DNA of 64,000 nucleotides, taken from Betaproteobacteria bacterium. Lineage in GTDB: Bacteria; Pseudomonadota; Gammaproteobacteria; Burkholderiales; UBA3065. The notes beneath the pieces are model-generated. The model saw only the letters and a list, made by a program, of their open reading frames with translations. It searched no databases and was not told the DNA's origin. Below are positions 1 through 64,000 of the stretch, in pieces. The DNA lies in assembly GCA_027490755.1 (NCBI GenBank), contig JAIXXL010000009.1, positions 1 to 64,000 of the forward strand, in the 5' to 3' direction. Position 1 is the first letter of the stretch; each line of letters opens with the position of its first letter. Made by a program: the position numbers and the translations under genes.

Positions 1-1157
1 CAAAGCCGGCAACTGGAGACCGTCCGCCGCGCCGCGAGGGCGACCGTCGCGAGCCCGGCGCCGCAAAGCCCTGGGGCGCAAAGCCGGCAACTGGAGACCG
101 TCCGCCGCGCCGCGAGGGTGACCGCCGCGAGCCCGGCGCCGCAAAGCCCTGGGGCGCAAAGCCGGCAGCTGGAGACCGTCCGCCACGCCGTGAGGGTGAC
201 CGCCGCGAGCCCGGCGCCGCAAAGCCCTGGGGCGCCACTGCTCCAGCTCGCGCCAGGCCAGACCGCGACGCACCCCAGGCCGATGCCGCGCCGCGCCGCC
301 GCCGCGAGCGTGTGGCCGGCGACTCGCCGCCACCCCGCAGCGGGCGGGTGGGCCCCGGGACTCCGCCGGTGCCCGCCGAAGCAAGTCCTCCGCAAGCCGC
401 GCCCCGCGCCGACGGCCTGGTCCGCGTCTCCAAGCTGCTCGCTGAGCAGGGCCTATGTTCGCGGCGCGAGGCCGACCAGTACATCGAGCGCGGCTGGGTG
501 TTCGCCAACGGCGAGCGGGTCACCCAGCTGGGCACGCGGGTGGTGCCGGATACCGTGCTGCGCCTCGACCGTCACGCCCGAGCGGCGCGGGTCAGGCTGG
601 CCACCGTCCTGCTCAACAAGCCGGTCGGCCACGTGTCTGGCCAGCCAGAGGACGATCACCCGCCCGCCATCGTGCTGGTCCGCCCCGAGAACCTGTGGGA
701 CGAGTCGCCGGCAGCACCCGGCAGCGACGAGCCGCGATTCGATCCGGCGCACCTGCGCGGTCTTGCGCCGGCAGGGCGCCTTGACATCGATTCCACCGGC
801 CTGCTGGTGCTGACCCAGGATGGCACCGTGGCCAGGCAGCTGATCGGCGCCGACAGCGATGTCGACAAGGAGTACCTGGTGCGGGTCGAGGGCGAGATGG
901 TGGAGGGGGGCCTCGCGCTTCTGAATCACGGTCTCGAGCTCGACGGCGTGCCGTTGCGCCCCGCGCAGGTCGAGTGGCTCAACGATGACCAGTTGCGTTT
1001 TGTGCTGCGCGAGGGGCGCAAGCGACAGATCCGCCGCATGTGCGAGATGGTCGGCCTCCGCGTCACCGGCTTGAAGCGCGTCCGCATCGGAGGCGTGATG
1101 CTGGGCGATCTGCCGATCGGCCGCTGGCGTTATCTGGGCCCCGACGAAGGGTTCTGA
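1..1157 (+). CDS. RsuA-family rRNA pseudouridine synthase (RluF-like), 5' partial
   Basis: This enzyme converts a specific uridine in rRNA, probably 23S, to pseudouridine. The frame is open from the window edge, so the start lies upstream. The first ATG-like start visible (312) would remove the repeat tail. An S4 RNA-binding domain ([18 protein letters not shown], near 420-480) precedes the catalytic domain. The catalytic Asp lies in [17 protein letters not shown] (codon 783-785), and the C-terminal [11 protein letters not shown] motif is intact. The spacing and C-terminal motifs look more like RluF than RluB, but the exact target uridine cannot be read from sequence. The N-terminal region (3-400) is low-complexity, basic and probably disordered. 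The 3' end overlaps the convergent ligase gene by 28 bp. Confidence 0.9.
3..236 (+). repeat. Three tandem 78-bp repeats inside the pseudouridine synthase tail
   Basis: Three nearly identical 78-bp units begin at 3, 81 and 159. The period is a multiple of three, so the reading frame of the downstream pseudouridine synthase stays open through all copies. Each unit encodes 26 residues rich in Arg, Pro, Gly and Glu, containing KPWGA and [17 protein letters not shown]. Copies differ by only a few bases (for example Ala for Thr in copy 3), which implies recent duplication. The array may extend left of the window. Confidence 0.9.
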
Positions 1158-2848
1158 CGGCCCTGCCCAGCTTGGCCGGCATGACCGTCGGCGAGCCGCC
1201 GCAGTGAGTCCAGCGAATCCGCGTCCGCGGCGGACTTATCGCGCCGCCAGCGCAGCATGCGCGGAAAGCGCACGGCGATTCCGGCCTTGTGCCGTCGGCT
1301 CGACTGGATGCCTTCGAAGCCGACCTCGAAGACGAGCTCCGGCATGACCTGCCGGACCGGCCCGAAGGTCTCCAGTGTGTTGCGCCGGACAAAGCGGTCA
1401 ACCTCGCGGATCTCGGCGTCACTCAAACCTGAATACGCCTTGGCAAACGGCACCAGCGCGCCCTCGTGCCACACCGCGAAGGTGTAGTCGGTGAACAGGC
1501 CCGCCCGCCTGCCGTGTCCGGCCTGCGCGTAGATCAGGACGGCATCGACGGCGTAGGGTTCGAGCTTCCATTTCCACCAGTCGCCACGCGTGCGGCCGCC
1601 GCCGTACTGTGACGCGGCTCGTTTCAGCATCAGGCCCTCGGCGCCGAGTTCGCGGGCCGATGCGCGCAGCGCGGCAAGCGTCGCCCAGTCGTCGCCAGGC
1701 AGTGTCGGCGCGGCGAGGATGCGCGGACCCTCGCCAGGCACCCTGTCGTCCCGGTCTGCGAGAAGCGCCGCCAGCGCGGCGTGGCGCTCACTCAGCGGCC
1801 TGCCGCGCCAGTCGGCGCCATCCAATTCGAGCAGATCGAAGGCGAGGAACACTGCCGGGTGCGAGGCGAGCAGGGCGCGGCCGGGTGCCTTGCGGCCGAG
1901 CCGGCGCTGTAGCGAGGCGAACGGCGCGAGGGCGACCGGGGGGCAGCAGTCGGGGGGTACCAGGGGGTTTTCTACCCGTCCGGCTGGGTCGCTAATGCCA
2001 GCGGTCGCCGCTACCAGCACCTCGCCGTCCAAAACCGTGCCCGGGGGCAGGCCGCGGGCAGCAGCCACCAGGTCGGGGAAGGCTGCATCGAGGTTCTCGT
2101 CGCCGCGCGACCACAGGTGTGCCGACTCGCGTCGCACCACCTGTCCGCGGATGCCGTCCCACTTCCACTCGGCGACCCATTCCGCAGCCGGGCCGAGCGC
2201 CTCTGGCGGTGCCTCGAGCGGGTGCGCCAGACGGAACGGGTAGGGCTGGGCGCCTGCGGGTCCATCCTCATCTGGCGAGACCAGACGCTGCCAGTGCGCT
2301 TCGTCGGGCTTCCAGTCGCCGGCCATCCGCGCCGCCAGCGCCTCGGTGGCGATGCCGGTGCAGACTGAGAGGCCGCGCAGCGCCAAGCCTCGCGAGACGC
2401 CTACCCGCAGTCCGCCGGTGAGCAGCTTGTTGAGAACAAAGGCATCCGGGCGATCCACGGACTGCCAAAGCGCTATCAGCGCCGACGACTGCGCCTCTGG
2501 CGGAAGGCCGCGCAGCGGCGTGACGCGCTGAGTGACCCAGTCATGCAGAGTAAGCCCATCGTCGCGGCCGCCCTCGGGCAGCAGCAGGGCGATGGTCTCG
2601 GCGAGGTCGCCGACCGCCTCGTAGCAATCGGCGAACAGCGCCTCGTCCAGTCCGCTGGCCTGTATCGCTGCAGACTTGAGCACGCGGGTCGGTAACGGCT
2701 GCGGCAGCCTCTCGCCACAGAGTAGCCAGAGCGCCCATGCGGCATCCGCGGCGGGCGCGACCGAGAAATACTCGGCCAGCGCGGCCTGCTTGGCCCCGCT
2801 TCGGTTGCTCGCATCCAGCGCCCGGAACAGCGCGGCGAACTGTTTCAT
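1130..2848 (-). CDS. ATP-dependent DNA ligase (exonuclease-associated type)
   Basis: A 572-residue ATP-dependent DNA ligase that seals nicks via a lysine-AMP intermediate. The nucleotidyltransferase motif I is EWKWDGIRG, with the adenylated lysine at about residue 229. An N-terminal all-alpha domain (residues 1-200) comes before it, and the OB-fold region with motif V ([23 protein letters not shown]) lies toward the C-terminus. It resembles the archaeal/eukaryotic ligase 1-like enzymes found in bacterial gene clusters with a metallo-beta-lactamase exonuclease. The start ATG overlaps the stop of the exonuclease gene by 4 bp (ATGA), so the two are almost certainly translated together. It is an accessory ligase; replication normally uses NAD-dependent LigA, which is not in this window. 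Confidence 0.93.
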
Positions 2849-3942
2849 CGGCCTTGGCCTGCTGTATCGGCCGCGGCGTCGTCTGGCGCTGCGGTCTCGG
2901 TATACGCCCCGGCTGTGGCCGCAGGCTCCTCGCTGCCATCCTCGCCGCCGTACTCGGTGCGGAGGGTGCCGGCGTCGATGCCAGCCTGCCGCAAGTGGCG
3001 CACTAGCGGCGCGGTGTGGCCGTGAGTCAGCAGGACGCGGCTGGCGCCAGTGGCTTCAACGGCCCGCAGCAGTCCGGGCCAGTCGGCATGGTCGGACAAC
3101 ACGAGCCCGGCATCCACCCCGCGACGACGGCGAGCACCACGCACGGTCATCCAGCCCGAAGCCAGCACGCGTGGCGCTGCGCCGAAGCGGCGGGCCCACG
3201 CCCCGTTCAACGCAGACGGCGGGGCGATGACCAGCTCACCTGCCCAGTCGTGGCCGCGCGGCAGCTCTGCCGCCGGCCGGGTCGGTGGCAGGGCCACCCC
3301 GCAGTCGCGGTAGACGGCTGTGAGGCGGTCCACGGCGCCGTGCAAAGCAACAGGCCCCGCGGTGTCGCCGAGTATCGCCAGCACCCGCTGCGCCTTGCCG
3401 AGAGCGTATGCGCCCAGCAGCAGGGCAGTGCCAGCAGCGGCCGCCTGCCGGCGCAGCTGAGCGAGTTCGGCTGCCACGGCCTTCGGCCCGGGCCAGCGGT
3501 AGACCGGGAGCCCGAAGGTGCACTCGGAGATGAAGGTGTGGCAACGCAGTGGCTCGAACGGCTCACAGGTCGGGTCAGGGTCGAGCTTGTAGTCGCCCGA
3601 CACCACCCAGACCTCGCCGCGGTGCTCGACGCGAACCTGCGCGCTGCCAAGCACATGTCCGGCCGGATGCAGCGACACGCGCACACCGTTGACGGTCACC
3701 GCCTCGCCGTATTCCACCGCCTCGATCCGGGCGCCCTCGGGCAGGCGGGCACGTGCAAGCGCCAGCCCCGGCCTCGCCACCAGGTAGCTGTCGCACCCCG
3801 GGCGCAGGTGGTCGGCATGCGCGTGGGTGATCACGGCCCGGGCGACGGGCCGCCATGGGTCGATCCAGAAATCGCCCGCGGGACAATAAAGCCCTTGATT
3901 TGCCGCATGGATAAGCGGACTGTGTGTGTGCTTAGTGTTCAA
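2845..3942 (-). CDS. Ligase-associated metallo-beta-lactamase DNA exonuclease
   Basis: This protein belongs to the metallo-beta-lactamase/beta-CASP exonuclease family usually encoded beside ATP-dependent ligases; the family is thought to process DNA ends before ligation. The metal-binding motif THAHADHL follows GLYCPAGDFWIDPWRPV near the N-terminus. Further metal-ligand candidates are HPAGHVLGSAQ, SGDYKLDPD and SDHADW. The frame opens from a TTG at 3969, but I prefer the TTG at 3942: AAGG lies about 10 bases before it, and the earlier start would put the operator 3955-3969 inside the gene. Either start leaves the domain intact. The last 40 residues (Glu, Thr and Ala rich) look like a disordered tail. 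The gene is divergent from the photolyase-like gene. Confidence 0.88.
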   Translation of the reverse strand: MNTKHTHSPLIHAANQGLYCPAGDFWIDPWRPVARAVITHAHADHLRPGCDSYLVARPGLALARARLPEGARIEAVEYGEAVTVNGVRVSLHPAGHVLGSAQVRVEHRGEVWVVSGDYKLDPDPTCEPFEPLRCHTFISECTFGLPVYRWPGPKAVAAELAQLRRQAAAAGTALLLGAYALGKAQRVLAILGDTAGPVALHGAVDRLTAVYRDCGVALPPTRPAAELPRGHDWAGELVIAPPSALNGAWARRFGAAPRVLASGWMTVRGARRRRGVDAGLVLSDHADWPGLLRAVEATGASRVLLTHGHTAPLVRHLRQAGIDAGTLRTEYGGEDGSEEPAATAGAYTETAAPDDAAADTAGQGR

Positions 3943-4003
3943 GACAAATAGGCCTTGGATTACGTCCAAGTGGCGTATATTCTGTCAGCTGTCCAAGACA
4001 AGT
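3937..4003. promoter_or_regulatory. Candidate operator array shared by exonuclease and photolyase-like genes
   Basis: Three copies of GTYCAAG start at 3937, 3964 and 3991, exactly 27 bp apart. The outer copies extend to GTTCAAGACAAAT and GTCCAAGACAAGT. The middle copy forms the right arm of an inverted repeat TTGGATTACGTCCAA (3955-3969). The same TTGGA-N5-TCCAA layout is present upstream of the BLUF gene at 39110-39124. Position between divergent genes and within the probable plus-strand promoter suggests binding of a regulator. The regulator is not in this window. MerR-type light-responsive regulators are one candidate class, which is inference only. Confidence 0.6.
3955..3981 (+). promoter_or_regulatory. 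Candidate promoter of the photolyase-like gene
   Basis: A -10-like TATATT (3976-3981) lies 15 bp after TTGGAT (3955-3960). The spacer is short, and the inverted repeat 3955-3969 covers the -35 and most of the spacer, so a bound protein would directly affect RNA polymerase. The transcript would carry the GTCCAAGACAAG site and the ribosome binding site GGGGGAG (4004-4010). Confidence 0.45.
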
Positions 4004-4016
4004 GGGGGAGTGCATC

Positions 4017-5318
4017 ATGCGCATGCCCGATACCGACTCACTGCGCGGCAAACGGTATCTTCGCCTGCATCAGCGTGGGCGCAACAGTTCTGCCAACGCA
4101 GAGGCCCGGGTTTTGCGCGATATCGAGTCCGAACTCGATCGCTGCAGCCCCCAGGAAGCCGGCTTTCCGCCCGCTCGCGAAGAAGCCCTGCGTCGGATCG
4201 AGGCTGTCGACAGCCGCAGCTACCGCCGGCTCCGCGACTACGCGCGCGGCCCGGTCAGCCGGCTCTCGCCCTACATCACGCATGGCCTGGTGAGCGTCCC
4301 CGAGGTGTTCGGCTCGGTGGTCGCACGCGGCGATTCCGGCCCGACCGATCGCTTCGTGCAGGAACTTGCCTGGCGCGAGTTCTTCCGCCACGTCTGGCGC
4401 CACCTGGGCGACGGCATCGGCGAGGACATCCGCGACGCTATCCCTGGGGTGGTGTACACCAGCGCCATCCCGGAAGACGTTTTGACTGCGACGACCGGCG
4501 TCCCGGTGATCGACGCTTCGGTGCGTGAACTGTACGAGACCGGCTACCTGCACAACCACCAGCGGATGTGGGTGGCCAGCTACCTGGTGCACATGCGCAA
4601 GGTTCACTGGCGCGCCGGTGCCGACTGGATGTACGGCTACCTGCTGGATGGCGACTTGCCGTCCAACCACCTGTCCTGGCAGTGGATCGCGTCGACCTTC
4701 AGCCGCCGGCCCTACCTGTTCAACGCCGACAACGTGCAGCGCTTCGCTGCTCACCTTGCCAGCCGCGGGACGGGAATCGATCGTGGCTACGAGGAACTGG
4801 GCCAGATCGCCGCCAGCAACCTGCAACTGGAGCCGGAAGACGGCCCTCGCGGCGAGCCCGTGGTCGCGCCGGGGCTGCTTGAGCTGCCGCCGGGCATGCA
4901 GGTCAGCGCCGCCAGCCCGATGGTCGCGGGCAACGAGCGCGTGGCTTGGGTACACCCTTGGACGCTGGGCGAGCGCCCGGCCGCGGACCGCGTCATCGGC
5001 GTCATCCATCTGCCGTTCCATCAGCAGTTTCCGTGGTCGGCACAGCGTTGGGACTTCGTCATCACGGCGATGCGTGCCATCAGTGACGAGATCTGGATCG
5101 GCGACCTGGGACAACTGGCAAATGAGCAGGGCACGCGTGTGATCGACGTGCAGGCCACCCTGAATCCCGGCTACCGCGAAGCGATCACCAGCCTGTCCTG
5201 CGGCGCCCGCGCGGAGCCTCGCTTGACGCCCGACCCAGACGACCTCAAGCCGTCGTTCAGCCGCTTTTGGGAACACGTGTTGGCGACGCGCTCGATCAAC
5301 TTCTCGCCGGCGGGCTGA
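4017..5318 (+). CDS. Photolyase/cryptochrome FAD-domain protein lacking the antenna domain
   Basis: A 433-residue protein containing the photolyase/cryptochrome FAD-binding alpha-helical domain. Signatures are RLSPYITHGL (about 82-91), VQELAWREFFRHVW (114-127), TGVPVIDASVRELY (160-173), GYLHNHQRMWVASYLVH (176-192) and LLDGDLPSNHLSWQWIAST (209-227). The N-terminal alpha/beta antenna domain of ordinary photolyases is missing: only about 50 residues come before the FAD-domain region. Instead there is a C-terminal segment of about 120 residues (312-433; VAWVHPWTLG, VIGVIHLPFHQQFPW) of unknown role. The start ATG 4017 has GGGGGAG 6 bases upstream. The likely role is light-driven DNA repair or blue-light sensing. 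The genomic position next to exonuclease-ligase supports repair, but the substrate cannot be stated. Confidence 0.85.
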   Translation: MRMPDTDSLRGKRYLRLHQRGRNSSANAEARVLRDIESELDRCSPQEAGFPPAREEALRRIEAVDSRSYRRLRDYARGPVSRLSPYITHGLVSVPEVFGSVVARGDSGPTDRFVQELAWREFFRHVWRHLGDGIGEDIRDAIPGVVYTSAIPEDVLTATTGVPVIDASVRELYETGYLHNHQRMWVASYLVHMRKVHWRAGADWMYGYLLDGDLPSNHLSWQWIASTFSRRPYLFNADNVQRFAAHLASRGTGIDRGYEELGQIAASNLQLEPEDGPRGEPVVAPGLLELPPGMQVSAASPMVAGNERVAWVHPWTLGERPAADRVIGVIHLPFHQQFPWSAQRWDFVITAMRAISDEIWIGDLGQLANEQGTRVIDVQATLNPGYREAITSLSCGARAEPRLTPDPDDLKPSFSRFWEHVLATRSINFSPAG

Positions 5319-5324
5319 CGCGGC

Positions 5325-5816
5325 TTGCCGCTGCAGATGCTCCTGGCGGCGGCCGCCGCCGCTTGGCAGGTGACCCCACTGGTCGTCGTCGAGGCGGGTA
5401 ATCCTGTGCTCTGCGGCTACGTCTACAGCCTCGACAGCGGCCTCGAGTTGCGAGTCGAGAAGGGCGTGCGTGAGGGTTCCGTGTTCACTGGGGTGGACGT
5501 CAGCGGTGCCCGACGGGCCCGTCTGACTACCGCGTCGTTCGACAGCGACCGCGACCTCGCACCGGTCGACTCTGCGCAGCCGGGTCGCATCCGTCTCGAG
5601 GGCGATCTTCAGAATAGCGACGTCGGTGGGTTGCTGTTTGCTGAACTGGGTGTGTCCGGCGGCAGGCTGGAGGTGCACCTGGGGGCGGCTTCTTACCCGG
5701 CATCGCCTGGTGCGCCGGTTGCGGGGCCCACTACACTCGAACTGCCAGGGCCGCTGCCGCGCGGCGTCACCGCGATGTATCTGAACTGCGCCGGGGATCT
5801 GATCCGACCAGACTAG
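5325..5816 (+). CDS. Hypothetical protein downstream of the photolyase-like gene
   Basis: No family recognised. The frame starts 6 bp after the photolyase-like stop, from TTG 5325 or ATG 5337, giving 159-163 residues. The first residues (MLLAAAAAAW from ATG 5337) are hydrophobic and could be a weak signal peptide, followed by a beta-rich acidic body with short repeating charged segments (LELRVEKGVREG, RIRLEGDLQNSDVGG). Two cysteines (VLCGYV and NCAGD) could pair if the protein is exported. The close spacing implies co-transcription with the photolyase-like gene, so it may belong to the same response. It ends 5 bp from the convergent DUF3460 gene. Confidence 0.6.
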   Translation: MPLQMLLAAAAAAWQVTPLVVVEAGNPVLCGYVYSLDSGLELRVEKGVREGSVFTGVDVSGARRARLTTASFDSDRDLAPVDSAQPGRIRLEGDLQNSDVGGLLFAELGVSGGRLEVHLGAASYPASPGAPVAGPTTLELPGPLPRGVTAMYLNCAGDLIRPD

Positions 5817-5821
5817 AGCGG

Positions 5822-6010
5822 CTACTTGCCGGCGAAGGGGTAGTACTCGTAAGACTGCCGGCGCACCTTCGCCGCGTCCAACTGCTCGGAGGGTGCCGGA
5901 TCGGCTTTGCGCTCCCACCACGTGGTGCGGTGCTCGCGCTGCTTCTCCACGATCTCTGGACGCTTTTTCAGCAGGTCGCGGATGAAGGCAGTCGTTTCGG
6001 ATTCGTACAT
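5822..6010 (-). CDS. DUF3460 family protein
   Basis: A 62-residue soluble protein matching the small DUF3460 family, which is typical of Betaproteobacteria. Recognisable features are the N-terminal MYESETTAFIRDLL, the KKRPEIVEKQREHR segment and the aromatic TTWWERK. The chosen ATG at 6010 has a GGGAG ribosome binding site about 7 bases upstream and gives the family's usual length; a longer frame upstream is probably not used. No function is known for the family. The small size, high charge and amphipathic helix suggest a binding or regulatory protein, but this is only a guess. Confidence 0.8.
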   Translation of the reverse strand: MYESETTAFIRDLLKKRPEIVEKQREHRTTWWERKADPAPSEQLDAAKVRRQSYEYYPFAGK

Positions 6011-6127
6011 CGCAGGCTCCCATAACGCTGGGGCGGACACACGGCCGCCCATCGACTCATTCTAGCTCCTCTGCTCAGCGTGGGGCACGCCGGCGAGCGC
6101 GAACCTTCCGCGGGCGCCTGCACCGCG

Positions 6128-7216
6128 CTAGACCGTCGCGAGGATCTGGTCGTAGGCCTGCTCGAATGCGACCAGGCCGTCCTTCTGCAACTGCTCGCCG
6201 ATCGCGGCCATATCGATGCCGAATGACTTCAACGCGACCAGTGCGGCCTCGGCGGCCTGTGTGTCCGTCTCCAGCGTTGGCTTTGCGGTGCCGTGGTCGG
6301 CAAACGCCCGCAGCGTCGCCTCAGGCACCGTGTTGACGGTGTCGGGGCCGATCAGCGCATCGACGTAGAGCGTATCGCTGTAGGCCGGGTTCTTGGTGCC
6401 GGTGCTGGCCCACAGCAGGCGCTGCGGACGCACGCCGGCGCGCGACAGGTCGCCAAAGGTCGCCGGGTGGTCGCCGCGCACGAACAGGTCGAGATAGCGC
6501 TGATAACACACCTGCGCCATGGCGATGGCGCACCGCCCGCGCAGCGCAAGCGCGGCATCACTCCCGTTGGCGTCCAGCAGCGGGTCGATCACCGTGTCGA
6601 CGCGACTCAGGAACACGCTGGCGACGCTGTACAAGCGCGCCGGGTCACCACCACCGGCGACCCATCGGCGTGCACCGGTAGCCCACGCCTTGGCCGTCTC
6701 CACCGCCTGCTGCAGCGAGAAGATCAGCGTCATGTTGACGTTGATGCCGCGTGCGGTGGCCTCGGTCAGTGCCTGCCGGCCGGCTGGCGTCGAGGGGATC
6801 TTGATCAGCAGGTTGGGGCGGGCCACCGCCGCACTCAGCCGCGTGGCAGCGTCGATGGTGCCGGCCGCGTCGTGCGCCAGCCATGGGCTGACCTCCAGGC
6901 TGACCCAGCCGGCGTCGCCGCCACTGGACGTGTAGAGGGACGCCAGCGCGTCACAGGCCTGCTGCACGTCGGCGATGGCGAGAGACTCGTAGCGCGCCTC
7001 GGCACCCACACCACTGTCGCGCAGACGCCGCAGGTCGTCGGCGTAACCCTCGCCACCGCTGATGGCCTTCTGGAAGATCGCCGGGTTGGTGGTGATGCCC
7101 TGCACGCCGTCCGCGATCCAGCGTGCGAGCTGTCCGCTGCGCATCAGTTCGCGCGACAGATTGTCGAGCCAGAGATGCTGGCCGAGGGCGAGGGTGGCTT
7201 GCAGGGTGGTGGTCAT
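6128..7216 (-). CDS. tal: Transaldolase
   Basis: Transaldolase of the non-oxidative pentose phosphate pathway, transferring a dihydroxyacetone unit between sedoheptulose 7-phosphate and glyceraldehyde 3-phosphate. The 362-residue length is that of the longer bacterial class. The Schiff-base lysine is about residue 139 in NLLIKIPST, and GITTNPAIF (40-48) and LWASTGTKNP are family signatures. The ATG at 7216 starts MTTTLQ; an upstream in-frame extension to 7264 has no family similarity. The gene is divergent from tsaB across a 141-bp gap. No glucose-6-phosphate dehydrogenase or transketolase is nearby, so it seems to be transcribed alone. Confidence 0.95.
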   Translation of the reverse strand: MTTTLQATLALGQHLWLDNLSRELMRSGQLARWIADGVQGITTNPAIFQKAISGGEGYADDLRRLRDSGVGAEARYESLAIADVQQACDALASLYTSSGGDAGWVSLEVSPWLAHDAAGTIDAATRLSAAVARPNLLIKIPSTPAGRQALTEATARGINVNMTLIFSLQQAVETAKAWATGARRWVAGGGDPARLYSVASVFLSRVDTVIDPLLDANGSDAALALRGRCAIAMAQVCYQRYLDLFVRGDHPATFGDLSRAGVRPQRLLWASTGTKNPAYSDTLYVDALIGPDTVNTVPEATLRAFADHGTAKPTLETDTQAAEAALVALKSFGIDMAAIGEQLQKDGLVAFEQAYDQILATV

Positions 7217-7357
7217 GGTCGGCGTTGCGCGAACGGCTGATCTGCGGGTGCGCCACTCTGCCACAAAGCGCCGAATCGCGGCCCGACGCGGCTCATGGAT
7301 GGCGGCGTGCCGGTATCATCAGGGCCTGCACGCGAGCCCCTCGGGCGTCCCCCCAAA

Positions 7358-8086
7358 ATGCGAATCTTGGCCATCGAAACCGCGACCGCAGACTGCAGCG
7401 TGGCGGTCAGCCTCGGCGACGAGGTCCTGCAGCTCACTGCCACACCCGGCACGCAGAAACCCTCCGAGCAGGTGCCGGGGCTGATCGGGCGTGTTATCGC
7501 CGAGTCCGGCTGCAGCCTGTCCAGTATCGATGCCATCGCCTTCGACAGCGGCCCCGGGGCCTTCACCGGCATCCGCATCGGTTGCGCGTTGGCGCAGGGC
7601 CTGGCGCTGGGCGCCGACCTGCCGCTCATCGGCCTGTGCTCGCTGCGCGTGCTGGCGATGCAGGCGCCTGATGGGCGCGTAGTTGCCATCCTCGACGCAC
7701 GCATGGGCGAGATCTACTGGGCGGCCTATCTGCGTGCCTCGCGGCAGGGCCGCCCGGATGCTGTGGCACTGGCAGATGCACGGGTCGAGGCGCCCTGGTC
7801 GCTGGTGTGTCCCGACGGCGCCGAGATGGCGATCGGTGATGGGCTTGCGGTTGCGTTGCCAAGCGATGCCGGTGCTCCGCCGATGCGTCTGGCCGACCGG
7901 CTGCCGCCGGGCTTACGTGTTCTGGACGCCGGGGCGCGGCCTCGCGCGGCCGACATGTTGCCGCTGGCCTTCGCCGCGCTGGCGGCCGGCGAGGCGCTGC
8001 CACCCGAGTCTGCCAGTCCGCTCTATGTCCGCGACAAGGTGGCGCTGACCGCGGCGGAGCAGATCGCCCGCAGGGCCGCACGATGA
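7358..8086 (+). CDS. tsaB: tRNA threonylcarbamoyladenosine biosynthesis protein TsaB
   Basis: TsaB is the non-catalytic partner of TsaD in making the universal t6A37 modification of ANN-decoding tRNAs. It has the ASKHA-fold start MRILAIETATADCSVAV and the signature DSGPGAFTGIRIG, and is 242 residues long as expected. The ATG at 7358 fits the family N-terminus; the frame is open upstream to 7295 but without similarity. It is the first gene of tsaB-rimI-udg, with an ATGA overlap to rimI, a common arrangement in Proteobacteria. A GC-rich leader precedes it, with no obvious Shine-Dalgarno sequence. Confidence 0.95.
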   Translation: MRILAIETATADCSVAVSLGDEVLQLTATPGTQKPSEQVPGLIGRVIAESGCSLSSIDAIAFDSGPGAFTGIRIGCALAQGLALGADLPLIGLCSLRVLAMQAPDGRVVAILDARMGEIYWAAYLRASRQGRPDAVALADARVEAPWSLVCPDGAEMAIGDGLAVALPSDAGAPPMRLADRLPPGLRVLDAGARPRAADMLPLAFAALAAGEALPPESASPLYVRDKVALTAAEQIARRAAR

Positions 8087-8589
8087 GCGTGTTGGCGGCT
8101 GCGCTGCACCTGCGCGCGGCGGTGGTCAGCGACGCCTCGCGTCTGGCGCGGCTCGCCGAGCACGTCGGCGGCACCTGGAACGAGGCGCGCTTTGCCGGTT
8201 CGCTGGGTGGCACCGCTACGGGCTGGGTCATCGATGCCGCCGGGCCTGCCGCAGGAGCATCTGGGCCTGCCGCTGACTGCCTGCGCCCGGCCATCGCCGC
8301 CGCCATCCTGCTGCAAGCTGCACCGGACGACTGGGAGGTGCTCGACCTCGCCGTGGTACCGGTCTGTCAACGGCAAGGGCTTGCGCGGCTTCTTCTCTCA
8401 CATGCTTGCGAGACCGCCGCGGCCGCGGGTGCTGCCCGACTGGTGCTCGAGGTCCGCGCTGGCAACTTGCGTGCTCAGGCGGTCTACGCAGCCGCCGGTT
8501 TTCGGGAGGTTGCGCGTCGGCGCGGTTACTACGCGGCCGGCGGCGGCTCGCCCACGGAAGACGCCATCGTCATGGCGCTACAGCTGTGA
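8083..8589 (+). CDS. rimI: Ribosomal protein S18 alanine N-acetyltransferase
   Basis: A GNAT-family N-acetyltransferase of 168 residues. RimI acetylates the N-terminal alanine of ribosomal protein S18. The acetyl-CoA-binding motif A is [15 protein letters not shown], and the C-terminal [28 protein letters not shown] matches RimI's characteristic segment. Position directly behind tsaB with a 4-bp overlap is the classical rimI context. It carries an Ala/Gly-rich insertion around residues 50-65 ([13 protein letters not shown]) longer than in typical RimI, probably a surface loop. The stop overlaps the GTG start of the next gene (GTGA). Confidence 0.9.
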
Positions 8590-9422
8590 AGCGTGACGAG
8601 GCGCGACTTCGCGAACTCGGCCTGTGGCCGACACATGGACTGCTGCCCGCAAGATCGGCCGGCCAGCCGGTCGCCCAGCAGTCTGTAGCCCCGCCGCCTG
8701 CTGCTGCGCAGCCCGCCGTCTCGATGCCGGTTGCCCCGCCACAACTCGCAGCACCGCCGGTCGCGGCCACCATGACGCCCGCCGCCGAGCTGCCTGCCGC
8801 CGCCGGTACCGACACCATGGGCTGGCCCGAGCTCGAGGCCGCGATCCGGGCCTGCGAGGCCTGTGGCCTTTGCCGCACGCGCCGACAGGCAGTCCCCGGT
8901 ACCGGCAGCCGCACAGCGCGCGTGCTGGTGGTGGGTGAGGCGCCTGGCGCCGAGGAGGACCAGCGCGGCGAGCCCTTCGTGGGGCGTGCCGGCGAGCTCC
9001 TCGACCAGATGCTGCTGGCGGTCGGGCTCGACCGTCGCCGTGTCTACATCGCCAACGTGCTCAAGTGCCGACCGCCAGAGAATCGCAACCCGACACCCGA
9101 CGAGGTGGCGGCCTGCAGCCCGTTCCTGCAACGCCAGATCGCACTGCTGCAGCCCACGGTGATCCTGGCGCTTGGCAGCTTCGCGGCACGCGCGCTGCTG
9201 GGCGGTGAGGGCAAGGTGGGGGCGCTGCGCGGTGGCTCGCATGTGTACGCAGGTATCCCGGTGGTGGTCAGCTACCACCCCGCCTACCTGCTGCGTTCGC
9301 CGCAGGACAAGCTGCGCGCCTGGGAGGACCTGTGTCACCTGCAAGACCGGCTCGCCGAGACAACCGCGGCGGCCGAGGCCGCTGTCGCACTTCAGCCCAA
9401 AATCGGCGCCGCGGACCGCTAG
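8586..9422 (+). CDS. Family 4 uracil-DNA glycosylase (iron-sulfur)
   Basis: Removes uracil from DNA in base excision repair. Family 4 signatures are [20 protein letters not shown] (catalytic region with uracil-binding residues), [13 protein letters not shown] and SYHPAYLLR. Four cysteines for a [4Fe-4S] cluster are visible in CEACGLC and in the KCRPP...VAAC segment. The start is GTG 8586, overlapping the rimI stop by 4 bp; an ORF open further upstream runs through rimI in another frame and is not real. Residues 25-75 are a Pro/Ala-rich disordered linker, as seen in many proteobacterial versions that bind other replication or repair proteins. The 3' end overlaps convergent lplT by 4 bp. Confidence 0.93.
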
Positions 9423-10759
9423 GCCTCTGGTGGCCGGTGCGGGTCGTGCGGGTGACGCCCACCCGATTCCACCGGCTGCTGGCTGTGCTCTGCAGCCCAC
9501 GCCAACAGGCGTTCCAGTTCTTCGCGGTGGTTGACCAGGTTCCAGGCGTGCCAGCGGCGGACACCGTACATGCTGGCGGAGACGAACAGCGCGAACAGCA
9601 GGATGACCGCGTCGATCGGCAGGTCGATGGCGACCAGACCCGCGTAGAGCGCCAGCATCACCAGGATGCTGAGGTTCTCGTTGAAGTTCTGTACCGCGAT
9701 CGAGTGCCCCGCACCCATCAGCAGGTGACCGCGGTGCTGCAGCAGGGCGTTCATCGGCACCACGAAGAAGCCGGCCATGACGCCCACCGATGTCATCAGG
9801 ATTGCCGCAGGGATAGGGTCGTGCACGACCGTCATCAGGCAGGTGACAAAGCCCATGGCGATACCCACCGATACAACTTTCACCGAACGGTCGATCGACA
9901 CCAGACGGCCGGCCAGAACAGCGCCGATCGCCACGCCAACAGCGAAGATGCCCTGAAGGTAGGTGGCCTCGTGCAGCGGGATGTCCAGATGATCCTCGGC
10001 CCAGCGCAGCATGATGAACTGCAGCGTGGCGCCCGCACCCCAGAACAGGGTGGTGGTGGCCAGGGTGATCTGGCCCAGCTTGTCCTTCCACAGCAACGCC
10101 ACACAGCGCGAGAAGTCGCGGACCAGCGAGACCGGGTCGGCGCGTTCCGGCTTGTGGTCGACCCCGGTGTCGGGCACATAAAGGTTGAGGAAAGCAGCTA
10201 CAGCGTAGAGCGTCGCGATGCTGACCATGCTGTAGACCAGCACCTGCCCCGGATGGGTGCCGACCATCTGTACCGTGGTGTCGGTGAAGAAGTGGGTGAC
10301 CGCCGGGCTGATCAGCCAGCCGCCAATGGCCGATCCGAACACGATGGCGCCCACTGTCAGGCCCTCGATCCAGCTGTTGGCGAGGACCAGCTTGGCTGGT
10401 GGCAGGTACTCGGTGACGATGCCGTACTTTGCCGGTGAGTAAGCCGCCGCGCCGAGACCCACCACCGCGTAGCCGATCAGCGGGTGCAGCCCGGCGATCA
10501 GCAGGCCGCAGCCGGCGATCTTGATGGTGTTGGCGATGAGCATGACCCGCGCCTTGGGCATCGAGTCGGCGAAGGCGCCGACGAACGCCGCCAGCAACAC
10601 GTAGGACAGGATAAAGGCGAGCTTGAGCAGGGGCTCGTAGCTCTGCGGCGCGTTGATGTCACGCAGCAGGGCGATGGCAGCTATCAGCAGCGCGTTGTCG
10701 GCCAGCGCCGAAAAGAACTGCGCGGACATGATGGTGTAGAAGCCGCGGTCCATGCTCAC
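9419..10759 (-). CDS. lplT: Lysophospholipid transporter LplT
   Basis: A major facilitator superfamily protein of 446 residues with about 12 predicted membrane helices. LplT flips lysophospholipids across the inner membrane for re-acylation. The N-terminus FYTIMSAQFFSALADNALLIAAIALL and the GLGAAAYSPAKYGIVTEYLP segment are characteristic of this family. In many bacteria lplT is coupled to or fused with the acyltransferase aas; here it stands alone. I chose GTG 10759 because AGGA lies 6 bases upstream; ATG 10753 is the alternative. The C-terminal tail ([23 protein letters not shown]) is hydrophilic and His-rich. Confidence 0.92.
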   Translation of the reverse strand: MSMDRGFYTIMSAQFFSALADNALLIAAIALLRDINAPQSYEPLLKLAFILSYVLLAAFVGAFADSMPKARVMLIANTIKIAGCGLLIAGLHPLIGYAVVGLGAAAYSPAKYGIVTEYLPPAKLVLANSWIEGLTVGAIVFGSAIGGWLISPAVTHFFTDTTVQMVGTHPGQVLVYSMVSIATLYAVAAFLNLYVPDTGVDHKPERADPVSLVRDFSRCVALLWKDKLGQITLATTTLFWGAGATLQFIMLRWAEDHLDIPLHEATYLQGIFAVGVAIGAVLAGRLVSIDRSVKVVSVGIAMGFVTCLMTVVHDPIPAAILMTSVGVMAGFFVVPMNALLQHRGHLLMGAGHSIAVQNFNENLSILVMLALYAGLVAIDLPIDAVILLFALFVSASMYGVRRWHAWNLVNHREELERLLAWAAEHSQQPVESGGRHPHDPHRPPEA

Positions 10760-10900
10760 ATCGGGTCCTGTCGGGTCGCGGGCATCAAGGTCATCGCCCG
10801 CTTATAACACGCCGCTGCGCGGCCAATCGGGCGCTCGGGCATACCGTACTCAGTCCATCCAGCGCGGCCGTGGTTCCGCGGGACCTGAACCGCAAAACCC

Positions 10901-10906
10901 TATAAT
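10901..10906 (+). promoter_or_regulatory. Consensus -10 box upstream of alr
   Basis: A perfect TATAAT 27 bases before the alr start codon, in an otherwise GC-rich 173-bp divergent intergenic region (10760-10932) between lplT and alr. No good -35 hexamer is visible 16-18 bp upstream. I saw nothing else in this gap. Confidence 0.5.
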
Positions 10907-10932
10907 CGGGCATCGAAGCCTGCCGACCCGAA

Positions 10933-12039
10933 ATGCCGCGACCGCTCACCGCCCGTATCGACCACGACGCCCTTCGCCACAATCTGGCCCTGGCGCGTGG
11001 ACTGGCTCCGCATTCGCGGCTGATGGCGGTGGTCAAGGCCGACGGCTACGGGCACGGCCTGTTGCGCGTCGCCAGCGCCCTGCGCGGTGCCGACGCTTTT
11101 GCCGTGTTGACGCTGGAGGACGCGGTCGCCCTGCGTGATGCCGGCTACCGTCACCCGGTCCTGCTGCTGCAGGGGTTCTACGAGTCGGTCGAGCTGCCCG
11201 AGATCGCCGCGCGTGGCCTCACGGTGGTCATCCACGAGGCCACGCAACTGGACATGCTGCTGGCGTGGAAGGCGCCGCGACCGGTCGATGTCCACCTCAA
11301 GATGAACAGCGGCATGAACCGCCTCGGCCTGCCGCCGGATCAATACCGGGACGCGATCACGCGACTCAGCGCATGGCCAGGGCTTGGCCAGCTCACCCTG
11401 ATGACACACTTCGCTACCGCCGACGAGCCGGCCGGTATCGTCTGGCAGATGGAGCGCTTCGAGGACGCGTCACGTGGCATCGATGCGCCGCGCTCGCTGG
11501 CCAACTCGGCTGCGCTGGTGCGACACGAGCCGGCCCGCAGCGAGTGGGTGCGGCCCGGGATCATGCTCTACGGCGTGGCACCGAGTGTCGAGACGGCGGC
11601 CGGCGACCTCGACCTTCGACCTGCGATGACGCTGAGCTCTCGCATCATCAGCGTGCAGCAACTCGCGGCCGGCGAAAGACTCGGCTACGGCGGCACGTTC
11701 ACGGCAGACCGCCCCACGCGTGTCGGCGTGGTGGCCTGCGGCTATGGCGACGGCTACCCGCGCCACGCTGGCACCGGGACGCCGATCCTGGTCGATGGTG
11801 TACGCACCCGCACCCTCGGCCGCCTGTCGATGGATTCGCTTTACGTCGACATCACGGCCCTGCCGCAGGCTGGTGTCGGCGCCACGGTCACGCTCTGGGG
11901 CGAGGGTCTGCCGGCGCAGGAGGTGGCGTCGGCGGCGGGCACCATCGCCTATCAGTTGCTGTGCGGCATCACGCGCCGCGTGCCGGCGGTCGAGGTCGGG
12001 GTGCTGGATCCGGCGCCGCGGGCCTCGGTCGTTGTCTGA
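10933..12039 (+). CDS. alr: Alanine racemase
   Basis: A PLP-dependent alanine racemase producing D-alanine for peptidoglycan. The PLP lysine is residue 35 in AVVKADGYGHGLLR. The second catalytic base, the tyrosine donated by the partner subunit, is about residue 252 in ERLGYGGTF. The length of 368 residues is normal. The protein has the N-terminal TIM-barrel and C-terminal beta domain (RPTRVGVVACGYGDGYPR, TLGRLSMDSLYVDIT). The gene is divergent from lplT and convergent with the RnfB-like gene, so it is probably monocistronic. Short inverted repeats (GGCGGC/GCCGCC, about 12047-12066) in the convergent gap may help termination. Confidence 0.96.
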   Translation: MPRPLTARIDHDALRHNLALARGLAPHSRLMAVVKADGYGHGLLRVASALRGADAFAVLTLEDAVALRDAGYRHPVLLLQGFYESVELPEIAARGLTVVIHEATQLDMLLAWKAPRPVDVHLKMNSGMNRLGLPPDQYRDAITRLSAWPGLGQLTLMTHFATADEPAGIVWQMERFEDASRGIDAPRSLANSAALVRHEPARSEWVRPGIMLYGVAPSVETAAGDLDLRPAMTLSSRIISVQQLAAGERLGYGGTFTADRPTRVGVVACGYGDGYPRHAGTGTPILVDGVRTRTLGRLSMDSLYVDITALPQAGVGATVTLWGEGLPAQEVASAAGTIAYQLLCGITRRVPAVEVGVLDPAPRASVVV

Positions 12040-12057
12040 CCGCGCTGGCGGCGGGGT

Positions 12058-12699
12058 CTAGCCGCCGCGCTGCGACTTCATGCGGTCGATCGCCGCTTGC
12101 AGCACCGCGCGACGGTCCACTGCGCGGCCATCGGGTGTGGTGCTCACAGTTGCTGGGGCGGCCTCGTGTGCGGCGTGCGACTTCCGCCGTTCAGCCAGGC
12201 GGCGCTCCCTTCTGGCCGGTTCCGCCGCCAGGCGCGCCTCACGCGCCTCGTAGCGGCTGCGCCACTGCGCTGCCAGGCGCTGCTGCTCGGCATCCGAACG
12301 TTCCGCCAGCGGCTGCAAATCGATGCAATCGACCGGGCAGGGCGGCAGGCAGCGCTCGCAACCGTTGCATTCGGCGGCGATCACGGTGTGCATCTGCTTC
12401 GAAGCACCGACGATCGCATCCACCGGGCAGGCCTGGATGCACAGCGTGCAGCCGATGCAGTCCAGCTCGCGGATCAGGGCGACGGTTGCTGGCCGCCAGG
12501 GCTCGCGCAACGGCAGCAACTCACGGCTGGTCAGGCTGGCGAGCAGCGCCACCACCCGATCTCCGCCAGGCGGGCACTGGTTGATCGGCGCCTCACCGCG
12601 TGCGATGGCCTCGGCGTAGGGGCGGCAGGCGGGGTAGTCGCAGGCGCCGCATTGCGTTTGTGGCAGCACGGCATCGATCGCCTCGACCAGAGAAGCCAT
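12058..12699 (-). CDS. rnfB: RnfB-like iron-sulfur protein
   Basis: A 213-residue iron-sulfur protein related to subunit B of the Rnf/Rsx electron transport complex. The N-terminal four-cysteine domain ([20 protein letters not shown]...NQCPPGG) holds one [4Fe-4S] cluster. Two ferredoxin-type motifs follow ([16 protein letters not shown] and [16 protein letters not shown]). The hydrophobic membrane anchor of classical RnfB is missing at the N-terminus, and no other rnf genes are adjacent, so it may act as a soluble orphan ferredoxin. This type of stand-alone RnfB-like gene is common in Betaproteobacteria. The C-terminal 80 residues are charged and helical. The redox partner is unknown. Confidence 0.85.
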
Positions 12700-12742
12700 C
12701 GTTGCTTAAGCGCGGGTCGTTACGCTGCGGGCCGACACCGGG

Positions 12743-13195
12743 TCAGTGCCCGGCATCCCCGGGGCCGACGTCTGCCCAGCAGTTGGGGGTCTCGTACAGG
12801 CGCACACGGATCAGGACCAGGCGCTCGCCGTATTCGGCCGCGTAGGCCTCGCGCAGTTGCACGAAAGCGACCTCGGCCAGGTGCTCGGCCGTCGGCGGCT
12901 GCTCGAAGACCACCGTGCGGTGCTCGGGCAGGCTGGCGAGGAACTGGCGCACCGGCGTATCGCCGGCGTAGACAAGGAAAGCGTGATCCCAGGCGTCCAC
13001 CAGGCGTCGCGCAATCTCCTTGATGCGGGAGAAGTCGGTGACCATGCCCTGCTCGGGCGAGGCCGGATCGGCGACCATCGGGCCAGCCACGGTGACTTCG
13101 ATGGCGTATCGGTGGCCGTGCAGGTGCCGGCACAGGCTGCCATGGTTGGGGATGCGGTGTCCGGCGTCGAACTCGAGTCTGCGGGTGATCTGCAT
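12743..13195 (-). CDS. queD: 6-carboxytetrahydropterin synthase QueD
   Basis: QueD/PTPS family enzyme that converts dihydroneopterin triphosphate to 6-carboxy-tetrahydropterin, an early step of queuosine synthesis. Zinc ligands are His13 in FDAGHRIP and His26/His28 in LHGHRY; the catalytic Cys22 lies in GSLCRHLHGH. The ATG at 13195 gives 150 residues, the longer form of the family; the open frame upstream to 13237 has no similarity. It lies 43 bp upstream of the RnfB-like gene on the same strand. QueC and QueE are not in the window. The neighbouring pterin synthase function (PTPS-III) cannot be fully excluded from sequence. Confidence 0.9.
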   Translation of the reverse strand: MQITRRLEFDAGHRIPNHGSLCRHLHGHRYAIEVTVAGPMVADPASPEQGMVTDFSRIKEIARRLVDAWDHAFLVYAGDTPVRQFLASLPEHRTVVFEQPPTAEHLAEVAFVQLREAYAAEYGERLVLIRVRLYETPNCWADVGPGDAGH

Positions 13196-13233
13196 GGCGC
13201 GGAGTATAGCGGCGGGTCGCGTGCCGCCGAGCC

Positions 13234-14280
13234 TCATGGCTTGAGCAGGATCGCGCGGATGCCGGTTGTCTCCAGCAAGCGCGACTGTATGGCGCGGGCT
13301 GTGCCGTCGTTCTGTAACGGCCCTAGCCCCAGTCGCCAGTAGCCCCGGTACTCAAAGGCCTCGAGCCGCTCGGGCACATCGCCCAGACGCTCGGCGACGC
13401 TCTTGCGCAGTTTTTCTGCGTTGGCGCGCTCGCGGAATGCCCCCAACTGCAGCCACAGGCCCTCGGGCCGGGCGCCGCCTCGAGTCGCGGCCGTGGCTTT
13501 GGCCGCCGCTCCGGGTGTCTGCGCCGCTTGCTCTGGCGACGCGGCTGGGTCCTCTATCCGCTGACCCGGACGGATCGCCTCCACCATCACCTCGGTACTG
13601 CCTCTGTTCGCGTAGCCCAGACGGTGCGCGGCGGCGTAGGAGAGGTCCATCACGCGGCCGGGGTGGAAGGGGCCGCGGTCGTTGATGCGCACCACCACCG
13701 AGCGACCGTTGGCCGTGTTGGTCACGCGCGCGTAACTGGGAATCGGCAGCGTGGGGTGCGCGGCCGACATCTTGTACATGTCGTAGGGCTCGCCGCTCGA
13801 GGTGGGCTTGCCGTGAAAGCGCCGGCCGTACCAGCTGGCAATGCCGCGTTGCGAGAATGTGCCTGGTGGTGATGCCGGCTCGTACGTCACGCCGAACATC
13901 GAATACGGGCGGTTGGCGAAGCGGTGCGGCTCCTCTTCAACAGGCACCGCGTCGGGGATCTGGTCCATCTCGGCGGCAGGTAGGTCGCCCGGCCCATCGT
14001 CGAGGTAATAGCGTTGGCCCCAAGCCGGCGGTGCACCTGCGGCCTGTGGTGCGGCAGGTTTCTGGGCCTGCGCGGACGATAGTGGGGTTCCTGGGCGGTT
14101 GGCGGGGGTAGGCGAGGGTGTCGCTGGCAGCGCCGGCACGGTGCGCGGTTCAGCGGGCTTGCGTGGCACGGCCGCGAGCTGGGCCTCTTGCACCGGCGCC
14201 GGCCGGATCGATGCAGGCGCGGTGGCGCATGCCGCCAGCAGGATGGCCAGGCACGGCAGCAGCCAGGCGTGCCTCAGCAC
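13234..14280 (-). CDS. rlpA: Septal ring lytic transglycosylase RlpA
   Basis: An outer-membrane lipoprotein that cleaves peptidoglycan strands lacking stem peptides at the division site. It has a lipobox (LAILLAACATAP), a long Pro/Ala-rich spacer, the double-psi beta barrel GIASWYGRRFHGKPTSSGEPY...VVRINDRGPFHPGRVMDLSY, and a C-terminal SPOR domain (about residues 275-348) that binds denuded glycan. The start is a GTG immediately after the rodA stop (TAAGTG), with GGGGGA inside the rodA end as the ribosome binding site. It is the last gene of the mreB-mreC-mreD-mrdA-rodA-rlpA operon. Confidence 0.93.
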   Translation of the reverse strand: MLRHAWLLPCLAILLAACATAPASIRPAPVQEAQLAAVPRKPAEPRTVPALPATPSPTPANRPGTPLSSAQAQKPAAPQAAGAPPAWGQRYYLDDGPGDLPAAEMDQIPDAVPVEEEPHRFANRPYSMFGVTYEPASPPGTFSQRGIASWYGRRFHGKPTSSGEPYDMYKMSAAHPTLPIPSYARVTNTANGRSVVVRINDRGPFHPGRVMDLSYAAAHRLGYANRGSTEVMVEAIRPGQRIEDPAASPEQAAQTPGAAAKATAATRGGARPEGLWLQLGAFRERANAEKLRKSVAERLGDVPERLEAFEYRGYWRLGLGPLQNDGTARAIQSRLLETTGIRAILLKP

Positions 14281-15387
14281 TTAGCCGTCCCCCAGCGAGC
14301 CGCGGTGGCGGTGGATGCTCATCAGGATGCCGAAACCCAGGCCCATGGTGACCAGCGAGGTGCCACCGTAACTCACCAGCGGCAGCGGTACGCCGACCAC
14401 CGGCAGCACGCCGATCACCATGCCGATGTTGACGAACGCATAGGTGAAGAACGAAAGCGCCAGCGAGCCTGCCATCAGCCGCGAGAACAGACCGCTGGCG
14501 TTGCTGGCGATGCGCAGGCCGCGCAGCACGATGGCGATGATCACACCGATCATCACCGCGGCGCCGACCATGCCAAATTCCTCGGCGAAGACGGCGAAGA
14601 TGAAGTCGGTGTGTCGCTCTGGCAGGAAGTCGAGGTGGCTCTGGGTGCCGTTGGTCCAGCCCTTGCCGGTGATGCCGCCTGAGCCTACCGCGATCATCGC
14701 CTGGATGGTGTGGTAGCCCGCGCCAAGCGGGTCCTCCGAGGGGTCTAGAAGCGTCAGAACACGCCTGCGCTGGTAGTCGTGCATGAACGACCACAGCACC
14801 GGCAGCGACGCCAGGCCCAGCACCATCAGCACCGAGATCACGCGGTAACGCAGCCCGGCCAGGAACAGCACGAAGAACCCTGCCGCCCCGATCAGCATCG
14901 CCGTACCCAGGTCTGGTTGACGCAGAACCAGACCCAGCGGCACGGCCAGCAGGACGACCGCGACAATGAAGTGGATGGGGCGCAGGAAATGCTGATGCCG
15001 GTGCAGGTACCACGCGATCATCATCGGCGTCGCCAGCTTGACCAACTCGGACGGCTGGATCCGCGTGACGCCGATGTGCAGCCAGCGCCGCGCCCCGTTC
15101 ACCACGTCGCCATTCACCGCCACCGCCACCAACAGCAACACGCCGATGACGTAAAGCGGCAGCGCGAGACTGGCGATCCGTGCCGGCGAAATCTGCGCCA
15201 CCAGCCACATGCACAGCAGCGCGGCGCCGAAGTTCAGTAGTTGTCCGCTCCAGCGGGCCAGCGATTCGTCGATGGCCGAGTAGAGAGTGATCAGGCCGAT
15301 CAGCGACAGCAGCCCGAGCAGCGTCAGCAGTTGGCGGTCAAGCGGACGCATCAGGAAGCGGCCGAAGCGCAACAGCAGTTCGCTCAT
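14281..15387 (-). CDS. rodA: Rod shape-determining peptidoglycan glycosyltransferase RodA
   Basis: SEDS-family glycosyltransferase that polymerises lipid II during cell elongation together with PBP2. The 368 residues form about ten membrane helices. Family signatures are RRWLHIGVTRIQPSELVK, the large loop region with GWTNGTQSHLDFLPERHTDFIFAV, and GVPLPLVSYGGTSLVTMG near the C-terminus. The start overlaps the mrdA stop by 4 bp, consistent with fixed stoichiometry of the RodA-PBP2 pair. The C-terminal tail is short. Confidence 0.96.
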   Translation of the reverse strand: MSELLLRFGRFLMRPLDRQLLTLLGLLSLIGLITLYSAIDESLARWSGQLLNFGAALLCMWLVAQISPARIASLALPLYVIGVLLLVAVAVNGDVVNGARRWLHIGVTRIQPSELVKLATPMMIAWYLHRHQHFLRPIHFIVAVVLLAVPLGLVLRQPDLGTAMLIGAAGFFVLFLAGLRYRVISVLMVLGLASLPVLWSFMHDYQRRRVLTLLDPSEDPLGAGYHTIQAMIAVGSGGITGKGWTNGTQSHLDFLPERHTDFIFAVFAEEFGMVGAAVMIGVIIAIVLRGLRIASNASGLFSRLMAGSLALSFFTYAFVNIGMVIGVLPVVGVPLPLVSYGGTSLVTMGLGFGILMSIHRHRGSLGDG

Positions 15388-17270
15388 TGCGCGGCACCGG
15401 TTGCGGGCGTGGGCGCCACCTCAGGCTCCTTGCCGAGGATCCACCAGTCCATCATCTTGCGTGCGATGGGCGCTGCCGCCGAGCCACCGTGGCCACCGTT
15501 CTCGACCAGGATGGCCAGAGCGATCTTGGGGTCGTCCGCCGGCGCGAAGGCCACGAACCAGGCGTGGTCGCGGTGTCGCTCGTCGACCTCACTCTCGCGG
15601 TATCTCTGCCCCTGCTTGATGCCTATGACTTGCGCCGTGCCGGTCTTGCCAGCGATCTGGTAAGGCGCACCCGCCGCGGCCTGAGCAGCGGTGCCGCCCG
15701 GCTGCGTCACGCCGACCATGGCCTGACGCACGCGCTCGAGGTTGCCATCGCCGAACTGCGTCACGTAGGCCGGTTCGGGCTCGACCCGCCGCAGGCGACC
15801 GGTCTGCACGTTGGCGATCTCCTTGGCCAGGTGGGGCCGGAATGCGGTGCCGCGGTTGGCCATCACCGCCGTGGCGTAGGCTAATTGCATTGGCGTCGCC
15901 AGCACATAGCCCTGGCCGATGCCAGCCGAGACCGTGTCGCCGGCGTACCACTTGTCCTTGAAACGGGCGCGCTTCCAGGCCTCATTGGGGTTGAGCCCGC
16001 TACGCTCGCCCTCGATGTCGATGCCGCTCGGCTTGCCAAAATTGAAGCGTGCAAGGAAGTCGTGCATGCGCTCGATGCCCATCTCGACTGCCAGGCCGTA
16101 GTAGTAGGTGTCGCAGGACACCACCACCGAGCGGTGTAGGTCCACCGAACCGTGGCCTTCGGGCTTCCAGCAGCGGTAGTGGTGCGCCTGGCCGGGTAGG
16201 GTGTAGAAGCCGGGGTCGTGGATGCTGCGATCGGCCGAGCGGGTACCGGTCTCGAGCGCAGCCAAAGCCATGAACGGCTTGATGGTGGAGCCGGGCGGAT
16301 AGGCGCCGCGCAGGGGGCGGTTTGTGAGCGGGCGGTCGCGCGACTCGTTGAGTTGTCGCCAGATGGCTGGGTCGATGCCGTCGACGAAATCGTTGGGGTC
16401 GAAACTAGGCTGGCTGACCAACGCCAGGATGTCGCCGGTGGCGGGTTCGATGGCCACCGCTGCGCCGCGCCGTCCGGCAAAGGCCTCCTCGCCGATCTTC
16501 TGAAGCCGGATGTCGATCGCTAGCCGCAGGCGGTTGCCGGGGATCGAGCCCTTCTGCGAGATCGTGCGGATGCCGCGCCCGGCGGCGTCGGTCTCTACCT
16601 CTGCGTAGCCCGCCATTCCCCGCAACTCGGCCTCGTAGGTCTTCTCAACGCCATCCTTGCCGATCGACTCGATGCCCAGATAGGCGTCGCTCTCGCCGCG
16701 CGCTTCCAGCGCCGCCTTGTCGCGCGGGCTGATGCGGCCGACATGGCCAAGGATATGCGCCGCCGTGGTGCCCATCGGGTAGCTGCGGAACAGACGGGTG
16801 GTCAGCTCGACGCCCTTCAACCGGTACTTTGCTGCGGCGAAACGTGCCACCTCGGCGTCCGAGAGGAAGGACTTGACCGGCACGCTGTCGAATTTGCGAG
16901 ACTCGCGCAGGCGCTTCTCGAAGCGCCTGCGGTCACTCTTGGAAAGGTCGATGGCGCTGGCCAGTTCGGCCATCGTTGCCTTCAGGTCGGGGATGTCCTT
17001 GGGGTAGATCTCCACCGTGTACACCGCGCGGTTCTCTGCCAGTACTACGCCGTTACGGTCCGTGATCAGGCCGCGGTTGGGCTGCGAGGGCGCCAGGCTG
17101 ATGCGGTTGCTCTCGGCGAGCGTGTGGTAATAGTCGTACTGCATCGTTTGCAGAACCAACAAACGGGCCAGAAGGAGACCGAAGGCTACGATGATGAGGA
17201 TCGACGCAACCTGCAGTCGCGACTGGTAACGGGTGTTCTGGTCGATCTCCTGACGCGTGGTCAGCTTCAT
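15384..17270 (-). CDS. mrdA: Penicillin-binding protein 2
   Basis: Class B transpeptidase of the elongasome. Residues 20-42 are the single membrane anchor, then the pedestal domain, then the transpeptidase domain with the active-site serine in PPGSTIKPFMA (Ser328 and Lys331), an SCD-type second motif in VVSCDTYYYGL, and KTGTAQV as the KTG motif. The length of 628 residues is typical. The gene sits between mreD and rodA. It is the target of mecillinam-like beta-lactams in related bacteria. Nothing unusual was seen in the catalytic motifs. Confidence 0.96.
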   Translation of the reverse strand: MKLTTRQEIDQNTRYQSRLQVASILIIVAFGLLLARLLVLQTMQYDYYHTLAESNRISLAPSQPNRGLITDRNGVVLAENRAVYTVEIYPKDIPDLKATMAELASAIDLSKSDRRRFEKRLRESRKFDSVPVKSFLSDAEVARFAAAKYRLKGVELTTRLFRSYPMGTTAAHILGHVGRISPRDKAALEARGESDAYLGIESIGKDGVEKTYEAELRGMAGYAEVETDAAGRGIRTISQKGSIPGNRLRLAIDIRLQKIGEEAFAGRRGAAVAIEPATGDILALVSQPSFDPNDFVDGIDPAIWRQLNESRDRPLTNRPLRGAYPPGSTIKPFMALAALETGTRSADRSIHDPGFYTLPGQAHHYRCWKPEGHGSVDLHRSVVVSCDTYYYGLAVEMGIERMHDFLARFNFGKPSGIDIEGERSGLNPNEAWKRARFKDKWYAGDTVSAGIGQGYVLATPMQLAYATAVMANRGTAFRPHLAKEIANVQTGRLRRVEPEPAYVTQFGDGNLERVRQAMVGVTQPGGTAAQAAAGAPYQIAGKTGTAQVIGIKQGQRYRESEVDERHRDHAWFVAFAPADDPKIALAILVENGGHGGSAAAPIARKMMDWWILGKEPEVAPTPATGAAQ

Positions 17271-17297
17271 TTGCGTCGGCTTTCAGTCGTGGCGGTC

Positions 17298-17819
17298 TTA
17301 GCGGTCGGACCGGCGCCGACGCATCGATAGGTTACGCATGAGGAGCCCAACCAGCGGCCAGCACAGCATGCCGATTAGTGGCCCGGCGAGGTGGGTCTGT
17401 GGCGATGGGCTGCCGTCAATGAGTAAGCCGACACCCCAGGACAACATCGATCCGGCCAGCAGGGTCAGCAGCACGAGCAACAGTTGTCCCGAAAACGGTG
17501 CGGTCTCAAGCCGCTTGCTCAGCGCGATCCCGATCCATGCTGTCAGACCATAGACTCCGGCGTTTAAGCCGAGCGGGGTCAGGGTTGCGACATCGCGCAG
17601 CAGCCCGATGCACCAACCGGTCCCGATGTTCGCCGGAGACCGGCTGCGGGTGCTCCAGTACAGGACCACCAGCAGGGCAAGGTCGGGCCGCAGAATGTCA
17701 AGGGTGCTGCCGAACGAGATCAGGTCGAGGGTGACTGCCAGCGCCAGCGAGAGGAGCACAACCCGCGTTTGAGCCATTGGCCGGTTGCCGCGGCGATCAG
17801 GTAGGCTGCTCCGGTTCAT
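17298..17819 (-). CDS. mreD: Rod shape-determining protein MreD
   Basis: A 173-residue inner-membrane protein with five to six hydrophobic helices (VVLLSLALAVTLDLI, LALLVVLYW, and GQLLLVLLTLLAGSMLSWGVG). It links MreC to the rest of the elongasome. MreD is poorly conserved in sequence, and the assignment rests on the topology, the length and the position between mreC and mrdA. The ATG at 17819 overlaps the mreC stop (ATGA); MAQTRVV at 17777 is an alternative start nearer the usual family N-terminus. The C-terminus is basic (RNLSMRRRRSDR). Confidence 0.9.
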   Translation of the reverse strand: MNRSSLPDRRGNRPMAQTRVVLLSLALAVTLDLISFGSTLDILRPDLALLVVLYWSTRSRSPANIGTGWCIGLLRDVATLTPLGLNAGVYGLTAWIGIALSKRLETAPFSGQLLLVLLTLLAGSMLSWGVGLLIDGSPSPQTHLAGPLIGMLCWPLVGLLMRNLSMRRRRSDR

Positions 17820-18715
17820 GGGTGAGCGTCCGCCGGGGGCTCGAACGGCGGGGCCGGCGCGGGGTTGCTCCCTTCCAATGCCGGCTCTACGACAGCAAAG
17901 TGCCGCCGGCCATCTATGCTCGCTGCTGGCTTGCAAATCACTTTGGCGAAGTCCGACTGCGCGTCGCTTCTGACGCTAATGACGGTCGCAACCGGCATGC
18001 CTGCCGGGTAGACCCCGTCGAGTCCGGAGGTGACAAGCTGATCGCCAGGCTGGACGTCAGCGTTGCTGGCGATGAAGCGCAGGCTAGCCCGGTTCGGGAG
18101 CCCCTCGCCGACGAGCACACCACGCAGACCTGTACGCACCAGCTCGACCGGTGTGTTCTGTCCGGTATCCGTCACCAGCGCCACATCGGCGGTAGTCTCG
18201 CCGGCTGCGGTGACCTGGCCCACCACACCCTCGGGGTGAACCACCCCCATCCCGGCGCGAATTCCCTTGCGGGTGCCGGCGTCGATGAGAAAACGCTGGG
18301 AAGCGATGCCGCGCCCGCGCTGGATCAGCTGCACGGTATGGCGCAAGGCAAAGCGCTCTGCCCTCAGACCAGCGACTGCGCGTAACTCGTCGTTCTCGCG
18401 CTGGAGGATATCGAGGCTGCGGGCTGTGGTGCGAAGGTCATCGTTCTCGCGTTGCAGACGGGCTATCTGTCGCAGTAGCTCGCCCTGCGCACTCAGACCG
18501 CGTCCAATCTCGCGCGCAGCCTCGCCGGGCAGTTCGAGTGCAATGATGAGCGGCGCTATGAGGTGCTCGAGATTGTTGCGAAGGGCGGCCGACCAATGGT
18601 TGCCTCCATCGAGCACCAAAAGCAACGATGAGAAGAGTAGACCGAGCAGGCACTTGCTACCCGGCGATATGCCCCGTCGGAACAGCGCCGGTTCGCGGTT
18701 GGCCACCGGTTGCAC
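17816..18715 (-). CDS. mreC: Rod shape-determining protein MreC
   Basis: A 299-residue bitopic protein whose periplasmic part scaffolds PBP2 activation. It shows a short cytoplasmic N-terminus, one membrane helix (CLLGLLFSSLLLVLDGG), a coiled coil (about residues 75-120, rich in Leu/Glu/Arg), and two beta domains with GIRAGMGVVHPEGVVGQV and DQLVTSGLDGVYPAGMPV, both MreC hallmarks. The start appears to be GTG at 18715. A Pro-rich tail ends the protein. It lies 24 bp behind mreB and overlaps mreD. Confidence 0.94.
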   Translation of the reverse strand: MQPVANREPALFRRGISPGSKCLLGLLFSSLLLVLDGGNHWSAALRNNLEHLIAPLIIALELPGEAAREIGRGLSAQGELLRQIARLQRENDDLRTTARSLDILQRENDELRAVAGLRAERFALRHTVQLIQRGRGIASQRFLIDAGTRKGIRAGMGVVHPEGVVGQVTAAGETTADVALVTDTGQNTPVELVRTGLRGVLVGEGLPNRASLRFIASNADVQPGDQLVTSGLDGVYPAGMPVATVISVRSDAQSDFAKVICKPAASIDGRRHFAVVEPALEGSNPAPAPPFEPPADAHP

Positions 18716-18739
18716 GGCGCAGGTCCTGACCTGGAACGC

Positions 18740-19831
<1,092 letters not shown>

Positions 19832-19841
19832 TCAAACGCTT

Positions 19842-19847
19842 ATCATA
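19842..19847 (-). promoter_or_regulatory. Candidate -10 box of the mreB operon
   Basis: TATGAT on the minus strand, 65 bases upstream of the mreB start, in the 140-bp divergent gap between mreB and gatC. A convincing -35 hexamer is not visible. The rest of the gap shows nothing recognisable. Confidence 0.35.
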
Positions 19848-19917
19848 TCGCAGCGAAGCACGTTCCGGCACCGCCAGGCGCACCGCTGCACCCCTATTCA
19901 AGCCCCTATCAAGACTC

Positions 19918-20205
19918 ATGCCACTCAGTCCCGACGACGTTCGCAAGGTCGCCCGGCTGGCCCGTCTGGCCATTGCCGAAAACGAGATCGCGCCCACCCT
20001 CGACACGCTCAACCGCACGCTTGGCCTGATCGACCAGATGGGCGGGATGGATACCGCCGGCGTCGAGCCGATGGCCCACGCCCAGGATGTCTCGCTGCGG
20101 CTGAGGCCGGATGCCGTCACCGAGCCAGACCGGCGCGACGCGCTGATGGCCAACGCTCCAGCTGCGGAGAGAGGCCTGTTCCTGGTTCCGAAGGTGATCG
20201 AATGA
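19918..20205 (+). CDS. gatC: Aspartyl/glutamyl-tRNA amidotransferase subunit C
   Basis: Small 95-residue subunit of the GatCAB complex that amidates Glu-tRNA(Gln) and Asp-tRNA(Asn). It wraps around GatA and stabilises it. The sequence [17 protein letters not shown] at the start and [18 protein letters not shown] toward the end are typical. The stop overlaps the gatA start by 4 bp. Presence of the complete complex means that glutamine or asparagine tRNA charging is at least partly indirect in this organism, as in many Betaproteobacteria. Confidence 0.95.
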
Positions 20206-21650
20206 GCGCGACCGTTGCATCGCTGGCGGCTGATCTCGCCGCCGGCAAGGCCTCGGCACTCGAGCTGGCGACCGACGCTCTGGCGCGCGCGCAGGCCTCG
20301 ACCCTAAACGCCTTCATCACGCTGGACGCGGAGCGCACGCTGGCCGAGGCGCGCGCCGCCGATGCCTCGCGCGCCGCCGGCAAGGCCGGGCCGATTACCG
20401 GCATCCCGTTCGCGCAGAAGGACATCTTCTGCGCCGAGGGTTGGCGCACCACTGCCGGCTCGAAGATGCTCGGCGACTTCATCGCGCCCTACGATGCCAC
20501 CGTGGTGGCGCGCGGCAAGACCGCCGGCCTGGTGACCATCGGCCGCGCCAACATGGACGAGTTTGCGATGGGCTCATCCAACGAGAACAGCGCCTTCGGC
20601 GCGGTGAAGAACCCGTGGGATACCACTCGCGTGCCGGGTGGCTCATCGGGCGGTTCAGCCGCTGCAGTGGCAGCGGGCATCGTGCCGGCCGCGACCGGCA
20701 CCGACACCGGCGGCTCGATCCGCCAGCCGGCCTCTTTCTGCGGCATCACCGGCATCAAGCCGACCTACGGCGTCGTCAGCCGCTACGGCATGATCGCTTA
20801 CGCCTCCAGCCTCGACCAGGGCGGGCCGATGGCGCGCACGGCGCAAGACTGCGCGCTGCTGCTCAACGCCATGGCCGGCTTCGACGAGCGTGACGCCACC
20901 AGCCTGCAGCGTGAGCCGGAGGACTACACCCGTGATCTGGAAAAGCCGCTAGACGGACTGCGCGTCGGCGTGCCGCGCGGCTGGCTCGGCGACGGCGTCA
21001 GCGCCGACGTGCGCGCTGCCGTGGAATCGGGCCTGGCGCAGCTGGAGAAGCTGGGCGCCAAGCGCGTCGAGATCGACCTGCCGTACTCGCAGTACGCCAT
21101 CGCCGCGTATTACGTGATCGCCCCGGCCGAGGCCTCGAGCAACCTGTCGCGCTACGACGGTGTACGTTACGGCCACCGCGCTGCAGAGTACAAGGACCTC
21201 GCCGACATGTACGCCAAGAGCCGCGCCGAGGGCTTCGGGCCCGAGGTGCGTCGCCGCATCCTGGTGGGTACTTACGTGCTCTCGGCCGGCTACTACGACG
21301 CGTATTACCTAAAGGCCCAGCAGGTTCGCCGCAAGGTCGCCGAGGACTTCGCCGCTGCGTTCAAGGTTTGCGACGTCATCGCTGGCCCGGTCGCGCCGAC
21401 CGTCGCCTACAAGTTGGGCGAGAAGACCGCCGACCCGGTGCAGATGTACTTGGGCGACGTCTACACCACGCTGGTCAACCTGGCGGGCTTGCCAGCCTTG
21501 TCCGCGCCGTGCGGCTTTGGCGAGGGCGGGATGCCGGTGGGCCTGCACCTCGTCGGCAACTACTTTGCCGAGGCGCGCCTGCTCAACGTCGCGCACCGGC
21601 TGCAGCAGGTCACCGACCACCACCTGAAGGCGCCGGGGGGTGCAGCATGA
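20202..21650 (+). CDS. gatA: Aspartyl/glutamyl-tRNA amidotransferase subunit A
   Basis: Amidase-signature glutaminase subunit that liberates ammonia from glutamine for the GatB site. The catalytic Ser-cisSer-Lys triad is visible as the lysine in IPFAQKDIF, the cis-Ser in the [14 protein letters not shown] loop, and the nucleophile in [18 protein letters not shown]. The length of 482 residues is normal. The ATG at 20202 overlaps the gatC stop; the frame extending far upstream covers gatC in another frame and is not coding. The stop overlaps gatB (ATGA). Confidence 0.97.
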
Positions 21651-23107
21651 GCCGCCCCAACGGTTGGGAGGTCGTGATCGGGCTGGAGACGCACGTCCAG
21701 CTCTCGACCCGTAGCAAGATCTTCTCCGGCGCGTCCACGGTATTCGGCGCCGAGCCTAACCGCCAGGCCTGTGCCGTCGACATGGCGCTGCCAGGTGTGC
21801 TGCCGGTGATGAACGCCGCCGCGGTCGACAAGGCGATCACGTTTGGTCTTGCCATCGGCGCTCACATCGCGCCGCGCAGCATCTTCGCGCGCAAGAACTA
21901 CTTCTACCCTGACCTCCCCAAGGGCTACCAGATCAGCCAGTTCGAGATCCCGGTGGTGCAGGGCGGGACCATCACCATTCAGGTCGGCGAGGGCGAGAAG
22001 GCCTACGCCAAGAACGTCGAGCTGACCCGCGCCCACCTGGAGGAGGACGCTGGCAAGTCGCTGCACGAGGACTTCCACGGCATGTCCGGCATCGACCTGA
22101 ACCGCGCCGGCACGCCGCTGCTGGAGATCGTTACCGAGCCGGTGATGACCAGCAGCGCCGAAGCGGTGGCCTACGCCCGCGCGCTGCATGCGCTGGTGAT
22201 GTGGATCGGCATCTGCGACGGCAACATGCAGGAGGGCTCGTTCCGTTGCGATGCCAACGTGAGCGTCCGCCGGCCCGGCGAGCCCTTGGGCACGCGCCGC
22301 GAGATCAAGAACCTCAACTCCTTCCGTTTTCTGCAGCAGGCCATCGACTGCGAGATCCGCTGGCAGATCGAGCAGGTCGAGGACGGCCACAGCATCCAGC
22401 AAGCCACCGTTCTGTTCGACCCGGACAGCGGTGAGACGCGGATGATGCGCAGCAAAGAAGAAGCACACGACTACCGCTACTTCCCCGATCCGGATCTGCC
22501 ACCGCTGGTCATAGAGCCGGCCCGCATCGAGCAGGTGAGGGCGACCATGCCGGAGTTGCCGGCGGCGATGCAGGCGCGTTTTGGCGCTGATTTCGGCCTC
22601 TCGGCATACGACGCGGCGCAGCTCACCGCGAGCCTGGGGACGGCACGCTACTTCGAGTCGGTTGTGGCAGCTGCAGGTGCGGCGCAGGCCAAGGCGGCCG
22701 CCAATTGGGTGATGGGTGAGGTCGCGGCCCGGCTCAACCGTGAGGAGAAGTCGATCGCCGACTCGCCGGTGTCACCGCAGCAGCTCGCAGGCGTGCTGGC
22801 GCGGGTGGCCGACAGCACCATCTCCAACAACATCGCCCGCAAGGTCTTCGAGGCGCTGTGGAACGGCGAGGGCGAGAGCGCCGACGCCGTGATCGAGGCT
22901 CAGGGGCTCAAGCAGGTGACCGATGCCTCGGCCATCGAGCCGATCATCGACGAGGTCCTGGCCGCCAATCCGCAGAGCGTGGCCGAGTTCAAGGCCGGCA
23001 AGGAGAAGGCCTTCAACGCGCTGGTCGGACAGGTGATGAAGGCCAGCCGCGGCAAGGCCAGCCCGGCTCAGGTCAACGAACTGCTGCGCAAGAAGCTGGG
23101 CGGCTGA
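21647..23107 (+). CDS. gatB: Aspartyl/glutamyl-tRNA amidotransferase subunit B
   Basis: Subunit that phosphorylates the misacylated tRNA and transfers ammonia to it. It has the start [22 protein letters not shown], the [16 protein letters not shown] and [16 protein letters not shown] segments of the catalytic cradle, and the C-terminal YqeY-like tail domain ending in [10 protein letters not shown] that contacts the tRNA elbow. It is 486 residues long and closes the gatCAB operon. The following asparaginase gene is on the same strand after a 59-bp gap and could be co-transcribed. Confidence 0.97.
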
Positions 23108-23166
23108 TCGCCGGGACCTGCGCGGCGGCTCTCCGCTGTGCCGCCAAAAGTGCACAATCTGCCTCA

Positions 23167-24126
23167 ATGGACTTCACCTTTCGACACCGCGTACTAATCC
23201 TCGGCACCGGCGGCACCATCGCCGGCGTGGCCGAGTCATCGGCGCAACACACCGGCTATCGTGCGGCAGCGCTGTCTGTTGAGCAGCTGGTGGCAGCGGT
23301 TCCTGCCCTGGCCGGTTTCGACCTTGAGACCCGGCAGGTGGCGCAGGTCGACTCCAAGAACATGTCTTACGCCATCTGGACCGACCTGCACGCCGCTGTG
23401 GTCGCGGCTCTGGGTGACGGGCAGCTGGACGGCATCGTCATCACCCACGGCACCGACACGCTCGAGGAGACGGCCTACTTTCTGGCAAGGATATTGGTCA
23501 CCGCCAAGCCGGTGGTGCTCACCGCGGCCATGCGCCCGGCCACCGCGGTCTCGGCCGATGGCCCGCAGAACCTGCTGGATGCGGTGCAGCTGGCCACCAA
23601 CGCTTCGGCAGCGGGTGTCCGCGTTTGCATGCACGGACAGGTATTTGCCGGTTACGCGGTGCGCAAGCGTCACCCCTACGCCGTTGACGCCTTCACCTCA
23701 TCGCGCGAACGATCGGCGACCATGGAGGAGGGTTTCTACACCACGCCAGCCGCGCTGCCGGAACCCATCCCGTTCGAGCCGGACCTGCCCTGGCCGTGGG
23801 TCGAGGCCGTGTCCAACGCGGCCGGTCAGGACGGTCGCACGGTGGATGCGCTGGTCGCGGCCGGGGTGCAGGGCCTGGTGGTCGCCGCGACCGGCAACGG
23901 CACCCTGTCGGATGCGCTGCTGGAGGCTGTCCGCCGCGCCCAGAAGGCCGGGGTCGAGATCGTCGTGGTGAGCCGCTGTGCCGAGGGGCACATCGTCGGA
24001 CAGCCCGAGCATGGACTGCCGGTGCTCGGCGTTACCGCTGCCCAGGCGCGTGTCGAACTGCTGTTGCTGATCCGCTGGAAGCAGGCCATGCAACGGGCCC
24101 GCGCAGCGGCGAAGCAGCGCGGCTGA
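23167..24126 (+). CDS. L-asparaginase/glutaminase family enzyme (cytoplasmic)
   Basis: A 319-residue asparaginase hydrolysing asparagine (and possibly glutamine) to aspartate and ammonia. The nucleophile threonine sits in LGTGGTIAG (Thr17), and the second catalytic threonine in ITHGTDTLEETAYF. The lysine loop is seen in GYAVRKRHPYAVDAFTS. No signal peptide is present, so it is cytoplasmic, unlike E. coli AnsB. The frame is open far upstream through gatB in another frame; the ATG at 23167 matches the family start. The position behind gatCAB is curious because GatCAB can make Asn-tRNA, while this enzyme consumes asparagine. Confidence 0.9.
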   Translation: MDFTFRHRVLILGTGGTIAGVAESSAQHTGYRAAALSVEQLVAAVPALAGFDLETRQVAQVDSKNMSYAIWTDLHAAVVAALGDGQLDGIVITHGTDTLEETAYFLARILVTAKPVVLTAAMRPATAVSADGPQNLLDAVQLATNASAAGVRVCMHGQVFAGYAVRKRHPYAVDAFTSSRERSATMEEGFYTTPAALPEPIPFEPDLPWPWVEAVSNAAGQDGRTVDALVAAGVQGLVVAATGNGTLSDALLEAVRRAQKAGVEIVVVSRCAEGHIVGQPEHGLPVLGVTAAQARVELLLLIRWKQAMQRARAAAKQRG

Positions 24127-24129
24127 CCG

Positions 24130-24660
24130 TCAGCCCAGGCGCCGACCGGCGTAACGGTCCGCCGCTACCGCCAGTGCGCACAGGGCGACCAGCCCGAAGC
24201 AGACGATCGACCACTCGGCGATCGAGAACCCCAACAGGGTCCAGTCGACCTTGCTGCAGTCCCCGGTGCCGCGGAACACCATGGGCAGGGCCTGCGTCAG
24301 CGGGAAACTCTCCAGCATGAACTCCAGGTCTGCGCCGCATTCGGAGATGTCTGGCGGGTTGTGCTGCAGCCAGGTCTGGCGCGCGGCGATCACCAGCCCG
24401 GTGGCGGCTGACACCGTCACCAGTCCGGAATAGACCCGCCAGACTCGGTACGAACCCCCGTGCAGTGCGCCTGCAGCCGCGAGCAGCGCGGTGGCGATGT
24501 AGGCGTAGCGCTGGAAGATGCACAACGGGCAGGGTTGGAGGTTCGCCGACATCTGCAGGTACACGCCGAAGCCGACCAGCGCGAAGCAGGCGAGGGCGAT
24601 GGCAGCCAGGGTGGTGCGGGGGCGGGTTGCAACGGGGCAGGGGAGTCGGTTCGCATTCAT
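24130..24660 (-). CDS. dsbB: Disulfide bond formation protein DsbB
   Basis: Inner-membrane quinone reductase that re-oxidises periplasmic DsbA. The 176 residues hold four membrane helices and two redox cysteine pairs: Cys44/Cys47 in [12 protein letters not shown] and Cys108/Cys135 in the second periplasmic loop (ISECGAD and [10 protein letters not shown]). The conserved arginine after CPLC (FQRYAY), which contacts the quinone, is present. The ATG at 24660 starts MNANRLPC. The gene is convergent with the asparaginase gene (3-bp gap) and divergent from glyQ. No dsbA is in the window. Confidence 0.95.
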
Positions 24661-24783
24661 GGCGCGGATGATGCCAGAGTCGGAAAACGGTCTGTCTCGG
24701 ACAGCACGCGACCGCAGAGGTGCCCGGGCGGTACCTGCCCGCCTGCTAGAATCCGCGCTCCTGTCACGCTCTCTTTGGCGCCG

Positions 24784-25698
24784 ATGCGCACCTTCCAGGA
24801 CCTTATCCTCACCCTCCAACGCTACTGGTCGGAGCGCGGCTGTGTGCTGCTCCAGCCCTATGACATGGAGGTTGGCGCTGGTACCAGCCACACCGCCACC
24901 TTCCTGCGCGCGCTCGGCCCCGAGCCGTGGAAGGCTGCCTATGTGCAGCCGAGCCGGCGCCCCAAGGACGGCCGCTACGGCGAGAACCCCAACCGACTGC
25001 AGCATTACTACCAGTTCCAGGTGGTGCTCAAGCCTGCTCCGGCCGATATCCTCGAGGCCTATCTGGGTTCGCTCGAGGCGATCGGGCTGGACCTCAAGGC
25101 CAACGATGTGCGCTTCGTCGAGGACGACTGGGAGAACCCCACGCTCGGCGCCTGGGGCCTGGGTTGGGAGGTCTGGCTCAACGGCATGGAGGTGACGCAG
25201 TTCACCTACTTTCAGCAGGTTGGCGGTATCGATTGCAAGCCCATCACCGGCGAGATCACCTACGGCCTCGAACGCCTGGCGATGTACATCCAGGGCGTCG
25301 AGAACGTCTACGACCTGGTCTGGACCGACGGCGTGAAGTACGGCGACGTCTACCACCAGAACGAGGTCGAGCAGAGCGCCTACAACTTCGAGCACAGCAA
25401 CGTCGACTTCCTGCTCGGCGCATTTGGGGCCCACGAGGAAACCGCAAAAAAGCTGATGGAACAAAAGCTTGCATTGCCTGCTTACGAGCAAGTCTTAAAA
25501 ACCGCGCACACCTTCAACCTGCTCGACGCGCGCGGTGCCATCTCGGTGACCGAACGCGCCGCCTACATCGGCCGTATTCGCAATCTGGCGCGCAGCGTGG
25601 CGGCGAGTTACCTCGACAGCCGTGCAAGGTTGGGTTTCCCGCTGGCCCCGCGTGAGTGGGCGGACGAGGTGTTGGCCAAGCGCGAGGCTTCGGCATGA
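24784..25698 (+). CDS. glyQ: Glycyl-tRNA synthetase alpha subunit
   Basis: Catalytic alpha subunit of the bacterial heterotetrameric glycyl-tRNA synthetase. It begins [19 protein letters not shown] and contains the class II features [22 protein letters not shown] and [24 protein letters not shown]. It is 304 residues long. The stop overlaps the glyS start by 4 bp (ATGA), coupling the two subunits. The 123-bp gap to divergent dsbB probably holds the promoter; CTAGAAT at about 24747-24753 resembles a -10 region, but no clear -35 is seen. This is the first gene of glyQ-glyS-gmhB-plsC. Confidence 0.97.
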
Positions 25699-27902
25699 GC
25701 GGCGACCGCGCACTGCTGGTCGAGCTGCTCTGCGAGGAGCTGCCGCCCAAGGCCTTGCCGCGCCTGTCCGAGTCGTTTGCGCAAACGCTGCTGGCGGAGC
25801 TGTCGGCAGCCGGCCTCTGCGCCGCCGATGCGCCGGCCTTGGCATATGCCACGCCGCGCCGCCTTGCGGTGCGGATCCCCGGCGTGCTCGCGCGCGCGGC
25901 AGACAAACCCTTGCGGCAAAAGCTGATGCCCGTGGCGGTTGGCCTGGACGCTGACGGCAACCCGACGCCGGCGCTGCAGAAACGGCTCACCGCGCTGGGG
26001 CTGACCGATGTCACAGCAGCGCAACTCATCCGCCAGCCCGACGGCAAGGCCGAGAGCCTTTTCATCGACACGGTGGCGCCGGGCGCGCACCTGACCGACG
26101 CACTGCAGAAGGCGCTGGAGACGGCTGTGGCGCGTTTGCCCATCCCCAAGGTCATGTCTTACCAGCTGGAGATGGGCTGCGACCAGCCCGGCTGGAGCTC
26201 GGTGTCCTTCGTGCGGCCGGTGCACGGCCTGGTAGCCCTGCACGGCAGCGATGTGGTGCCGGTCAGCCTGCTCGGCCTGCAGGCCGGCCGTTGCACGCGT
26301 GGCCACCGTTTTGAATCGCCGCAGCCGCAGATCGACCTGCTGGACGCCGACAGTTATGCAACGCAACTGGCCGAGCAGGGTGCTGTGGTTGCCTCTTTCG
26401 CCGAGCGGCGCGCCTTGATCGCCGCGCAGCTGGCCGCAGCAGCCGCGGCTGTTGGCGGCGGGGCGCGGCCGATCGAGGACGATGCGCTGCTGGATGAGGT
26501 CACCGCGCTGGTCGAGCGCCCCAACGTGCTGGTCGGTCAGTTCGACGAGGCCTTCCTTGCCGTGCCTCAGGAGTGCCTGATCCTGACCATGAAGGCGAAC
26601 CAGAGATATTTCCCGCTGGTGGATGGGGCGGGGCGACTGACGAACCGCTTCCTGCTCGTCTCCAACGTCTCGCCGGCCGATCCGTCGGCGGTGATCGCCG
26701 GCAACGAGCGGGTGGTGCGGCCACGCTTGGCGGATGCGCAGTTCTTCTATCAGCAGGACCGCAAGCTGCCGTTGGCAAGTCGCGCAGCCGGCCTCGATCG
26801 CGTCGTCTACCACAACAAACTAGGCAGCCAGGGCGAACGCAGCCTGCGTGTGCAGGCCATCGCCCACGCCGTGGTCGAACAGCTGCGCATGGCCACCGTA
26901 CCGTACACGGCAGAGGCCCGCGACGGCTTCGATGTGCTCGACTCCAAGGTGCAGGAGGCTGCACGCCTGGCCAAGGCCGACCTGCTCACCGACATGGTCG
27001 GCGAGTTCCCAGAGTTGCAGGGCGTGATGGGCGGCTACTACGCCCGTCACGAAGGCCTGCGCGATGGCGTCGCCATCGCTATCGAGGACCATTACAAGCC
27101 GCGTTTTGCCGGCGACGCGCTGCCGCGCAACCACACCGGAACGGTCCTCGCGCTGGCCGACAAGCTCGAGACCCTGGTGGGCCTGTTCGGCGTCGGCGAG
27201 AAGCCGACCGGCGACCGCGACCCTTTCGCCTTGCGCCGCCATGCGCTGGGTGTCATCCGCGTCCTGATCGAGAAGAACCTGCCGCTGGAGCTGCCGGCGT
27301 TGGTCGCAGCGTCCCTGTCCGCCTTCGGTGAGCGCATCGCCGACCCGGGCCCGGCCGTGCTCGAGTTCTTCAACGACCGCCTGGCCGTCTTGCTGCGCGA
27401 ACAGGGCTACACCGCGCAGGAGGTCGACGCGGTACTGGCACTGCGCCCGCCACGGCTCGGCGACATCCCGCGACGCCTCGAGGCAGTCCGGGCCTTTGCC
27501 GCGCTACCCGAGGCGGAGGCGCTGGCCGCAGCCAACAAGCGTGTCGGCAACATCCTGCGCAAGGCCGCTCCAGAGGTGGCCGGTTCCGGCGATGTCGCCG
27601 TGAGCCACGGCCCTGCTGCCATGGCCGAGGTGCAGGTAGCGCTGCTGCAGGAGACGGCGGAGCAGGCGCTGCACGCGGCTCTGGTCTCCACGCTGCCGGT
27701 AGCCGAGAGTCTGTTCGACGCCGGTGATTACGCGGGCTCGCTCAAGGCCCTCGCGGCACTGCGTGCGCCGGTCGATGGCTTCTTCGACGGCGTCATGGTC
27801 AACGCCGAGGACCCGGCACTGCGCGCCAACCGGCTGGCGCTCCTTGGGCGCCTGCATGCGGCGATGAACCGCGTCGCCGACCTTGGCAGACTGGCCGCAT
27901 GA
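25695..27902 (+). CDS. glyS: Glycyl-tRNA synthetase beta subunit
   Basis: Beta subunit, which binds and positions the tRNA. It starts at ATG 25695 ([24 protein letters not shown]), contains [29 protein letters not shown] and an HD-like region [17 protein letters not shown], and ends with a DALR-type anticodon-binding domain ([22 protein letters not shown]). At 735 residues it is slightly longer than average. The stop overlaps gmhB by 4 bp. Confidence 0.97.
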
Positions 27903-28453
27903 CGCAGGCGTCCCTGGTCATCCTCGACCGCGAGGGCGTACTGACCGAGTGTGTAGCCCCCTTCATGCGCTCGCCTGAGGAGTTCCGTCCCATCCCTGGC
28001 GCCTTCGAGGCCATCGCCAGACTGAACCAGGCCGGGGTGCGGGTGGTGGTGGCGACCAATCAGGCAGGGGTCGGGCGCGGGTTGTTCGACATGGCCACCG
28101 TCAATGCCATCCACGATCGCATGCACAAGGCAGCGGTAGCCGCGGGTGGGCGCATCGATGCGGTGTTCTACTGCCCACACCCCGAAGAGGCCGGCTGCAG
28201 ATGCCGCAAACCCGGCACCGGCCTGTTCGAGGAGATCGCCGAGCGCTACAGCTTGGGTAGCCTGGTGGGCGTGCCCGCCGTGGGCGACAGCATCCGTGAC
28301 CTGCAGGCGGCCGACCGTGCGGGTGCGCAAGCGGTCCTTGTCCGTACCGGGAAGGGCCGCGAGACCGAATCCGCAGGCGCCTTGCCGGCCGAAGTTGTCA
28401 CCCACGACGACCTCGGCGCCTTTGTCGACGACTGGCTGAAACGGGCCGCCTGA
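27899..28453 (+). CDS. gmhB: D-glycero-D-manno-heptose 1,7-bisphosphate phosphatase GmhB, altered active site
   Basis: HAD-superfamily phosphatase of ADP-heptose synthesis for LPS inner core. The HAD motif I is VILDREGVL: the nucleophile Asp10 is present, but the position two residues later, normally Asp and acting as general acid/base (DxD), is Glu12 (codon GAG at 27932). Motif II (VVVATNQAGVGRG), the zinc-binding loop CPHPEEAGCRCRKP and motif IV GDSIRDLQAA are intact. The usual segment after motif I is also divergent (LTECVAPFMRSPEEF). Length 184 residues. The position between glyS and plsC is a normal betaproteobacterial gmhB context. Activity may be altered, but the fold is clearly retained. 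Confidence 0.9.
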   Translation: MTQASLVILDREGVLTECVAPFMRSPEEFRPIPGAFEAIARLNQAGVRVVVATNQAGVGRGLFDMATVNAIHDRMHKAAVAAGGRIDAVFYCPHPEEAGCRCRKPGTGLFEEIAERYSLGSLVGVPAVGDSIRDLQAADRAGAQAVLVRTGKGRETESAGALPAEVVTHDDLGAFVDDWLKRAA

Positions 28454-29205
28454 TGGCCGGGGCGCCTGTGCCTCGCCGGCTGGCCTCGCTGCTGTTCGCG
28501 GCCGGGCAGTTGCTGATGACAGTGCTGTTCGCCTTCGCTTCGCTGCTGACGGTGCCTCTGCCCTTGCTCTGGCGTTACCGTTTCATCACCCTCTGGTGCC
28601 GCTACGTGGTCTGGTCGGCGCGCGTGTTGTGTGGGCTCCGCCATCGGGTCACCGGCGCGGACAACATCCCGCCGGGTCCGGCTGTTTACCTGTCGCGCCA
28701 CGAATCGGCCTGGGAGACGCTGGCCTTCAGCCAAGTCCTGCCGCCCCACGTCAATGTCCTGAAACGTGAGCTCCTGCGCATCCCCTTCTTCGGCTGGGGG
28801 CTTGCACTGCTGGCGCCGATCGCCATCGACCGCGCTGCCGGACGCGCGGCGCTGCGGCAGATGGCGGAGCAGGGCCACGACCGCATCGCGCGTGGTTTCT
28901 CGGTGGTCATCTTTCCGGAGGGAACCCGCAAGGCGCCTGGCGAGACCGCCGATTTCTTCATCGGCGGCGCTTGGCTCGCCTGCCAACTCGGCGTGCCGGT
29001 GGTTCCGGTAGCGCACAACGCCGGCCTTTGCTGGCCGCGCGACGCCCTATGGAAGCGCCCGGGAACGGTCGAACTCGTCATCGGTCCAGCGATCGCCACC
29101 GCGGGGCGCAGCGCCTCCGAGGTGAACGCGGAAGCCAAGGCTTGGATCGACGCCACCTGCGCCAAGCTCTCGCACGCACCAAGCCGCGCTGTTGCCGCCT
29201 CCTGA
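28453..29205 (+). CDS. plsC: 1-acyl-sn-glycerol-3-phosphate acyltransferase
   Basis: Membrane acyltransferase making phosphatidic acid from lysophosphatidic acid. One or two hydrophobic helices at the N-terminus are followed by the catalytic HX4D/E motif, here SRHESAWETL with Glu in the acidic position; I recall this variant from betaproteobacterial and neisserial homologues. Motif III is VIFPEGTRKAPGE, and motif IV is GVPVVPVAHNAG. It is 250 residues long. The ATG overlaps the gmhB stop by 1 base. It probably ends the glyQ operon. Confidence 0.93.
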   Translation: MAGAPVPRRLASLLFAAGQLLMTVLFAFASLLTVPLPLLWRYRFITLWCRYVVWSARVLCGLRHRVTGADNIPPGPAVYLSRHESAWETLAFSQVLPPHVNVLKRELLRIPFFGWGLALLAPIAIDRAAGRAALRQMAEQGHDRIARGFSVVIFPEGTRKAPGETADFFIGGAWLACQLGVPVVPVAHNAGLCWPRDALWKRPGTVELVIGPAIATAGRSASEVNAEAKAWIDATCAKLSHAPSRAVAAS

Positions 29206-29279
29206 CGTCCGCGCCCGCGTCGCCCTAGAATGCCGCTCTAGAATCTGGCCACCTTCATCACTCGCATCGGGGAATCCAC

Positions 29280-29675
29280 ATGCGCATCCTGCACACCATG
29301 CTCCGTGTCGGCGACCTCAAGCGCTCGACCGATTTCTACACCGGCGTCCTCGGCATGAAGGTGCTGCGCCAGTCCGACTACCCCGATGGCCGTTTCACGC
29401 TCGCTTTCGTCGGGTATGGCGACGAGAACAGCACGGCCGTACTCGAGCTCACCCACAACTGGGACACGCCGGCCTATGACCTGGGCAACGCTTACGGGCA
29501 TATCGCCATCGAGGTAGAGGACGCGTACGTCGCTTGTGATGCGGTCACGGCCAAAGGCGGAAAGGTGATCCGCCCGGCGGGCCCGATGAAACATGGCAAG
29601 ACCGTCATCGCCTTTGTCGAGGACCCGGACGGCTACAAGATCGAGTTCATCCAGAGGGGCACCTGGGGCCACTAG
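29280..29675 (+). CDS. gloA: Lactoylglutathione lyase (glyoxalase I)
   Basis: Converts the methylglyoxal-glutathione hemithioacetal to lactoylglutathione. The 131 residues form two beta-alpha-beta-beta-beta modules. The metal ligands are in ILHTMLRV (His5), AVLELTHNW (Glu56), YGHIAIEV (His74) and GYKIEFI (Glu near 122). The protein is short and lacks the long N-terminal insert of zinc-type enzymes, which suggests a nickel/cobalt-type enzyme as in E. coli; that is inference. It is 74 bp behind plsC, and a separate promoter is likely but not recognisable. Confidence 0.95.
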
Positions 29676-29725
29676 AAGGCCCTTTGACGGGCTTGGGCAA
29701 CCTGAAGCCACATCTCTGTAACATT

Positions 29726-29754
29726 TTGACGAGATACTGATTGTGTACTAACGA
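29726..29754 (+). promoter_or_regulatory. Candidate promoter upstream of msrB
   Basis: TTGACG (29726-29731) and TAACGA (29749-29754) are separated by 17 bp in an AT-richer gap (29676-29796). The -35 is good and the -10 is weak. The position, 42 bases before the msrB start, suits a dedicated promoter. Confidence 0.35.
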
Positions 29755-29796
29755 TATCTAGAATCATTCCATGTACGCACCGGGACAGGTGGCGGC

Positions 29797-30276
29797 ATGA
29801 CCGAGGAGAAACAGATGGATGATGTCGGCCGCTCCCCGAGCGGATACAGCCTGATCAGGCTTTCAGCCATGCGCCGTGCCAGTTTGGCGCGCAAGCTCAC
29901 ACCAGAGCAGTACCGCGTCATGGTGGACCATGGTACCGAGCGTCCCTTCTGCGGCGGCTTGCTGAACGAAAAGGGCAAAGGCGTGTTCGCCTGCCGCCTG
30001 TGCGGGCTGCCGTTGTTCCACAGCGAGTCCAAGTTCGATTCAGGTACCGGCTGGCCCAGCTTCTACAAGGCTTTTGACGATGCGCACATCGACCGCGTCG
30101 ACGACGGCAGCCATGGCATGCGCCGCACCGAGATCCGCTGCACGCGTTGCGACAGCCACCTCGGCCACGTCTTCCCGGACGGTCCGCCACCCACCTTCGA
30201 GCGCCACTGCCTGAACGGCGCGGCACTGGAATTCTTCGCCGAAGGCGCGGAGGTTCCGCAATTCGAGGCAGGTTAA
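29797..30276 (+). CDS. msrB: Peptide-methionine (R)-S-oxide reductase MsrB
   Basis: Repairs the R-epimer of methionine sulfoxide in oxidised proteins. Zinc is bound by two CxxC pairs (FACRLCGLP and [14 protein letters not shown]). The catalytic cysteine lies in [13 protein letters not shown], where most homologues have a RYCxNS sequence, so His and Gly are substitutions around it. The substrate site GTGWPSFY is intact. There is an N-terminal extension of about 40 residues (to LTPEQYRVM) without a signal peptide, so the enzyme is cytoplasmic. The convergent rsmA gene ends 8 bp away. Confidence 0.93.
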
Positions 30277-30284
30277 GCGCCGGC

Positions 30285-31049
30285 TCAGGCGGTCTCCGCC
30301 AGCCGGATAAAGTCTTCCGGCGCGATCTGCTCAGCACGCGCACCCGGGTCCACGCCGGCGGCACGGATCTGTTCTTCGCTCAACACCCCTGACAGCGCAT
30401 TGCGCAACGTCTTGCGGCGCTGCCCGAAGGCCGCGGTCACCACCGCCTCGAAGCGCGCCGGGTCGGCGATCTGCGGGGCGGCATCGCCCAGCGGCGCCAT
30501 CACCACCACCGCCGAGTCGACCTTGGGCGGCGGATTAAAGGCGCCCGGCGGCACCGTGCACAGCCTGTACATGCCAAAACGAACCTGCAATCCGACCGAC
30601 AGACGCCCATAGGCGGCGCTGCCCGGCTCGGCGACCATGCGATCGACCACCTCCTTCTGCAGCATCAGCACCATGCGCTCGATCCGCGGCGCGTAGGCGG
30701 CGAGGTGGAACAGCAGCGGTGTGGAGATGTTGTAGGGCAGGTTGCCGGCCACCTTGAACCGCTCGCCGACCTTGACAAAGTCAAAAGCCAGCGCGTCAGA
30801 GGCGTGCACGGTCAGTTTGTGCGCGGCCGCGTGCGCCTGCCAGTGCGACACCAGGTCGCGGTCGAGTTCGACCACCTGCAGGTGGTCGAGGCGCTCGAGC
30901 AGCGGCAGCGTGAGCGCACCGAGCCCGGGCCCGATCTCGACCATGGTGTCGCCCGGCCGCGGGTCGAGCGCGTCGACGATGCGGCCGATCACCCCCGGGC
31001 TGACCAGGAAGTGCTGGCCGAAGCGCTTTCGGGGAATGTGGGTGGTCAA
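30285..31049 (-). CDS. rsmA: 16S rRNA dimethyladenosine transferase RsmA (KsgA)
   Basis: Dimethylates two adjacent adenosines at the 3' end of 16S rRNA during small-subunit maturation. Signatures are RKRFGQHFL, the SAM-binding [14 protein letters not shown] and catalytic NLPYNIS. The start is a TTG at 31049 that overlaps the valS stop (TTGA). No ATG or GTG lies between it and the conserved RKRFGQHF, so the rare start is well supported. It is 254 residues. Expression is probably coupled to valS translation, which is an unusual partner; pdxA or lptD are commoner neighbours. Confidence 0.95.
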
Positions 31050-33958
31050 CCCAGCTGCGCCAGTTGTCCGCGCAACTTGCCCAGCGTCGCCTCGAATCCG
31101 GCGACGCGGTCGCGCTCTTGCTGCACCACTGCGGGCGGTGCGCGGTCCACAAAGCTGGCGTTGCCGAGCTTGGCGCTGGCGCGGGTGACCTCGCCCTCCA
31201 GACGCGCGATCTCCTTGCCGAGCCGCGTCTTCTCCGCCTCGACATCGATCTCGACCTTGAGCATCAGGCGGAAGTCGCCGACCACCTGCACCGGTGCCGG
31301 CGAGGCCGGCAGTGCATCGCCTGCTGCCTCCACACCACTCAGCCGCGCCAGCGCAGCGAGGTAGGGCGCATAGGCGGTCGCCGTGTCGCGACAACCGGCC
31401 ACCACCAGAGGTGCTTTCTCAGCCGGCGACAGGCCCATCTCGCCGCGCAGGCTGCGTACGGCGTCGACCATCGCCTTGAGCCCGGCCAGCCAAGACTCGC
31501 TCGCCTCATCGATCTTGTCTGGCTGTGCGACCGGGTAGGGTGCGGTGGCGATCGACGCCCCCTCGGCTGGGGCACGGCCCGCAAGCGGCGCCACTGTTTG
31601 CCAGAGTTCTTCGGTGATGAAGGGAATCATCGGGTGTGCCAGGCGCAGGGTCGTCTCCAGCACGCGCAGCAGCGTGCGGCGGGTGGCGCGCTGCTGCTCC
31701 GGTGCACCGGTCTGGATCTGCACCTTGGCCAACTCCAGGTACCAGTCGCAGTACTCGTCCCATACAAAGCGGTAGAGCGTCTGCGCGGCGAGGTCGAAGC
31801 GGTACTCGCGCAGGTGGCGGTCCATGTCGGACTCGACCCGTTGCAGCAGGCTGACGATCCAGCGGTCCGGCTGCGAGAAGTGCAGGTAGCCGCCGGGGCC
31901 GCAGCCGCTAGCGCCAGCAGGCCCGCCGGCGGCCTTGCTGCCGCATGGCGCGAGGCCGCAGTCCTGGCCTTCGGTGTTCATCAGCACGAAGCGCGTGGCG
32001 TTCCACAGCTTGTTGCAGAAGTTGCGGTAACCCTCGCAGCGCTGCATGTCGAACTTGATGTCGCGCCCCGGGCTGGCAAGGCTGGCGAAGGTGAAGCGCA
32101 GCGCGTCCACGCCAAAGGCCGGGATGCCGTCCGGGAACTCCTTGCGCGTCTTCTTGGCGATGCTCTCGGCCTGCTTGGGGTTCATCAGGCCGGTGGTGCG
32201 CTTCTCGATCAGCGCGTCCAGGCCGATGCCGTCAATCAAATCAATCGGGTCGAGCACGTTGCCCTTGGACTTGCTCATCTTCTGGCCCTCCGCGTCGCGG
32301 ATCAGGCCATGCACGTAGACGTCGCGGAAGGGGATCCTGCCGCTGAGGTGCGTGGTCATCATGACCATGCGCGCGACCCAGAAGAAGATGATGTCGAAGC
32401 CGGTCACCAGCACGCTGGAGGGTAGGTACCGGCTCAGCATCGGGTTTGCGGCATCCTTGGCCGCGTCGCCGGTCCAGTCGAGGGTGGAAAAGGGCCACAG
32501 CGCCGACGAGTACCAGGTGTCGAGCACGTCTTCGTCGCGGCGAAGCTCGCCGGTGTAGCCGTCCGTCTCGGCCATCTCGCGCGCCTCGGCGGCGTTGTGC
32601 GCCACCCAGGCGCGGCCATCCGGCGCGTACCAGGCCGGGATCTGGTGGCCCCACCACAGCTGCCGGGAGATGCACCAGTCCTGGATGTTGTTGAGCCACT
32701 GGTTGTAGGTGTTGACCCAGTTCTCGGGCACAAACCGCACCTGCCCATCGGCGACCACGTCGATCGCCTTCTGCACGATGCTCTTGCCGTCGGAACCGGG
32801 CTTGCTCATGGCGACGAACCACTGGTCGGTGAGCATGGGCTCGACCACCACGCCCGATCGATCGCCGCGCGGCACCATCAGCTTGTGCGGCTTGACGCTC
32901 TCCAGCAGTCCGGCAGCCTCAAGGTCGGCGACCACCTGCTTGCGGGCGGCGAAGCGCTCCATGCCAGACAGATGAGCGGGCAGAGCGATGCCAGCCTGCG
33001 CGACGCCCTCGGCGTCGTAGACCTGTGCCATGCCGGGCACGTTGCCGGCCAGATCGAGGACGACGATACGCTGCAGGCGATGACGCTGGCCCACCGCGTA
33101 GTCGTTGAAGTCGTGCGCGGGGGTGACCTTGACCACGCCGGTGCCGAATTCGCGGTCGACGTAGTCGTCGGCGATCACCGGGATGCGGCGGCCGGTCAGC
33201 GGCAGCTCGACCTCGCGACCGATGAGCGCAGCGTAGCGCTCATCCTCGGGGTGCACCATGACGGCGACGTCGCCGAGCAGGGTCTCCGGGCGCGTGGTGG
33301 CGACCGTGAGGGCGTCCAGGTCACCGACCGGCCCGCCGGCCAGCGGGTAGCGGATGTGCCAGAGGTGGCCGTCTTCCTCCTCGCTGACCACCTCCAGGTC
33401 GGAGACTGCGGTGCCCAGCTTGGGGTCCCAGTTCACCAGCCGCTTGCCGCGGTAGATCAGGCCCTCGCGATAGAGGCGGACAAAGCTCTGCGTGACGATG
33501 GTCGAGAGCCCGGTGTCCATGGTGAAGCGCTCGCGGTCCCAGTCGCAGGACGCGCCGAGTCGACGCATCTGCCGCGTGATCGTGCCGCCGGAGTAGTCCT
33601 TCCACTCCCACACCCGCTCGAGGAAGTTCTCGCGACCCACGTCGTGACGGCTCAAGCCCTTGGCCTCGAGTTGCCGCTCCACCACCATTTGCGTGGCGAT
33701 GCCGGCGTGGTCGGTGCCAGGTTGCCACAGCACGTTGGCGCCGCGCATGCGCTGCCAGCGCGTCAGCGTATCCATCAGCGTCTGGTTGAAGCCGTGGCCC
33801 ATGTGCAGGGTGCCGGTGACGTTCGGCGGCGGCAGCAGGATGCAGAAGTTGTCGGCCTTGCCGGCGTCGGTGCCGGCCGCGAAATACCCGCTCTCTTCCC
33901 AGCGCGGGTACCAGCGTTGTTCGATCGCGGCAGGTTCAAAACTCTTTTCAAGGGTCAT
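31046..33958 (-). CDS. valS: Valyl-tRNA synthetase
   Basis: Class I synthetase charging tRNA(Val), with an editing domain that hydrolyses Thr-tRNA(Val). The HIGH-type motif is [13 protein letters not shown], and the KMSKS motif is [14 protein letters not shown]. The C-terminal coiled coil that contacts the tRNA is seen at [19 protein letters not shown]. The ATG at 33958 gives 970 residues. An insertion of about 20 residues rich in Gly, Ala and Cys ([20 protein letters not shown], about 31895-31955) lies between NTEGQDC and the [10 protein letters not shown] segment; it is not part of the usual core. The order holC-valS is widely conserved in Proteobacteria. Confidence 0.97.
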
Positions 33959-33969
33959 CTTGGGGTCTT

Positions 33970-34395
33970 TCAGGTTCGGCTTTTCAGATCGTGGCTTTGC
34001 AGCGGGTAACCGCGGTCGCGGTAGAAGCGGAATCGATCGCGCGCGGCCTGCACCGAGGCGGGCTCTTTGCCGACCACCTCCAGCAGGCGGTCGAAGCGGC
34101 TGAAGCAGGCTGGCGTGTCGTCCCGCAGGTTGATCAGGATCTCCTCGTGCGGGACGGCATCCGGGTCGTGACCGACCAGTACGGGGGTGCGGCCCGCCAG
34201 CGCATGCCCTGGCGGGCAGTGAGGCAGGAAGCCCCCCGGCGGGTCGGCCCACAGGCGAGCATCGATCTCCGCCGTGTGGGCGGCGTCACGCGTCAGGATC
34301 CAAACCCGGTGCCCGGCACGCACCGCCTTCTGCGCCAGCGAGAACACGGTACGGGCAGCGTCGCTGCTGCCGGCGTAGAAGTCGACCCGGGTCAC
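33970..34395 (-). CDS. holC: DNA polymerase III chi subunit
   Basis: Clamp-loader accessory subunit that connects the replisome to single-strand binding protein. The 141 residues start [31 protein letters not shown] from GTG 34395, which overlaps the pepA stop (GTGA). The [26 protein letters not shown] segment is typical of HolC. It sits between pepA and valS, the standard proteobacterial order. The partner psi subunit (holD) is not visible here. Confidence 0.92.
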
Positions 34396-35888
34396 GCCGC
34401 GGCGCTGCGGTCGCCGCCGGACCGCCTGATGAGGAACTCGGTGAGCAGCCCGACCGGGCGCCCGGTGGCGCCCTTGGCCTTGCCGGACACCCAGGCAGTG
34501 CCGGCGATGTCGAGGTGCGCCCACTTCATGTCACGGGTGAAGCGCGACAGGAAGCAGGCTGCCGTTACGCTGCCGCCGGGGCGGCCACCGATGTTCGCCA
34601 CGTCGGCGAAGTTGCTCGAGAGCTGTTGCTGATAGTCGTCCCACAATGGCATGTGCCAGGCGCGGTCCCAGGCGGCGTGCCCCGCATCCAGCAACTCGTG
34701 GGCCAGCTTGTCGTCATTGCTGTAGAGGCCGCTGGCGACGTGCCCGAGCGCGATCACGCAGGCGCCAGTCAGCGTGGCGATATCGATCGCCAGCACCGGT
34801 TTGACCTTCTCCTTGGTGTAGGTGAGTGCGTCGCACAGGATCAAGCGGCCCTCGGCGTCGGTGTTGAGGATCTCGATGGTCTGGCCGGACATGCTGGTGA
34901 CGATGTCGCCCGGCTTGGTCGCCTTGCTGCCGGGCATGTTCTCGGTGGCGGGGATGATGCCGACGACGTTGATCGGCAGCTTGAGTTGGGCCACCGCCTG
35001 CAGCGTGCCGAGCACGGCCGCAGCCCCGCACATGTCGTACTTCATCTCGTCCATCTCGCCAGAGGGCTTGATCGAGATGCCGCCGGTATCGAAGGTCACG
35101 CCCTTGCCAACCAGCGCGACAGGCGCGTCGTCCTTGCCCGCACCCTGATAGCGCAGCACGATGAAGCGGGGCGGCTCGGCGCTGCCACGCGACACCGACA
35201 GGAACGAGCCCATCCCCATCTTGGCGATGGCTTTCTCGTCGAAGATCTGCGCCTTGAGTCCGTGGTCCTTGGCCAGCGCCTGCGCACGGTCGGCCAGATA
35301 GCTTGGTGTGCAGACATTGCCCGGCAGATTTCCCAGCTCGCGGGCCAGGCTGGCACCGTGTCCGATCGCTTCGCCCTGGCGCAGTCCGCGCCCGACCTGG
35401 GCCTCGGCCTCCTCGCCGTCAGCCCAGACGGCGATCTTGGCCAGCCGGGGCGGGTCCTCGCGCTTGCTCTTCATGTGGTCGGGTCGCTGCGCCGCCTGCA
35501 GTGCGATCTGCGCGACCTGACTGGCGTACCAGGTAGCGTCTCGACGGCGCACCGGGTGGCCGTCGAGGCAGACCGTGAGGTCGCGCGCGGCGCTGGCCAG
35601 CACGGTGTCGATTCCGGCACGCATGGCCTTGAGCCAGCTTGCCTCAGTGGCTTCGGCAGACTTGCCGATGCCGACCACGACGATGCGGGTGGCGCCATCG
35701 GCCAGGCTCACCACTTGCGCCTGCTTGCCGGTCAGGTCGCCGCGCTTGATGGCAGCGGCGATCACCCCGCCATGCCCGGCGTCTACGGCGCGGGCTGCGG
35801 CGCCAAGCTTGCCGCCGGACTCGGCGGTGACCAGCAGACACTGCCCCTTGAGCGCTTCGGCGCGCCCACCTCTCGTGCTAAATTCCAT
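34392..35888 (-). CDS. pepA: Leucyl aminopeptidase (cytosol aminopeptidase)
   Basis: M17-family metallopeptidase that removes N-terminal residues; PepA can also act as a DNA-binding protein in some bacteria. The two-metal site is visible in VGKGVTFDTGGISIKPS, MKYDMCGAAAV and NTDAEGRLILCDALTY. It is 498 residues long. GAGGAAA lies just upstream of the ATG at 35888 as ribosome binding site. It is the first gene of pepA-holC-valS-rsmA and is divergent from lptF. Confidence 0.96.
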   Translation of the reverse strand: MEFSTRGGRAEALKGQCLLVTAESGGKLGAAARAVDAGHGGVIAAAIKRGDLTGKQAQVVSLADGATRIVVVGIGKSAEATEASWLKAMRAGIDTVLASAARDLTVCLDGHPVRRRDATWYASQVAQIALQAAQRPDHMKSKREDPPRLAKIAVWADGEEAEAQVGRGLRQGEAIGHGASLARELGNLPGNVCTPSYLADRAQALAKDHGLKAQIFDEKAIAKMGMGSFLSVSRGSAEPPRFIVLRYQGAGKDDAPVALVGKGVTFDTGGISIKPSGEMDEMKYDMCGAAAVLGTLQAVAQLKLPINVVGIIPATENMPGSKATKPGDIVTSMSGQTIEILNTDAEGRLILCDALTYTKEKVKPVLAIDIATLTGACVIALGHVASGLYSNDDKLAHELLDAGHAAWDRAWHMPLWDDYQQQLSSNFADVANIGGRPGGSVTAACFLSRFTRDMKWAHLDIAGTAWVSGKAKGATGRPVGLLTEFLIRRSGGDRSAAA

Positions 35889-35922
35889 GGGTTTTCCTCA
35901 TTATTTACGGGGCTTTCCCGCG

Positions 35923-35928
35923 ATTATA
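35923..35928 (-). promoter_or_regulatory. Candidate -10 box of the pepA operon
   Basis: Perfect TATAAT on the minus strand, 35 bases upstream of the pepA start, in the 80-bp divergent gap between pepA and lptF. No -35 hexamer with normal spacing is evident. Confidence 0.45.
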
Positions 35929-35968
35929 TGCAGGACCTCGCACCAGCCCCCGCCAAGGTGCGCCGCCC

Positions 35969-37117
35969 GTGACCGATAACCTCGTCGCCAACGCCGGCGT
36001 GGTACCGCGTAGCGCAGCGCCTACTCCTCTGCTGACCAGCCTTTTCAGCCGGCGGATCAGCGGCGAGTGCGCGTCGGTCGCGCTCGGCGTGTTCGCGGTC
36101 CTGTTCGGCATCATCGTCACCGCACAACTGGTCCGGCTGCTCAACCGTGCCGCCAGCGGCAGCATCGCCACCGACACCGTGTTCGCAGCGATGTCCTTCC
36201 AGACGCTCAATCTTTTCCCTCTGGTCATCGCGCTGACCGTCTTCATCGCTGCGCTGGTCACGCTGACACGTGCCCACAGGGACAGCGAGATGGTGGTGTG
36301 GTTCGCCTGCGGCGTGCCGCTGCGCACGTTTGTCGTGCCGCTGCTGCGATTTGCCGTTCCGTTCGTGGTGCTGGTGGCACTCATCACGTTGTTTGTGCGC
36401 CCCTGGGCGGTGACACGCAGCCAACAGCTGCAGGCCGAGTTGCAGTCGCGTGACGAGATCGCGCTGGTCGCCCCCGGTGTGTTCAAGGAGACCCGCAACG
36501 GCAGCAAGGTCTACTTTGTCGAGCGTTTCTCCGACTTCAACCAGAGTCTGGCCGAACTCTTCATCCGCTCGGTCGATCCGGCGGGCGAGAGCATCACGGT
36601 GGCGCGATTCGGGGCCGTTGAACGGGCACCGAACGGCGACCGTTTTCTGGTGCTGCGTGACGGCCAGCGCTACGAGGGCAGCGGCAGCACTGCGGCGTGG
36701 CGTACGACGCGCTTCGAGCGCGCCGAGGTACTGATACTCCCGTACGAGAAGCAACCCTACAACGCCAACGCCAAGTCCCGGAGCAGTGCCGATCTTCTGG
36801 CTTCCGGGCGGGCGGTCGACATCGCCGAACTGCAGTGGCGCCTGCACCTGCCGATCGCTGCGCTGATGCTGGTTCTGCTGGCGGTTCCGCTCGGCTTCGT
36901 CAACCCACGCGCAAGCCGTTCAGTCAATCTGGTGCTCGCGGTTCTGATCTACGCCATCTACAGCAACGCGTTAAGCATCACCAACGCCTGGGTGGCGCAA
37001 GGCCGGCTCGCGCCGGTGCCGGGCTTCCTCATCGTTCATCTTGCGCTGGGCGGGATCGTCCTGGCGCTGGTTGCATGGCAGACCGGTACGTTCAAGCGCT
37101 GGCGGCGCGCCCCATGA
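35969..37117 (+). CDS. lptF: LPS export permease LptF
   Basis: One of the two inner-membrane subunits of the LptB2FG transporter that extracts lipopolysaccharide and drives it across the periplasm. The 382 residues give six membrane helices flanking a periplasmic beta-jellyroll (about residues 160-270, including GVFKETRNGSKVYFVE). The start is GTG 35969. The residues before the first helix are somewhat longer than usual (MTDNLVANAGVVPRSAAPTP). The stop overlaps lptG by 4 bp. Confidence 0.94.
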   Translation: MTDNLVANAGVVPRSAAPTPLLTSLFSRRISGECASVALGVFAVLFGIIVTAQLVRLLNRAASGSIATDTVFAAMSFQTLNLFPLVIALTVFIAALVTLTRAHRDSEMVVWFACGVPLRTFVVPLLRFAVPFVVLVALITLFVRPWAVTRSQQLQAELQSRDEIALVAPGVFKETRNGSKVYFVERFSDFNQSLAELFIRSVDPAGESITVARFGAVERAPNGDRFLVLRDGQRYEGSGSTAAWRTTRFERAEVLILPYEKQPYNANAKSRSSADLLASGRAVDIAELQWRLHLPIAALMLVLLAVPLGFVNPRASRSVNLVLAVLIYAIYSNALSITNAWVAQGRLAPVPGFLIVHLALGGIVLALVAWQTGTFKRWRRAP

Positions 37118-38184
37118 GCCTGCTTTCGCGCGACATCGGCAGGCGGCTGTACGGTACGGTGGCCTTGGTTAGTGCCGCGCTGCTGGTTCTGTTCGGGCTG
37201 TTCGACCTGATCGACCAGCTGGATACGGGCGGGACAAAGGCGCCCACCGCATTGCAGGCGCTGGCCTTGACCAGCCTGCTGGTCCCCGGCCATTTCTACG
37301 AACTGTTGCCGGTAGCGACATTGATCGGGGGCCTGATCGTCATGGCCCAACTCGCATCAAGCTCTGAGTACACGATCATCCGTACCGCTGGTGTATCGGT
37401 TGCCGGGATGGTGCGGATCCTCGCGGTACCCGCGGTGGTCATCGCGCTGGTGGGGCTGCTGGCCGGCGAGTGGCTGGCGCCTCAGGCCGACCGGCAGTTG
37501 CGGCGGCTCAAGCTCGGCGGAAACGACGTCGTGGCCCAGCAGATGAAGAGCGGCTTCTGGCTCAAGGACGGCAGCAGCTTCGTCAACCTCGGCAGCGTGC
37601 TGCCCGACGGTGAGATGACCTTGCCAAGCGTCTACGATTTCGCCCCCGACGGCAGCCTGCGGGCGATCCGTCGTGCGCAAAGTGCCCGATTCGACGGCGA
37701 GGGGTACTGGCTGCTCGCCAATGTCGAATCGACGGTGTTCGGCAGCAGTGGGGTGACCGTCACGCAAGAGCGCAGCCAGCGTTGGGAGACCCGTCTGGGC
37801 CCCGATATCCTCAGCGTGATGGCCGTAGCGCCGGACCGGATGTCCGCACTCGAGCTTTGGCCCTATCTGGATCACCTGCGCAAGAACCGCCAGGAGACCG
37901 GCCGCCACGAGACCGCACTGTGGGCCAAGGCCCTCTACCCGCTGTCGATCGCGGCGATGATCCTGCTGGCCTTGTCGTTTGCCCGCCTCCAGGGCCGCGC
38001 TGGGGGGATCATGGCGAGGGTCTTTGCGGGGATCCTGCTCGGTATCGGTTTCCACTTCCTCAGCAGGATCGGCAACAACCTCGGCCAACTCAACGCCTGG
38101 CCGCCCCTGGTCGGCGCCGGGGCTGCCACCATGGCCTTCATTCTGCTGGCACTGCTCCTGCTCAGGCGGGTCGAGAAGATCTAG
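37114..38184 (+). CDS. lptG: LPS export permease LptG
   Basis: Partner of LptF in the LPS extraction complex. It begins MSLLSRDIGRRLYGTVALVSAALLVLFG and has 356 residues with six membrane helices, including LAGEWLAPQADRQLRRLK after helix 3 and the ALWAKALYPLSIAAMILLALSFA coupling region. The ATG at 37114 overlaps the lptF stop (ATGA). The convergent BLUF gene ends 12 bp downstream; no clear terminator is visible between the two. Confidence 0.94.
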   Translation: MSLLSRDIGRRLYGTVALVSAALLVLFGLFDLIDQLDTGGTKAPTALQALALTSLLVPGHFYELLPVATLIGGLIVMAQLASSSEYTIIRTAGVSVAGMVRILAVPAVVIALVGLLAGEWLAPQADRQLRRLKLGGNDVVAQQMKSGFWLKDGSSFVNLGSVLPDGEMTLPSVYDFAPDGSLRAIRRAQSARFDGEGYWLLANVESTVFGSSGVTVTQERSQRWETRLGPDILSVMAVAPDRMSALELWPYLDHLRKNRQETGRHETALWAKALYPLSIAAMILLALSFARLQGRAGGIMARVFAGILLGIGFHFLSRIGNNLGQLNAWPPLVGAGAATMAFILLALLLLRRVEKI

Positions 38185-38196
38185 GCCCGGCAGCCG

Positions 38197-39090
38197 TCAG
38201 CGCATGCCGCGAACCAACGCGGCGAGGGACCGGCGCAGGGCTGCATCGCCACCCGGTTGGATGTCGCCGCTGAACAATGGCCGGTCACACCCGCGCACCT
38301 CGAGCGGGCAATCGGCGAACAGGCGCGAGCCCGTCTCACCCTCAAGCAGCGTGATCATGGACGCATGGCGGGGGTCGGCAGCCATCATGCCGATGGTTCG
38401 ATCAACAGCGTCCGCACTGCCCTCGAGGTAATAGAGCAGGTTGCCGTCGTCGTGGACCAGGATGCCGGTCACGTCGTTATCCGCGTTCTGTTGCCACCAC
38501 TCATCGACCATGGGCTCCGGTGGCCCGTCAGCCGTGGCCCCGGTCAGCAGGCTGGCGCAGGCGACGTAGCGGAAGGGTCCATGGAAGGGGCGGTCAAGCG
38601 CTGCCTTCAGGGAAGCGCCAAGACGGCGTCGAGGCTCGACACGCCTCGGCCAGACGCCATCGGCGATGAAATCGGAGATCAGTCGGTCGGTCGCGTCATG
38701 GGCCTGGTCGAGGCTGGCGACCAGTGCATCAAAGCCACCACGGTCCACAGCAGGCGAGCACATGGTCCAGTCACCAAAGCGACGTTGCCCGACCAGACGC
38801 ACCAGGCTGATGCTGACATCGCGGTGGCGGGGGTCGGCCTCGATCCGGCACATCAACGCCGGGACGGATTCGACCGGCCCCTCGAGGATCTGCATGAACC
38901 AGGCACCGTCGCGGATCAGCAAACCGGTGATGTCCGCAGCCTGGTTGTTGCGCCGCGAGACGCGCAGGATCTCGTCGTCGGCTTCTTCGCCGACCAACGC
39001 GTAGCTGCTGTAGACGATCTGGACCAGGGTTCCGGCCGGCTGCTCAGCCAGATGATCCTGGTAGACGTTGATGGCCGGCGAGGTGGTCAT
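38197..39090 (-). CDS. Blue-light sensor with one intact and one degenerate BLUF domain
   Basis: A 297-residue protein. Residues 20-115 are a BLUF flavin photoreceptor domain with all key residues: Tyr27 (QIVYSS), Asn48/Asn49 (SRRNNQAADITG), Gln67 (WFMQILEG) and Trp108/Met110 (FGDWTM). Residues 172-265 repeat the same fold pattern, but the matching positions are Cys178, Asn202, Tyr220 and Cys261, so this half should not show BLUF photochemistry. It may act as an output or dimerisation module. No GGDEF, EAL or HTH domain is present. The ATG at 39090 fits the family start; an open frame extends upstream without similarity. A TTGGA-N5-TCCAA palindrome lies 20 bases upstream. Confidence 0.87.
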   Translation of the reverse strand: MTTSPAINVYQDHLAEQPAGTLVQIVYSSYALVGEEADDEILRVSRRNNQAADITGLLIRDGAWFMQILEGPVESVPALMCRIEADPRHRDVSISLVRLVGQRRFGDWTMCSPAVDRGGFDALVASLDQAHDATDRLISDFIADGVWPRRVEPRRRLGASLKAALDRPFHGPFRYVACASLLTGATADGPPEPMVDEWWQQNADNDVTGILVHDDGNLLYYLEGSADAVDRTIGMMAADPRHASMITLLEGETGSRLFADCPLEVRGCDRPLFSGDIQPGGDAALRRSLAALVRGMR

Positions 39091-39109
39091 CCGGGGGCAT
39101 CCGCTTGAT

Positions 39110-39124
39110 TTGGACAATGTCCAA
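39110..39124. promoter_or_regulatory. Candidate operator upstream of the BLUF gene
   Basis: TTGGACAATGTCCAA is a perfect inverted repeat (7-bp arms with one central base). It has the same TTGGA-N5-TCCAA layout as 3955-3969 in front of the photolyase-like gene. On the minus strand it follows a possible promoter (TTGGCA, 17-bp spacer, TAACGT), so a bound protein would sit near the transcription start. The regulator is unknown. Confidence 0.6.
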
Positions 39125-39151
39125 TACGTTAAGCGGTTTGCCGGGTAATGC

Positions 39152-39178
39152 CAAGCGCTTGTCGCGGACAAGCGCTTG
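39152..39178. repeat. Perfect 12-bp inverted repeat (hairpin) after the RDD gene
   Basis: CAAGCGCTTGTC and GACAAGCGCTTG are exact reverse complements separated by GCG. Each arm also contains the self-palindrome CAAGCGCTTG. It starts 5 bases after the RDD stop, so it may end the sigma-DUF3619-DUF3106-RDD transcript, but there is no run of T on either side. The GACAAG portion resembles the outer sites at 3941-3949 and 3995-4003, so an operator role is also possible. Confidence 0.6.
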
Positions 39179-39183
39179 AAACT

Positions 39184-39621
39184 TCAGGCCGCGATATGCC
39201 AGACCCGTGTGCCAACCAGGCGGTCGTGCAGGAACTGGCGGTCGCGATCGACCAGCGGCCAAACGATGCTGAGCGGCAGCGTCAGGGCAGCGACCAGCAG
39301 GCGCAGCAGCGAACGGCCCGGCGGCAGCGGGGCGCCTTCGGCGGTGGTGACTACCAGTCGCCAGGTCTTCATGGCGAGGGTCTGGCCGAACCGCCACCAG
39401 CAGCCGGCAAAATAGGCCGCGACCAGCCCGCCGATCCACAGCTGCAACGCCAGCCGAGGCAAGCCCACGACGCCGCTCTCACCAGACGGCAGCCCAACGG
39501 CGACCAGGCCGCCGACCAGCAGCAGCGCCAAGACGATGAGCGACTCGTAGACCATGCACATCACCCGCCTGGACCATCCGGCCGGATTGAGGGAGAGTTT
39601 GGCGAGTGCTTCGGCCTTCAT
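39184..39621 (-). CDS. RDD family membrane protein
   Basis: A 145-residue protein with the RDD domain: three hydrophobic helices (VYESLIVLALLLVGGLVAVGL, ALQLWIGGLVAAYFAGCWW, and LLRLLVAALTLPLSIVWPLVD) and the characteristic GQTLAMKTWRLVV and DRQFLHDRLVGTRV motifs. The initial Arg lies in GWSRRVMCMVYE, where many members have RxxA. Some RDD proteins affect ion transport, but the role here is unknown. The ATG overlaps the stop of the DUF3106 gene by 4 bp. It is the last gene of an operon that starts with an ECF-type sigma factor. Confidence 0.85.
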   Translation of the reverse strand: MKAEALAKLSLNPAGWSRRVMCMVYESLIVLALLLVGGLVAVGLPSGESGVVGLPRLALQLWIGGLVAAYFAGCWWRFGQTLAMKTWRLVVTTAEGAPLPPGRSLLRLLVAALTLPLSIVWPLVDRDRQFLHDRLVGTRVWHIAA

Positions 39622-40001
39622 GGCGCCGCAGCATCCTCTGCCGTGGGCGCCTGCTCAAGCCACTGCCGGCGGACGCGCTCACGATGCTCCGGTGACAGCC
39701 GCTGCAGGTTCTCGAAGTTGCGTCGGGCCTGCTCGCGCTGCTCGGGCGTCAGGCGTGCCCAGTCCGCCAACCGCTGCCGCACCCGCGTCTGCTGTTGCGG
39801 GTCAAGGTCCTGATAGCGGCGCGCAAGCCGCAGCAGGCGGGCCCGTGTGTGGCCGGGCAGCTCTTCCCATTGCTTCTCGACCGGGCGCAACACCGCCTGA
39901 TCGCCCGGGCTCAGACCCGACCATGCTGCATTGCCCGCGAAGGCGGAACCGGCAGAGAGGGCGAGCGGGAGGAGCAGGGCCAGAAGCAGGGTGCGCCGCA
40001 T
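39618..40001 (-). CDS. DUF3106 domain protein (secreted)
   Basis: A 127-residue protein with a signal peptide (MRRTLLLALLLPLALSAGSAFAG). The mature part is a helical DUF3106 sequence: WSGLSPGDQAVLRPVEKQWEEL, then repeated LxPEQR/LSPEHRERV segments with Pro, Glu, Gln and Arg. The pattern recalls periplasmic Spy/CpxP-like helical proteins, though direct relation cannot be shown by eye. It starts 1 base after the DUF3619 stop. The conserved link to a sigma factor suggests an envelope-stress or envelope-sensing role; this is inference. Confidence 0.75.
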   Translation of the reverse strand: MRRTLLLALLLPLALSAGSAFAGNAAWSGLSPGDQAVLRPVEKQWEELPGHTRARLLRLARRYQDLDPQQQTRVRQRLADWARLTPEQREQARRNFENLQRLSPEHRERVRRQWLEQAPTAEDAAAP

Positions 40002-40002
40002 C

Positions 40003-40389
40003 TCAGTTCTCGAGCAGTTGCACGCCGCTCTCGCCGATCGAGGCTTCGAAACCGGCGTCGAGGTAGGCGTCGAAGGGCAGGGCGTCGGCGAGCAGGTCAG
40101 CGTCCAGGCTCTGCCCGCTGTCGACCAGCAGGCTCCACGAGGTGACCACCACCAGCACAAGCGCGAGAGCCGCCGGCGCCCAATTGATCCAGTGCGCGCT
40201 GGGCGTGAAGCCCGGGCTGGCCAGCCGCCCGACGGCCATGCGACGCGCGGCCTGCAGGCGCATCGCCACGCGCTGGTCGATGGCGCGTACGGCCAACGCA
40301 TCGAGGTCGGCCATCAGTCCCTGCAACGACGAACGGTCGGCGCGTTCGATTCGAGCCGTGCCTGCCATCCCTGTCTTCCTTTCAACCAT
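40003..40389 (-). CDS. DUF3619 single-span membrane protein, candidate anti-sigma partner
   Basis: A 128-residue protein with a cytosolic N-terminal half containing DLDALAVRAIDQRVAMRLQAARRMAVG, one membrane helix (WAPAALALVLVVVTSWSLLV) and a short acidic periplasmic end. It matches the DUF3619 family, found mostly in Betaproteobacteria next to ECF-type sigma genes. Size, topology and position directly behind the sigma gene (8-bp overlap) fit an anti-sigma factor, but no zinc-binding ZAS motif is visible. The ATG at 40389 is preceded by GGACCGGAACG. Confidence 0.72.
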   Translation of the reverse strand: MVERKTGMAGTARIERADRSSLQGLMADLDALAVRAIDQRVAMRLQAARRMAVGRLASPGFTPSAHWINWAPAALALVLVVVTSWSLLVDSGQSLDADLLADALPFDAYLDAGFEASIGESGVQLLEN

Positions 40390-41044
40390 CGTTCCGGTCC
40401 TCCAGATCGCCGGCAGCCAAGCCGGATGTCCATGGCCTGGCCACGCCGCGCTCGCCCAGGGCCTGGGCAAGCGCGTGGCATGCGCGGGAACAGTGCGTCT
40501 TGACGCTGCCCTCGCTGCAACCCATCGCCTGCGCCGTCTCGGCGAGGTCATATCCTTCCCAGTAACGCAGCAGGAAGGCTTCGCGTTGACGTGGCGGCAA
40601 CCTGCTGAGGGCGTCGGCGATGTGCGCCAGTTCCTCGCGGCCCGCCACCTCGTCTTCGGCGGAGCGTGCATGGCCCTCGTCCCCGGCGAGCCGCTCGAGC
40701 AGGGCGTCCGCCGCATCAGCCGCTTCCTCGTCGCGCCCGCCTGGCAGTAGTGACGACACCAGGACCGTCCACGTATCGCGCACCTTCTGCCGCCTGAAAT
40801 GGTCGAGGATGGCGTTCTGCAGGATGCGCTGGAACAGCATCGGCCACTCTTCGGCCGGCCGGTCCGCGTAATGCTCCACCAGACGGATCATCGCGTCCTG
40901 AACGATATCGAGGGCGGCGTCGTCGTTGCGGACCGCGAGCCGGGCGCGCAGCCAGGCCCGCCGTTCGTTGGCGGCGAGGAAGGCGTCGATGGATGGGTTC
41001 GGGCTCACGCTCGCGACAGCATGCCGCAGGACAAGGCGCGCCAT
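40382..41044 (-). CDS. ECF-type RNA polymerase sigma factor
   Basis: A 220-residue sigma-70 family factor with only regions 2 and 4. Region 2 is seen in ALDIVQDAMIRLVEHYADR and QRILQNAILDHFRRQKV. Region 4 with its helix-turn-helix is LSRLPPRQREAFLLRYWEGYD followed by ETAQAMGCSEGSVKTHCSRA. Between them is a longer acidic linker (GGRDEEAADAADALLERLAGDEGHARSAEDEVAG) than in most ECF factors. It leads an operon with DUF3619, DUF3106 and RDD genes. The regulon and signal are unknown. It is divergent from ilvI. Confidence 0.88.
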   Translation of the reverse strand: MARLVLRHAVASVSPNPSIDAFLAANERRAWLRARLAVRNDDAALDIVQDAMIRLVEHYADRPAEEWPMLFQRILQNAILDHFRRQKVRDTWTVLVSSLLPGGRDEEAADAADALLERLAGDEGHARSAEDEVAGREELAHIADALSRLPPRQREAFLLRYWEGYDLAETAQAMGCSEGSVKTHCSRACHALAQALGERGVARPWTSGLAAGDLEDRNDG

Positions 41045-41122
41045 GGTAGCAAAGCGGGCGGATCCAGCCGGATATCGGCAGCAGAGCGCCCGGACGACGG
41101 CCGCCGGGGCGCCGCCTCGCCT

Positions 41123-41151
41123 TGACCGGCTCCAATCGACTTGTTAGTGTT
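41123..41151 (+). promoter_or_regulatory. Candidate ilvI promoter
   Basis: TTGACC (41123-41128) and TAGTGT (41146-41151) with a 17-bp spacer. Transcription would start near 41158, inside the inverted repeat 41150-41182. Confidence 0.5.
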
Positions 41152-41182
41152 TTGGGTTCGCTGCGATGCAGCACCCAAAACC
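41150..41182. promoter_or_regulatory. Inverted repeat at the ilvI transcription start region
   Basis: GTTTTGGGT (41150-41158) and ACCCAAAAC (41174-41182) are exact complements. The loop itself holds GCTGC-GAT-GCAGC (41161-41173), making a 14-bp stem with a 2-base bulge. It could be an operator overlapping the transcription start or a leader hairpin. There is no U-run and no obvious leader peptide rich in branched-chain codons, so classical attenuation is not supported. Confidence 0.55.
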
Positions 41183-41198
41183 CTTGCGAGTGACCCCC

Positions 41199-42896
41199 AT
41201 GCAGTTGAATGGCGCCGAGATTGTTGTGCACTGCCTTCGCGAAGAAGGTGTCGAGTTCGTGTTTGGTTACCCCGGTGGTGCGGTACTCAACATCTACGAC
41301 GAGATCTTCAAGCAGGACGCGTTCCGTCACATCCTGGTCCGTCACGAACAGGCCGCGGTCCACGCCGCCGACGCCTACGCCCGCTGCACGCTGAAGCCGG
41401 GTGTCTGCCTGGTCACCTCCGGCCCCGGCGTCACCAACGCCGTCACCGGCATCGCCACCGCGCACATGGATTCGATCCCGATGGTGGTGATCACCGGCCA
41501 GGTGCCGACCCACGCCATCGGCCAGGACGCGTTCCAGGAGTGCGACACGGTCGGCATCACGCGGCCCATCGTCAAACACAACTTCCTGGTCAGCGACGTC
41601 AAGGACCTTGCCGAGACCATCAAGAAGGCGTTCTACATCGCCACCACCGGCCGTCCGGGGGTGGTGCTGGTCGACATCCCCAAGGATGTGACGCAGCACG
41701 TCTGCGAGTACGTTTACCCCAAGACCATCGAGATGCGTTCGTACAAGCCGGTCGAGGCGGGTGACTCCGGCGAGATCGATCGTGCCGTCGAGCTCATCCT
41801 CTCCGCCAAGCGGCCGATGGTCTACGCCGGTGGTGGGGTGATCCTGTCCGGCGCCGCCGAAAAGCTGGCCGAGCTGGTACGCGGCACCGGTTACCCCTGC
41901 ACCAACACACTGATGGGCCTGGGCGCCTACCCGGCCACCGACCCGCAATTCGTTGGCATGCTCGGGATGCACGGCACCTACGAAGCGAACATGTCGATGC
42001 AGCTGTGCGACGTGCTCATCGCCGTTGGCGCCCGTTTCGACGACCGCGTGATCGGCAACCCCAAGCACTTCTTCGACCCCAACCGCAAGATCATCCACAT
42101 CGACATCGACCCGTCGAGCATCTCCAAGCGGGTCAAGGTGGACGTCGCCATCGTCGGCAACGTGGCCAGCGTGCTGGGCGCGATCAATGCCAAGCTGAAA
42201 GCATCCAAGGCCAAGCCGGATGCCGAGGCGCTGAAGAACTGGTGGGCCCAGATCGACCAGTGGCGTGGCCGCGACTGTCTCAAGTTCGACCGTACCAGCC
42301 CGATCATCAAGCCGCAGGCGGTGGTTGAGAAGCTCTACGAGGTCACCAATGGCGACGCCTACATCACCTCGGATGTGGGTCAGCACCAGATGTGGGCGGC
42401 GCAGTTCTACAAGTTCGACAAGCCGCTCCGCTGGATCAACTCCGGCGGCCTCGGCACCATGGGCGTCGGCCTGCCGTACGCGATGGGCGTGCAGTTCGCG
42501 CACCCCGACGCCACCGTGGCCTGCGTCACCGGTGAGGCGAGCATCCAGATGTGTATCCAGGAGCTCTCGACCTGCCGCCAGTACCATCTGCCGCTGAAGA
42601 TCGTCAGCCTGAACAATCGCTACATGGGCATGGTCCGGCAGTGGCAGGAGTTCTTCTACGGCAACCGCTACTCGGAGTCGTACATGGACGCGCTGCCCGA
42701 CTTCGTGAAGCTGGCCGAGAGCTTCGGCCACGTCGGCATGCTCATCGAGAAACCCGAGGACATCGACGGCGCCATGCGCGAGGCCTTCAAGCTGAAGGAC
42801 CGTCTGGTGTTCATGGACTTCCGCACCGACCAGACTGAGAACGTCTACCCGATGGTCCCTGGCGGCAAGGGCCTTTCCGAAATGATCCTGGTGTAA
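41199..42896 (+). CDS. ilvI: Acetolactate synthase large subunit
   Basis: ThDP- and FAD-dependent enzyme, first common step of valine, leucine and isoleucine synthesis. Motifs include the catalytic glutamate region LVRHEQAAVHAADAYAR, the FAD region GAYPATDPQFVGMLGMHG and the ThDP-binding GEASIQMCIQELSTCR...LNNRYMGMVRQWQEFFY. Typical enzymes read GDGS at the start of the ThDP motif; here it is GEAS, which is usual for betaproteobacterial IlvI as far as I recall. I chose ATG 41199 (MQLNGAEIVV, 565 residues); ATG 41166 lies inside the hairpin and has no ribosome binding site. It heads the ilvI-ilvH-ilvC-psd-pssA operon. Confidence 0.96.
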   Translation: MQLNGAEIVVHCLREEGVEFVFGYPGGAVLNIYDEIFKQDAFRHILVRHEQAAVHAADAYARCTLKPGVCLVTSGPGVTNAVTGIATAHMDSIPMVVITGQVPTHAIGQDAFQECDTVGITRPIVKHNFLVSDVKDLAETIKKAFYIATTGRPGVVLVDIPKDVTQHVCEYVYPKTIEMRSYKPVEAGDSGEIDRAVELILSAKRPMVYAGGGVILSGAAEKLAELVRGTGYPCTNTLMGLGAYPATDPQFVGMLGMHGTYEANMSMQLCDVLIAVGARFDDRVIGNPKHFFDPNRKIIHIDIDPSSISKRVKVDVAIVGNVASVLGAINAKLKASKAKPDAEALKNWWAQIDQWRGRDCLKFDRTSPIIKPQAVVEKLYEVTNGDAYITSDVGQHQMWAAQFYKFDKPLRWINSGGLGTMGVGLPYAMGVQFAHPDATVACVTGEASIQMCIQELSTCRQYHLPLKIVSLNNRYMGMVRQWQEFFYGNRYSESYMDALPDFVKLAESFGHVGMLIEKPEDIDGAMREAFKLKDRLVFMDFRTDQTENVYPMVPGGKGLSEMILV

Positions 42897-42910
42897 AGGC
42901 GGTACCCAGC

Positions 42911-43408
42911 ATGCGTCACATCATCTCCCTGCTCATGGAAAACGAGTCTGGCGCCCTGTCGCGCGTGGCTGGCCTGTTTTCTGCGCGCAACTACAACATC
43001 GAATCGCTCACCGTGGCTCCGACCGAGGACCCGACCCTGTCGCGCATGACCATCGTCACCAGCGGCTCGGAAGACGTCATCGACCAGATCACCAAGCAAC
43101 TCAACAAGCTGATCGACGTGGTGTCGCTGGTCGACCTGACCGAGGGCCCCCACATCGAGCGGGAGCTCATGCTGGTCAAGGTACGCGCCAAGGGCGCTGA
43201 CCAGCGCGAGGAGATGAAGCGCATGGCGGACATCTTCCGCGGGCGCATCATCGACGTCACTGACGACACCTACACCATCGAACTGACCGGCCCAGTGACC
43301 AAGCACGATGCCTTCCTCGAGGCGATCGACAAGGCCGCGATCCTCGAGACGGTACGCACCGGGGCCTCGGGCATCGGACGCGGCCACCGCATCCTGACCG
43401 CAGGCTGA
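42911..43408 (+). CDS. ilvH: Acetolactate synthase regulatory subunit
   Basis: Small subunit that activates the large subunit and confers valine feedback inhibition. The 165 residues start MRHIISLLMENESGALSRVAGLFSARNYNIESL, an ACT domain with the effector-binding Gly/Asn residues, followed by the C-terminal domain (ELMLVKVRAKGADQREEMKRMADIF). It follows ilvI after 14 bp. The length is standard. Confidence 0.96.
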   Translation: MRHIISLLMENESGALSRVAGLFSARNYNIESLTVAPTEDPTLSRMTIVTSGSEDVIDQITKQLNKLIDVVSLVDLTEGPHIERELMLVKVRAKGADQREEMKRMADIFRGRIIDVTDDTYTIELTGPVTKHDAFLEAIDKAAILETVRTGASGIGRGHRILTAG

Positions 43409-43455
43409 CCCGGCCCTGCGCCGGCTTGCTGCGGTACATCAATAAAACAAAATAA

Positions 43456-44496
<1,041 letters not shown>

Positions 44497-44499
44497 CCG

Positions 44500-45147
44500 T
44501 TGACGCCCTGGCCACACCCCATCATCGCCCGTGAGGGCTGGCCCTTCGTCGGCGGCAGTGTCCTGCTCGCCGCCGTCGTCTGGGCGCTGTGGGGCTTCGC
44601 TGCATCGGTGCTGTTCTGGCTGATCGCGGGCTTTGTCCTGCAGTTCTTCCGCGACCCGCAGCGGCAGGTGCCTGCGGGCGATGGACTGGTCCTGTCGCCG
44701 GCCGACGGCCGCATCGTGCGCGTCGTCGAGACCCACGACCCGTACGCCGACCGACCGGCGCTGCTGGTCAGCGTCTTCATGAACGTTTTCAACGTCCACT
44801 CGAACCGGGTGAGCGTCAGCGGCAGGGTGCAGAACGTCCAGTACTTTCCCGGCAGCTTCGTCAATGCCGACCTGGACAAGGCCTCGCTCGAGAATGAGCG
44901 CAACGCGGTCGTCCTCGACACCGCGCACGGTACCGTTACGCTGGTGCAGGTGGCTGGCCTGATCGCGCGACGCATCCTTTGCTACGTCGGGGAGGGGCAG
45001 CACGTGTCCGCCGGCGAACGCTACGGCTTCATCCGTTTCGGGTCGCGGGTCGATGTCTACCTGCCGCTGGATGCGATGCCCAAGGTGGTGATCGGCCAAA
45101 AGGTCAGCGCCACCGAGACCGTGCTTGCCGAATTCCGGGCGTCATGA
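44500..45147 (+). CDS. psd: Phosphatidylserine decarboxylase
   Basis: Makes phosphatidylethanolamine by decarboxylating phosphatidylserine, using a pyruvoyl group formed by self-cleavage. It is the short 215-residue form. One or two N-terminal membrane helices ([26 protein letters not shown]) are followed by [23 protein letters not shown] and [10 protein letters not shown]. The self-cleavage serine is in [13 protein letters not shown]. The start appears to be TTG at 44500, four bases after ilv[12 protein letters not shown] at the N-terminus is a conserved family sequence, which supports it. Confidence 0.94.
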
Positions 45148-45163
45148 ACGCAGCGGTGTTGCC

Positions 45164-45919
45164 ATGAAATGGCGAGGCCGGCGCACCGATGACCCGCAGC
45201 GGCCATTCGGCCGCAGCATCTTCCTGCTGCCCAACCTGCTGACCACCGGCGCGCTGTTCGCCGGCTTCTACAGCATCGTCCAGGCGATGAACGGGCGCTA
45301 TGAGGCGGCAGCGGTGGCGATCTTTGTCGCCATGGTGCTGGATGGTCTCGACGGCCGGGTGGCCCGGCTCACCCACACGCAGAGCGCATTCGGCGCCGAG
45401 TACGACAGCCTCTCCGACATGGTGAGCTTTGGCGCGGCGCCTGCGCTGGTGATGTACGTCTGGGCGCTCAAGCCGATGGGCAAGCTGGGCTGGGTGGCGG
45501 CTTTCATCTACTGCGCCGCTGCGGCTCTGCGTCTGGCACGCTTCAACACCCAACTCACCAGCACCGACAAGCGCTTCTTCGTCGGCCTGCCGAGCCCTGC
45601 AGCGGCGGCCATGGTGGTGGGCTTCCTGTGGCTGGTCGACGACTACTTCGGCCTGAGCGGCACCGACGTCCACTGGCTGGCCTGGGGTGTCACTCTGCTG
45701 GCGGGCGTGTTGATGGTGAGCAACCTGCGCTACTACAGCTTCAAGGTGGTCCACCTGCGCTTCAATGTACCTTTCATGGTTTTACCGATTGCGGTACTGG
45801 GCCTGCTTCTGGTCTCCTACTACCCACCTATGGTCCTCTTCGCCCTTTTCAGCCTATACGTCCTATCCGGGTTCCTGACGCCCTGGATCCTGCGGCGCTG
45901 GCCCGCCGACAGACCCTGA
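45164..45919 (+). CDS. pssA: CDP-diacylglycerol-serine O-phosphatidyltransferase
   Basis: Integral membrane enzyme of the CDP-alcohol phosphatidyltransferase family making phosphatidylserine, the substrate of the adjacent Psd. The active-site motif is complete: DGLDGRVAR, then GAEYDSLSD with the metal-binding aspartates. The 251 residues contain about seven membrane helices. The ATG at 45164 starts [24 protein letters not shown]. Adjacent psd and pssA supply the PE pathway; a terminator follows. Confidence 0.94.
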
Positions 45920-45950
45920 CCCCCGAGGCAGTACCGCAGTAAAATCGAAT

Positions 45951-45979
45951 CCCGCTGGCCAGAGTCCAGCGGGTTTTTG
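45951..45979 (+). terminator. Rho-independent terminator after pssA
   Basis: Stem CCCGCTGG (45951-45958) and CCAGCGGG (45966-45973) with a 7-base loop, followed by TTTTTG. It lies 31 bases after the pssA stop and before leuA, so it ends the ilvI-to-pssA operon. Confidence 0.9.
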
Positions 45980-46013
45980 TTTTGGCCGCTCCACCGGCAC
46001 CGAGAATACGAAC

Positions 46014-47555
46014 ATGAACAACCGTCTTTACATCTTCGACACCACCCTCCGCGATGGCGAACAGAGCCCCGGCGCGGCCATGACCCGCGAGGAAAAAGTG
46101 CGCATCGCGCGCCAGCTCGAGAAACTGGGTGTCGACATCATCGAGGCCGGCTTCGCCGCCGCCAGCCCGGGCGACGCCGAGGCCATCCGCGCGGTGGCCG
46201 AGGTGGTGAAAGACTCCACCATCTGCTCGCTGGCACGCGCCACCGAGCGCGACATCCAGGCCGCGGCCGATGCCATCGCCCCCGCGCCGCGCAAGCGCAT
46301 CCACACCTTCATCGCCACCTCGCCGATCCACATGGAGAAGAAGCTGCGCATGCAGCCGGAGCAGGTGGTCGAGGCGGCCATCGCCGCGGTCAAGTTCGCA
46401 CGCAAGTTCACTGACGACGTCGAGTTCTCGGCCGAGGACGCGGTCCGGTCCGACATGGACTTCCTCTGCCGCGTGTTCGAAGCCGCCATCAAGGCCGGCG
46501 CCAGGACCCTCAACGTGCCGGATACGGTCGGCTACAGCATCCCCAACCTCTGGGGTGAGCGCATCCGCCAACTGATCGAGCGCGTCGAAGGCTCGGACAA
46601 GGTCATCTGGTCGACGCATTGCCACAACGACCTCGGCATGGCGGTGGCCAATTCGCTGGCCGCGGTGCAGGCCGGCGCGCGTCAGGTCGAGTGCACCATC
46701 AACGGCCTCGGCGAACGGGCCGGCAACGCCTCGCTGGAAGAGGTGGTGATGGCGGTCAAGGTGCGCCCGGACGTGTTCGGTTGTGACACGCGCATCGACA
46801 CCCGGCAGATCGTGCCGTCGTCCAAGCTGGTAAGCCAGATCACCGGCTACCCGGTGCAGCCGAACAAGGCCGTGGTGGGCGCAAACGCCTTCGCCCACGA
46901 GTCCGGCATCCACCAGGACGGCGTGCTCAAGCACCGCGAGACCTACGAGATCATGAGCGCGGAGAGCGTCGGCTGGACCACCAACAAGCTCACCCTCGGC
47001 AAGCTCTCAGGCCGCAACGCCTTCCGTTCCCGCCTCGAGGAGCTCGGCATCAAGCTCGATTCGGAGGAGGCGCTCAACGCCGCCTTCGCGCGTTTCAAGG
47101 ACCTCGCCGACAAGAAGCGCGAGATCTTCGACGAGGACTTGCAGGCGCTGGTCTCGGAAGAGGCCGTCACCCCCACCGAGGAGCACCTCAAGCTGGTCTC
47201 GCTGCGCGTCGCCTCAGAGACCGGCGAGGTGCCGCACGCCAGGATCGTGCTCGCGGTCGATGGCGTCGAGAAGGCCAGCGACGCGCAGGGTGGCGGCCCG
47301 GTCGATGCTGCCTTCAAGGCAGTCGAGAAGGTGGTGGCCAGCCAGAGCGAGCTGCTGCTCTACTCGGTCAACAGCATCACCGCCGGCACCGACGCACAGG
47401 GCGAGGTCACGGTGCGGCTGTCCAAGGGCGGACGGGTGGTGAACGGGCAGGGCGCAGATACCGACATCGTCGTCGCCTCAGTGAAGGCCTATCTGTCGGC
47501 GCTCAACCGCCTGCAGAGCGGGCTTGATCGTGCCCACCCCCAGGTCTCGCCCTGA
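46014..47555 (+). CDS. leuA: 2-isopropylmalate synthase
   Basis: First committed step of leucine synthesis, condensing acetyl-CoA with 2-oxoisovalerate. The HMGL-like TIM barrel shows [16 protein letters not shown] (metal and substrate residues) and [18 protein letters not shown]. The C-terminal LeuA regulatory domain that binds leucine begins near residue 390 ([16 protein letters not shown]). It is 513 residues long and is separated from the ilv operon by a terminator, so it needs its own promoter; none is clear in the short gap. Confidence 0.97.
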
Positions 47556-47576
47556 CGCGCATTTGCCCCGTCAGGG
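47550..47576. repeat. Inverted repeat covering the convergent leuA and outer-membrane factor stops
   Basis: CCCTGACG (47550-47557) and CGTCAGGG (47569-47576) are exact complements with 11 bases between them. Each arm contains the stop codon (TGA) of the gene running into it. It may be a bidirectional terminator hairpin, although there is no T-run. Confidence 0.5.
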
Positions 47577-49046
47577 TGACGGCGGTGCCGACCAGCCGCC
47601 GCCGAGCGCCCGGTAGATATCCACCGTCGCGCTGAGCTCGGCGTTGCGGCGGTCCAGCGCGTCGAGTTGCGCGGCGAGCAAGTTGCGGCGTGCGTCGATC
47701 ACCTCCAGCGCGCCGGTGAGGCCTGCCTCGAAGCGGCGGCCGGCCATGCGCAGCGTGTCGGTCAGTTCCTGCTCGCGGCGTTCTTGCAACTGGCGCGCCT
47801 CATGCGCTGTGGCGCGTGCGCCAAAGGCATTGCCGGCGTCGACAAAGGCGGTCTGCACTGTCTGCACATAGCTCGCCTCTGCGGCGCGCACCCGCGCCCG
47901 CGCAGCCTTCATCTGGGCATCCAGCAGGCGTGCATTGGTGATCGGCTGCAGCAGGCCGAGCCCGAGGCTCCAGACCGTTGCCGGCCCGACCAGCAACTCC
48001 GACAGGTCGCGGCTCTGGTAGCCGTAGCGACCGGTCAGGCTGATCTGCGGGAAGAATGCTGCTCGCGCAGCAGCCACGTCGGCGCTGGCGGCACGCAACT
48101 GGGCCTCGGCCTCACGCACGTCGGGGCGCTTGAGCAGCAACTCAGAGGGCAACCCCTCAGGGATCTCCGGCAGTGCCGGCAGGGCGGTGCCGGGGGCCGC
48201 GGCACTAGCGGTGATCGAGGTCGCAACGGGCGCAGGCGCACTGTCACCGTCGTCCATCCGGTCTGCGCGCCAGATCTCGTCGGGCTCGGCCCCCAGCAAC
48301 TGGGCCTGCGCGCGGCGGGTCCGCTGCAGCGCGTCGCGCAGGTCGGTCAGACGCACCGCGAACGCGTCGCGCTCGGCGCGGCTCTGCTGGTACTCAAAAT
48401 CGCCGAGCAGGCCGGCGTCGCGCTGCCGCCGGATCAGCTCCAGGGCCTCGTCGGCAAGCGCGATGGTGGCCGCTGTCAGGCGGATCTGCTGCTGCAGGGT
48501 GCGGATACGGAAGCTGCCGATGGCGACCTGCGCAGCGATGCTGGTCTGCGCCGAATGACGCGCCCACTGCTGCGCCTCGAGCCGCTCGATGGCGCCAAGC
48601 TCGCCGGCGCGGATGCGGCCCCACAGGTCGAGCTCGTAGGAGGCCGACAGGCCAAGCTGGCGGTTGTCGGTGATCACCGGCAGACCCGGGAAATTGGTTG
48701 CGGTGCGTTCGCTGCGTTTGTTGCGGGCCGCGCCCGCATCGAGGCTGATGTCGGGAATGAGGCGCTGATTGGCCACCCGGACCTGCTGAGCGGCATCGTC
48801 GATGCGCGCCTGCGCCGCCGCCAGACGGCTGTTGTGGGCGATGGCGCGCTCGATGTCGGCGCCCAGTGCGGCATCATCAAAGCGCGCCCACCAGCGTTCG
48901 AGATCACCCCAGGCCTCGACCGGCGCTTCCTGGGGTGGCAGCGAGAAGATGCGTTGCACCGGCTCCGGCAGCACCGCGCAGCCACCCAGGGCAGTCAGCG
49001 CCAGCATCACGGCCGAGCGTGCCAACGGTGCGCGCAGGGCAATCAT
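47571..49046 (-). CDS. RND efflux outer-membrane factor (NodT/OprM type lipoprotein)
   Basis: The outer-membrane channel of a tripartite efflux pump. The signal peptide ends in the lipobox LTALGGCAVL. The 491-residue protein has two repeated OEP domains, with QLGLSASYELDLWGRIRAGE in the first and LLKRPDVREAEAQLRAASADV in the second, which form the beta barrel and alpha-helical tunnel. The ATG overlaps the RND gene stop by 4 bp. Last gene of the operon membrane fusion protein-RND-channel. Confidence 0.94.
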   Translation of the reverse strand: MIALRAPLARSAVMLALTALGGCAVLPEPVQRIFSLPPQEAPVEAWGDLERWWARFDDAALGADIERAIAHNSRLAAAQARIDDAAQQVRVANQRLIPDISLDAGAARNKRSERTATNFPGLPVITDNRQLGLSASYELDLWGRIRAGELGAIERLEAQQWARHSAQTSIAAQVAIGSFRIRTLQQQIRLTAATIALADEALELIRRQRDAGLLGDFEYQQSRAERDAFAVRLTDLRDALQRTRRAQAQLLGAEPDEIWRADRMDDGDSAPAPVATSITASAAAPGTALPALPEIPEGLPSELLLKRPDVREAEAQLRAASADVAAARAAFFPQISLTGRYGYQSRDLSELLVGPATVWSLGLGLLQPITNARLLDAQMKAARARVRAAEASYVQTVQTAFVDAGNAFGARATAHEARQLQERREQELTDTLRMAGRRFEAGLTGALEVIDARRNLLAAQLDALDRRNAELSATVDIYRALGGGWSAPPSP

Positions 49047-52000
49047 GCGCCACCGCCGGCAGCGTCGCGACGCCGCTCGAACCAGCGCGTCACCCAGACA
49101 AAGAAGGTCGGCACGAAATAGATGGCGAGGAAGGTCGCCGCGAGCATGCCGCCCATCACCCCGGTACCGGCCGACTGGCGCGCGCCGGCGCCAGCACCGG
49201 TCGACAGTGCCAGCGGCACAACGCCGAGGATGAACGCCAGCGAGGTCATCAGGATCGGGCGGAAGCGCAGGCGCGCGGCCTCCAGCGCCGCCTCGGCCGC
49301 AGCCATACCGTGGCTGTGGCGGTGGGTGGCGAACTCGACGATAAGGATGGCGTTCTTGGCAGCCAGACCCAGCAGCGTCACCAGTCCGATCTGGAAGTAG
49401 ACGTCATTGGTCAGCGGCGGTATCGGCAGACCCGTCAGGCTGAACAGGAAGTTGCGCAGCCAGACCATTCCCAGCGCGCCGAAGGTACCGAAGGGCAGGG
49501 CGAGCAACACTGCCAGCGGCAGGCTCCAGCGCTCGTATTGCGCCGCCAGGATCAGGAAGACCATCAGCACCGCGAGCACCATGGCGAAGGCGCCGGTGCC
49601 GCTGTTGCGCTTCTCCTGGAACGAGGCGCCGCTGAACTCGTAGGTGAAGTCGGGCGGCAGCGTCTTGGCAGCCACGCGCTCCACCGCCGCCAGCGCCTCG
49701 CCCGAGCTGATGCCGGGCGCGCCGGACCCGAGGATCTTGACCGAAGGCAGGTTGTTGAAGCGGTTGATGGTGTCGGGGCCGCTGGCGTACTGCACGTCGA
49801 CCAGGGTCGATATCGGGATCAGTTGCCCGGTGGTACTGCGCACCATCACCCGGCCGACGTCCTCAGGCGTGCGTCGGTAGCCGGAGTCGGCCGACATCAG
49901 CACCTGCCAGGTTCGGCCGAACTTGTTGAAGTCGTTGACGTAGTAGGTGCCCATGGTCGCCGACAGGGTGCCGAAAAGCAGGTCCAGCGGCACCCCCAGC
50001 TGTGCCGCCTTTTCACGGTCGACCTCGATACGCAGTTGCGGCGTGTTGGCTCGCCACAGCGTCTGCGCGGTCTTGAACGCAGGGTCCTTGGCGGTCTCGG
50101 CGAGGAACTGTTGCGTCACCTCGGCCAGACGCTTCGGGCCGCCCTCGCCACGGTTCTGGATGTTCACCTCGAAGCCGCCGGCCTGCCCCAGACCAAAGAT
50201 GGCTGGCGGCATGAAGGCGAGCGCCAGGCCCTCCTTGAGGTCGGCGGTCTTGGCGTAGAACTCGCCGACCATGGCGCCGCTCGGGAGCGTCCTGTCGTCC
50301 CAGTGCACCTGCGTCACGAACACGGTGGCCGCGCTATTGCTGTAAGACCCGCCAAAAAAATTGAAGCCGGTGAACGCCACCACGTGTTCGTTGATCGGGT
50401 TGGTGCGAATACGGCTGACTACCTCGTTTACCACGCGGTCGGTGCGGTCGAGGGTGGCGCCGTCTGGCAGGAACACTGCCGAGATGTAGTAGCCCTGGTC
50501 CTCGTCGGGGACCAGCGAGTGCGGCGTGCGTTGCCACAGCAGGGCAGTCGCCGCCAGCATCAAGCCAAACAGCACCGCAGCGACACCGCCGCGGCGGATC
50601 ATGAAGGTCACGCCACGGCCGTAGCGGTCGGTGACGCGGCCGAACCAGCCGTTGAACCAGCGCGTGAAGCGGTTGCCGCTGTCATCCTGATGTGGCTTGA
50701 GGATGATGGCGCACAGCGCCGGGCTGAGGGTGAGCGCGACCAGCGCAGAGATCAGCACGGCGATCGAGATGCTCACCGCGAACTGCCGGTAAAGCTCGCC
50801 AGCCAGACCGCCTAGGAAGCCGATCGGCACGAATACGGCGGTGAGCACCAGCGAGGTGGCGATGATCGGCCCGGTGACCTGCTCCATCGCGCGGATGGCG
50901 GCATCGCGGGGCGACAGGCCCTCCTGGCGCATCACCCGCTCGACGTTCTCGAGCACGATGATGGCGTCGTCGACGACGATGCCGATGGACAGCACCAGGC
51001 CGAACAATGTGAGCGTGTTGATGGTGTAACCGAGCATCAGCAGCCCGGCAAAGGTGCCCACCAGCGAAACCGGCACCGCCAGCATGGGGATGAGCGTCGC
51101 GCGCCAGGTCTGCAGGAACAGCAACACCACCAGGAAGACCAGGATCATGGCCTCGACCAGCGTCTTGATCACGCCGCGGATCGACACCTCGACGAAGCGC
51201 GTCGTGTCGTACGGCACCAGCACCTCGAGTCCGGGCGGGAAGGCCGACTCCATGTCGGCGATGGTGGCGCGGACCTCGGCGCCGACCTTCAGCGCGTTGG
51301 CGCCGGGGCGCAGGAAGATGCCGACCAGCGTTGCCGGCTTGCCGTCGATGCGGCCCATGAACTCGTAGTCGGCAGAGCCCAGCTCGACCCGGGCGACGTC
51401 GCGCAGCCGCACCTGTGAGGTGGCGCTGCCGGTGCGGACGATGATGTTCTCGAAGGCCGCGACCTCGGAAAGCCTGCCCTGGGTGGTGATGGTGTAGACC
51501 AGCTCCTGGTCCTTGATCGGCTGCTGGCCGACCTTGCCCGGAGCGAACTGCGCGTTCTGCTGGTTCACCGCGGCGATCACATCGCCAGGGGTCATGCCCA
51601 GCGTCGCCAACCGGTCCGGCTTGAGCCAGATACGCATGGCGTAGTTCTTGGCGCCGAAGATCTGCACGCCAGTGGTGCCCTGGATGCGCTTGAGCCTGTC
51701 CAGCACGTTCAGGGTGACGTAGTTGCTGGTGTAAAGGTCGTCGAAGCGACCATCCGGCGAGTAGAAGGCCAGCACCTGCAGGAAGCTGGAGGAGCCTTTC
51801 TCCACCGTCACACCCTGCCGGCGCACCTCCAGCGGCAGGCGCGCCTCGGCCTGCTTGACCCGGTTATTGACGTCTAGCGCTGCCTTGTCGGCGTCTGTGC
51901 CGATGTCGAATGTGACCTGGATCTGCAGTACGCCGCTCGAGGCGGAGGTGCTGCTCATGTAGAGCATGCCCTCGACGCCGTTGATCTGGGCCTCTAGCGG

Positions 52001-52192
52001 CGCAGCCACGGTGGACTCCAGCACCTCGGCCGAGGCGCCCGGGTAGACCGCGGTCACGGTGACCACCGGCGGTGCAATGTCGGGATACTGCCCGACCGGC
52101 AGCGCGCGCATGGCGGCGAAGCCGGCGATCAGGATCAGGAAAGACATCACCGCCGCGAAGATCGGGCGGTCGATGAAGAAACGCGACAGCAT
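49043..52192 (-). CDS. RND multidrug efflux transporter, HAE1/AcrB type
   Basis: Inner-membrane proton antiporter of 1049 residues that captures drugs or hydrophobic compounds from the periplasm. It begins MLSRFFIDRPIFAAVMSFLIL, typical of HAE1 pumps. Proton-relay residues are visible: two aspartates in LSIGIVVDDAIIVLENVERV (TM4) and the lysine in GLAAKNAILIVEFA (TM10). The docking and porter domains are full length. It is not a heavy-metal (CzcA) type. Substrates cannot be inferred. No TetR-type regulator is next to it in this window. Confidence 0.95.
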   Translation of the reverse strand: MLSRFFIDRPIFAAVMSFLILIAGFAAMRALPVGQYPDIAPPVVTVTAVYPGASAEVLESTVAAPLEAQINGVEGMLYMSSTSASSGVLQIQVTFDIGTDADKAALDVNNRVKQAEARLPLEVRRQGVTVEKGSSSFLQVLAFYSPDGRFDDLYTSNYVTLNVLDRLKRIQGTTGVQIFGAKNYAMRIWLKPDRLATLGMTPGDVIAAVNQQNAQFAPGKVGQQPIKDQELVYTITTQGRLSEVAAFENIIVRTGSATSQVRLRDVARVELGSADYEFMGRIDGKPATLVGIFLRPGANALKVGAEVRATIADMESAFPPGLEVLVPYDTTRFVEVSIRGVIKTLVEAMILVFLVVLLFLQTWRATLIPMLAVPVSLVGTFAGLLMLGYTINTLTLFGLVLSIGIVVDDAIIVLENVERVMRQEGLSPRDAAIRAMEQVTGPIIATSLVLTAVFVPIGFLGGLAGELYRQFAVSISIAVLISALVALTLSPALCAIILKPHQDDSGNRFTRWFNGWFGRVTDRYGRGVTFMIRRGGVAAVLFGLMLAATALLWQRTPHSLVPDEDQGYYISAVFLPDGATLDRTDRVVNEVVSRIRTNPINEHVVAFTGFNFFGGSYSNSAATVFVTQVHWDDRTLPSGAMVGEFYAKTADLKEGLALAFMPPAIFGLGQAGGFEVNIQNRGEGGPKRLAEVTQQFLAETAKDPAFKTAQTLWRANTPQLRIEVDREKAAQLGVPLDLLFGTLSATMGTYYVNDFNKFGRTWQVLMSADSGYRRTPEDVGRVMVRSTTGQLIPISTLVDVQYASGPDTINRFNNLPSVKILGSGAPGISSGEALAAVERVAAKTLPPDFTYEFSGASFQEKRNSGTGAFAMVLAVLMVFLILAAQYERWSLPLAVLLALPFGTFGALGMVWLRNFLFSLTGLPIPPLTNDVYFQIGLVTLLGLAAKNAILIVEFATHRHSHGMAAAEAALEAARLRFRPILMTSLAFILGVVPLALSTGAGAGARQSAGTGVMGGMLAATFLAIYFVPTFFVWVTRWFERRRDAAGGGA

Positions 52193-52204
52193 CAGTGCGA
52201 CCGG

Positions 52205-53434
52205 TCAGCGCGCGGCCGGGGCGGCGGGGGCTGTCTGCGGCGTGTCGACGATCACGGCCATGCCCGGCTTCAGGCGCATCACGCCGTCGGTGATGATGGA
52301 TGTGCCGGCGGCGAGCCCCTTGCGGATGACCCAGCTGCGCCCGCCCTGTTCGGCCGGCAGGTCGACCCATTCTCCGACCTCGACCGGGATCGGCACCACC
52401 ACCGTCTCCCCGGCCTTGTCCTTTTCTACGGTCAGGACCATCTTTTGCGCCGGACCATCGAGCACCGCGCGTTGCGGCACCACCACCGCGCCAGGCAGGG
52501 TCGCGCCGGTCAGCACGATGCGGACGAACTCGCCGGGGCGCACGCGCTGTTCAGCGTTGGGCAGACTGGCGCGGTATTCGAAGGCGCCGGTCCTCGGGTT
52601 GGCGCCCGGGCTGGTGAAGGAGATGCGACCCGGCGTGGCCACCTCCGAGCCGTCGGCCAACCTTACCCGCGCAGCCATGCCACCGGCCGGCGTGCGGATA
52701 CGGCCCTCGCGCAGGTCGTTCTCCAGTCGCACCCGCTCGCTGTCGGCGAGGCTCCAGACGATGTAGAGCGGATCGACCTGCACCAGGCTGGTGAGTCGCT
52801 CCGGATCCTGCGGGCCGACCAGCGCGCCCTCGACCTTCTCAGCGCGGCCGACGAGGCCATCGACCGGGGCGGCGACGCGCGCATAACCAAGCTCCAGACG
52901 CGCCTGACGCACTGCCGCTTCGGCCTGCAATACCTGTGCCTTTGCCGCCTCTACAGCTGCCATGGTGGCCTCGGCGGCAGAGCGTGCGTCATCGGCGGCC
53001 TTCTGACCGATGACGCGGTCGGCGGCCAGCGGCGCCAGCCGGTTCGACTCGCGGTTGGCTTGATCGGACTGCGCCTGTGCCTGCAGCACCTGCGCCCGTG
53101 CCTGTGCCAGTTGCGCCTCGGCGCGGCTGACAGCCGCCTCAAAGGGGCGGGTGTCGAGCGTGTAGAGCGGGTCGCCCGCACGCACCCGGCTGCCCTCGGT
53201 GAAGTGGCGGCGCTCGATATGACCGGCCACCCGGGCCCGGATGTCGATCTCGCGCGATCCGCTGGCCTGTGCCGGGTATTCGAAGGTGATGGGGGCGTCG
53301 ATCTGCTGCGCCGGTGCCAGTGCCACATGCGGCGGCGGCAGGCCGGTCATCATCTTGGGCATGTCGTCAGACTTGCCGCAGCCGGTCAGGCTAGCCAGCA
53401 GGGCGAGGAGCAGTGTTCCTGATGGATAGCGCAT
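52205..53434 (-). CDS. RND efflux membrane fusion protein
   Basis: Periplasmic adaptor joining the pump to the channel. A lipobox (LLASLTGCGKS) anchors it to the inner membrane. It shows the barrel-sandwich lipoyl halves (IDIRARVAGHIERRHFTEGSRVRAGD and ARVAAPVDGLVGRAEKVEGAL), a long alpha-hairpin of AQ-rich heptads (about residues 110-190), and C-terminal beta-barrel and membrane-proximal domains. The ATG at 53434 gives 409 residues. It begins 5 bases after the stop of a pilin-like gene on the same strand. Confidence 0.94.
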   Translation of the reverse strand: MRYPSGTLLLALLASLTGCGKSDDMPKMMTGLPPPHVALAPAQQIDAPITFEYPAQASGSREIDIRARVAGHIERRHFTEGSRVRAGDPLYTLDTRPFEAAVSRAEAQLAQARAQVLQAQAQSDQANRESNRLAPLAADRVIGQKAADDARSAAEATMAAVEAAKAQVLQAEAAVRQARLELGYARVAAPVDGLVGRAEKVEGALVGPQDPERLTSLVQVDPLYIVWSLADSERVRLENDLREGRIRTPAGGMAARVRLADGSEVATPGRISFTSPGANPRTGAFEYRASLPNAEQRVRPGEFVRIVLTGATLPGAVVVPQRAVLDGPAQKMVLTVEKDKAGETVVVPIPVEVGEWVDLPAEQGGRSWVIRKGLAAGTSIITDGVMRLKPGMAVIVDTPQTAPAAPAAR

Positions 53435-53439
53435 GTCGC

Positions 53440-53895
53440 CTACCAGCACGTCGACACGCGGGCGTCGCCGGCACAACGTGCGTCGCCGGGTGCGGTGCCC
53501 TTGTGCCCGGTCTCGTCAAGGCTCAGCACACAAGCGCAGTCATCATCGGCGCTGGCCTGGCGCCCGAGTGGCTCGGCGGTGACGCGGAAGGTCTCGGCAG
53601 CGACTTCACCGGCAAAACGGTAATGGTTCGAGAGGTCCGCGGTACACGAGGCTGCCGGCACTACGCCGGCGGGGTAGGCGAGACTCGCGGCGCGCTCGCG
53701 CTCGAGCGCGGTGGCGAGCTGGCCGAGGCAGGCGGTGGCGGCCTGGCGCCGGGTACGGCTGGTCGACGCGTCGTAGCTGGCGATGGCGATCGCTGCAAGG
53801 ATGCCAACGATTGCCAAGGCCGCGAGCATCTCGAGGAGGGTGAACCCGGGGCTGCTGTGGCCCGGCGCGCGGCGTCCGCCGATGTCTTGCGGCAT
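53440..53895 (-). CDS. Type IV pilin-like protein with prepilin leader
   Basis: A small secreted pseudopilin or minor pilin. The type III signal is SSPG followed by FTLLEMLAALAIVGILAAIAIASY, with cleavage after Gly and the conserved Glu at +5. The ATG at 53895 gives a 151-residue precursor with a 17-residue leader; a TTG at 53916 would add seven residues. The C-terminal globular part has several cysteines (ASCTADL, DDDCACVL, ARCAGDARVSTCW), suggesting disulfide loops. It resembles PilE-like minor pilins. It is divergent from mutL and 5 bases upstream of the efflux operon, and no other pilus genes are nearby. Confidence 0.85.
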   Translation of the reverse strand: MPQDIGGRRAPGHSSPGFTLLEMLAALAIVGILAAIAIASYDASTSRTRRQAATACLGQLATALERERAASLAYPAGVVPAASCTADLSNHYRFAGEVAAETFRVTAEPLGRQASADDDCACVLSLDETGHKGTAPGDARCAGDARVSTCW

Positions 53896-53970
53896 GTTTT
53901 CTGGTGTAGTCGCCAAGCCCGCATTCTACCGCCATCCTGGCGCGCTTCCGCGGCTCGCTATACTCGCCGC

Positions 53971-55854
53971 ATGACGATCCTCAGGCTTCCCGACCTCCTC
54001 ATCTCGCAGATCGCCGCCGGGGAAGTCATCGAGCGGCCGGCCGCGGTGGTGCGTGAACTGGTTGAGAACTGCCTCGATGCCGGCGCCAACCGCATCGATG
54101 TCGAGGTCGAGGAGGGCGGCGCTCGCCGCATCCGTGTCGATGATGATGGCAGCGGCATCGGTCTCGATGACCTGTCGCTGGCGCTCGAGCGCCACGCCAC
54201 CAGCAAGATCGCCGCGCTCGAGGACCTCGAGGGCGTCGCCAGCATGGGCTTCCGCGGCGAGGCGCTGGCGTCGGTGGCTTCGGTGGCGCGGGTGGAACTG
54301 ACCAGCGCTGTCCCCGGCGCGACCCACGCCTGGCAGGTCCGCGTCGAGGGTGGCGCGATTGAGGGCGGCAGGCCGGTGCCGGCCGCGCGTGCGGTGGGGA
54401 CCACGGTCGACGTGCGCGACCTGTTCTTCAATACCCCGGCCCGCCGCAAGTTCCTCAAGTCGGCGAGCACCGAACGTGGCCATTGTGAGACCGTGCTGCG
54501 GCGCCTGGCGCTGGCCAACCCGCAGACAGCCTTCAGCCTGCAGTGTGACGGGCGGACGGTGTTCCGGGTCGGGCCGCAGTCGCAAGCCGAGCGCATCGTC
54601 GCCCTGCTCGGCGAGGTGTTCGACAGCGCGGGCCTGCCGTTCGATGGCGAGGCCGGTGGCACCCGGGTGCACGGCATCGCACTGCGACCGGAGCTGGCGT
54701 CTGCGAAGGACCAGCAGTACCTGTTCGTCAACCGGCGCTTTGTCCGCGACCGCATGCTGGCCCACGCCATCCGCGAGGCCTTCCGCGACATCCTGCACGG
54801 CGCCACGGCGCCGGCCTGCGTGATGTTCCTCGACACTCATCCGGCGCTGGTAGATGTCAACGTTCACCCAGCCAAGGCCGAGGTGCGTTTTCGCGAGCCA
54901 CAGGCGCTCTACCGCCTGGTGTTCCATACGCTTGAGCGGGCGCTTGCGGTCTCGATCGAGGGTGCCGGGGGCGGATCGGCCACCGCCGCACCTGCCGCAG
55001 GCGCCACAGGTCAGGAGATCGCCGCGCTGCGCTGGGGCACCCAGCAGAGCATCCCACTGCAGGTGGCTGACAGCCGGGCAGCGCCCGCCATGCCGGCTGC
55101 CTGGCGGGCGGCCCTGGGCGGTGCGATGGCATCGGACCGTGAAGCAGGATCCATCGTGTCGGGCGGCGCGTCGACACCGGCGGCCTGGAGCGGCCTGTCG
55201 TCAGCAGACAACGGTCACCGGCCCGGATCGAGCGCCGAAGCGCCGCCTCAAGTCGCGGAGCAGGCCGCTGAAGGTCCACCGCTTGGGCACGCCATCGGCC
55301 TGCTGCACGGCGCCTTCATCCTCGCGCAGAACGCTGCAGGACTGGTGGTCGTGGACATGCACGCGGCCCACGAGCGGATCCTTTACGAGCGCCTGAAGCG
55401 GCAGATGGATACGCGCATCGAGAGCCAGACGCTGCTGGAGCCGTTGCCTCTGGAGGTGAGCGAGGAGGCGGCAGCGGTGGTCGATGCGCATGGCGACGAA
55501 CTGCGCGCGCTGGGCGTCGACCTGTCGCGTTTTGGCGCGCAGATGGTGGCCCTGCGCGCGGTACCGGTGCTGCTCGGTCGCAGCGACGCGCGCCGCTGGC
55601 TGCCACGCCTGCTCGACGAATGGGCCAGCTTCGGCCGCAGCAGCGCGCTGTCGGCACGCCGCGACGCGTTCCTTGCGACCTGTGCCTGCCACGCCGCGGT
55701 GCGTGCCGGCCGCGCGCTCAGCGCCGTGGAGATGGATGCGCTGCTGCGCGACCTCGAGGCCACCGAACGCGGCGGCCACTGCAACCACGGGCGGCCGACC
55801 TGGCGCAGCCTGCCGCTGGCCGAGCTTGACGCGTTGTTCATGCGCGGGCGCTAG
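53971..55854 (+). CDS. mutL: DNA mismatch repair protein MutL (endonuclease type)
   Basis: Couples MutS mismatch recognition to downstream repair. N-terminal GHKL ATPase motifs: VRELVENCLDAGANRI, DDDGSGI and GFRGEALASV. The C-terminal region has the metal-dependent endonuclease motif DMHAAHERILYE (residue 462 on; consensus DQHAX2EX4E with Met for Gln), plus ACHAAVRAG and HCNHGRPTWRSL. This suggests a nicking MutL, as in bacteria without MutH. A long disordered linker (about residues 330-440) separates the halves. The ATG at 53971 gives 627 residues. It is followed by miaA, a widespread pairing. Confidence 0.96.
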   Translation: MTILRLPDLLISQIAAGEVIERPAAVVRELVENCLDAGANRIDVEVEEGGARRIRVDDDGSGIGLDDLSLALERHATSKIAALEDLEGVASMGFRGEALASVASVARVELTSAVPGATHAWQVRVEGGAIEGGRPVPAARAVGTTVDVRDLFFNTPARRKFLKSASTERGHCETVLRRLALANPQTAFSLQCDGRTVFRVGPQSQAERIVALLGEVFDSAGLPFDGEAGGTRVHGIALRPELASAKDQQYLFVNRRFVRDRMLAHAIREAFRDILHGATAPACVMFLDTHPALVDVNVHPAKAEVRFREPQALYRLVFHTLERALAVSIEGAGGGSATAAPAAGATGQEIAALRWGTQQSIPLQVADSRAAPAMPAAWRAALGGAMASDREAGSIVSGGASTPAAWSGLSSADNGHRPGSSAEAPPQVAEQAAEGPPLGHAIGLLHGAFILAQNAAGLVVVDMHAAHERILYERLKRQMDTRIESQTLLEPLPLEVSEEAAAVVDAHGDELRALGVDLSRFGAQMVALRAVPVLLGRSDARRWLPRLLDEWASFGRSSALSARRDAFLATCACHAAVRAGRALSAVEMDALLRDLEATERGGHCNHGRPTWRSLPLAELDALFMRGR

Positions 55855-55893
55855 CCGCAGGCTAGCTAGACACACCAGACGCGACATCGACGC

Positions 55894-56862
55894 ATGTCTA
55901 TCCCCCAGAGTGACCCCGACGCATCCACCCTGCCAGACGCGATCGCGCTGATCGGCCCGACCGCCAGCGGCAAGTCGTCGCTGGCACTGGAGATCGCCGA
56001 ACGGTTCGGCGCCGAGATCATCAGCGTCGACTCGGCGGCGGTCTACCGCGGCATGGACATCGGCAGCGCAAAACCGGTGCCGGCGGACTTGGCGCGGGCG
56101 CCCCATCACCTGATCGACATCGCTGACCCGCACCAGCCTTACTCGGCGGGGCAGTTCGTGCGCGACGCCCGTGACGCTGTCGCGGACATCCGGGCGCGTG
56201 GCCGGGTGCCGCTGCTGGCGGGCGGCACCATGCTCTATGTTCGCTCGCTGTTCATGGGCATCGCCGAGCTGCCGCAGGCCGACCCGGCGCTGCGCGCGTC
56301 GGTCGACGCCTTGTTTGATTCGCATGGCGTGGCTGCGATGCACGCCGAGTTGGGCCGCCGTGATCCGGTTGCTGCTGCCCGCATCAAGCCGGCTGACCGC
56401 CAACGTATCCAGCGTGCGCTCGAACTGCTCGAGCTCACCGGCCGCCCGCTCGACGAGCTCTACCGCGAGAACGCGCGGCCGCCAGCCGTGCGTGCAAGGG
56501 TGCTGGCATTACTGCCCTGCGACCGTGCGGCGCACCACGCCGCCATCGACGCGCGCTTTGCCGCCATGCTCGATGCCGGACTGGTCGACGAACTGCGGCT
56601 GTTGCGTGCCCGCTACCCCTTGCACGCCGACTTGCCGTCGATGCGCAGCGTCGGCTACCGGCAGGCTTGGGCGCACCTGGAGGGTGAGCTCGATCTCGCG
56701 GGCTTGGTGCAGCAGGGCCAGGCGGCCAGCCGTCAGCTCGCCAAGCGTCAGATGACCTGGCTGCGGCAACTGCCGCACGAGCTGGCGCTCGATCCGCAGC
56801 GACCAGACTGGCACGCGGCGGCAATGGACTGGGCCGCGGGGGCCTCCAGGGGGATGCGCTAA
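55894..56862 (+). CDS. miaA: tRNA dimethylallyltransferase MiaA
   Basis: Adds a dimethylallyl group to N6 of adenosine 37 in tRNAs reading UNN codons. The P-loop is ALIGPTASGKSSLALEIAERF. The substrate region reads DSAAVYRGMDIGSAKP (commonly DSxQVYRGMDIGTAKP), and the later motifs GGTMLYVRSLFMGIAELP and SMRSVGYRQAWAHLEGE are present. It is 322 residues long and 39 bp behind mutL. Hfq, often downstream of miaA, is absent here. Confidence 0.95.
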   Translation: MSIPQSDPDASTLPDAIALIGPTASGKSSLALEIAERFGAEIISVDSAAVYRGMDIGSAKPVPADLARAPHHLIDIADPHQPYSAGQFVRDARDAVADIRARGRVPLLAGGTMLYVRSLFMGIAELPQADPALRASVDALFDSHGVAAMHAELGRRDPVAAARIKPADRQRIQRALELLELTGRPLDELYRENARPPAVRARVLALLPCDRAAHHAAIDARFAAMLDAGLVDELRLLRARYPLHADLPSMRSVGYRQAWAHLEGELDLAGLVQQGQAASRQLAKRQMTWLRQLPHELALDPQRPDWHAAAMDWAAGASRGMR

Positions 56863-56877
56863 GGCGGCGCCGACCGC

Positions 56878-60407
<3,530 letters not shown>

Positions 60408-60454
60408 TGCGCCGCCTCGCAAGCGGGGCCCCACAAAACAACAAACCATAGTGA

Positions 60455-61747
<1,293 letters not shown>

Positions 61748-61763
61748 CGCTGGATGACATCGC

Positions 61764-62108
61764 ATGCGACTCGCGACCCTGGTCCTGCTGGCTGTCCTCG
61801 CGGTCCTGCAATACACGCTGTGGCTTGGCAAGGGCGGTTGGCTGCGCATCTGGTCGCTGGAACGCGACATCACCGCGCAGGCAGACAAGCAGCGTCAGCT
61901 GCGCGAGTCGAACGCGATCGGACAAGCGGATGTCGAGGACCTGCGGTCAGGTCTGGGTGCAGTCGAGGAGCGCGCCCGTCGCGAGATCGGCATGGTCCGC
62001 AGGGACGAGACGTTCTTTCAGTACCCCCAACGCAACGGGGCCGAAACCAACGTAACACCGCCCGCCGTTCCGGCGGATCAGGGGGCCGGTAATGCCAGCA
62101 AGCCATAG
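61764..62108 (+). CDS. ftsB: Cell division protein FtsB
   Basis: Bitopic division protein that forms a complex with FtsL and FtsQ. It has a membrane helix at the N-terminus (LVLLAVLAVLQYTLWLG) then a coiled coil (SLERDITAQADKQRQLRESN) and the ARREIGMVRRDETFFQY motif typical of FtsB. It is 114 residues long. The ending after FFQYPQ is Pro/Ala-rich and not conserved. It overlaps the next gene by 17 bp and follows eno by 16 bp, the usual context. Confidence 0.93.
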   Translation: MRLATLVLLAVLAVLQYTLWLGKGGWLRIWSLERDITAQADKQRQLRESNAIGQADVEDLRSGLGAVEERARREIGMVRRDETFFQYPQRNGAETNVTPPAVPADQGAGNASKP

Positions 62109-62523
62109 GTCGCTCGTTGCGGCATTCGCCATGTTGGCCCTGGCGCCGGCCGCGCATGCCGTGATGTGGTACCCGGTGACCAACGACGAGCTCGCGATCG
62201 TCTCGCTCAACCAGGAGACCCTGCTCGCCAAGGGCAGTACCGTCTCTGCCGAGTTTCAGTATGTGTTCAAGAAAACGCTCACGCTGCCGTATGCGTCAGA
62301 TGACCATGCAGATACGTTCCGCCGCATGAAGACCTGGGTCGAGATCGATTGCGCAAAGAACACCCTGCGCGTTCTCGAGCGGACGCTGCTGGGCGAAAAA
62401 GGGGACAGGGTCGCCGAAGGTGTTCCCTCCGCACTCAAGCTGGCGCGCCCGGCAACCGGGCTCGACGCCATTGAATCGATGATGCTGCGGGTCGCATGCG
62501 GCGGCATCCAGGCGGCGGACTGA
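62092..62523 (+). CDS. Hypothetical secreted protein, possibly surface-adhesin E-like
   Basis: A 143-residue protein with a clear signal peptide (MPASHRSLVAAFAMLALAPAAHA). The mature part starts VMWYPVTNDELAIVSLNQETLLAKG, then has WVEIDCAKNTLRVLERTLLG and a final cysteine (MLRVACGG), so one disulfide is likely. The pattern of a Trp near the start, a central DC and a late AC recalls the surface-adhesin E-like family, but I am not certain. It overlaps ftsB by 17 bp and precedes a glycosyltransferase gene by 34 bp. Confidence 0.65.
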   Translation: MPASHRSLVAAFAMLALAPAAHAVMWYPVTNDELAIVSLNQETLLAKGSTVSAEFQYVFKKTLTLPYASDDHADTFRRMKTWVEIDCAKNTLRVLERTLLGEKGDRVAEGVPSALKLARPATGLDAIESMMLRVACGGIQAAD

Positions 62524-62557
62524 ATCCCGACCGGACACACGGAACAAGGGCACTGGA

Positions 62558-64000
62558 ATGAACGAGACTCCTCACCACGTTGACCTGCCGATCGACGACG
62601 ACGAATTGATCGTCATCGACTTCGACGAGGTCGAGGAGGGCGCCTCTTCGGGCCACGACCCTCGCGACGGGGACTACCCCGGCTTTCAGCACTGGTTGAA
62701 GGGCCGGGGTTTGCGGCTGATCGATGCACAGATCCATGCGGAACGGCTGTCGCGCTGGGCGGTTCGGCCCAAGTTCTTGATGGTCTGCGTCGTCAAGGCC
62801 GACGAACTCCCGCTTGTCGCACGCACGCTGGAAAGCCTGGAACGGCAGCTCTACAAGGACTGGATCGTTGTCTTCATCTCGGACCTTGCAGAACCTTCGC
62901 CGATCTTCCGGCAATCCGACTGTCTGGGCTGGGTGCAAGTCGAGTCGCTGACCGACGCGGCCGCTTTGACGGCGCACATGAACGAGTTGCCGGGCCTGCT
63001 CGGAACCGACTGGGTGTCCCTGCTGCCCGCGGGCTTCGAGATGGAAGAACAGGCACTGCTGGTGCTGGGGGATTACATCAACCTGAACCCTGGGTGGGCT
63101 GCGCTCTATACGGATGACTACGCCAGCGATGGGACGGGTGACTTTTCCAGGCCACGCTTCAAGCCCGACTTCGATATCGACCATTACCGCGCTTTCGACT
63201 ACGTCGGCGAGGCGATCTGGTTTAACGCGGAAGCACTGACAGCGACCGGCGGCTTGGTCGAGCTTGGGGCGGCGACTTTTTACGAGATGCTGCTTCGGAC
63301 TTGGGAGCGCGTTGGCGATTCCGGTATCGGGCACATCGCTGAACCTGTACTGAGGCTGCCGCTCGAGTCGATAAGGAAGGATGCAGACTCCCCGATGCAT
63401 GATGCGTCGGTTGCAGCGCATCTGGAGCGCATCGGCGCGGCAGCCACAGTAGGACAGGGCATCGCACCGGGCGTCCGGCAGATCCTCTGGGAACTCGGCG
63501 AGGAGCCCGGCGTCACCGTCGTCATCCCGAGCAGGGACAAGCTTGAGTATCTGGCACCGTGCGTGGAGAGCCTGCTGGCAAAGACCTGCTACCAGAACTA
63601 CGAAGTCCTGGTGGTGAACAACCAGAGCACGGATCCCGACATATTGCGTTGGCTTGAAAAAATTCCTGCCAACAGCGCCGGACGTGTCCGGGTCATTGAC
63701 TGGGATGCCGAGTTCAATTTCTCGGCCATCTGCAATTTCGCTGTTGAGAACGCCCGCGGCGACTTCATTTGTTTACTGAACAATGACACCGAAATCCTTC
63801 AGGAGGAATGGCTTTCTCGCCTAGTGGCGCTGGGAAAGCGTCCTGATGTGGGCGCCGTAGGATGCCGCCTGATGTTCCCCGAGACCGGCAAGGTGCAGCA
63901 TCTCGGCATCGTTCTCGGCCTCGGGCATCACGGCATCGCCGCACATCCGTTTGGCGGCAAATTCGAAATCGACGAGCCGGGTCCGCTCCATATGGCGCAG
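62558..64000 (+). CDS. Family 2 glycosyltransferase, 3' partial
   Basis: A large glycosyltransferase truncated by the window end after 481 codons with no stop. Two GT-A-like parts are visible. Residues 66-105 (KFLMVCVV, then LVARTLESLERQLYKDWIVV) look like a degenerate first domain. From residue 319 a complete GT2 start appears: VTVVIPSRDKLEYLAPCVES, YEVLVVNNQSTD, and the nucleotide-sugar/metal motif LNNDTEI near residue 408. The acidic N-terminus (IDDDELIVIDFDEVEE) is unusual. Codon use is less GC-biased toward the right end. It probably acts in O-antigen or capsule synthesis. The ATG at 62558 follows GGAACAAGGGCACTGGA. Confidence 0.85.
   Translation, partial: MNETPHHVDLPIDDDELIVIDFDEVEEGASSGHDPRDGDYPGFQHWLKGRGLRLIDAQIHAERLSRWAVRPKFLMVCVVKADELPLVARTLESLERQLYKDWIVVFISDLAEPSPIFRQSDCLGWVQVESLTDAAALTAHMNELPGLLGTDWVSLLPAGFEMEEQALLVLGDYINLNPGWAALYTDDYASDGTGDFSRPRFKPDFDIDHYRAFDYVGEAIWFNAEALTATGGLVELGAATFYEMLLRTWERVGDSGIGHIAEPVLRLPLESIRKDADSPMHDASVAAHLERIGAAATVGQGIAPGVRQILWELGEEPGVTVVIPSRDKLEYLAPCVESLLAKTCYQNYEVLVVNNQSTDPDILRWLEKIPANSAGRVRVIDWDAEFNFSAICNFAVENARGDFICLLNNDTEILQEEWLSRLVALGKRPDVGAVGCRLMFPETGKVQHLGIVLGLGHHGIAAHPFGGKFEIDEPGPLHMAQ

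Follow-up and report, generated by a model that had tools for sequence, protein, structure and literature searches.

A candidate light regulon joining a photolyase-like gene, an exonuclease-ligase operon and a BLUF gene through paired operator-like boxes in a photosynthetic betaproteobacterium

The photolyase-like gene phr, the exonuclease-ligase operon that diverges from it and a BLUF gene in the same 64-kb stretch of DNA (the window) probably form one regulon of a predicted CarH/LitR-type repressor, encoded elsewhere in the genome (G000:C34:117413-118357). Each of the two promoters appears to be bracketed by two TTGTCCWRGACAA-like boxes lying 54 bp, or about five helical turns, apart, with one box upstream of the putative -35 element and the other between the putative -10 element and the start codon. 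In the dark, the repressor with its bound cobalamin would sit on both boxes, on a single face of the DNA, and deny RNA polymerase access to the promoter between them; in the light, the cobalamin bond would be broken, releasing the protein and turning the genes on. Binding of the boxes by the LitR protein, the resulting repression and its control by light and B12 are proposed here by analogy with CarH and PmlR2. An earlier note on this DNA had suggested a light regulon on account of a palindrome that precedes both phr and BLUF; the regulon is largely supported by the sequence, in that the two genes share an operator grammar and a candidate regulator can be named, but the palindrome is not the shared element. 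For the light responses of freshwater phototrophic Betaproteobacteria, in which the literature searched describes no CarH/LitR operator, this provides a candidate regulator, a predicted operator and a list of targets.

The window covers the first 64 kb of a 254-kb contig (C41) in a genome assembly of 2.06 Mb and 49 contigs that is 79% complete. Four relatives from the same genus were found by similarity of their photolyases; they are metagenome assemblies, several of them titled Betaproteobacteria or Rhodocyclaceae, and the closest sits in a record titled 'Klebsiella pneumoniae isolate MsE-01oct19-120', a label that looks wrong. A reaction-centre search of four of the five genus genomes returned two PF00124 matches in each, and the genus is thus taken to be photosynthetic. 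The contig that holds the reaction-centre genes of the present genome also has a gene for a B12-binding protein that lacks a MerR domain and resembles AerR/PpaA (L073, G000:C48:145322).

The candidate regulator and its light sensing

The regulator had been expected to lie outside the window and to belong to the CarH/LitR class of MerR proteins, and the best candidate agrees on both counts, being encoded on contig C34 and, to judge from its domains and motifs, probably a CarH/LitR-type MerR protein; LitR-like genes are present in the sister species as well. An N-terminal MerR winged helix-turn-helix domain is present (MerR_1, PF13411, 2.6e-12), while the four-helix bundle and Rossmann B12 domains (B12-binding_2, PF02607, and B12-binding, PF02310) score just over their curated cut-offs. 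The closest solved structure is that of CarH (5C8D, 6.9e-28). The Wx9EH motif, which caps the adenosyl group and is part of the motifs that define CarH homologues (PMC8156234), is present as WARGAINVAHEH, and W-x9-EH is found in 29 of 30 homologues. Of the second motif, ExHx2Gx41SxV/Tx22-27GG, the translated protein has ExHxxG and GG at the right spacing, with SxS replacing SxV/T.

The histidine adjacent to the motif tryptophan, which becomes the upper cobalt ligand after light in Thermus thermophilus CarH and lies outside the published signature (PMC8156234), is an alanine in the candidate regulator and is a histidine in none of the 29 homologues that have the motif. The regulator also scores 126.7 bits against the NCBIfam CarH equivalog (NF052513), for which the cut-off is 400. 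Because the domains, Wx9EH and ExHxxG are kept while the equivalog cut-off is not reached and the histidine is missing, the protein can be called CarH-like, but not said to work exactly like CarH. Clear predictions about repression and light sensing in this CarH-like branch follow from the spacing of the two boxes and from the lack of the bis-His residue.

It is conceivable, though unlikely, that the same boxes serve the same MerR-type repressor while light is sensed by something other than its own cobalamin, much as BluF acts on BluR or a short-LOV protein on PmlR2, in which case the boxed BLUF gene would represent feedback. The replacement of the CarH light-state histidine in all homologues read is consistent with such an arrangement, as are the boxes at the BLUF gene here and at a different BLUF gene in genome G001, and anti-repression of a LitR-class protein by a LOV protein has been published (PMC9758184). 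The retention of Wx9EH and ExHxxG from the B12 signature argues however that cobalamin still binds, and the BLUF protein, whose best match in a sister species is only 40% identical, is not conserved in the genus and so cannot be a general partner. Sensing through the repressor's own cobalamin is the reading preferred here.

Paired boxes at the phr and BLUF promoters

Table 1. Features of the phr and BLUF loci in the window (PWM, box matrix; promoter hexamers assigned by eye).
Feature	Position	Strand	Evidence and remarks
ATP-dependent DNA ligase	1130..2848	-	TIGR04120, 9.4e-176
Ligase-associated DNA damage response exonuclease	2845..3942	-	TIGR04122, 1.3e-137; start codon uncertain
Left phr box, GTGTTCAAGACAA	3935..3947	+	At start of divergent exonuclease gene; PWM 13.8 bits, window rank 4; core invariant in five species
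Palindrome at phr, TTGGATTACGTCCAA	3955..3969	+	TTGGAT (3955-3960) read as -35, plus right arm; by eye
Putative phr -10, TATTCT	3978..3983	+	Conserved TANNCT-like hexamer; by eye
Right phr box, CTGTCCAAGACAA	3989..4001	+	54 bp from left box; PWM 19.0 bits, window rank 1; core conserved in five species
Photolyase-like gene phr	4017..5318	+	PF03441, 1.1e-28
BLUF protein, BLUF plus degenerate second BLUF domain	38197..39090	-	PF04940, 1.3e-38, two stretches
Downstream BLUF box, TTGTCCAAATCAA on -, TTGATTTGGACAA on +	39105..39117	-	PWM 17.6 bits, window rank 2; extended box with 1 mismatch
Palindrome at BLUF, TTGGACAATGTCCAA	39110..39124	-	Overlaps downstream box and adds a further GTCCA half-site
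Putative BLUF -10, TAACGT	39126..39131	-	By eye; no match in promoter scanner
Putative BLUF -35, TTGGCA	39149..39154	-	By eye
Upstream BLUF box, TTGTCCGCGACAA	39159..39171	-	54 bp from other box; PWM 13.2 bits, window rank 6; matches pair pattern

The photolyase-like protein, in which the FAD-binding domain is the only one detected by Pfam, is shared with four sister species at 82-84% identity over the main match. An alignment of the phr promoter from the five species contains invariant columns in four blocks, namely GTTCARGACAAA, TGGA.T, the -10 region and TGTC.A..AC. In all five, TTGGAN (CTGGAA in G002) stands 17 nt from a TANNCT-like hexamer, which makes a -35 element the most plausible reading of the palindrome's left arm; the promoter scanner reported no sigma-70 promoter above its threshold at either phr or BLUF. 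The conserved elements at phr that do not belong to the promoter itself are the two 13-bp boxes, which are 52-54 bp apart in the five species. Since the left box is situated where the exonuclease gene starts, repressor bound in this way would also shut off the exonuclease-ligase operon, and the earlier suggestion that this pair of genes belongs to the regulon is in large part supported by the sequence.

The BLUF protein (297 aa) is a tandem of a BLUF domain and a pseudo-BLUF domain, LLYYLEG in the second standing where the first has FMQILEG; that the second domain is degenerate was read from the sequence and from the number of Pfam stretches. No box is present in the promoters of the genome's four other BLUF genes. 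Two BLUF genes from different species (L005 and L025) share a conserved upstream stretch, CAGGCTGATAGATTTCTT...AAGAAAGTTATC, that is unrelated to the box. Between the boxed BLUF gene and an RDD-family gene upstream is an inverted repeat with a perfect stem, CAAGCGCTTGTC-CGC-GACAAGCGCTTG, at 39152-39178; it contains the box at 39159 and could also be the transcript end of the RDD-family gene.

A box matrix trained on 33 litR-promoter sites, none of them from the genus, places the phr and BLUF boxes first, second, fourth and sixth in the window. The third and fifth positions are taken by 30772 (17.1 bits), which is inside an RrnaAD gene (rRNA dimethylase, rsmA/ksgA-type) and is regarded as a chance match, and by 29476 (13.3 bits). 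Among all box pairs at spacings of 30-89, the phr pair (32.8 bits) is first and the BLUF pair (30.8 bits) second, ahead of a third pair at 20.1 bits, a maximum of 23.8 in 100 dinucleotide shuffles and 14.6 with the reversed matrix. The phr score is only partly independent, as the consensus of the training sites was first noticed at phr in the genus; the BLUF gene of this genome played no part in choosing them.

It is also possible, but somewhat less likely than light sensing by a partner protein, that phr alone is truly regulated and that the BLUF boxes are a coincidence, made up of a chance near-match and a by-product of the terminator-like inverted repeat. The box at 39159 does lie within that larger repeat, and the BLUF promoter has no orthologue that could be footprinted. 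However, the BLUF pair scores above all 100 shuffles at the very spacing seen at phr, and the 22-bp stretch TTGATTTGGACAATGTCCAATA from the BLUF promoter agrees with the litR operator of G004 in 18 of its 22 positions; the extended-box search, moreover, gave no control match. BLUF is accordingly kept with phr as a predicted target.

The box across genomes

The TTGTCCWRGACAA box recurs in the promoters of CarH/LitR-type genes (MerR plus B12 domains) in many Burkholderiales families. In the upstream regions of 30 homologues, two boxes separated by 62-64 bp surround the -10 element in the litR promoters of about ten families outside the genus. Boxes 52-54 or 62-64 bp apart are separated by roughly five or six turns of the helix, a hint that they are bound on one face of the DNA and possibly bridged. 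The litR promoter of the present genome has one box with two mismatches, and no second box is seen there, whereas a full box is found at litR in G004. Boxes at both a photolyase gene and the regulator's own gene, as would mark a LitR-type regulon, are thus found at phr in five species and in litR promoters in many families. Boxes resembling TTGTCYWRGACAA also occur before a BLUF gene of G001 and, in G006, which belongs to another family, close to the SDR-phr genes and the LitR-like gene. Photolyase relatives outside the genus and the BLUF/phr loci of other families mostly have no box near the gene; the exceptions are a BLUF gene and the SDR-phr stretch of G006. No structured leader was found by Rfam in the boxed loci searched, and literature searches yielded no paper on the box sequence.

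When the five genus genomes are scanned for two boxes 54 bp apart with at most three mismatches, the only matches are phr (G000 and G002) and BLUF (G000), against none for the control; the pattern had been loosened to admit the phr and BLUF promoters and so measures specificity rather than discovery. The extended box TTGTYYWRGACAAWGTCCA, allowed at most two mismatches, gives 15 matches in the same genomes and none for the control. Those at light and regulator genes are BLUF (G000), litR (G000 and G004) and phr (G002). The others are a histone-deacetylase-domain gene in two species (with a single-box counterpart in G000), a DUF2946-TonB receptor pair in three, soxYZ with a phosphoesterase gene in two, a conserved gene of about 93 aa with no Pfam match in three, and one site near other kinds of genes in G002.

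Several of these loci have features of their own. At the DUF2946 locus (L283, G000:C34:110912; L284; L285), the extended box overlaps the start codon of the small DUF2946 gene, the TonB receptor gene follows, and in all three species a gene for a B12-dependent methionine synthase activation domain adjoins. The box lies about 200-260 bp upstream of the histone-deacetylase-domain (AcuC-like) gene in three species (L259, L282, L287), and no Rfam family was found in this gap. The gene of about 93 aa that stands behind a box (L276, L277, L280) is divergent from a BLUF gene in one species and from a WYL regulator gene in another, while the sox box is located between soxYZ and the metallophosphoesterase gene in two species (L288, L290). 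There are also one-mismatch intergenic boxes at L260 (G000:C48:276803) and L255 (G000:C19:133503), one of which is upstream of an rpoS-like sigma factor gene and the other between CheV-like and sensor-kinase-like genes, as named from their sequences only.

Exact boxes were counted in the present genome and 100 relatives from the order, 43 of which have CarH/LitR-like homologues or partial matches; a genome was taken as LitR-bearing at E below 1e-40. The 30 LitR-bearing genomes contain 21 exact boxes against 5 for the control, and the 71 genomes without LitR contain 10 against 30. The association of box and LitR has p = 1e-5, or 6e-4 when boxes in litR promoters are left out and 3.5e-4 when the genus is. 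At two mismatches genome-wide, the box is at background (46 against 65 for the control). Co-occurrence of this kind cannot tell a regulator from a target, and the boxes might instead be operators of some other regulator that controls litR too, LitR being a target and not the binder. This seems quite improbable, given that the boxes track the presence of LitR across genomes, that many families have them at litR itself, as is usual for an autoregulated gene, and that their half-sites fit the published CarH form TnnACA (PMC9304148). LitR thus remains the predicted binder of the boxes.

The two TTGGA-N5-TCCAA palindromes of the earlier note are real and lie about 35 kb apart. They are the sole such sites in the window, against 0.03 expected and with two in none of 100 shuffles, and by Pfam both precede genes for flavin-based light proteins, a photolyase-like protein with a FAD_binding_7 domain and a BLUF protein. 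They are not equivalent sites, however: the one at BLUF overlaps a predicted operator box, while the one at phr consists of the putative -35 element and a right arm, TCCAA, that is kept in three of the five species and lost in two. Nor does a genome scan tie the motif to light genes beyond phr and BLUF, the genome having three sites (against one for the reversed control pattern), the third of them flanked by an argD-like and a CBS-domain gene; in sister species G002 there is no such site anywhere, yet its phr promoter has the conserved boxes. As a regulon motif TTGGA-N5-TCCAA was rejected on these grounds, and the element common to both promoters is the 13-bp box, present twice at a 54-bp interval. 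That the palindromes are themselves the operator is very improbable, for although both are present and rare, and the BLUF palindrome amounts to two inverted TGGACA half-sites, the phr palindrome, besides its -35 arm and unconserved right arm, scores -15 with the box matrix and is therefore not a box, and G002 does without any. A palindrome picked out by eye can evidently lead to a real regulon even if, at one of its two sites, it is not the right element.

A broader proposal is put forward more tentatively, and is perhaps somewhat more apt to fail than to hold. There may be a Burkholderiales-wide CarH-like clade with an operator grammar of its own, in which paired inverted-repeat boxes five or six turns apart bracket the promoter and suggest bridging or looping, and with its own photochemistry or partner, as the absence of the bis-His residue would indicate. 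In photosynthetic freshwater members, such a regulator could unite in a single light regulon the photolyase, the exonuclease-ligase pair, the tandem BLUF protein, the deacetylase-like enzyme and genes of sulfur oxidation.

Comparison with known systems

The nearest known counterpart is CarH, the adenosylcobalamin-dependent light repressor of Thermus thermophilus, Bacillus megaterium and Myxococcus xanthus, which has the same combination of MerR, B12-binding_2 and B12-binding domains together with Wx9EH and ExHxxG. CarH binds an operator over the promoter and lets go of it in the light (PMC8156234, PMC9304148); the predicted operators here likewise overlap promoter elements and have half-sites of the TnnACA type. 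The CarH operators known so far, at carotenoid genes, consist of 11-bp direct repeats in tandem, nnnnTnnACAn (PMC9304148). In contrast, the boxes described here are inverted repeats that occur at phr, BLUF and litR in pairs separated by 54 or 62-64 bp; tandem 11-bp repeats of the CarH kind are absent from phr and BLUF, where the half-sites are inverted, and an 11-bp TTGTC repeat is seen, by eye only, before the right box of several litR promoters in other families. A further difference is that proteins of the present group have other residues where CarH has its light-state ligand (PMC8156234), the histidine next to the tryptophan.

Class II LitR proteins of Pseudomonas (PplR1 and PmlR2) repress photolyase and other light genes, and PmlR2 has one site over the -35 element and another that follows the transcription start but precedes the start codon (PMC9758184). 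This two-site layout around the promoter resembles that of the boxes here. The class II site, TGTACA-N12-TGTACA, is nonetheless different from the box, and class II proteins keep a single B12 subdomain, with PmlR2 under a short-LOV protein, both of which are unlike the present system.

A likeness to the BluR-BluF pair of Escherichia coli can also be drawn, in that the response to light involves both a MerR-family repressor and a BLUF protein. E. coli BluF has an EAL-type output domain and relieves BluR. That pair is mentioned alongside the LitR proteins of Pseudomonas (PMC9758184), and the arrangement proposed here differs from it in that the BLUF gene is a predicted target, encoding a protein with a degenerate second BLUF domain.
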